Under the pieces are notes generated by a model. That model was not told the origin of the DNA. It worked only from the letters and a program-made list of their open reading frames with translations, and did not search any database. The translations under genes were made by a program, and so were the position numbers. This document shows, piece by piece, positions 1 to 25,283 of a DNA stretch of 25,283 nt; position 1 is the stretch's first letter; every line of letters begins with the position of its first letter. The DNA is from a virus. The DNA is taken from positions 1 through 25,283 of the IMG/VR virus record IMGVR_UViG_3300045999_011512. One strand, 5' to 3'.

Positions 1-1557
1 TACACCGATGTTTATAATAAATGCATTTCGTATATTAATTGCATCTGTAAGAACTCTAAATGATTTTAAATAGTTTAAAATATTTTGTTTAGTTGCTACG
101 TTTACGTTTACTAATTTAGAATCACTATCATAACCAAGTACATAGATATTTAATGAGTTTGGATTCATCCCATTATAAGCAAGTTCATCTGATACGGCTT
201 CTATATTTAGTTGATCATCTTGTACTAAATATGCCTTTGCTATACTACCAAACCTAGGTGGCATACTATATATTCGTGAAATATAGTCTTCTGCCGTAAC
301 AGCTCTATTTTGTGCTGCAAAAAATGATAATGCATTAGTTTTTATCTCATTTAATGATTCAGCGTCCTTGCCACCAGATGCTGGTTCCGGGTTATTAACG
401 CTTAATGATTGTCTGACAATTGATGCCAATGTTTGGTCTAAGTTTGAATCGTTAAATGTTATGTTTCTAGTTAAGATTGTAGTTAATGTGTTTGATGCAA
501 CGTTATCGTTTAATCCACCACCAACTCTGTATCTAAATGTTAATTGAGTATTTGATGGTGCAATTCCATAATTTTTCGTATATAAGAAATTAGATGGATC
601 AAGTGAATCACCAATCATTGTAGAAAATGGTGATAATATAGTACCATATAAAGATGGATCAGGGGTTATCTGCTCATCAACTGAGCCAAGTACCCCAGGA
701 CCAAACTGTATTAATGTTGAGTTATCATTCAACAAACGTGTTGTAAACCTTTTTGATACTTTTCTTAATTTTAATAGGTATGGTGTTTCATTATTTAAAG
801 TATATAGTTCTCTGTCATTTCTTTTTATGTTTCTAACAGATTCTATTATTACATCTTGCGCTAAATACGGTACGTTATACCAAGTATCACCTTCCCCATC
901 TACTGCATCAATTATTTCAATTATTTTAGAATCATTTAATTTTACAGAATTATAAGGTATTACATTTCCGAAATCAAATTTTGCAGTTCTTATTTTTCCG
1001 CTTGATGCAATTACTGATTTTTTTATCAAATAAAAAGATGGTTCATTTGTTGTTGGATCTATTTCATAGACTGATATTTCTATTGGACTTGCGCTTGAAC
1101 TATATGAAAAATCAACATAATCGTTAGTTATAAAATTAACATTTGAATTTAAAGCAGGGGCTACAATAGCATTTGCATCTACAATCATTGCATATCTCAT
1201 ATCAGGAACATTTTGATCTCCTGTACCGACTGATGGTACAAGTTGATAAAAATCTAATGTTACAGTTGCTGGGGTTGTTAGTTTGGGGGTATACCCGAAC
1301 GTCTGTGCAATTGAGACTATATTCTCTTTTTCTTCTGCCTCTAATAATAAGGATTCTTTAAATTGTATATCGGTATAATATGACAATACGTCTCCGACAT
1401 ATGAGGACATTTCCACGAACATCATACCAGGTGATGCTTCATTAAAATCTCTATATATAGACGGATAGTATGCCTGTGCAAATGAAATTAAATCATCTCG
1501 CAACGATCCAAAATCTCTAGATGTATATTTTATTTTTTTTGGTATTAGTTCTGTCAT
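1..1557 (-). CDS. 6: Baseplate wedge protein, T4 gp6-like (partial)
   Basis: The first 519 codons of a gene that continues past the left edge; no stop occurs in the visible frame. The protein opens with a conserved-looking SRDFGSLRDDL segment (about residues 13-23) and then an EASPGMMFVEMSSYVGDVLSYY-type region typical of gp6/baseplate-J-like wedge proteins. A late segment around RFGSIAKAYL matches the part of this family that forms the wedge core. In T4, gp6 dimerises to form the inner ring that joins the six wedges around the hub and drives the sheath-contraction switch. It starts 2 bases after the gp25 stop, the usual T4 order (25 then 6). A perfect TATAAATA late promoter lies about 30 bases upstream of its ATG, inside the end of gp25. 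The assignment rests on remembered motifs and gene order. Confidence 0.85.
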   Translation of the reverse strand, partial: MTELIPKKIKYTSRDFGSLRDDLISFAQAYYPSIYRDFNEASPGMMFVEMSSYVGDVLSYYTDIQFKESLLLEAEEKENIVSIAQTFGYTPKLTTPATVTLDFYQLVPSVGTGDQNVPDMRYAMIVDANAIVAPALNSNVNFITNDYVDFSYSSSASPIEISVYEIDPTTNEPSFYLIKKSVIASSGKIRTAKFDFGNVIPYNSVKLNDSKIIEIIDAVDGEGDTWYNVPYLAQDVIIESVRNIKRNDRELYTLNNETPYLLKLRKVSKRFTTRLLNDNSTLIQFGPGVLGSVDEQITPDPSLYGTILSPFSTMIGDSLDPSNFLYTKNYGIAPSNTQLTFRYRVGGGLNDNVASNTLTTILTRNITFNDSNLDQTLASIVRQSLSVNNPEPASGGKDAESLNEIKTNALSFFAAQNRAVTAEDYISRIYSMPPRFGSIAKAYLVQDDQLNIEAVSDELAYNGMNPNSLNIYVLGYDSDSKLVNVNVATKQNILNYLKSFRVLTDAINIRNAFIINIGV

Positions 1558-1559
1558 AT

Positions 1560-2048
1560 TTAAACTACCGTTACAATTCCTTGATTATTTATAAATATAA
1601 CAACATTTATATTTGCAAATGTTGCATCGAAAGAAACAACTAAATCTATTTTTAAACTATGTATTGCCTCACCCGTTGATACTTCTGGTGCTGGTTGTGA
1701 TACTCTAATAGAGCGTAATACTAGATACGGCGTCCATGTTTCTAATGCTTTTACAATAGTTGAACGAACAAAGCCTTCCAATTCTCCATCTGCATCAAAC
1801 TGTTCAAATACAGCTTTATATAAATCGGTTCCAAAATCAATGTGATATAACCGTTCTCCTTTACGAGTAGATAATAAATTTAAAAGATTTGTTTTTGCCT
1901 GATCGATTGAAAAGTAGGATTTTCTAAATAAACCGCCACCTTGAGTATTAAATGGCAATAGTATCCCGATTGAATTATTAAATTCATAAGAACCACTTTG
2001 ATCTGTGGTTACAAAAGGCTGATCAAGTCTATTAAAATTAAATGCCAT
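1560..2048 (-). CDS. 25: Baseplate wedge protein, T4 gp25-like
   Basis: A 162-residue protein of the GPW/gp25 family, which forms part of the T4 baseplate wedge and sits where the sheath attaches. The family signature is clear: a QAKTNLLNLLSTRKGER stretch followed by a DFGTDLY motif (about residues 49-75). After it come an acidic helix and a LRSIRVSQ beta segment (about 103-116), where family members have the L..I.V pattern. It is about 30 residues longer than T4 gp25, with the extra length at the N-terminus (a Gly/Asn-rich extension) and C-terminus. It sits 3 bases downstream of a small unknown gene and 2 bases upstream of gp6, so it is translated within the baseplate operon. Its 3' end carries the late promoter for gp6. 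Confidence 0.88.
   Translation of the reverse strand: MAFNFNRLDQPFVTTDQSGSYEFNNSIGILLPFNTQGGGLFRKSYFSIDQAKTNLLNLLSTRKGERLYHIDFGTDLYKAVFEQFDADGELEGFVRSTIVKALETWTPYLVLRSIRVSQPAPEVSTGEAIHSLKIDLVVSFDATFANINVVIFINNQGIVTVV
1586..1593 (-). promoter_or_regulatory. T4-type late promoter octamer before gp6
   Basis: TATAAATA on the minus strand, an exact match to the T4 late promoter. Transcription would start about six bases downstream, giving a leader of roughly 23 bases before the gp6 ATG at 1557. It lies in the end of the gp25 gene. Confidence 0.65.
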
Positions 2049-2051
2049 TGT

Positions 2052-2423
2052 TTATTTTGTTAATTTTTTCATAAAATCACTATAGTTCTTATTAAAAACT
2101 GCGTCTAATTCTGGCGGGATTTCCATGCCATCAAATTGCATTTTTGCACTATTAGATTCCATACCGTATTCCCGATCTAATTCATTTTTAAATCCCATCA
2201 AACTTTCTCTTAAAGTTGCTGTACTAGGTTGAGTTATATTATGTTCTAGTGTTGTAGTGTACGATGAGTTTACTTTTGAATTTGTATTACCAGAATTTTT
2301 ATTTTCAATAACCATCCGTTGACTGGTGACTTCTGTCATTTCTTTTATAATTTTAGAAGCATAGAAATCTAATTCTTCTCTAACAATTTTTCTTATCATT
2401 TTTTCAAAAAGTTCAGTTTTCAT
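2052..2423 (-). CDS. Small protein of unknown function in baseplate operon
   Basis: A 123-residue protein that I do not recognise. The N-terminal 35 residues are strongly helical and charged (KMIRKIVREELDFYASKIIKEM), a likely amphipathic or coiled-coil helix. A Ser/Thr/Asn-rich linker (about 40-70) follows, and then a C-terminal region rich in Met, Glu and Lys. There is no signal peptide or membrane segment. It lies 3 bases from gp25 and 8 bases from the upstream 459-residue gene, so it is part of the same late transcription unit. Small helical proteins in this position often act as baseplate assembly or scaffolding factors, but that is inference from position only. Confidence 0.7.
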   Translation of the reverse strand: MKTELFEKMIRKIVREELDFYASKIIKEMTEVTSQRMVIENKNSGNTNSKVNSSYTTTLEHNITQPSTATLRESLMGFKNELDREYGMESNSAKMQFDGMEIPPELDAVFNKNYSDFMKKLTK

Positions 2424-2431
2424 AATAAACC

Positions 2432-3811
2432 CTATAGTTGTTCGAATAATTCATATAAATTTTCTATTTTTGACGTAGTTTTTATAAATTGATTGTCTTT
2501 TTTGTTAATCATGTCAATAATATAATCCTGCAAATCTGATTGCATTCCAAACAAAAGTCCATTTTTACAAATATTTCCGTAATCTGAGCTGCTTAAATCG
2601 AAAAAATGTGCCTTATCTGGTTTGTAAAGATTTAACATTTTTTTAAGTGATGATTTTATAAAAAAAATATCTTTTTTTGAAAATTTATCACTATTAATAT
2701 AATTATCACCGGCTGTAATATAAAACATAGAATCTATTTTTTCTGTTAATTTATAATCTTTAGTTTTTATACCAACCAATAGTAAAAATTCATAAATATA
2801 TCTTGGTGATGTTTTATTAGTGCTGTTCCATAATTTGTTTTCTTTTTCTAGAATAATTAAGCATGATTTCCATGAATAAATACTTTTTAACAAATCATCT
2901 AAATTAGATAGATTAGTAGATGGATTTAAGTATGTTATATCACTGCCATTATTACTATAATGTATGTCTTTTTGCAGTGTTATCTTAAAAGATGAGTCCC
3001 ACAACGGATGTGTTCTATCTACAATTATATTTTCATTAAAAGTTGTTTTGTCAACAGCAAAATTAAATGGAGATTCTACTAAAGTAATACCATTTACTTG
3101 TTGTGTATTAACTACTACATAATCACCGTTGCTACCAGATAACTCAAGATATGACCCGGACACAGAAGATGGAATAGTTTTACTATAATCTGTTTTATAC
3201 GGAATAGATCTGACATTTTCTACATCATATATAGTACTTAAATTTGGATTAAAGGAAAGATTTTCTATTTCAAATCCAGTTGATGCAAATCTGAATAATA
3301 ATGATGAGAATAGTATATTGTTTATATTTAGGGACCCATACCCCAGATAACGTCTATTATCACTATTAAAATATTTAATCCTATTATTTTTCATAGGATA
3401 TCTAGCATCAAGTTCATCATTATTATCTTCAAACACCGATACTATAGAATATTTGCAAGTTAAATAATGTAATTGATTTCCATAGTCAAACAATACATCT
3501 ATATTTGGATTTACATTTCCGATTTGTTTTGGATTTAAACATAAAATCTTATCAACCAAATTTTGTTGAGAATCAACAAATTCTATTATACTTTCTTCAT
3601 AAAATGGTGATAAATATGTTATCCTACTTGAATCGGCATCACAATAAGAGGACACAGATTCAAATGGTATTTCATCAGCAGTAATATCGTCAAATACCTT
3701 TTCACGTGAAGCTTTTAATGCTTGATAAATAGCATATGACACCACAACATTCGAAGAGGGAATGTATTTAGTGCTTATCTTATTTTTCTTCGCATATGTT
3801 ATTATATCCAT
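2432..3811 (-). CDS. Unknown 459-residue protein in baseplate operon
   Basis: A soluble-looking protein with no motif I recognise, no signal peptide and no membrane segment. Aromatic residues and Asn/Ser are abundant. The central part (about residues 190-330) alternates short beta-like stretches with Ser/Gly/Asn loops (for example SVSGSYLELSGSNGDYVVVN), as in virion structural proteins. The C-terminal third (330-459) is Lys-rich and probably helical. Tight spacing on both sides (8 and 4 bases) puts it in the late baseplate operon between the cell-wall hydrolases and gp25. T4 has gp53 and small wedge genes near this position, but I see no match to gp53. A baseplate or tail-tip component is the best guess, at low certainty. 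Confidence 0.75.
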   Translation of the reverse strand: MDIITYAKKNKISTKYIPSSNVVVSYAIYQALKASREKVFDDITADEIPFESVSSYCDADSSRITYLSPFYEESIIEFVDSQQNLVDKILCLNPKQIGNVNPNIDVLFDYGNQLHYLTCKYSIVSVFEDNNDELDARYPMKNNRIKYFNSDNRRYLGYGSLNINNILFSSLLFRFASTGFEIENLSFNPNLSTIYDVENVRSIPYKTDYSKTIPSSVSGSYLELSGSNGDYVVVNTQQVNGITLVESPFNFAVDKTTFNENIIVDRTHPLWDSSFKITLQKDIHYSNNGSDITYLNPSTNLSNLDDLLKSIYSWKSCLIILEKENKLWNSTNKTSPRYIYEFLLLVGIKTKDYKLTEKIDSMFYITAGDNYINSDKFSKKDIFFIKSSLKKMLNLYKPDKAHFFDLSSSDYGNICKNGLLFGMQSDLQDYIIDMINKKDNQFIKTTSKIENLYELFEQL

Positions 3812-3815
3812 TTTT

Positions 3816-4187
3816 TTATTTTAAATAAATTAAAAATCTATCAGATTTAATGTTATTGGAATTTATATTACCAACTAACTGTACATAAAGCCAGTCTCTT
3901 CTTATTTGATTTGTATTAGGATTCTTTGATTGTTCTGTTTTTTTATAAACAATAGAAAACTCATATCTATATCCAGTGTATATACCACAGTTACAATTGG
4001 ATTTTACATTATTTGTATTTTGTGTTGATGTCTTTTGCGTAGAAATATTATTTCTTGATGTATTAGTATGTGCAACCGAATTTCTATTTGGCGGTATTCT
4101 TTGTGTTATATTTGCTAGTGACACATCGTCTGGTAACACAACTGGATCTGGGCTGTCTACATTAAACTGCTGTATATTTTTATTCAT
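3816..4187 (-). CDS. Small protein of unknown function, Asn/Thr-rich N-terminus
   Basis: A 123-residue protein. The first half is a low-complexity Asn/Thr/Ser/Pro linker, probably disordered. The second half (about 64-123) starts with a CNCG motif and reads like a small beta domain ending in a hydrophobic DRFLIYLK tail. I cannot assign a family. It starts 3 bases after the stop of the transglycosylase-like gene and ends 4 bases before the next start, so it is in the same late operon. A short disordered arm plus a compact beta domain would suit a small virion accessory protein, but this is inference. Confidence 0.65.
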   Translation of the reverse strand: MNKNIQQFNVDSPDPVVLPDDVSLANITQRIPPNRNSVAHTNTSRNNISTQKTSTQNTNNVKSNCNCGIYTGYRYEFSIVYKKTEQSKNPNTNQIRRDWLYVQLVGNINSNNIKSDRFLIYLK

Positions 4188-4190
4188 AAT

Positions 4191-5165
4191 TTACCTCTTG
4201 ACAAAAGAGCCAATTTTTATTTTAAAATCAGCTTGATTTAATGGAGTACATGTAAAATTATTTTTTTGTATTTGTGGGCCCACAACTTTTCCACCGGATT
4301 TTTCAATTATATCTTTATATACACGTGCTACGCAATTGTTACACGCTAGATAAAATCCTTTGTTATATTCATACCGTAATCTATCAATCCATTCTCCTAT
4401 GCTTGCAGGTATTGCACTTCCCCCAAATGTATTATTTCTTATATTTCTTTGTATAGATTTAGGTAGTACCGTATAGGGAGTATTTTCGTTTTTTATATAT
4501 TCTCGTATAATTTCACTACCTCCACGAATTCCCTGATTCCATAGTAAATAAAGCGCCCATCCAGAAAATGGATATCGTCTATCATTAACAGATACACCAG
4601 TAGCCAAACTTTTGAATGCACTTATATTTCTGTATAAAAAAGAAATTACTCTTTCTATAGAATTATACGCATTATATATACTAGTTGGTGGCTCCAATCC
4701 GTATTTAGTTGTTGTTGGTATTGGTGAAAAATCTGCCAGATTTCCTCTCATATCAGGATAGTCCGCTCTAACACCAGATCCAATCTGTACCAACCCTTTA
4801 TATGAACTTTTTGGGCGTGGTATTTTTAAATTTGCTCTGTTATCGTATTTACTTTCGATAAATACGAATGCTGATATTAGTGTCTCTAACGCTGGAAATT
4901 CTTGTCTACATGCTATTACCTCTTTTGTATTCCTGTAATTATAGCATACTTCATATATTTTTCTATGGTTTATTAGATATTCTCTAACTGCATTTAATTT
5001 ATGTGGTTTACCATCAGAACTCTTCATACCAGCATAATTATTAGGACCAAAATAAGAAGTGGACTTTGAGGTTATGCCTAACAAAGCCGCATCTATGCCT
5101 GATTTATTAGAATTATAAAATTCTTGTATATCAGTTAATGTCCATAAATTTTTTTGTTTTGCCAT
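4191..5165 (-). CDS. Lytic-transglycosylase-like (SLT/lysozyme-fold) tail protein
   Basis: A 324-residue protein with the hallmark of soluble lytic transglycosylases. A catalytic-type Glu lies in FVFIESKYDNRA (Glu104), followed about 20 residues later by YKGLVQIG (about 122-129). This matches the ESxxxxxA ... GLxQI pattern of the goose-type/SLT lysozyme fold. Such enzymes cleave the MurNAc-GlcNAc bond of peptidoglycan. Helices rich in Trp and Tyr follow (FSGWALYLLWNQG, about 200-212), and the C-terminal region contains a CNNC pair. There is no signal peptide, so it most likely acts from the virion, locally opening the wall during injection. It lies next to a CHAP-domain gene in the hub operon, where T4 would carry the lysozyme domain of gp5. 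The fold is fairly sure; the exact bond cleaved is not. Confidence 0.72.
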   Translation of the reverse strand: MAKQKNLWTLTDIQEFYNSNKSGIDAALLGITSKSTSYFGPNNYAGMKSSDGKPHKLNAVREYLINHRKIYEVCYNYRNTKEVIACRQEFPALETLISAFVFIESKYDNRANLKIPRPKSSYKGLVQIGSGVRADYPDMRGNLADFSPIPTTTKYGLEPPTSIYNAYNSIERVISFLYRNISAFKSLATGVSVNDRRYPFSGWALYLLWNQGIRGGSEIIREYIKNENTPYTVLPKSIQRNIRNNTFGGSAIPASIGEWIDRLRYEYNKGFYLACNNCVARVYKDIIEKSGGKVVGPQIQKNNFTCTPLNQADFKIKIGSFVKR

Positions 5166-5176
5166 ACGAATTATAC

Positions 5177-6601
5177 TTAATAATTAACATTTCCTGTAAT
5201 AAATATCGAATAATCGCCATTTGCTTTTTGTTGGACTTCAGTTGGAACTACACAACCTAAAAATACAAATCCTTTTTCAGGCGATCCCGTAACTAATCTG
5301 TTTCCTTCTTGTTTAAAAACTTTACCACCTATCCCAGGCTTATGCCCAGATAAACGTGAAGCGCCTCCATATTTTCCGGGAACTCCCTTTTCTGTTGAGG
5401 AATTACCCTCTATTGTTTTACAATCAAATGCATATGATGGCTTTCCAGATGCAGTTCTTACTTCTAATATTAAAATTGCATGCGCAGGACTTCCCGTGCT
5501 TCGTTTTCCCAGATAAGCAACACAGCCGGGTACAAGTTGATTCACCAATAATCCATTCTTTTTTGCAAATGAATATGAAGGAGCCACCCCGGGATTTAAA
5601 TTTCTATTTGTAATATACCTTAAAAATGGATTATTTATTTTTTCTATGGCATTTCCAATAATAGAATGTGCAAATGCAGCACACCATGCCGTTCCCTTTA
5701 CCCATTTTTGATATTTTTTCATTATTTCAACTAGCTTCGTATCACCATACTCATCAAATTGACCATTTGAATTTTTCACAAGCCGAGTAACTGGCCAGTT
5801 GTTTGTTCCTATTTCATAATAACCACCCCAGTTAACAGCTTCATCTATAACAGCAGACTGTATTGGTAATAAGTTTTTTTTATTTATTTGATATTGCTCA
5901 GAATTTACTGTGCGCTTAGAATTTGAGTTGGATTCGTTTGTTTCTTCTTCTATTCGTGTATTTTGTGGGCACAGAATAACACTCTTAGAATCAACCTGCT
6001 CTAAGAAATCAGGTATTATTACATTGAATGGTATATTTCCAACCGCAGATTGTACATTATCAAAATCAGGTCTGAATTTTTTTACAAAGTTAGTTACAGA
6101 ATTTTTTTCTGTTGATATACCACTTGTAGATACAGTACCATTTAAAAGTTTTTCATCTTCAGATATATTTGTTTGTGAATCAACTAATGATAAATCTGTT
6201 CCCGCTATCTGTACAACTGAATCTATTATCAGACAATTATCATCAATGTTTTCAATAACAACATTGAATCTAATTGTATCATCATCTTCAAATGTTTTAT
6301 ATACTTTTAAATTAAAATTTTTGTTAGTTACGTTGATATTTTTTGAATCAACTCCATTAACCAAATCAGCATATCTTCTTTTATTTGGATCAGTTCTAAA
6401 TTTATCTGGGTCTTCCGATAAGACTAGGTTACGTCTTTCATCTGGTACAACTACAAACCCTTCTTCATTTACTTCTAAAGTATCAAGATCATCAGGTTCA
6501 TCATCTATTAAAGACTGCTTTTGATTTGGATTTTGTTGAAAATTCAATTTTTTAAATTCATCTTCAGATAACAGTAATAATCGCGAATCGTAATCAGCCA
6601 T
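5177..6601 (-). CDS. Baseplate/tail protein with C-terminal CHAP-type peptidoglycan hydrolase domain
   Basis: A 474-residue protein. Residues 1-240 are acidic and unusual, with a beta-rich section (about 95-145) and Ser/Asn linkers. From about residue 245 there is a CHAP (Cys, His-dependent amidohydrolase/peptidase) domain. The likely nucleophile is Cys307 in GTAWCAAF. His374 lies in SPAHAILIL, after a GCVAYLG strand, and a TIEGNSS segment (397-403) supplies the usual third polar residue. CHAP domains cut amide or peptide bonds in peptidoglycan. A Gly-rich tail and a short C-terminal extension follow. It sits 11 bases upstream of the transglycosylase-like gene and 1 base downstream of the spike gene, consistent with a virion-borne enzyme. 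The N-terminal part may anchor it in the baseplate hub (inference). Confidence 0.75.
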   Translation of the reverse strand: MADYDSRLLLLSEDEFKKLNFQQNPNQKQSLIDDEPDDLDTLEVNEEGFVVVPDERRNLVLSEDPDKFRTDPNKRRYADLVNGVDSKNINVTNKNFNLKVYKTFEDDDTIRFNVVIENIDDNCLIIDSVVQIAGTDLSLVDSQTNISEDEKLLNGTVSTSGISTEKNSVTNFVKKFRPDFDNVQSAVGNIPFNVIIPDFLEQVDSKSVILCPQNTRIEEETNESNSNSKRTVNSEQYQINKKNLLPIQSAVIDEAVNWGGYYEIGTNNWPVTRLVKNSNGQFDEYGDTKLVEIMKKYQKWVKGTAWCAAFAHSIIGNAIEKINNPFLRYITNRNLNPGVAPSYSFAKKNGLLVNQLVPGCVAYLGKRSTGSPAHAILILEVRTASGKPSYAFDCKTIEGNSSTEKGVPGKYGGASRLSGHKPGIGGKVFKQEGNRLVTGSPEKGFVFLGCVVPTEVQQKANGDYSIFITGNVNY

Positions 6602-6602
6602 T

Positions 6603-7844
6603 TTAGCTCCTCAGATTTTCTTTGAATTGTTCTTTTGATTCTTTATCTGCTTCGTCAGATGCTAATGCTGACTTATTTAGAAAAACTAAGTTGGACTTTA
6701 TTTTTGGCAGTTCTTGTTTTATTTTATCTATGTTTGATCGTATGCTAGTATATTGAGCCGCATTTTTAGGTGGATCGGTGGGTCCAACCCCAGTAAGATG
6801 TATCTCACGTGATAACTCTTCGCATAAATTCATTAAATTATCACATAGTTGAGTTAGTAAGTCAAATGTAATATCGCCTAGCAATGCAGGATGTGTAGCA
6901 TTTATTCCTAGATTAATTTTAGTTGCCTCTAGTTCTATTTTTGGACTTGATTCGATTGATATTATTCTATCAGATGAAACAGAAATCCCACCTCTGCTGG
7001 ATATGTTTACTTCATATTTTTTTGCATTTATATTAACTCTATCGCTGTTTACAAAAATTTGATTTCCGGAGAAATTATTTTTTAATCCAGTGTCAAGTTT
7101 ATTATTTCTTTGTAAATTTGATGTAAATGCACTGGGAGCAAAAAATATTTGTTGTCCAGATGTTAACCATATTGAAGAATTATCATCATTAATAGATTCA
7201 ACAGACAAGCGATTATTAAGATTTTGCTTTCGTCCATTTGATATTATTGTTATAGGATCTCCAATCTTTGATGTACCCAAACTCCATGCAGGTGCATTTG
7301 CAAATGGGTGTGTTGGTTTTAATGTACTACCAAATCTTATAGAGTTGCCGTATCGTCCTTCTATTAATACATCACCACTAAACATTTGAAGTGGAATAAT
7401 TTCGTCTTTTTCTTCAAACGTATCATCTATTTTTGGTTCTGCTGTATTTTTTACAGTAACACGTCCACTTGCAAAACCACTGGCATCTGAATCCTGTTGT
7501 TTATAATATGTTGCATTTTTACTTGTTACAGTTGGCAATGCATTATGATTATAACTTTTATGAACAGGTACTGTATTTAAATAGTAAAATGCTTTTCCAA
7601 CATTAGTACTTTTAGAATATTGTGATGCAGCCGCAACCAATACTACTATTTCTCCAACTATTGGTAATTTTTTTAAATTATAGTCAAGTGGAGTTGCAAA
7701 TACCTTATCATTATCGGATTTTGAATTTAATAATCTACAGGATATCGTGTAATATCCATTTTGTTTATAATATCCAGAATAGTCAACTGCAAGCACCTCT
7801 GCTTGTGAAAACTCTAACTGTTGAGATGTATTAAATATGTTCAT
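6603..7844 (-). CDS. Baseplate hub/spike protein with N-terminal OB-like domain (gp5-like, no lysozyme domain)
   Basis: A 413-residue protein. The N-terminal part (about 10-110) has alternating strands with a KLPIVGEIVVLV core and a long aromatic loop, resembling the OB-fold of phage spike proteins. A GRYGNSIRFGS segment (about 163-173) is typical of baseplate hub proteins in T4-like marine phages. Residues 265-315 form a regular run of short strands (IFVNSDRVNIN, ISSRGGISVSSDRIISIES, IELEATKINLG) like the beta-prism of a membrane-piercing spike. The C-terminal 80 residues are helical and charged. T4 gp5 has a lysozyme domain between the OB-fold and the spike; here it is absent and two separate hydrolase genes follow. 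The start overlaps the preceding gene by 14 bases. Confidence 0.65.
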   Translation of the reverse strand: MNIFNTSQQLEFSQAEVLAVDYSGYYKQNGYYTISCRLLNSKSDNDKVFATPLDYNLKKLPIVGEIVVLVAAASQYSKSTNVGKAFYYLNTVPVHKSYNHNALPTVTSKNATYYKQQDSDASGFASGRVTVKNTAEPKIDDTFEEKDEIIPLQMFSGDVLIEGRYGNSIRFGSTLKPTHPFANAPAWSLGTSKIGDPITIISNGRKQNLNNRLSVESINDDNSSIWLTSGQQIFFAPSAFTSNLQRNNKLDTGLKNNFSGNQIFVNSDRVNINAKKYEVNISSRGGISVSSDRIISIESSPKIELEATKINLGINATHPALLGDITFDLLTQLCDNLMNLCEELSREIHLTGVGPTDPPKNAAQYTSIRSNIDKIKQELPKIKSNLVFLNKSALASDEADKESKEQFKENLRS

Positions 7845-8220
7845 CTATTGGTTGATTTTTTTCTGGTATGCTTAGTTTTTTGCTGGAATCTTCAATATCA
7901 TTAATTGCTTCTAGCAGTTGTTTCTTTTCTTCTTCTGATATCATGTAATCCGAGTCAACGTTTGAGCTAGTGTTTGATGCCATTCTTTGTACAATTGCAG
8001 CTAATTTAACTAAATGCTCATCATTTTTTACACCAACCTCAAGGTATTCCTTGATTAAAGGAACAACCATTGCGGCATCATTTGTTGATTTAACAAGAGG
8101 CTTTAATTCAGATATCAATAGATTTATCTGTCTATCCTTTTTTCTAGAATTATCATAAATGTCTTTTAATAAATCAGAAAACTTTTTATTTGAGAATATT
8201 TCAAATTCATTTTGTATCAT
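7831..8220 (-). CDS. Small helical protein of unknown function
   Basis: A 129-residue, mostly helical and charged protein (KKFSDLLKDIYDNSRKKDRQINLLI, then KNDEHLVKLAAIVQRMA and EEEKKQLLEAINDIEDSSKKL), with probable coiled coils at about 5-40 and 90-115. It has no membrane segment or recognised motif. Its ATG overlaps the stop of the sigma-factor gene in an ATGA arrangement, and its 3' end overlaps the spike gene by 14 bases, so it is translationally coupled on both sides. A perfect late-promoter octamer lies 80-87 bases upstream, inside the sigma gene, so it is probably the first gene of the hub operon. It may be an assembly or chaperone factor (inference). Confidence 0.68.
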   Translation of the reverse strand: MIQNEFEIFSNKKFSDLLKDIYDNSRKKDRQINLLISELKPLVKSTNDAAMVVPLIKEYLEVGVKNDEHLVKLAAIVQRMASNTSSNVDSDYMISEEEKKQLLEAINDIEDSSKKLSIPEKNQPIDEHI

Positions 8221-8927
8221 AAATCATCCATCGTTAAATTTTTAATACTTCCGGTTTCGTTAAAAACAACATAAAGTTGAAGATATATTTTTTTTATAGT
8301 ATTTATAACGGCTGTTATATTTTGAGTTTTTACGTTAGTACGTTCTCGTATTAATATATACAACGCCTTTTTATTATAATTTTCTATATTTTCTCTATTT
8401 TTAAATAAATCTTTAACTGCATCTGCTATTTCCATATCCTTCTGTTTTATAAATATTTTATCTATATTTTTTTCCAGAAAAAATATAAATTCTTCTGTGA
8501 AGTCATATGTTTCTTCATTTTGCTTTGCACGTGCATATTCATTAACAATATTACGTTCAGAATCTATTGCAGATACATCTCTTTTCTTTTGTTTTAAATA
8601 ATAATTGTTATTATTGTGTGCTATTAAGTAGTTTTTTGCAACAATGCTAAAGTAAGAAAATGCCTTGCCTTTATCTTGAGAGTATTTGTTAATTTTTTCT
8701 ATTAAAAAAGATATAACTTCTTGTTTTACATCTTCATGTGAAACATCAAAATTATAAAATTTAAAAGTATGGATTATATTTTCCGCCAATTTATCAAATG
8801 CTGCATGGATGTGCTTATTATATATAATATTTTTTTCAGATTCATTTTCTGTATTATTATATAATACTATTGCATTTTCGGTATCTTGTGAAAAATAAAC
8901 CTTTTGTTTTGGTTTTCTTTTATTCAT
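8217..8927 (-). CDS. 55: Late transcription sigma factor, T4 gp55-like
   Basis: A 236-residue protein. A stretch at about residues 62-103 reads like the reduced region 2 of gp55-type sigma factors: EDVKQEVISFLIEKINKY, then a D-KGKAFSYFS segment and an aromatic helix IVAKNYLI. Similar KGKAFxxFS sequences occur in T4-like late sigmas. In T4, gp55 binds host RNA polymerase, recognises the TATAAATA octamer and works with the sliding clamp and gp33. The rest is Lys/Asn-rich and helical; no full region 4 (-35 recognition) is evident, as expected for gp55. The window contains matching octamers upstream of baseplate genes. Its stop overlaps the next gene's ATG. An AATAAATA octamer lies 9-16 bases before its own start, very close for a promoter. 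Confidence 0.72.
   Translation of the reverse strand: MNKRKPKQKVYFSQDTENAIVLYNNTENESEKNIIYNKHIHAAFDKLAENIIHTFKFYNFDVSHEDVKQEVISFLIEKINKYSQDKGKAFSYFSIVAKNYLIAHNNNNYYLKQKKRDVSAIDSERNIVNEYARAKQNEETYDFTEEFIFFLEKNIDKIFIKQKDMEIADAVKDLFKNRENIENYNKKALYILIRERTNVKTQNITAVINTIKKIYLQLYVVFNETGSIKNLTMDDL
8300..8307 (-). promoter_or_regulatory. T4-type late promoter octamer before the hub operon
   Basis: TATAAATA on the minus strand inside the 3' part of the sigma gene, 80-87 bases before the ATG of the first hub-operon gene at 8220. It is an exact match to the T4 consensus, in a sensible place for late expression of the spike, hydrolases and wedge genes. Confidence 0.55.
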
Positions 8928-8941
8928 GAAATCTTTATTTA

Positions 8942-9211
8942 TTATTTTTTAAATAGTTCATCTAATCTCATTACTATAGTTTTTAAATTTTTAAAAAATA
9001 TACCAACTTCATCATCTGCTTCAAAACTACCACGTCTATCGATAGCTTTTAATTCATTACGCATATCGATTACAATTGTACGTATACGAATAAATTCATC
9101 TGAAAGTGTTTCTACTTCTTTTTCTAAAAAGTCTATAGTTTTTAGAGAATTTACATTAGCATAAACACTTATAGCTAATGATATTAATAATAGAATAATT
9201 AGATATATCAT
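8942..9211 (-). CDS. Small single-pass membrane protein with coiled coil
   Basis: An 89-residue protein. A hydrophobic segment at residues 2-19 (IYLIILLLISLAISVYA) is a likely signal-anchor. A heptad-like charged helix follows (about 23-60: LEKEVETLSDEFIRIRTIVIDMRNEL), suggesting a coiled coil, and then a second helix ending FKNLKTIVMRLDELFKK. Its ATG overlaps the stop of the ClpP-like gene (ATGA), so the two are translationally coupled. The layout (short membrane anchor plus coiled coil) resembles spanin or holin-accessory proteins, but there is no lipobox or partner gene to support that. Function unknown. Confidence 0.65.
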   Translation of the reverse strand: MIYLIILLLISLAISVYANVNSLKTIDFLEKEVETLSDEFIRIRTIVIDMRNELKAIDRRGSFEADDEVGIFFKNLKTIVMRLDELFKK

Positions 9212-9840
9212 ATAATAGAATCAATAATTCCTAAGTTTATTGCTTCAACAGGAGTAAAGTACGTGTCTTTTATGCAATTTTCCTTCCACCAGTTTTTTTG
9301 CTTACTTGTTGATTCTTCAAGTAAAGTCAAAAATGATTCTTCTAAAACTTCCAAGTGTTTTACGCTTTGCTTAACATCTGACGATTTTCCAAAGAAATCG
9401 GTTGATATTTCGTGGAACATTATTGTTGAATTTTTCGATGCGGCTCTAGTTCCTGTTCCACAGGTCAGTATCAGTGCAGCGGCACTCATTGCACGTCCTC
9501 TGCAAATAGTGTTTACTTTTACTTTAAGTCCCTTAATGTAATCTATAATTGCAAGCGCTGTATACATATTCCCACCGCCTGAATTTATTATGATCGTTAT
9601 AGGCGAATCATGGCTTTCATTTAGATATTTTCTGTATTGAAATATCAGGTTAATCTTTGCAACTACTTCGTAAAAAATAAAATCTTCTATATCAGAATTG
9701 ATAAACAAAACCCCATTTTCCAAATTTACACCATACTCCATTTCGCTAAAAACTCTAGCGAAATATGAATCAAGACTCGTTTTTGAAGAATCGGGTTGTG
9801 AATCTTTTTTAGCTAACAATGGCTCATCGTACATATTCAT
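9208..9840 (-). CDS. clpP: ClpP-like serine peptidase
   Basis: A 210-residue peptidase of the ClpP fold when started at position 9840. That ATG is preceded at proper distance by an AGGAG ribosome-binding site and lies just past the stop of the upstream gene; an ATG 69 bases further upstream would overlap that gene. In the 210-residue numbering the catalytic triad is visible: Ser119 in GRAMSAAA, His143 in IMFHEIS, and Asp192 in IKDTYFTPVEA. The oxyanion-loop INSGGGN (about 86-92) and the final LGIID match the family, and the length is close to that of E. coli ClpP. In bacteria ClpP works with AAA+ unfoldases. A phage copy might process virion proteins or redirect host proteolysis; no unfoldase or prohead protease is visible here. 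Confidence 0.88.
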   Translation of the reverse strand: MNMYDEPLLAKKDSQPDSSKTSLDSYFARVFSEMEYGVNLENGVLFINSDIEDFIFYEVVAKINLIFQYRKYLNESHDSPITIIINSGGGNMYTALAIIDYIKGLKVKVNTICRGRAMSAAALILTCGTGTRAASKNSTIMFHEISTDFFGKSSDVKQSVKHLEVLEESFLTLLEESTSKQKNWWKENCIKDTYFTPVEAINLGIIDSII

Positions 9841-9841
9841 A

Positions 9842-10279
9842 TTATAACTCCTGTAAATATTTTTCCAATTTTTTTTCAAAGCTTCGTTTCTTTTTAAGAT
9901 CTTTTTCATTTCTAATTTTACGTTTTAATTCTTTAATTTTTTCAAAATCTATTTTTGGTTGTTTTTTTGCTATTTTCTTTGTTGCTTTCTTTTTTATTTC
10001 TGTTGGTGAAATTTTATTTTTTAATTTTGGTTGTTCTACTCCCTTGTGATATACTTTCCCATCCTTATCAACAAATTCTTTCATAAATTTCCAACCACGA
10101 GGATAACCAATATTCTTTTTATTTTCTATTGAAACCGGTGGATTTCCCATAAATCTAACAACACATGCCCAACATAAAGCTTTTTCAGTTGTTTCACTTA
10201 CATTTAGTGTATTATTGCAAATTTTTCCTGTAAAATATTTACTATCTTTAGAATTATTTATACAAGTAATTTTTTTCAT
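9842..10279 (-). CDS. Unknown protein with Cys-rich N-terminus and basic C-terminus
   Basis: A 145-residue protein. Cys6, Cys21, Cys36 and Cys39 (ALCWACV) form a possible zinc-binding site. A central block GYPRGWKFMKEFVDKDGKVYHKGVEQP (given here only as PRGWKFM and KGVEQP) looks like a conserved small domain that I associate with unnamed proteins of T4-like aquatic phages. The C-terminal 60 residues are Lys-rich, with a likely coiled coil (about 112-142), and could bind nucleic acid. Its ATG overlaps the stop of the upstream membrane protein gene (ATGA), and it ends 1 base before the ClpP-like start. Function unknown. Confidence 0.68.
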   Translation of the reverse strand: MKKITCINNSKDSKYFTGKICNNTLNVSETTEKALCWACVVRFMGNPPVSIENKKNIGYPRGWKFMKEFVDKDGKVYHKGVEQPKLKNKISPTEIKKKATKKIAKKQPKIDFEKIKELKRKIRNEKDLKKKRSFEKKLEKYLQEL

Positions 10280-11319
10280 CTAATTTTTACCATTCTCGAA
10301 TATTTTATTTTATTTTCTGGTTCGCCGTATAAGTCTGTATTTTCTTGTGTTTGTGTAACTACTGACTCAGTCTGAATTTCCACTGGTGTATTTTCTTCGA
10401 GGATTGTTTCTACGTTTTCAATTTTATTTGTATTGATTTCGTTAATATCATCGGCTATGTCATTTATAGCATCTAATTCACCGGTAGAATCTAATAATAT
10501 ACTCTTTTTTTCTTTACTATCAAAATCATTTTTTTTCTTTATAGAATTTGCTGCAAATACCAAGGCAACTGCAAGTGGATCAAATACTAACATAATAAGC
10601 AATACTAAATAATTAACAACACTGTCCATATTGATACCAAGTGCTTTGCTAATATACATCAGTGGACCAACTTCTGATACTTCATTATTAGTTTCTATTT
10701 CTAATTTTTTAGATTCGTATAAATTTATGCTATCTAAAATAGCAGATTTTTTTGCTTGTATATTTGATAACTCTTGCGATATTCTTTCTAATAAAGTATT
10801 TGTTGCAGTAAGAGATTTTTCTAGCAATCTTGTGTTTTTATTTTTACTTGAGCTATATACATTTGAAATTGCATTGTCTTGATTTGTTTTAGATAATTGT
10901 ATAGACTCAATTTGCTTTTGTATTCTTTGCTCATTTTGATCTAAAACTAGCGTTTGTTTTTTAAAATTTTCAATTTTTATTTCAATTTTAGCAATATCAC
11001 CCTGTTTAAGTTTGAATGTTTTAATTGTATCTTGATAAGCAGAAGTTAAAAACCCATAAACACCGAGTGATGTTATGATCATAAGACAACCTAACGCAAA
11101 TGTCATGTAAATTTTTAATATTTTAGACATTGAATTCCAGTAGTCATGGATATAGGTTGCCAGTATTACTTTAGATGACTCTAATATTGAAGCCACTGTT
11201 ATTATTGCAATAACGGCACCGGAAAATAATTGCGAAAGACCAAATACACTATAAAACGCAGATGAAATAGCTAAAATTATAGCAGTCACCCATACTATAG
11301 CATAAAAGCTTATTTTCAT
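10276..11319 (-). CDS. Multi-pass membrane protein with long coiled coil
   Basis: A 347-residue protein. There are three hydrophobic segments in the first 95 residues (about 4-27, 32-53 and 70-92). A long coiled coil follows (about 98-215; Gln/Lys/Glu/Ile-rich). A fourth hydrophobic segment lies at about 232-260 (YLVLLIMLVFDPLAVALVFAA). The C-terminus is acidic (about 265-335) and probably disordered and cytoplasmic. The bundle-coil-anchor layout suggests an inner-membrane sensor or scaffold made during infection. I do not recognise a named family. The start has a GAGG ribosome-binding site, and the gene begins a new unit just downstream of a terminator hairpin. It overlaps the next gene by 4 bases. 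Confidence 0.72.
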   Translation of the reverse strand: MKISFYAIVWVTAIILAISSAFYSVFGLSQLFSGAVIAIITVASILESSKVILATYIHDYWNSMSKILKIYMTFALGCLMIITSLGVYGFLTSAYQDTIKTFKLKQGDIAKIEIKIENFKKQTLVLDQNEQRIQKQIESIQLSKTNQDNAISNVYSSSKNKNTRLLEKSLTATNTLLERISQELSNIQAKKSAILDSINLYESKKLEIETNNEVSEVGPLMYISKALGINMDSVVNYLVLLIMLVFDPLAVALVFAANSIKKKNDFDSKEKKSILLDSTGELDAINDIADDINEINTNKIENVETILEENTPVEIQTESVVTQTQENTDLYGEPENKIKYSRMVKIR

Positions 11320-11383
11320 TAAATTTCCTCAAATTTTATAAATAGTGGTAATCATACATATAATTATTTTATACATCTAATAA

Positions 11384-11407
11384 AAATGGAGTCCTAAGAC
11401 TCCATTT
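11384..11407 (-). terminator. Rho-independent terminator (minus strand)
   Basis: A perfect 10-bp stem (AAATGGAGTC / GACTCCATTT) with a 4-base loop. Read on the minus strand it runs into a T-rich tail (TTTTTATT). It lies 20 bases beyond the stop of the 67-residue membrane protein gene, so it ends the thyX-methyltransferase unit and insulates the 347-residue gene downstream. Confidence 0.8.
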
Positions 11408-11427
11408 ATAAATTATATAGGATTAAC

Positions 11428-11631
11428 CTATTCCTTTGTTTCCTCTGGTACGGTTATATAAGTCTGTAACTCATGAATAACCGATACTTTATCCTTTATT
11501 TGTTCTTCTAGATTTTTTAAAGCTATATTAAGATCTTTAATTTGCTTATTATAAAAGAAGTGCTGGATTAAAATGTATCCTAGCTGTATTATTGCAATAG
11601 CAATTACGCCAATTAAATTAACCGTTTCCAT
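11428..11631 (-). CDS. Small membrane protein, single N-terminal TM and coiled coil
   Basis: A 67-residue protein. Residues 4-25 are hydrophobic (LIGVIAIAIIQLGYILIQHFFY), and a charged helix (about 28-52) follows, so it is probably anchored in the inner membrane with a short coiled coil in the cytoplasm. It begins 2 bases after the stop of the methyltransferase gene and is followed by a terminator, so it is the last gene of that unit. Function unknown. Confidence 0.65.
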   Translation of the reverse strand: METVNLIGVIAIAIIQLGYILIQHFFYNKQIKDLNIALKNLEEQIKDKVSVIHELQTYITVPEETKE

Positions 11632-11633
11632 AA

Positions 11634-12314
11634 TTAAACCCTTGAATTATAAACATAAACAGAAATCCAATTTTTATAAAAATCAGAACGTATTATAGTT
11701 TTACTATTTAGTACATCATCTAAAACGATTGCCGATGCAACATCTGCTAATTTTTGCTGAGAATCTAGTTTAAATGTAAATACTGCTCCCTTTTCTGGGA
11801 CCTTTGACCAAAATTTTATTTTGTTAATGATCTGCGATGTATTAAAATCTTCATTGATAACATTACACATAACAACCCAGTCTATATTATCATTTATGTT
11901 TCCCAGTATACTCAGATTTCTGAGTGCATCATCTGCATACCCATTAAACCCATCTTCAAAATCATTTATATCAAAATTCATAAGATTTACTGTGTCATCT
12001 TGATTAGACCTGAATTTATTGATGTCTAAATATTCTTCAATATTATCAATACCATAATATTTGTATATTTTTTCATTTGTAAATCGTTCTACATAATAAT
12101 AAAACTCACCAAGACCACACCCAACATCTAGAACTACATCAGAGGTTGTATTAATACCTATCGTAAATGAAACTCCATATGCAATATCTTGTTCCATTAG
12201 CGAGTCGTACCCAGATGCAGTTGGGTCCATTAGTATTTCATTTAATTCAGATTCAATGTTATTTATATATTGATCCAAGCTTACTGATTCTTGGGTTTCA
12301 TCTATTTCTTGCAT
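11634..12314 (-). CDS. Class I SAM-dependent methyltransferase
   Basis: A 226-residue protein. The Rossmann-fold SAM-binding motif I is clear: VVLDVGCGLGEF (about 60-71). The acidic end of strand 2 follows at YYGIDN (about 87-92), the expected place for ribose-hydroxyl binding. A hydrophobic strand DWVVMCNVINE lies where motif IV is expected in this fold. The N-terminal 45 residues are acidic and helical. The substrate cannot be read from sequence; there is no NPPY/DPPY motif of N6-adenine or N4-cytosine DNA methylases. It sits between thyX and a small membrane protein, 11 bases from thyX. It could methylate a protein, a small molecule or a glycan. Confidence 0.78.
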   Translation of the reverse strand: MQEIDETQESVSLDQYINNIESELNEILMDPTASGYDSLMEQDIAYGVSFTIGINTTSDVVLDVGCGLGEFYYYVERFTNEKIYKYYGIDNIEEYLDINKFRSNQDDTVNLMNFDINDFEDGFNGYADDALRNLSILGNINDNIDWVVMCNVINEDFNTSQIINKIKFWSKVPEKGAVFTFKLDSQQKLADVASAIVLDDVLNSKTIIRSDFYKNWISVYVYNSRV

Positions 12315-12325
12315 GTTAATAACCT

Positions 12326-13027
12326 TTAGTTTTTAAAATTTAAAGCTTCACCTATATTTGGGAAATTTTCAATAAATATATGTTTAATTTGATTTGCAAT
12401 ATCACGATGTTCTTTTTGGGTATCATCGCCTGTTCTTAATTCTAAATAATGTATCCAGCTTCTAAGCGATCCTTTCATGTACATTGTTGTTTCGGTTGCT
12501 AATGGAAGTATATCCCTAGCAACTTCACGCGCAACCCCAGCGTCTATAAGTTCTGAATAAAGTCTCATTGACGCTTCTAAAAAATCTCCAATCGCTTCAG
12601 ATGCTTTTATTTGTCCACTTTTTTTATAATTTGTAATTTTAGATTCAGATAACGTTGGATTAAATGATTCAGCTGAGCTTTGCCTATTTTTTTCTGCTTG
12701 CTTTCGTATTTCTATTTCTTGAACATTTGTCACAGAAGAATATCTTTGAGAAAATTCTTGAAATGAAAATGACTTATGGCGTAGGATCTGTGCCGCTACC
12801 GAACGCCTAGTGACTATTTCAACAGTCATGTCAACAAATTCAAATGGCGACCAATGTTTATGCTTTACTAGATAATTTATAAGTTTAGGAGCAGTCTCGG
12901 TATTCATCTGATTCGATGGATTACTCACACGTGCTATATAAACAACAAATTCTTCAGGGGTCATTGTTATTTTTTCAGTTCCGTCTGAAATTTCAGGGGA
13001 CGTAATTGAAACCAACTTTACACTCAT
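12326..13027 (-). CDS. thyX: Flavin-dependent thymidylate synthase ThyX
   Basis: A 233-residue protein that makes dTMP from dUMP using FAD, NADPH and methylene-tetrahydrofolate, supplying thymidine for phage DNA. The ThyX signature is present at residues 83-96: RHKSFSFQEFSQRY, with R83, H84, S88, E91, S93, R95 and Y96 in register. The usual third residue Arg is replaced by Lys85. Also present are ARVSNP (32-37), HWSPFEF (58-64), GVAREVARDILP, and the C-terminal GSLRSWIHYLELR block ending with a polar helix (family: NLRSxxHFLxLR). The length is usual for the family. It overlaps the upstream small gene by 4 bases (ATGA) and is followed by the methyltransferase. Confidence 0.93.
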   Translation of the reverse strand: MSVKLVSITSPEISDGTEKITMTPEEFVVYIARVSNPSNQMNTETAPKLINYLVKHKHWSPFEFVDMTVEIVTRRSVAAQILRHKSFSFQEFSQRYSSVTNVQEIEIRKQAEKNRQSSAESFNPTLSESKITNYKKSGQIKASEAIGDFLEASMRLYSELIDAGVAREVARDILPLATETTMYMKGSLRSWIHYLELRTGDDTQKEHRDIANQIKHIFIENFPNIGEALNFKN

Positions 13028-13248
13028 TTTACATCGTCTTTCTTATTTGATGTGAATATAATATTTTTAAATTCGTCATTATTTAAAGTCGCTACTTCTT
13101 TATTTTCTATCCCAACTAGTTTTGTATACATTGAGTTTGATTTATACATTCCAATTACATAATCAAATTCTTTTTCTTGACCATCTATATACTTTACAGT
13201 TGCTAAGAAATGCATTTTTGATGGGTGGATATAGTGTAGTAATTTCAT
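13024..13248 (-). CDS. Small protein of unknown function upstream of thyX
   Basis: A 74-residue protein that I do not recognise. The pattern of short strands (FLATVKYIDGQEKEFDYVIGMYKS) suggests a compact beta-rich fold, perhaps a small barrel. The C-terminus is charged. It is coupled to thyX by an ATGA overlap and lies 3 bases downstream of the deoxynucleotidase gene, so it is expressed with the nucleotide-metabolism genes. Function unknown. Confidence 0.6.
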   Translation of the reverse strand: MKLLHYIHPSKMHFLATVKYIDGQEKEFDYVIGMYKSNSMYTKLVGIENKEVATLNNDEFKNIIFTSNKKDDVK

Positions 13249-13251
13249 TTT

Positions 13252-13725
13252 TTAAATATTAATGTTTTCATTTTTAAGAATGTATGTTACCACTGAATTC
13301 CAATTCGGAAATTTATCGCTACCAAAATGTATGAATTCTCCTGTAAATTCCAAATTACTTTCTATTGCCCTATCATCTATCAGGTACCTGCCAATATTTA
13401 ACGATTTATTATGAGATAAAATTAATTTTTTATATCCATACTTTCCAAAATGTTTATCTATCCATATTCTCTTATCAGACCAAGATGATATATTATTCCA
13501 CTCTGCTGTAGATAGAAAATAAACATCAAAATATTTTGATAATATTTCAATTGCATTAAATGCACCATCAATTACTTCTAAATCGGAGTAAAATCCAGCT
13601 GGTGTTGGTGGTATTTGATATAAATCTAATTCTTTGCCATACATACGTTTCCACTTTTTAGGGAAATCGGCAACAACACCGTCCATATCAACATATATAA
13701 CTTCTTTTTTGTTACTTATATCCAT
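13252..13725 (-). CDS. 5'(3')-deoxyribonucleotidase-like HAD phosphatase
   Basis: A 157-residue HAD-superfamily protein of the NT5C type, which removes phosphate from (deoxy)nucleoside monophosphates. Motif I is VDMDGVVADF (12-21), with nucleophile Asp13 and acid/base Asp15. A motif II-type Ser/Thr lies in YFLSTAEWN, motif III is provided by a Lys in the KRIWIDKHFG/KLILSHNK region, and motif IV is LIDDRAIE, with acidic residues for Mg binding. The length is a little shorter than cellular enzymes but usual for phage copies. It sits two genes upstream of thyX, suggesting a role in pyrimidine nucleotide balance. Substrate preference is not visible. Confidence 0.82.
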   Translation of the reverse strand: MDISNKKEVIYVDMDGVVADFPKKWKRMYGKELDLYQIPPTPAGFYSDLEVIDGAFNAIEILSKYFDVYFLSTAEWNNISSWSDKRIWIDKHFGKYGYKKLILSHNKSLNIGRYLIDDRAIESNLEFTGEFIHFGSDKFPNWNSVVTYILKNENINI

Positions 13726-13792
13726 AAAACTTTATTTAATAAGGTTATTAATCAGTTAAACCAATATACGTTTTATTTGTTTAATAACAAAA

Positions 13793-14272
13793 CTATAGAT
13801 TCTCTGGGTATATTGGATTCCAGAATTCATATGCCTCATAATACAAAGATTTCCCCCTAACAGGATAAAAATTATCTTCTATACTTGCTTTGAATTCTAA
13901 CAATTGGTGGCATTGCTCGTATCGTTCATGTGCAACATTTAACTCTATTAGCTTATCTATAGTATTATCATATCCTTCGGAATCTGTTTTTACAAAGATA
14001 ATATTTGTATTTGTTCTCAATGTCAAAATTATTGTTGATTCAAAATGATTTTTAACTGCATATTTTAGATTTTCAAAAAAATAATCTATAAAATCATAAG
14101 AATCTTTTAGCGTTTTTGAAAATTCTACTAGTGTTGCTTCATCTTTGAACCAATAATCTGGGATATTATATATTTTGGATTTAAAAAGCTGTTTTGTATC
14201 CACACTTTTAAATTCTGAGGCATTTATTACTGTAAACGGAAATGATACATTTGGTTTTACTATCGCATCCAT
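13793..14272 (-). CDS. Unknown 159-residue protein
   Basis: A soluble, mixed alpha/beta protein rich in aromatic residues and Asn (for example DYWFKDEATLVEFSKTLKD and AHERYEQCHQLLEFK). There is no recognised motif, signal peptide or membrane segment. Its start overlaps the end of the upstream small gene by 13 bases, and a gap of about 67 bases separates it from the deoxynucleotidase. Function unknown; it may belong to the same late unit as the genes upstream. Confidence 0.7.
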   Translation of the reverse strand: MDAIVKPNVSFPFTVINASEFKSVDTKQLFKSKIYNIPDYWFKDEATLVEFSKTLKDSYDFIDYFFENLKYAVKNHFESTIILTLRTNTNIIFVKTDSEGYDNTIDKLIELNVAHERYEQCHQLLEFKASIEDNFYPVRGKSLYYEAYEFWNPIYPENL

Positions 14273-14502
14273 GCTGATCCTGAATCTAGAGTTTTTTCAA
14301 TTTCAATATCGTTGATTTTAATTGAAGAATTTGAATTAGATAGTAGTTCTTTATAGAAAAATTCTTGCTCAAACTGTTGTGTTTTTCTTAGAATGGTTTC
14401 ATCAATATTTGAATAACACAAATGATATCTAATCATTAACTTATTTAAATTCTGTAGGAATTTTCTATCGTCTTCATTGTTATGGTCAAATATCGAGTTC
14501 AT
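14260..14502 (-). CDS. Small helical protein of unknown function
   Basis: An 80-residue protein when started at the ATG at 14502; a TTG 18 bases upstream is also possible but less likely. It is largely helical and polar (DDRKFLQNLNKLMIRYHLCYSNIDETILRKTQQFEQEFFYKEL), so a small coiled-coil or helical-bundle protein is likely. It overlaps both neighbours, by 17 bases upstream and 13 bases downstream, consistent with translational coupling. Not recognised. Confidence 0.6.
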   Translation of the reverse strand: MNSIFDHNNEDDRKFLQNLNKLMIRYHLCYSNIDETILRKTQQFEQEFFYKELLSNSNSSIKINDIEIEKTLDSGSAWMR

Positions 14503-14689
14503 TTTCGTTTTCAATATCAATTAAATTTTCAGTGTCATCAATTAAAAAGCTATCTGAAATGGCCTCAAAATTAATTTCATAATCTTTAAATCTATTAAAA
14601 ACATTTTTTCTTGCAAAAACTTTATTTTGTGTTTTTGTTTTTAGTTGCTTTTTTGGGGGTTTCTGTTGTTTTTCTTGTTCTTGTTGCAT
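14486..14689 (-). CDS. Small ORF overlapping the basic-tailed protein; separate gene or +1-frame extension
   Basis: A 67-residue ORF. The first 30 residues are Lys/Gln-rich and overlap, in another frame, the end of the upstream gene by 68 bases. The last 37 are acidic and unique (ISDSFLIDDTENLIDIEN). The ATG at 14689 has only a weak upstream purine run. Its frame is +1 relative to the upstream gene, so the unique part could instead be made as a C-terminal extension by a +1 shift near a CCC-AAA run. An ordinary overlapping gene is the simpler reading. Function unknown. Confidence 0.45.
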   Translation of the reverse strand: MQQEQEKQQKPPKKQLKTKTQNKVFARKNVFNRFKDYEINFEAISDSFLIDDTENLIDIENENELDI

Positions 14690-15269
14690 TTTTTGCTACC
14701 GGTTTTTTAGTTGCAGTCTTTTTTGTTGCTGGTTTTTTGATGCTCTGTTGCGGTTTATCAGACCTTGTATTTTTTAAAATACTTTTTTTATCAATTTTAG
14801 ATATCTCATGGGTAAGCTCATCTGTTAATGATATCTTTTTGTTGTTTTCCATTATTTCGTCTGTTCCAAATTGGATTGATATACTCCCATCTTCATTTTT
14901 TACAATCTTAAATAGCCCAGCATTTATTATTAATAACTCGTGAAACCACATTAAAACTGCATCTATAAGTGGATCCTTTGGGTTATTTGGTGTATCATTA
15001 CTTATTTCTTTAAAGAATTTATCTAACATTTCTTCGAATTCTGGGTCATCTTTATCGAAAGTATTTAATTCTTCATTAAAATCCTTTTTGGCTTCAGGTG
15101 AATCATCAATTTTATGTTTTTTATAATCAGACGCTATCTTTTTTATCTTTTTATTAAAATCGGAAGTAGAAGGTGCGAACTGTTTTATTTCATCAATTGA
15201 TGATCCGCTATCAATATCCAGACTATGGAGTAGTGATTTCATTTTTGATTCCCACTTTTTATTTTGCAT
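14622..15269 (-). CDS. Unknown protein with histone-H1-like basic C-terminal tail
   Basis: A 215-residue protein from the ATG at 15269, chosen because an AGGAGG ribosome-binding site sits 4 bases upstream; an in-frame GTG at 15284 lies before that site. Residues 1-95 are acidic and helical (DDSPEAKKDFNEEL, DPEFEEMLDKFFKE). A compact segment (about 100-135: LIDAVLMWFHELLIINAGLFKIV) follows. The last 40 residues repeat Lys/Ala/Thr with Pro (KKPATKKTATKKPVAK), like the tail of histone H1 or bacterial AlgP-type proteins. It is first in its transcription unit, facing the divergent control region. It could be a DNA-binding or assembly protein; the function is unknown. Confidence 0.7.
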   Translation of the reverse strand: MQNKKWESKMKSLLHSLDIDSGSSIDEIKQFAPSTSDFNKKIKKIASDYKKHKIDDSPEAKKDFNEELNTFDKDDPEFEEMLDKFFKEISNDTPNNPKDPLIDAVLMWFHELLIINAGLFKIVKNEDGSISIQFGTDEIMENNKKISLTDELTHEISKIDKKSILKNTRSDKPQQSIKKPATKKTATKKPVAKNATRTRKTTETPKKATKNKNTK

Positions 15270-15387
15270 CTCACCTCCTAACACGCAATTAGTTTAATTA
15301 ACTCAGCTACTCCATAATCTGTTTTAATAAATATTAATTATAATTAAAATATATAACCCAGTTTCTTTAAAAGCCCCCCTTCCCCCC

Positions 15388-15416
15388 AGTATATACTGTT
15401 ATATACTAGTTAATAC
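15388..15416. repeat. Short direct repeats phased at 10 bp, with palindrome
   Basis: TATATACT occurs at 15390-15397 and again at 15400-15407, exactly one helical turn apart. A looser third copy (TTAATACC) follows at 15410. The first copy sits in a perfect palindrome AGTATATACT (15388-15397). It lies between the divergent units, next to a C6-TT-C6 run (15374-15387), so a protein-binding or DNA-bending site is plausible. Confidence 0.4.
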
Positions 15417-15431
15417 CTGTATTAAAAATAC

Positions 15432-15474
15432 AACTGTTTAATATAATATATTTTTACTGAATTTAAAAACAGTT
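15432..15474. promoter_or_regulatory. 8-bp inverted repeat abutting the -35 box
   Basis: AACTGTTT (15432-15439) and AAACAGTT (15467-15474) form a perfect inverted repeat with a 27-base spacer. The right half ends directly at the -35 hexamer of the rightward promoter. The position fits an operator or activator site; the binding protein is unknown. Confidence 0.35.
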
Positions 15475-15502
15475 TTGAAAATAGAATTAATAATATTATA
15501 TT
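15475..15502 (+). promoter_or_regulatory. Sigma70-like promoter for the plus-strand operon
   Basis: TTGAAA (15475-15480), a 16-base spacer and TATATT (15497-15502) match the host sigma70 consensus at five of six bases in each box. Transcription would start near 15509, about 18 bases before the first ATG. A strong AAGGAG ribosome-binding site is at 15514-15519. Confidence 0.5.
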
Positions 15503-15526
15503 GTAAATGATTAAAGGAGATTAAAA

Positions 15527-15838
15527 ATGAATATAAAACTTTCATACATAGAAAAAATATTAAATAATATTACTTCAATTGAGACAAATAAAACTGACCT
15601 CGATGAGACTGGTAATATTGTTCCAAACGGTTCTATTGAATTTGAAATAACAGATTCCACTGGAAGACTGTGGGGTGGCCGTTTATGTGAAATTGATAGT
15701 AACATGGAACTTGTCGAATTTTTTCCTAAATTATTTTATTCTGATATGTCTTTTGATAAGTTAATACATGAAAGTAAAAATTATGTTCCAAATATTAAAT
15801 CACAAGAATTTGACGAATTATCTGACTTCATAGACTAA
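15527..15838 (+). CDS. Unknown 103-residue acidic protein
   Basis: First gene of the rightward operon, with a strong AAGGAG ribosome-binding site 7 bases before the ATG. The protein is acidic and small, with a beta-rich centre (NGSIEFEITDSTGRLWGGRLCEI, about 34-56) and a helical, acidic C-terminus. No family is recognised. It is followed after 3 bases by another small gene. Confidence 0.65.
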   Translation: MNIKLSYIEKILNNITSIETNKTDLDETGNIVPNGSIEFEITDSTGRLWGGRLCEIDSNMELVEFFPKLFYSDMSFDKLIHESKNYVPNIKSQEFDELSDFID

Positions 15839-15841
15839 ATT

Positions 15842-16138
15842 ATGAGAGCATGTATAGAAAATAATTGTTATCAAGTAATACGTGTTATAAAAAATGGAGA
15901 AGCGTATGAAAAATCATTTTTAGATAGTGCTAGAGATAATTGTAGAGCAGATACTATGCTAAACGATAACAATGGAAATATTTTGTTGTGTAGAAAAATG
16001 CTGAATTATGAGCTAAATGAACAATCTGGAAAGTGGTTTTGTGTAGATGATATACCAAGAGAACCGGTATTAGAAAGTAATTCTACAATTAAAAAGGTAA
16101 GGAAACCTACCAGAAGAAAAAGGAACAAAAGAAAGTGA
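15842..16138 (+). CDS. Unknown 98-residue protein with basic C-terminus
   Basis: A small protein with four Cys in the first 55 residues (C4, C9, C33 and one in LLCRK) and a strongly basic end (KKVRKPTRRKRNKRK) that could bind nucleic acid. Its stop overlaps the GTG start of the next gene (GTGA). Not recognised; expressed from the same rightward operon. Confidence 0.6.
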   Translation: MRACIENNCYQVIRVIKNGEAYEKSFLDSARDNCRADTMLNDNNGNILLCRKMLNYELNEQSGKWFCVDDIPREPVLESNSTIKKVRKPTRRKRNKRK

Positions 16139-16323
16139 ACAAAGAACAAGAAAATATTATAATTACAATATATGTTGCACTGTATGTAATAGGGTTAATA
16201 TTTTATTATTTTAATATTTTGTTTGTATCATATTTTTTCCTATCTTTAGCAGGTTTAATGATTTATAAACATATAAAAATAACTTTGTTCATGATAAGGA
16301 AAGCCAGAAATGAGTACCTTTAA
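16135..16323 (+). CDS. Small two-pass membrane protein
   Basis: A 62-residue protein starting at GTG and sharing four bases with the upstream stop. Two hydrophobic segments (about 8-26 and 29-46) and a short basic tail predict a hairpin in the inner membrane. It overlaps the next gene by 14 bases. The function is unknown. Confidence 0.6.
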   Translation: MNKEQENIIITIYVALYVIGLIFYYFNILFVSYFFLSLAGLMIYKHIKITLFMIRKARNEYL

Positions 16324-16753
16324 TTGGGCGAAAGCGCAAAATAAAACAAAACGGCTAAGCCAATCTTATAGAGCATACCAAGAAAGACAAAAAAAGTATA
16401 ACGAGTTAGTTATAGAACAAGAAAATACTCCACCGTCAGAGGAACAGCTGGAATATGTAAGAAATATTCTAAAAAATATGCCAGAATTATGTACAGGATG
16501 TGATGGATTTATTTCTCTGCGGAAGGCAAAAAGAATTATAAACGAATTTGAATCAAAAGCACCTATAACAGAAAAATTAAAATTTATAATTAAAAAAAAT
16601 AAATTTTTATTAGAATCTAAGATAGATGAATTGACTATTAAAAAAGCTAAGCAAGTGATTGAACAAGGTAAAAGATTAGAAAAGAAAAAACAGAAACTAA
16701 TTCAAACCAAACAATATTATCAAAAACTTAAAAAAAGTAAAAAGCGGAAGTAA
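16310..16753 (+). CDS. Unknown Lys-rich helical protein ending inside a tRNA gene
   Basis: A 147-residue, highly basic and helical protein. Polar helices flank a central segment with Cys-x-x-Cys (PELCTGCDGF, about 62-71), a possible half-site for metal binding. The C-terminal 50 residues are almost wholly Lys/Gln/Leu (coiled coil, probably nucleic-acid binding). Its last codons and TAA stop lie inside the 5' acceptor stem of tRNA-Gly (overlap 16744-16753), so transcript processing at the tRNA 5' end would cut the coding sequence just before its stop. Function unknown. Confidence 0.62.
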   Translation: MSTFNWAKAQNKTKRLSQSYRAYQERQKKYNELVIEQENTPPSEEQLEYVRNILKNMPELCTGCDGFISLRKAKRIINEFESKAPITEKLKFIIKKNKFLLESKIDELTIKKAKQVIEQGKRLEKKKQKLIQTKQYYQKLKKSKKRK

Positions 16754-16815
16754 CTCAATGGTAGAGTCACAGCCTTCCAAGCTGTTGGTTGCGGGTTCGA
16801 GTCCCGTCTTCCGCT
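16744..16815 (+). tRNA. tRNA-Gly(TCC)
   Basis: A full cloverleaf: acceptor GCGGAAG/CTTCCGC with discriminator T, D arm ACTC/GAGT, and anticodon arm ACAGC/GCTGT with loop CTTCCAA (anticodon TCC, reads GGA). The T arm is GCGGG/CCCGT with loop TTCGAGT. The CCA end is not encoded. GGA is a common glycine codon in AT-rich phage genes, so this tRNA would favour phage translation. Its first 10 bases overlap the end of the upstream gene. Confidence 0.93.
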
Positions 16816-16839
16816 CAATCATAAATTTAAGGAGATAAA

Positions 16840-17478
16840 ATGCGGGTAACAAAAAATGGATATGGGGTAGAATATAAATACCCAGAACACTTCTATGCAA
16901 ATGAAAGCGGGGATTCATTCTCACTACACATCCCAGAATGGAACCAATTATTAGCACCATATGTAGGTAGACCAAATTTAAATTTTTTAGAGTTGGGAAC
17001 TGCACATGGTAGGGCATCTGTTTATTTGTTAGAAAGTATTTTAACAGGTGAAAATTGTACATTAGATACAGTTGATATAGTAGTTGAACGAGTTGAAGAT
17101 GGTGAAAAAATATCTACTTATGATAATTTAAAACCTTATATAGATTCAAATAGATGTAATTTTCATATACAATCTACGGTTGATTTCTTTTTATACAATC
17201 AGAACAAAAAGAAATATGATGTTGTTTACATCGATGCTTCACATGAAAAAGAAGATGTACTTTTTGATGGGATAAATGCATACTGGCTTCTAAAAGATAA
17301 TGGCGTAATTATTTTTGATGATTACGGGTGGGGGGAATGTGGTCAAGGTATTGATGCATTTCTAAAAATATTTCATAGAAAAATAAATATAATTAGCACT
17401 GGATGGCAAATTGTCATACAAAAGAAGGAAGTCCCCGAACACAGACCTGGATATGAATTAGAAGGGGTCTGGGCATAA
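16840..17478 (+). CDS. Class I SAM methyltransferase (Methyltransf_24-like)
   Basis: A 212-residue protein of the small-molecule/sugar O-methyltransferase type. Motif I is NFLELGTAHGRASVYLLE (about 48-65). An acidic residue ends strand 2 (TVDIV), a YDVVYIDASHEKEDV motif (about 127-141) carries the likely metal- or substrate-binding Asp and His, and GVIIFDDYGWGE (about 153-164) is the usual downstream strand. Members of this family methylate sugars or act beside glycosyltransferases in surface-glycan loci. The context (epimerase, rmlA, rmlC and gmhA downstream) supports modification of a sugar, by inference. A GGAG ribosome-binding site precedes the ATG, just after tRNA-Gly. Confidence 0.75.
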   Translation: MRVTKNGYGVEYKYPEHFYANESGDSFSLHIPEWNQLLAPYVGRPNLNFLELGTAHGRASVYLLESILTGENCTLDTVDIVVERVEDGEKISTYDNLKPYIDSNRCNFHIQSTVDFFLYNQNKKKYDVVYIDASHEKEDVLFDGINAYWLLKDNGVIIFDDYGWGECGQGIDAFLKIFHRKINIISTGWQIVIQKKEVPEHRPGYELEGVWA

Positions 17479-17487
17479 AATAAAAAC

Positions 17488-17553
17488 ACCCTGTTTTTGG
17501 CGAGTATAATAATTGATCACTATTATACACTGGTTCAATTCCAGTAGCAGGGT
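17488..17553 (+). ncRNA. D-armless tRNA-like element (degenerate tRNA or tRNA mimic)
   Basis: A 66-base element in the gap between two genes. Its acceptor-like stem is CCCTGTT/AGCAGGG, extended by an outer A-T pair. A canonical T arm is present (ACTGG/CCAGT, loop TTCAATT), which differs from the T arm of the tRNA-Ser gene in this window by one base. In the middle is a perfect 8-bp hairpin (GTATAATA/TATTATAC) with a 9-base loop, which becomes a 7-base loop TTGATCA if the A-C pair is stacked. If read as an anticodon loop this gives GAT with a C at position 37, which is unusual. Only 8 bases join the acceptor and central stems, so there is no D arm. It may be a decayed tRNA or a functional mimic. 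Confidence 0.5.
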
Positions 17554-17609
17554 CTAAAATATATAAAGTTTACATATTTATATAAAATTGACATCAATTA
17601 GGAAGTTTT

Positions 17610-18551
17610 ATGAAATGTTTAGTTACAGGTGGGTGTGGATTTATCGGAAGTCATTTGGTTGATAGACTTATAGATGAAGGACATGATGTTATTGTTATAG
17701 ATAATAAATCTGCCATTTCAAACGAAAAGTTTTATTATAATTCAAACGCACGATACCATGAATATGATATTTGTGACTATGATGCAATATTTCCTTTATT
17801 TCAAAATGTAGACTGGGTGTTTCATTTGGCAGCTGAGTCAAGAATACAGCCGGTTATAGACAAACCACAGCTAGCAACTGAAGTCAATGTGTTGGGTACG
17901 TGTAATGTATTAGAGGCATCCCGCAGAAACGGTGTAAAAAGAGTTATGTATTCATCAACATCAGCTGCATACGGATTAAATAATATTATACCGTTAAATG
18001 AAAGAATGAAAACAGATTGCTTAAATCCATATTCTTATACCAAAGTATGCGGAGAGCAACTCTGTGAAATGTATTATAAAATGTGGGATCTTGAAACTGT
18101 AATATTCAGATATTTTAATGTTTACGGAGAACGTCAACCGATAAAAGGTCAGTATGCACCTGTAGTTGGATTATTTATTGAACAGGTAAAGCGTGACGAA
18201 CCAATGACTATCGTAGGAGATGGTGAACAAAGAAGAGATTTTACATATGTTCTAGATATAGTTGATGCAAATGTAAGAGCCGCGAAGACAGAAAATGATA
18301 TATTCGGTACTGTCATGAATATTGGAACAGGACATAATGTGTCTGTTAATGAATTAAGCAAAATGATATCAAAAAATATGACAGAAAAAGGATACACCGT
18401 ACTTGATCCCGTATACATACCGGAAAGAGTTGGAGAAGCAAGGGAAACTAAAGCAGATAACAACAAGATAAGAACTAGTTTGGGATGGGAACCAACCACA
18501 ACTATAGAAGAATGGCTATCAAAATATCATTATACATTTAGTTATAACTAA
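17610..18551 (+). CDS. NAD-dependent nucleotide-sugar epimerase (GalE-like extended SDR)
   Basis: A 313-residue extended short-chain dehydrogenase. The NAD-binding GGCGFIG is at residues 7-13, and a catalytic Tyr/Lys pair lies in YSYTK. A Ser/Thr-rich SSTSAAYG segment, RYFNVYGERQ, and the substrate-binding GDGEQRRDFTYVLDIVDA block are typical of UDP-glucose or UDP-GlcNAc 4-epimerases. The active-site Asp-Glu pair of dTDP-glucose 4,6-dehydratases (STDEVYG type) is missing, so it is not a convincing RmlB despite rmlA and rmlC nearby. It would invert a sugar hydroxyl, most likely at C4, on a nucleotide sugar in the cytoplasm. An AGGAAG ribosome-binding site precedes the ATG. Confidence 0.82.
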   Translation: MKCLVTGGCGFIGSHLVDRLIDEGHDVIVIDNKSAISNEKFYYNSNARYHEYDICDYDAIFPLFQNVDWVFHLAAESRIQPVIDKPQLATEVNVLGTCNVLEASRRNGVKRVMYSSTSAAYGLNNIIPLNERMKTDCLNPYSYTKVCGEQLCEMYYKMWDLETVIFRYFNVYGERQPIKGQYAPVVGLFIEQVKRDEPMTIVGDGEQRRDFTYVLDIVDANVRAAKTENDIFGTVMNIGTGHNVSVNELSKMISKNMTEKGYTVLDPVYIPERVGEARETKADNNKIRTSLGWEPTTTIEEWLSKYHYTFSYN

Positions 18552-18553
18552 TA

Positions 18554-19147
18554 ATGAATAAATCCCAATTCATAGAATTCGTAAAAGCTGAGTGTAAGAA
18601 GCACAATGTAAAATGTGTATTAAAAAATACCGAGTATCTAAGAATAGACGGTATTACATGCACCGGACTATTCTATCCAGAGGGAAAATTAGTTGTAGCA
18701 ATGAAAAGTTCACAGGGGTATGAAGTACTTCTCCATGAATATTGCCATATGACACAATGGTTAGAAAAAATACCAGAATGGAAAAATCACCAAAAAATAG
18801 ACGCAGATAAATTTATTGGATGGCTATCTGGAAATCAATGTAGAAGTATAAAAAAATATATTCAATGGATAATTGACATTGAATTGGACAATGAAAAACG
18901 AGCTGTAAAAACAATTAAAAGATTAGGTCTTGACTTTATTGATATTAATATGTATATTAAAAAAGCGAATGTTTACGTACAGTTTTATAACTGGGTGCTA
19001 AGGAATCGCAAATGGTCAAAGCCAAATAAACCAATGTATAAATCAAAAGAAATATTAGCGCTTGTACCATCAAAGTTTAATATGGATTATACAAAAATTT
19101 CTGATAAATTGAATAAAGCAATGTGTTTTCATTATAACAATGGTTGA
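18554..19147 (+). CDS. Putative zinc metallopeptidase-like protein (HExxH)
   Basis: A 197-residue protein with HEYCH at 61-65 (VLLHEYCHMTQW), the HExxH zinc site of gluzincin/SprT-like peptidases. It is preceded by a strand KLVVAMKSS, as expected for the edge strand of this fold. The C-terminal half is helical and basic, with many Trp and Lys. The third zinc ligand is not obvious. There is no signal peptide, so it would act in the cytoplasm. It lies 2 bases after the epimerase and 3 bases before the SWIM-domain gene. Similar small HExxH proteins are found in T4-like phages of unknown role. Peptidase activity is likely but unproven. Confidence 0.65.
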   Translation: MNKSQFIEFVKAECKKHNVKCVLKNTEYLRIDGITCTGLFYPEGKLVVAMKSSQGYEVLLHEYCHMTQWLEKIPEWKNHQKIDADKFIGWLSGNQCRSIKKYIQWIIDIELDNEKRAVKTIKRLGLDFIDINMYIKKANVYVQFYNWVLRNRKWSKPNKPMYKSKEILALVPSKFNMDYTKISDKLNKAMCFHYNNG

Positions 19148-19150
19148 TAT

Positions 19151-19342
19151 ATGGCAGATAGAGATGATGTTTATGAACAAGTAGAAAATCCTACAATGGA
19201 GTGGGAGGTAAAATCAAGTACGTTTGATTCTTCGTATAAAATCTTAACTGATGGTAAGATTTGGTCATGTACTTGTCTTGGCTATTTTTATCGAGGAGAT
19301 TGTAAACATATACGTCAAATTAAAGAAGACACTGAAAAATAA
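19151..19342 (+). CDS. Small SWIM zinc-finger protein
   Basis: A 63-residue protein. Cys40, Cys42, Cys51 and His53 fit the SWIM zinc-finger pattern CxCx(n)CxH (WSCTCLGYFYRGDCKH). SWIM domains bind DNA or proteins and occur in SWI2/SNF2 proteins, MULE transposases and MEKK1-type proteins. Here the finger is almost the whole protein, preceded by a short beta section (SSYKILTDGKIWSC). It lies directly between the HExxH gene and tRNA-Ser. It may bind nucleic acid or adapt a host protein; the role is unknown. Confidence 0.68.
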   Translation: MADRDDVYEQVENPTMEWEVKSSTFDSSYKILTDGKIWSCTCLGYFYRGDCKHIRQIKEDTEK

Positions 19343-19344
19343 TT

Positions 19345-19429
19345 GGAAGGTTGCCCGAACGGTAAGGGGTCGGTTTGCTAAACCGTAGCCAGGTTTACGC
19401 CTGAACTGGTTCAACTCCAGTACCTTCCG
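19345..19429 (+). tRNA. tRNA-Ser(GCT)
   Basis: A class II tRNA with acceptor GGAAGGT/ACCTTCC and discriminator G, D arm CCC/GGG, and anticodon loop TTGCTAA (anticodon GCT, reads AGC/AGT). It has a long variable arm with a CAGG/CCTG stem and a T arm ACTGG/CCAGT with loop TTCAACT. The CCA end is not encoded. It begins 2 bases after the SWIM gene. AGT is a frequent serine codon in AT-rich genes, so it would help phage translation. Confidence 0.92.
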
Positions 19430-19448
19430 CATAATTTTAAGAGGAAAA

Positions 19449-20039
19449 ATGGAAACAATAGAAAATTTTAATGAAATATTTGAGAATGAATATGCTCCTA
19501 TTTTAGGTAAACGAGTATATACATTTAGAACACTATTTAGATATCTAGGCAATATAGGTATTGATACACGCATAACAATAGTTGAAACAGGTACAACTAG
19601 ATATCCTGATAATTTTATAGGTGATGGGTGTTCAACAATATTATTTGACAGGTTCTTAAAATCAAGAAACGGAATCTTATATACAGTTGATATTGATCCA
19701 AGAGCATGTGAAGCGGCACGAAGTGTAACGTCACAGAAAACAATGGTTGTAATTGGAGACAGCGTTAGCTTCCTAGCATCATTTAGCTCACCAGAGACAA
19801 TAGATGTATTATATCTAGACTCATATGATTTCGATGTTAATAATCCTCATTTATCTGCGTTCCATCACATGAAAGAATTAACAGCAATTTATGCAAAACT
19901 AAAATCTGGGTGTCTTATTGTTGTTGATGATAATTTTGAAGATGGCGTTGGAAAGGGTATGTACGTAAGAGAATTCCTACATAATGTAGGAGCTAAATTA
20001 GTATTTGATGATTACCAAATTTGTTTTATGAAACCTTAA
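19449..20039 (+). CDS. Class I SAM methyltransferase-like protein (second copy, diverged)
   Basis: A 196-residue protein. TIVETGTTR (about 43-51) corresponds to motif I with a Glu-x-Gly core, and YTVDIDPRACEAA (about 78-90) has the acidic strand-2 end followed by a helix. VLYLDSYDF and GCLIVVDDNFEDG complete a Rossmann fold like the Methyltransf_24 family. It resembles the 212-residue methyltransferase upstream in fold but not closely in sequence. The glycine-rich loop is less regular, so SAM binding is less certain. The AGAGGA ribosome-binding site is good. It stands directly before rmlA, so a sugar or glycan target is plausible. Confidence 0.65.
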   Translation: METIENFNEIFENEYAPILGKRVYTFRTLFRYLGNIGIDTRITIVETGTTRYPDNFIGDGCSTILFDRFLKSRNGILYTVDIDPRACEAARSVTSQKTMVVIGDSVSFLASFSSPETIDVLYLDSYDFDVNNPHLSAFHHMKELTAIYAKLKSGCLIVVDDNFEDGVGKGMYVREFLHNVGAKLVFDDYQICFMKP

Positions 20040-20046
20040 TATTTTT

Positions 20047-20943
20047 ATGAATATCAAAAAAGCAGTTATATTGGCAGGTGGACGTGGTAGCAGACTCCAC
20101 CCTTCAACATTAGCAGTAAGTAAACAGTTACTCCCGGTGTGGGATAAACCCATGATATATTATCCAATATCAATGTTGATGCTTGCTGGGATTAAGGATA
20201 TATTAATTATAACATCTCCCGAAAATGAACAACAATTTAAAGTATTGGGTGATGGATCGCAATACGGCATAAAACTTTCATATGCAGTACAACCAGTACC
20301 AAAGGGAATTGCACACGCATTGACGTATGCAGAAGATTTCTTAAAAGCATCCAAGTCAGATGACGCATTTTGTCTAATGCTTGGGGATAATGTATTTTAT
20401 GGTAAGCAAGATTGGTTTACAGAAAGTGTAAAAAAATATTCTGGCCCAACCGTGTTTGGATATCCCGTTACCGATCCTGAGCGCTTTGGTGTTGTTGAGA
20501 TTGGTGATGACGGCACAGTGCGGTCTATCGAAGAAAAGCCAAAGGTACCAAAATCAAATCTTGCAATACCTGGTGTTTATATTTTAGATAACACGTGTAT
20601 TAGCTGGATCAAGGAGCATCAATCACCTTCATTTCGCGGTGAGTATGAAATAACAGATGTTATTAAGTGGTATCATAATAAGGGTAATATGCAAGTTAAG
20701 CACATAGGTCTCGGCATCACGTGGTTTGACACGGGCACCCCCGAAAGCTTACTTGAGTGTTCACAGTTCATATATACAATCGAAAAAAATCACGGCATCA
20801 AAATCGGGTGCCTCGAAGAAATCGCGTACAATATGAAATTTATTAAGCTCAGTGAGTTTAAAGCAATCGTATCGTGCCTCCCCGCGTCGGCGTACAAAGA
20901 ATATCTTGATAAGAAACTTCGTCTAAAACTTTTAATCCTCTAA
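20047..20943 (+). CDS. rmlA: Glucose-1-phosphate thymidylyltransferase
   Basis: A 298-residue enzyme of the usual length that makes dTDP-glucose from glucose-1-phosphate and dTTP, the entry step to dTDP-deoxysugars. The family motifs are all in order: ILAGGRGSRLHPST (8-21, nucleotide loop; Ser replaces the usual Thr of GTRL), KQLLPVWDKPMIYYPIS (catalytic Lys region) and LGDNVFYG (about 111-118, metal-binding Asp). FGVVEIGDDG, EKPKVPKSN, GEYEITDV and WFDTGTPESLLE follow. It is 7 bases after the methyltransferase and 4 bases before rmlC. GC content climbs sharply in the 3' half (33 of 60 bases at 20701-20760), unlike the upstream genes, which suggests mosaic origin. Confidence 0.93.
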   Translation: MNIKKAVILAGGRGSRLHPSTLAVSKQLLPVWDKPMIYYPISMLMLAGIKDILIITSPENEQQFKVLGDGSQYGIKLSYAVQPVPKGIAHALTYAEDFLKASKSDDAFCLMLGDNVFYGKQDWFTESVKKYSGPTVFGYPVTDPERFGVVEIGDDGTVRSIEEKPKVPKSNLAIPGVYILDNTCISWIKEHQSPSFRGEYEITDVIKWYHNKGNMQVKHIGLGITWFDTGTPESLLECSQFIYTIEKNHGIKIGCLEEIAYNMKFIKLSEFKAIVSCLPASAYKEYLDKKLRLKLLIL

Positions 20944-20947
20944 CGCT

Positions 20948-21571
20948 ATGGATATCTCTATGTCGGGGTCCCCGTCAACGCTTATGAATCCTTCTTATCC
21001 AAACCGTCGTATGCTAGACGGGCTAAAAGTATTTCCAGCACGTCGATTTGACGATGAACGCGGTTTCTTCACGGAACTCTACAATGAGTTCCTACCCAGT
21101 TTACCAGATGAATTAAAAGGCAATGTAGGGCAGGTAAACGTATCGTATTCCGTTAAAGGAACAGTACGGGGAATGCATTACCAGCTTGATCCACCGATGG
21201 GAAAGTTTTTTAGGCTTATAAAAGGATCAATCTTACTCATTGAAATAGATATAAGAAAAAATTCACCTACATATGGTGAAATGGAAACCCTTTATATAAC
21301 AGATAACCATCCATACACAGTATGGATTCCATTTGGCTTTGCAAACGGGTTTATGGCGCTTGAAGATAGTTTAATTGGTTATGCTTGTACAGGACATTAT
21401 AATCCAAGTACAGAACGCGCTATAAATCCGTTGTCAGCCAATATAAAATTGCATTGGGAAGAAGCTCACGCCCAATTTATAGGTGGAGACCCAAATTTTA
21501 TTATATCAAAAAAAGATAACGAAGCTCCAATGCTTGATAAGCAAAAATTATTTCCGTATATTGAACTTTAA
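20948..21571 (+). CDS. rmlC: dTDP-4-dehydrorhamnose 3,5-epimerase-like protein
   Basis: A 207-residue cupin of the RmlC family that would epimerise C3/C5 of a dTDP-4-keto-6-deoxysugar. The family core begins near residue 24 (LKVFPARRFDDERGFFTELYN). The catalytic His is in VRGMHYQ, KFFRLIKGSILLIEIDIRKNSPTYG forms the barrel strands, and WIPFGFANGF and the CTGHYNPSTERAINP block carry the conserved Tyr and substrate-binding residues. About 20 extra residues precede the domain; an internal ATG at 21011 could be the real start. No clear ribosome-binding site precedes the first ATG, 4 bases after rmlA. No rmlB or rmlD is in the window, so the 4-keto substrate must come from elsewhere in the genome or the host. 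Confidence 0.88.
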   Translation: MDISMSGSPSTLMNPSYPNRRMLDGLKVFPARRFDDERGFFTELYNEFLPSLPDELKGNVGQVNVSYSVKGTVRGMHYQLDPPMGKFFRLIKGSILLIEIDIRKNSPTYGEMETLYITDNHPYTVWIPFGFANGFMALEDSLIGYACTGHYNPSTERAINPLSANIKLHWEEAHAQFIGGDPNFIISKKDNEAPMLDKQKLFPYIEL

Positions 21572-21591
21572 CCTTTAATGTAGATTATTAC

Positions 21592-22200
21592 ATGCGCACC
21601 GACGAAACACCGAATATAGATACCGTTAAAAAGGCGATACTTGAGGCTACGGAGACGATAGAGAAGCTTTTATCGCCCAAGGTATGTAATGATATAGCTC
21701 AAGTGGCAAACGTTGTTCTAGACGCGTTTATACAGGGTAAAAAAGTTTTTATATGTGGTAATGGCGGTTCGGCAGCCGATGCCCAACATATAGCAGCAGA
21801 ATTTGTTGTAAGATTTTTACCTAATTCAAAGCGACCACCGCTTCCAATGATTTCCCTTACAACAGATTCTTCTGTTTTAACAGCATGTGGAAACGACTTT
21901 GGATACGATAAAATATTTTCCCAGCAATTACACGCTCTTGCTAGCCCCGGAGACGTTGTTATCTTGATTACAACAAGTGGCAATTCTAATAATCTTTTAG
22001 AAGCAGCAAAACATGCAAATAGCTATGGTATAACAACTATTGGGTTGCTTGGTGGCAACGGTGGTTCTATAAAAAAATTATGCAGGTATAATGTTACCGT
22101 TCCAGCTAAAAAAACTGCTAGAATACAAGAATGTCATATCTTAATTGGTCATATCATTTGTCAAACAGTAGAAAATTATTATAATGGAAACAAACGATAA
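21592..22200 (+). CDS. gmhA: Sedoheptulose 7-phosphate isomerase (phosphoheptose isomerase)
   Basis: A 202-residue SIS-domain enzyme converting sedoheptulose 7-phosphate to D-glycero-manno-heptose 7-phosphate, the first step to the heptose of LPS core and some capsules. The visible family motifs are FICGNGGSAADAQHIAAEFVVRF (about 54-76), LTTDSSVLTACGNDFGYDKIF, ITTSGNSNNLLEA, GLLGGNGG and the active-site RIQECHILIGHIIC helix with Glu and His. The length is usual for GmhA. It starts 20 bases after rmlC, and its end overlaps the next small membrane gene by 17 bases. The first 100 bases are GC-richer than the rest. With rmlA, rmlC and the epimerase it suggests glycan synthesis or modification during infection. 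Confidence 0.92.
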   Translation: MRTDETPNIDTVKKAILEATETIEKLLSPKVCNDIAQVANVVLDAFIQGKKVFICGNGGSAADAQHIAAEFVVRFLPNSKRPPLPMISLTTDSSVLTACGNDFGYDKIFSQQLHALASPGDVVILITTSGNSNNLLEAAKHANSYGITTIGLLGGNGGSIKKLCRYNVTVPAKKTARIQECHILIGHIICQTVENYYNGNKR

Positions 22201-22405
22201 TAATCTAGATCCTATAGAAGACGACTATGGCGTGAAACCAGATGAGTCTAAGGGTCACCTTATGCTTGGCGGCGTCATTATAGTACTCAATATTATTTTT
22301 ATATCAGCACTGCTGTTATACTTTTTTTATACTGAGTTTACATGGCTATGGGTTACAATTAAAAATATTTTTCTCATCATTATACTCTGGGTCTTAACTC
22401 TATGA
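22184..22405 (+). CDS. Small two-pass membrane protein
   Basis: A 73-residue protein. The acidic N-terminus (about 1-24) is followed by hydrophobic segments at about 27-48 and 53-73, the second rich in Trp and Ile. It overlaps gmhA by 17 bases and the next gene by an ATGA junction. It is the first of three consecutive small membrane genes; they may form a membrane complex or modify the envelope. No family is recognised. Confidence 0.6.
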   Translation: METNDNNLDPIEDDYGVKPDESKGHLMLGGVIIVLNIIFISALLLYFFYTEFTWLWVTIKNIFLIIILWVLTL

Positions 22406-22620
22406 AAAAACAATTAATGGACTTTGTATACCTTTGTATACTAGCAGTATTTGGATATGTTATAATCGGTGGTCCTATTGCTGTTTCTTATTATTTACTG
22501 GGATACTTAGGAGTCCCCCAAAACCTCGTTAACGTAGGTACAGTTATTTCTTCAATATTCTCCATTTCTTTTTTTACTGCGTTTATCATAAAAATCTATG
22601 AGTACTCAGGTAAAAAATAA
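22402..22620 (+). CDS. Small two-pass membrane protein
   Basis: A 72-residue protein with hydrophobic segments at about 8-32 and 43-64 and short basic ends. Its ATG is fused to the stop of the upstream gene (ATGA). A Gly/Pro-rich turn (GVPQN) joins the two segments. Holins can have this size and shape, but nothing specific identifies it as one. Confidence 0.6.
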   Translation: MKKQLMDFVYLCILAVFGYVIIGGPIAVSYYLLGYLGVPQNLVNVGTVISSIFSISFFTAFIIKIYEYSGKK

Positions 22621-22638
22621 TAACACCAATAAATCTAT

Positions 22639-22881
22639 ATGCAACTTAATGCTTTTGACCGTTTTATATGGTCATCAACAAATTTTATTGTATCAACACT
22701 TTCTAACCCATTTTTATTTTGCATTATTGTTTGTATAGCATTTTATCATTTTTATTTTCCTATTCATACGCAAACTGAATTAATATTTCATATTATTATT
22801 GAAGCTATGCTTAGGTTAATGAATGCTCTTCTTGTCTATAGAGCAATAAAAACCATTATAATAGAAAAAAATATAGAATAA
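22639..22881 (+). CDS. Small membrane protein
   Basis: An 80-residue protein. The sequence begins NAFDRFIWSSTNFIVSTLSNP and continues into a hydrophobic stretch (about 26-42), followed by a second, weaker one (about 50-70) that ends in a basic tail. The FDRF start and layout faintly recall small low-affinity iron permease-like proteins, but the match is too weak to name. It is the last gene of the rightward operon. A terminator follows about 160 bases later. Confidence 0.58.
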   Translation: MQLNAFDRFIWSSTNFIVSTLSNPFLFCIIVCIAFYHFYFPIHTQTELIFHIIIEAMLRLMNALLVYRAIKTIIIEKNIE

Positions 22882-22936
22882 TATTTTTTCTTCCTTTTTT
22901 AAAAATAATTTAGTAAATTATATTTATGTCTATCGG

Positions 22937-23067
22937 CGTGGGTGCCTCTCCCGTTCTCTGAAGCGGTGATTTTAATTATGGCGTATTCGCCATGTTTAGC
23001 TACCACGTTTTCTTTCCCCGCCTGACGAGGTGTGTACTGAGACCCTAACTGACGAGTTAGGGTTTTT
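22937..23067 (+). ncRNA. Candidate structured RNA ending in a terminator
   Basis: Read as RNA, CGTGG (22937-22941) can pair with CCACG (23003-23007). This would close a junction with two inner hairpins: CCGTTC/GAA-CGG with a bulged G (22951-22966) and ATGGCG/CGCCAT with loop TATT (22978-22993). A third hairpin CGCCT/AGGTG with loop GACG (23019-23032) follows, and then the terminator whose loop is also GACG. It is visibly more GC-rich than the flanking DNA. It could be a small RNA or just a structured 3' end of the operon. The pairing was found by eye. Confidence 0.4.
23042..23067 (+). terminator. Rho-independent terminator of the plus-strand operon
   Basis: A perfect 9-bp stem ACCCTAACT/AGTTAGGGT with loop GACG is followed by a run of T ending near 23068. 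It is the first strong plus-strand terminator after the membrane genes, so it should end the long rightward unit or the candidate RNA before it. Confidence 0.88.
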
Positions 23068-23099
23068 TATTTTTATAATGCATCGTATAGTATACATAA

Positions 23100-23123
23100 C
23101 ATTTTGTTAACGTCAACAATATG
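23100..23123. repeat. Hairpin repeat, copy 1
   Basis: CAT, a T-T mismatch, then TTGTT/AACAA around the 6-base loop AACGTC, closed by ATG. It shares the loop and inner stem of copies 2 and 3; the outer stem is only 3 bp here. Confidence 0.6.
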
Positions 23124-23134
23124 ATACTTTAATT

Positions 23135-23162
23135 ATCGTTTTGTTAACGCCAACAACACGAT
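23135..23162. repeat. Hairpin repeat, copy 2
   Basis: The outer stem ATCGT/ACGAT, a single T-C mismatch, inner stem TTGTT/AACAA and loop AACGCC make 28 bases. The outer stem differs from copies 3 and 4 by paired changes that keep it base-paired. The trailing GGATTATTATT is similar to the sequence after copy 3. Confidence 0.68.
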
Positions 23163-23178
23163 GGATTATTATTTTTCC

Positions 23179-23206
23179 ATGTCCCCGAAGTTTATTTCGG
23201 GAACAT
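23179..23206. repeat. Unrelated hairpin with the same architecture
   Basis: ATGT/ACAT outer stem, a single C-A mismatch, inner stem CCCGAA/TTCGGG and a 6-base loop GTTTAT; also 28 bases. The sequence is different from the neighbouring repeats, but the layout (outer stem, one mismatch, inner stem, 6-base loop) is the same. Confidence 0.5.
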
Positions 23207-23239
23207 ATAGTAAGTCTATTATATAATGAACTTACCCAT

Positions 23240-23267
23240 ACCATATTGTTAACACCAACAAAATGGT
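23240..23267. repeat. Hairpin repeat, copy 3
   Basis: ACCAT/ATGGT outer stem, a single A-A mismatch, inner stem TTGTT/AACAA and loop AACACC; 28 bases. It is followed by TTATTATTTAT and then, at a 39-base period, by copy 4. Confidence 0.68.
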
Positions 23268-23278
23268 TTATTATTTAT

Positions 23279-23306
23279 ACCATTTTGCTGACGTCAAGAA
23301 AATGGT
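23279..23306. repeat. Hairpin repeat, copy 4 (diverged inner stem)
   Basis: ACCAT/ATGGT outer stem as in copy 3, here with a T-A pair in place of the mismatch. The inner stem has decayed (TTGCT against AAGAA), while the centre has become the palindrome TGACGTCA. The length is still 28 bases. Confidence 0.55.
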
Positions 23307-23502
23307 TTCTTATAGGTAAAAATTTTTTTCCCCGGAATTTTTTTTAACACCCCCTTTTTAGTTTACCCACCCCCTTAAAAGATTTTTATGTTATTTTATA
23401 CCCAATAAGGTATATTATTTATTTTATCCACCGGATTTATACCCGATTGGGGATAGCCCGTTAGGGCTAGGCGAACTCGACCGCTTCTTATAGGGAGAAA
23501 AA

Positions 23503-23628
23503 TTGACCCCGCAAGAAAAACGACCTAAAACCCGTCTCGGATGGGTACTACCCCCCCTTGTTTACAATAAATTATGTTACTATAAACTACGTTACTATAA
23601 ACTATGTTACTACCTATGGTGTACGTAG
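23503..23628 (+). CDS. Possible small TTG-start ORF across the 15-bp repeats
   Basis: A 41-codon ORF from TTG at 23503, with an AGGGAG ribosome-binding site 6 bases upstream and an in-frame stop just before that. The first 20 residues are basic and Pro/Leu-rich. The second half is made of the tandem 15-mers, giving a five-residue repeat of the type YKLCY/YKLRY. Between repeat copies there is one synonymous and one non-synonymous change, which does not decide whether it is coding. It could be a leader peptide, or an accident of the repeats. Confidence 0.3.
   Translation: MTPQEKRPKTRLGWVLPPLVYNKLCYYKLRYYKLCYYLWCT
23558..23586 (+). promoter_or_regulatory. Weak sigma70-like promoter candidate
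   Basis: TTGTTT (23558-23563), a 17-base spacer and TATAAA (23581-23586). The -10 box matches five of six consensus bases but the -35 only three. The -10 lies at the junction of the first two 15-mers, and ACTATAAA recurs at the next junction, so the repeats may modulate or duplicate a promoter for the small genes to the right. Confidence 0.28.
23567..23611. repeat. Three tandem 15-bp repeats (iteron-like)
   Basis: ATAAATTATGTTACT, ATAAACTACGTTACT and ATAAACTATGTTACT follow each other without gaps and differ at two positions. A perfect 8-bp hairpin TGTACGTA/TACGTACA with loop GTTA (23620-23639) and a DnaA-box sequence follow. The arrangement is like iterons in plasmid or phage origins. Confidence 0.75.
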
Positions 23629-23639
23629 TTATACGTACA
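23620..23639. repeat. Perfect inverted repeat with GTTA loop
   Basis: TGTACGTA and TACGTACA flank GTTA, an 8-bp perfect stem. The same loop GTTA closes the TAGCCC/GGGCTA hairpin at 23454-23469. It could form a cruciform or bind a dimeric protein next to the repeats and the DnaA-box sequence. Confidence 0.6.
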
Positions 23640-23645
23640 GGTTCA

Positions 23646-23654
23646 TGTGGATAA
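23646..23654 (-). promoter_or_regulatory. Exact DnaA-box sequence
   Basis: TGTGGATAA on the plus strand, the complement of the consensus DnaA box TTATCCACA. It lies 7 bases after the inverted repeat and 35 bases after the tandem 15-mers. A single 9-mer can occur by chance, so the support comes from the neighbourhood. Confidence 0.4.
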
Positions 23655-23716
23655 CTTTGTGGTCTATTTTTTATCGGTAAGGTATCACGTATTGATATTG
23701 TCCCTATATTTGTGTG

Positions 23717-23733
23717 TGAACGATACACGTTCA
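23717..23733. promoter_or_regulatory. Inverted repeat ahead of the small-gene array
   Basis: TGAACG and CGTTCA flank ATACA, 31 bases before the first ATG of the array. It may be an operator or a hairpin in the leader RNA. Confidence 0.3.
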
Positions 23734-23763
23734 TGATGTTTTACTTTCTCATAGGGTTGTGTC

Positions 23764-23946
23764 ATGATGCACACACAAGCAACAGCAACGGTAACGTGTG
23801 ACGGCGTTACAGAACGCGTAGCCATTGGCTACTTCCCAACGGATGCGGAATTAGTCCGCGAAATTGAAGAGCTACGCGCTACGCTACGCGCGGACTATGA
23901 CGACGCAGTGCGAGCGGAAGAACGGTACGTAATTGTACTGTGGTAA
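23764..23946 (+). CDS. Small unknown protein, first of the right-hand array
   Basis: A 60-residue protein starting with two Met codons; either could be used. A beta-like N-terminus (ATATVTCDGVTERVAIGYFP) precedes an acidic/basic helix (DAELVREIEELRATLRADYDDAVRAEERY), so it is a small two-part fold with a likely helical dimer. The codons are GC-rich (32 of 60 bases at 23821-23880), unlike the left part of the window. A strong stem-loop follows 14 bases after the stop. Not recognised; the location suggests an early host-takeover gene (inference). Confidence 0.62.
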   Translation: MMHTQATATVTCDGVTERVAIGYFPTDAELVREIEELRATLRADYDDAVRAEERYVIVLW

Positions 23947-23960
23947 CTTGGCGGTATCAA

Positions 23961-23993
23961 GGGGGTCTTGGTAGGCAAGACCCCCCAATTTTT
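23961..23993 (+). terminator. Stem-loop with T run after the 60-residue gene
   Basis: A 10-bp stem GGGGGTCTTG/CAAGACCCCC with loop GTAGG, then CAA and five T. It is a strong terminator-like structure only about 20 bases before the next gene's ATG, so it probably attenuates or processes rather than fully stops the transcript. Confidence 0.75.
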
Positions 23994-24004
23994 CAACCTA
24001 ACAC
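23989..24004 (+). repeat. Leader element, diverged copy A
   Basis: TTTTTCAACCTAACAC, a variant of the TTTTTAACCAACAC core found three more times directly after stem-loops downstream; here with two inserted bases and without the CGGAG ribosome-binding site. Confidence 0.5.
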
Positions 24005-24013
24005 AAAACAACA

Positions 24014-24379
24014 ATGATACAGAAAATTTCGGTAACCCTTGCGAACGGTGATACTGTGGAACACGTCACACGTTACGCGGATATTGGCAGTGCTACGCTC
24101 TACAAAACATTCCCTATGCTTTGCCGTAGCGCACACACTATTGTTGACCTTCAAGCTCAATACAATTCGGTGTGTCAAGATATTGAAAATCTTGCAAAGT
24201 ATATGGCAGCCAACGGCTATACTGGCGAAGTAGCGGAAACTTTGTACAACACACAATACGACACGTATATGGAACGTGTGCAGTTATCGGAGTCTCTATA
24301 TTACCAACTCTTGCAAGAACGGCTTTCCTACAATACCTTATGGGTTAGGTATCACAAAGAACTAGAAAAAGTCTTCTGA
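24014..24379 (+). CDS. Unknown 121-residue protein of the right-hand array
   Basis: Begins with a beta-like section (KISVTLANGDTVEHVTRYADIG), similar in style to the start of the preceding 60-residue protein (VTCDGVTERVAIGYF). A long helical region follows (about 35-120), rich in Tyr, Gln and Leu. The protein may be a longer relative of its neighbour: both have a short beta unit with a T/V-x-x-V pattern and then a helix. No named family. A strong stem-loop lies 17 bases after the stop. Confidence 0.65.
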   Translation: MIQKISVTLANGDTVEHVTRYADIGSATLYKTFPMLCRSAHTIVDLQAQYNSVCQDIENLAKYMAANGYTGEVAETLYNTQYDTYMERVQLSESLYYQLLQERLSYNTLWVRYHKELEKVF

Positions 24380-24396
24380 TTGACAACCGAGCAAAT

Positions 24397-24423
24397 GGGG
24401 GGATATTATCCCCCCCACTTTTT
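24397..24423 (+). terminator. Stem-loop with T run after the 121-residue gene
   Basis: An 8-bp stem GGGGGGAT/ATCCCCCC with loop ATT, followed by CAC and five T. The T run is also the first part of the shared leader element. Confidence 0.78.
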
Positions 24424-24447
24424 AACCAACACTTTCGGAGTTATGCA
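24419..24447 (+). repeat. Leader element, copy B
   Basis: TTTTTAACCAACACTTTCGG followed by AGTTATGCA, directly before the ATG at 24448. It contains a CGGAG ribosome-binding site. Its 29 bases differ from copy C at one position (C or T before the final A). Confidence 0.85.
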
Positions 24448-24549
24448 ATGACACTTGAACAGATGCGACGCTCTAACACTAGGGGTTACTTTCTACTTGG
24501 TGTTGCCTATGGTCTAATGGTCTCGGCATTCGGTTTACTGCTTCTCTAA
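24448..24549 (+). CDS. 33-residue membrane peptide
   Basis: A small ORF with a CGGAG site 8 bases before its ATG. The N-terminus is polar and basic (TLEQMRRSNTRG), and the last 19 residues are hydrophobic (ending GLLLL), so it should sit in the membrane as a single pass with its start in the cytoplasm. The layout matches the 31-residue peptide at 25011: an MT-EQ start, basic residues and then a hydrophobic tail. A stem-loop follows 8 bases after the stop. Confidence 0.55.
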   Translation: MTLEQMRRSNTRGYFLLGVAYGLMVSAFGLLLL

Positions 24550-24557
24550 CACCATCA

Positions 24558-24587
24558 GGGGAGGGGTTCCACTCCTCCCCACTTTTT
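24558..24587 (+). terminator. Stem-loop with T run after the 33-residue gene
   Basis: A 7-bp stem GGGGAGG/CCTCCCC with a 9-base loop, followed by AC and five T that begin the next leader element. Confidence 0.72.
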
Positions 24588-24611
24588 AACCAACACTTTC
24601 GGAGTTATGTA
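24583..24611 (+). repeat. Leader element, copy C
   Basis: TTTTTAACCAACACTTTCGG followed by AGTTATGTA, directly before the ATG at 24612. Almost identical to copy B. Confidence 0.85.
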
Positions 24612-24947
24612 ATGAACAATCTCCCATGGCTTGGAAACTATCAAGCCAACACAGCGACACCAGATGCAAAGAAAGCTCTGGCAAGGATTCACAACACACT
24701 TGACAGTGTCAAGGATTATACAGTGTTTGACTGGATGTCAAGCGATGTAGTTTCTCAATATGCTTATCGTTGGGATATCGTTGGATATTTGGGTAATCTC
24801 ATTGACAACTGCGGATTACACTATATCGCAGTCATCAATGACCACAACGGAGTTTCTTCGAATATGTTCCACAAGTCAGTGGACTTCTACTCAATCAATG
24901 ACATCATTGCTTTCTATGCCGGTGATTGCGAAGAACCGACATACTGA
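24612..24947 (+). CDS. Unknown 111-residue protein of the right-hand array
   Basis: A soluble protein rich in aromatic residues, Asp and Asn. The N-terminus (NNLPWLGNYQ) and a middle helix (TPDAKKALARIHNTLDSV) precede a stretch of mixed structure (YAYRWDIVGYLGNLIDNCGLHYIAVINDHNG). The acidic C-terminus ends EEPTY. It has the good ribosome-binding site of leader copy C. Not recognised. A stem-loop follows 7 bases after the stop. Confidence 0.65.
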   Translation: MNNLPWLGNYQANTATPDAKKALARIHNTLDSVKDYTVFDWMSSDVVSQYAYRWDIVGYLGNLIDNCGLHYIAVINDHNGVSSNMFHKSVDFYSINDIIAFYAGDCEEPTY

Positions 24948-24954
24948 TTATAAT

Positions 24955-24989
24955 GGGGGCCGAGTCAAGTGGTTCGGCTCCCTATTTTT
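24955..24989 (+). terminator. Stem-loop with T run after the 111-residue gene
   Basis: A 9-bp stem GGGGGCCGA/TTCGGCTCCC-type (one G-T pair) with a 10-base loop, then TA and five T that start the next leader. Confidence 0.72.
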
Positions 24990-25010
24990 AACCAACACTA
25001 CTTGGAGTCT
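24985..25010 (+). repeat. Leader element, copy D
   Basis: TTTTTAACCAACACTACTTG followed by GAGTCT, before the ATG at 25011. The first 14 bases are identical to copies B and C; the end has changed but keeps a GGAG ribosome-binding site. Confidence 0.75.
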
Positions 25011-25106
25011 ATGATGACACGCGAACAGAAGAAGAATGTAGCTAATAACTGTATTGCTGCTGCTTATCTCTTGATAATCATTGCAATCGATATGATGCTC
25101 CCGTAA
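25011..25106 (+). CDS. 31-residue membrane peptide
   Basis: A small ORF with two possible Met starts (25011 or 25014) and a GGAG site 4-9 bases upstream. A polar, basic start (TREQKKNVANN) is followed by a hydrophobic tail (about 14-31), predicting a single-pass membrane peptide. It is similar in layout to the 33-residue peptide at 24448, perhaps by duplication of a cassette. A strong terminator follows. Confidence 0.52.
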   Translation: MMTREQKKNVANNCIAAAYLLIIIAIDMMLP

Positions 25107-25120
25107 TCAATTAAATACAG

Positions 25121-25153
25121 CCCCGTGAGTTCACTGCTCACGGGGTTTTTTTT
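25121..25153 (+). terminator. Strong terminator closing the small-gene array
   Basis: A perfect 9-bp stem CCCCGTGAG/CTCACGGGG with a 7-base loop, followed by eight T. It is the strongest terminator in this part and probably ends the rightward transcript. No leader copy follows it, unlike the other stem-loops. Confidence 0.9.
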
Positions 25154-25194
25154 ATTCATTATTTAGTAGTCATTCGATTGTCATTGGTCCAAAT

Positions 25195-25283
25195 TCAACT
25201 TTTTTGCGCGTGATAGTGCCACTGCGTATTACATTTCACATGTTCCATTTCATACTGTTGCCAAACCCAAATGCCACACTCCC
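25195..25283 (-). CDS. Possible C-terminal end of a leftward gene (partial)
   Basis: On the minus strand an open frame enters from the right edge and ends with TGA at 25195-25197. The visible 28 residues are rich in Trp, His, Cys and Gln (for example WVWQQYEMEHVKC), which looks protein-like, and it would converge on the terminator at 25121-25153. An open plus-strand frame covers the same bases, so the call is weak. Confidence 0.28.
   Translation of the reverse strand, partial: ECGIWVWQQYEMEHVKCNTQWHYHAQKS

What the first reader, a model, noticed from the sequence alone, without database searches (positions are those of the whole stretch)
23100..23306. Four diverged hairpin repeats whose outer stem changes in a compensating way
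Copies at 23100, 23135, 23240 and 23279 share a 28-base (24 in copy 1) layout: outer stem, one mismatch, inner stem TTGTT/AACAA and a 6-base AACRYC-type loop (copy 4 has drifted in the inner stem). The outer stem is ATCGT/ACGAT in one copy and ACCAT/ATGGT in two others, so both sides changed together and pairing was kept. Another hairpin at 23179 has the same architecture with a different sequence. Paired change between copies is a sign that the folded form is under selection, as RNA or as DNA cruciform. It matches no element I know. Candidate roles are tandem regulatory RNA, protein decoy, partition or replication sites.
Basis: partly seen in the sequence, partly recalled or inferred. Interest (0 to 1): 0.62.

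Follow-up and report, generated by a model that had tools for sequence, protein, structure and literature searches.

The report
Phage copies of a dinD gene palindrome
Four hairpin-like repeats in this phage belong to an apparently undescribed family of about 30-letter mirror-image DNA sites whose two halves change together, which recur in many unrelated phages and also lie inside the bacterial DNA-damage gene dinD at one fixed spot.

Summary
The four repeats (23098-23306) are real, clustered far beyond chance, and two outer-stem pairs differ by changes on both sides. A sister phage (genes mostly about 40-80% identical in protein) keeps two copies in the same intergenic block.

The larger result is what they are. 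Flanks not imposed by my searches showed a roughly 30-bp palindrome, RAYCATTTT-NNN-GACGTC-N'N'N'-AAAATGRTY, scattered singly or in arrays through unrelated phages (GC 31-65%). With NNN left free, 38 of 72 viral sites are fully complementary (1.1 expected).

The same palindrome, with the same stem types, lies inside bacterial dinD genes at one fixed place (codons ~63-73). In 49 dinD genes sampled without regard to this DNA, 13.0 of 15 pairs form against 9.1 expected from the same amino acids and codon usage; it is the gene's best palindrome in 48 of 49, and E. coli K-12 has it.

Family relatives keep one element at a homologous locus while its stem switches from GTT/AAC to GAG/CTC.

Most likely these are two-fold-symmetric DNA sites for a dimeric DinD/Bro-N-type protein, used by the phage as operator or decoy. 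That mechanism is inferred; RNA-hairpin, recombination-site and origin readings remain open.

The parts
23098..23125 (+). Palindrome copy 1: AACATTTTGTTAACGTCAACAATATGAT, 11 of 14 pairs
   Evidence: leave-out model R2 E=0.015; counterpart in sister phage L100:1330-1359(-)
23135..23162 (+). Palindrome copy 2: ATCGTTTTGTTAACGCCAACAACACGAT, outer stem ATCGT/ACGAT
   Evidence: left arm identical to sister copy 1; weak with leave-out model (E=7)
23179..23206 (.). Hairpin with unrelated sequence (ATGTCCCCGAAGTTTATTTCGGGAACAT)
   Evidence: not a member of the repeat family by sequence
23209..23236 (.).
   Evidence: (I23)
23240..23267 (+). Palindrome copy 3: ACCATATTGTTAACACCAACAAAATGGT
   Evidence: leave-out model E=0.5
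23279..23306 (+). Palindrome copy 4: ACCATTTTGCTGACGTCAAGAAAATGGT, closest to the family consensus
   Evidence: leave-out model E=7e-6; counterpart in sister phage L100:1260-1289(-)
23063..23574 (.). Conserved intergenic block holding the array: 85%, 78% and 76% DNA identity to sister phage G001 in three pieces, against 66-74% for the longer alignments in neighbouring coding DNA
23646..23654 (-). Perfect DnaA-box match TTATCCACA, inside an 18-bp stretch (23640-23657) identical in the sister phage; a match by chance is expected in this window
23039..23066 (+). Terminator-like hairpin upstream of the array

Best explanation
The four repeats are degenerate members of a widespread family of about 30-bp, two-fold-symmetric DNA sites whose arms covary (consensus RAYCATTTT-NNN-GACGTC-N'N'N'-AAAATGRTY). 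The same palindrome, in the same stem types, is built into the coding sequence of bacterial dinD genes. Shown: the family exists, its arms covary, dinD keeps it at the nucleotide level, and unrelated phages carry free copies, single or in arrays. Inferred: the sites are bound as dsDNA by a dimeric DinD/Bro-N-type protein (host-encoded, since the site-bearing phage records searched hold no Bro-N gene), with dinD's internal copy as its own control site and the phage array as a cluster of operators or titrating decoys placed between the phage's gene blocks.
For: Family and covariation in viruses: of 72 distinct viral sites, about 67 outside dinD reading frames, 38 have fully complementary free NNN/NNN (1.1 expected); on 70 elements including the window, covariation 0.241 against 0.109 shuffled, 0/500. 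A model built without window or sister copies finds copy 4 (E=7e-6), a sister copy (8e-4) and copy 1 (0.015). Independent array in L396: three successive elements with three different stems. dinD: 49 genes taken by protein model only, 13.04 of 15 pairs against 9.08 under a synonymous null, 45/49 genes P<0.05; best palindrome of the gene in 48/49; arms of one gene pair better (12.86) than arms of two genes (10.49); a pair at second codon positions uses all four Watson-Crick types. Present in E. coli K-12 dinD (13/15; next best 9/15). Stem types GTT, CGT, GCC, CCT occur in both dinD and phages. In G034 an altered centre (GGCTTC) is shared by the copy inside a dinD gene and three copies outside it. 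DinD model: the palindrome encodes strand 66-75 of a beta-hairpin, and the nearest solved structures are DdrC, a DNA-binding protein (PMC5436757).
Against: No binding data. DdrC itself is reported to bind DNA without sequence specificity (PMC5436757). Extra copies next to dinD are rare (1 of 49 sampled loci), so autoregulation through flanking operators is not general. Viral sites show no consistent gene context (28 tandem, 9 convergent, 6 divergent, 20 inside long ORFs of unknown reality). Change of stem sequence with pairing kept fits a structure at least as well as a base-read operator. dinD occurs in only about 6-12% of sampled genomes above the model cut-off (19/299 and 37/296), so most hosts may lack it.
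Confidence: 0.42

Rival explanations
1. RNA element: the palindrome works as a hairpin in transcripts (dinD mRNA; phage leaders, trailers or small RNAs), for example bound by a protein or pairing as antisense with dinD mRNA.
For: Stem changes with pairing kept. In the window and sister, centre mismatches are A.C on + and so G.U on -, and the - strand folds better (z -9.0 against -5.4). In dinD, G.U on the coding strand is commoner than A.C (18 against 6 at pairs 2-14). In L127 a copy lies between a promoter-like sequence and a Shine-Dalgarno site. Nine viral loci embed it in a conserved sequence of roughly 90 nt.
Against: The G.U excess in dinD is partly forced by codons and shared ancestry. 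The dinD site is palindromic to the central bases in many genes, which a loop does not need. The site turns up in any orientation and position, also between convergent genes. No Rfam match.
Confidence: 0.22
2. Recombination site: arms of 11 bp around a 6-bp centre, as in tyrosine-recombinase core sites, used for integration, inversion or resolution.
For: The 11-6-11 layout. In G034 four sites share an altered centre and lie in alternating orientation.
Against: The centre is itself usually palindromic, so it gives no direction. Arms vary strongly in sequence. Sites are conserved inside dinD genes. In G034 one of the four sites is simply the dinD copy, and no recombinase gene was recognised by eye among the ORFs of L317.
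Confidence: 0.13
3. Iteron-like part of a phage replication origin: spaced semi-palindromes bound by an initiator.
For: Long conserved intergenic block with a DnaA box. About 30-bp semi-palindromic iterons bound by RepA are known in PLE origins (PMC8263062).
Against: A DnaA-box match is expected by chance in this window (mean 2.3). Most phages have a single copy in unrelated contexts, and the same site lies in dinD. No GC-skew change at the array.
Confidence: 0.1
4. No selection on the palindrome: template switching at quasi-palindromes or copying between elements makes both arms match.
For: Such mutation is established knowledge. Sister copy 1 shares its left arm with window copy 2 and its right arm with copy 1, suggesting recombination among copies.
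Against: Palindromy at one fixed codon position in dinD across phyla against a synonymous null, and recurrence of the same stem types in unrelated phages.
Confidence: 0.06

Closest known systems
dinD (DNA damage-inducible protein D; NCBIfam NF008573, Pfam Bro-N PF02498, PADLOC candidate PDC-S13)
   Same: Its coding sequence contains the same roughly 30-bp palindrome with the same stem types.
   Different: Phage copies are non-coding or out of frame; 40 site-bearing or related phage records have no Bro-N gene. I found no report of a palindrome in dinD.
Tyrosine-recombinase core sites (dif/lox type)
   Same: About 28 bp, inverted 11-bp arms around 6 bp.
   Different: Palindromic centre, arms that vary with pairing kept, location inside dinD genes; no recombinase linked.
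PLE origin iterons bound by RepA (PMC8263062)
   Same: About 30-bp semi-palindromic repeats in a short array.
   Different: Site is spread singly through unrelated genomes; no initiator identified.
Dispersed palindromic elements (REP/BIME, Rickettsia palindromic elements)
   Same: Short palindromes recurring between and within genes.
   Different: The dinD copy is at one conserved place, not an insertion; phage copies are 1-4 per contig, no transposase linked.

Membership tests
dinD-type palindrome family (defined here) | 30-bp near-palindrome matching RAYCATTTT-NNN-GACGTC-NNN-AAAATGRTY | tested here: met
   Ungapped 30-column alignment with 62 viral sites; leave-out model E=7e-6 copy 4, 0.015 copy 1, 0.5 copy 3, 7 copy 2: clear for copies 4 and 1, by shared ancestry for 2 and 3
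dinD-type palindrome family (defined here) | Arms covary among members | tested here: met
   in-situ switch in relatives, covariation 0.223 against 0.108 shuffled
dinD-type palindrome family (defined here) | Bound by DinD | not testable with these tools
   no binding data; inferred
Tyrosine-recombinase core site | Inverted arms around a 6-8 bp overlap | tested here: met
   and sequence
Tyrosine-recombinase core site | Linked or cognate recombinase | tested here: inconclusive
   none recognised in window ORFs or L317; fragments only
Replication-origin iterons | Directly repeated initiator sites with initiator gene and mapped origin | tested here: inconclusive
   four repeats and a DnaA-box match near by; no initiator, origin not mapped
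Rfam RNA families | Score above a curated threshold | tested here: not met
   only two tRNAs in the window; nothing near threshold in this region
CRISPR array | Near-identical repeats with regular spacers | tested here: not met
   copies 64-76% identical over 42 nt, spacing 37, 105, 39
Intrinsic terminator array | Stem followed by a T run | tested here: not met
   the four copies are not among terminator-like sites

The most novel reading that the evidence does not exclude
A specificity-coded DNA site: dinD genes carry inside their own coding sequence the palindrome that their product (or a partner) recognises, the code in the arms (GTT, CCT, GCC, CGT, GAG...) diversifies with both halves in step, and phages keep matching free copies, single or arrayed, in an interaction with this candidate defence protein.
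Probability: 0.25. Interest if true: 0.93.

Novelty: categorically new. Interest (0 to 1): 0.8.

Why it matters
A nucleotide palindrome that overrides codon choice, and is kept through amino-acid change, in a gene found in many bacterial phyla, and that recurs in unrelated phages, points to an undescribed recognition system between host and phage DNA (or RNA). dinD has been known since early SOS work but its role is unclear; the palindrome gives a direct, testable handle: what binds it, and why phages carry it. The consensus lets anyone find further members in sequence data.

Tried and rejected
Close relatives by neighbouring proteins failed; a gp55-like sigma protein alignment found them. Phage GenBank records show no DNA match to the window; Microcystis phage Mel-JY01 shares only the structural block and lacks the motif. 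I first took the conserved flanks of the IMG/VR hits for a recombinase core site, then saw that most GTDB hits encode DinD residues, and feared a pure coding coincidence; the unbiased dinD sample and the synonymous null rejected that. General flanking operators around dinD were rejected (1 of 49). A common neighbouring gene of viral sites was sought and not found. Bro-N in site-bearing phages: 0 of 40 (many are fragments). Solved structures by sequence: none. Literature: no paper in the held library contains the core 12-mers searched; nothing on a dinD palindrome; subscription journals are not covered. E. coli-type copies exist only in dinD, one per genome, in the 1884 E. coli genomes with a match, apart from a few weak matches not examined. 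Two exact matches in Campylobacter phage records A18a and A11a may be host-DNA contamination and were not used.

Full report
1. The place. The window is a 25,283-base IMG/VR fragment of a T4-like myovirus (baseplate wedge, head maturation protease, a gp55-like sigma by my reading). The closest named phage is Microcystis phage Mel-JY01 (51% amino-acid identity for the baseplate protein), which shares only the structural block. The finding lies in an 880-base intergenic stretch, 22882-23763.

2. The observation. Four copies at 23098, 23135, 23240 and 23279 are confirmed, with two unrelated hairpins between them (23179, 23209). Self-complementary 28-mers (at least 11 of 14) number 14 in the window against 0-5 in block shuffles, and five of them fall in this 207-base stretch. 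The outer stems are AACAT/ATGAT (one mismatch), ATCGT/ACGAT and twice ACCAT/ATGGT.

3. The sister phage. A scan with the sigma-factor alignment found G001/L015, syntenic with the window and mostly about 40-80% identical in protein. It keeps the intergenic block at 76-85% DNA identity in three pieces and two exact cores TTGTTAACGCCAACAA. Its copy 1 has the left arm of window copy 2 and the right arm of window copy 1, giving a G.T wobble at the pair that is G-C in copy 2 and A-T in copy 1. Its copy 2 has one T.T mismatch. So the stems are mostly but not perfectly kept.

4. A family in viruses. Scanning IMG/VR for an 18-base core gave 58 contigs, many with palindromic flanks that the pattern did not impose, for example ACCATTTTGTTAACGTCAACAAAATGGT. 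A second scan left three bases free on each side (CATTTTNNNGACGTCNNNAAAATG). Contig GC runs from 31 to 65%. L396 has three successive elements with stems GTT, CCT and GCC: an independent array like the one in the window. On 70 elements a 12-pair stem is 92.7% paired with covariation 0.241 (0 of 500 shuffles; slid stems 0.010-0.105). Most fixed columns were imposed by the pattern, so the weight rests on pairs 3/28, 10/21, 11/20 and 12/19, which were free. A model without window or sister copies finds window copy 4 at E=7e-6, a sister copy at 8e-4 and copy 1 at 0.015; copies 3 and 2 are weak (0.5, 7) and belong by their relation to the others.

5. Relatives within the phage family. Fifteen loci of more distant relatives have one element at a homologous place near the end of one ORF, with almost invariant flanks. 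There the stem reads GTT/AAC in most and GAG/CTC in L059 and L064, and single-base length changes next to it shift the reading frame in those two, so the constraint is on nucleic acid, not protein. Covariation is 0.223 against 0.108 shuffled, though with only eight distinct sequences.

6. The dinD link. A GTDB scan for the perfect 24-mer hit over 116 stretches in many phyla; most hits lie in DinD reading frames, encoding D-H-F-V-D-V-N-K-M-V. Because an exact scan cannot prove constraint, I took dinD genes by protein model alone from 299 genomes of one phylum (that of a Sedimenticola genome) and 296 of another (that of a Chryseobacterium genome), giving 49 genes. 48 of 49 have a strong palindrome at the same codons, in many sequence versions: GTTGACGTCAAC, CGTGACGTCACG, GCCGACGTCGGC, TCCCAAGTGGGG, GAGGATATCCTC. 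Mean pairs are 13.04 of 15, against 9.08 when the same amino acids are written with random synonymous codons at the gene's own usage; 45 of 49 genes have P<0.05. Arms from different genes pair worse (10.49) than own arms (12.86). It is the best palindrome of the gene region in 48 of 49. Pairs joining two second codon positions also change on both sides, so the palindrome is kept through amino-acid change. E. coli K-12 dinD has GACCATTTCGAGGAGATCCTCGATATGGTC, 13 of 15 pairs, and E. coli genomes with a match have one copy, in dinD wherever examined apart from a few weak matches. The sampled genes are related, so the per-gene P values are not independent.

7. Copies outside dinD in bacteria. They are rare (1 of 49 loci). 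But in G034 a dinD gene with an altered centre is accompanied by three outside copies with the same altered centre, and in G006 two outside copies flank dinD. This argues that inside and outside sites are read by the same thing.

8. What reads it. DinD is a Bro-N protein and a PADLOC defence candidate. A structure model (mean pLDDT 88.8) puts the palindrome-encoded residues on the first strand of a beta-hairpin, 66-75/79-88. The nearest solved structures are DdrC of Deinococcus radiodurans (Foldseek E 1.8e-5, moderate TM-scores), a DNA-damage-induced DNA-binding protein that exists as monomer and dimer and binds without sequence specificity (PMC5436757). A DNA-binding role for DinD is therefore plausible; sequence-specific binding of the palindrome is my inference. 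E. coli DinD is reported to inhibit RecA filaments (cited in PMC10602874).

9. DNA or RNA. Window and sister centre mismatches are all A.C on + and hence G.U on -, and the - strand folds better, but these are only about three independent events. Complete palindromy to the centre in many dinD genes favours dsDNA or cruciform; covarying arms are typical of hairpins but also follow if a reading protein changes its specificity. I put the dsDNA dimer site first, RNA second.

10. Verdict. The repeats belong to a phage-wide and dinD-borne palindrome family for which I found no description. What it does is open; the array in this phage is best read as a cluster of binding sites for a DinD-type dimer.

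Noticed in passing
L411:960-1085, L427:8894-9017, L399, L451, L465, L410, L415, L461, L463: Nine viral loci embed the palindrome in a larger conserved sequence of roughly 90 nt (ACCCC..GTTTGTGCATCATC..palindrome..GAGCTAAGCAT..GGGGT) with stem types GTT, CCT and CCC; no Rfam match. Possible small RNA or structured DNA.
   Followed up: partly
L022:3388, L027, L040, L045, L052, L059, L064, L065 and others: In 15 loci of family relatives one element sits near the end of an ORF that resembles a phosphodiester glycosidase, with invariant flanks and a stem that switches GTT/AAC to GAG/CTC.
   Followed up: yes
window 23305-23318, 23485-23500, 23080-23092: TTCTTATAG-type motif recurs, also conserved in the sister phage (TTCTTATAGGGAGAAAAA); candidate phage promoter or start region.
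   Followed up: no
window 23395-23414 and 23436-23455: TTTATACCC..GG(T/G)ATA direct repeat, conserved in sister; an exact 19-mer of it also occurs in seven other viral contigs.
   Followed up: no
window 23562-23612: Three tandem 15-base repeats TTACTATAAACTATG.
   Followed up: no
window 22900-25283: GC rises from about 30% to 43% and small ORFs without family matches alternate with terminator-like hairpins; the sister phage has the same change, so it is probably not a chimera.
   Followed up: partly
L317:4978-10267 (G034): Four copies with altered centre GAAGCC in alternating orientation, one inside a dinD gene.
   Followed up: partly
Genome-search hits: Many dinD matches in the Chryseobacterium-phylum sample are fragments or carry stops, suggesting rapid gain and decay of the gene.
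   Followed up: no
MG065686.1 50541-50570, MG065691.1 123553-123582: Campylobacter phage records with an exact E. coli-type dinD palindrome; perhaps host-DNA contamination of the assemblies.
   Followed up: no
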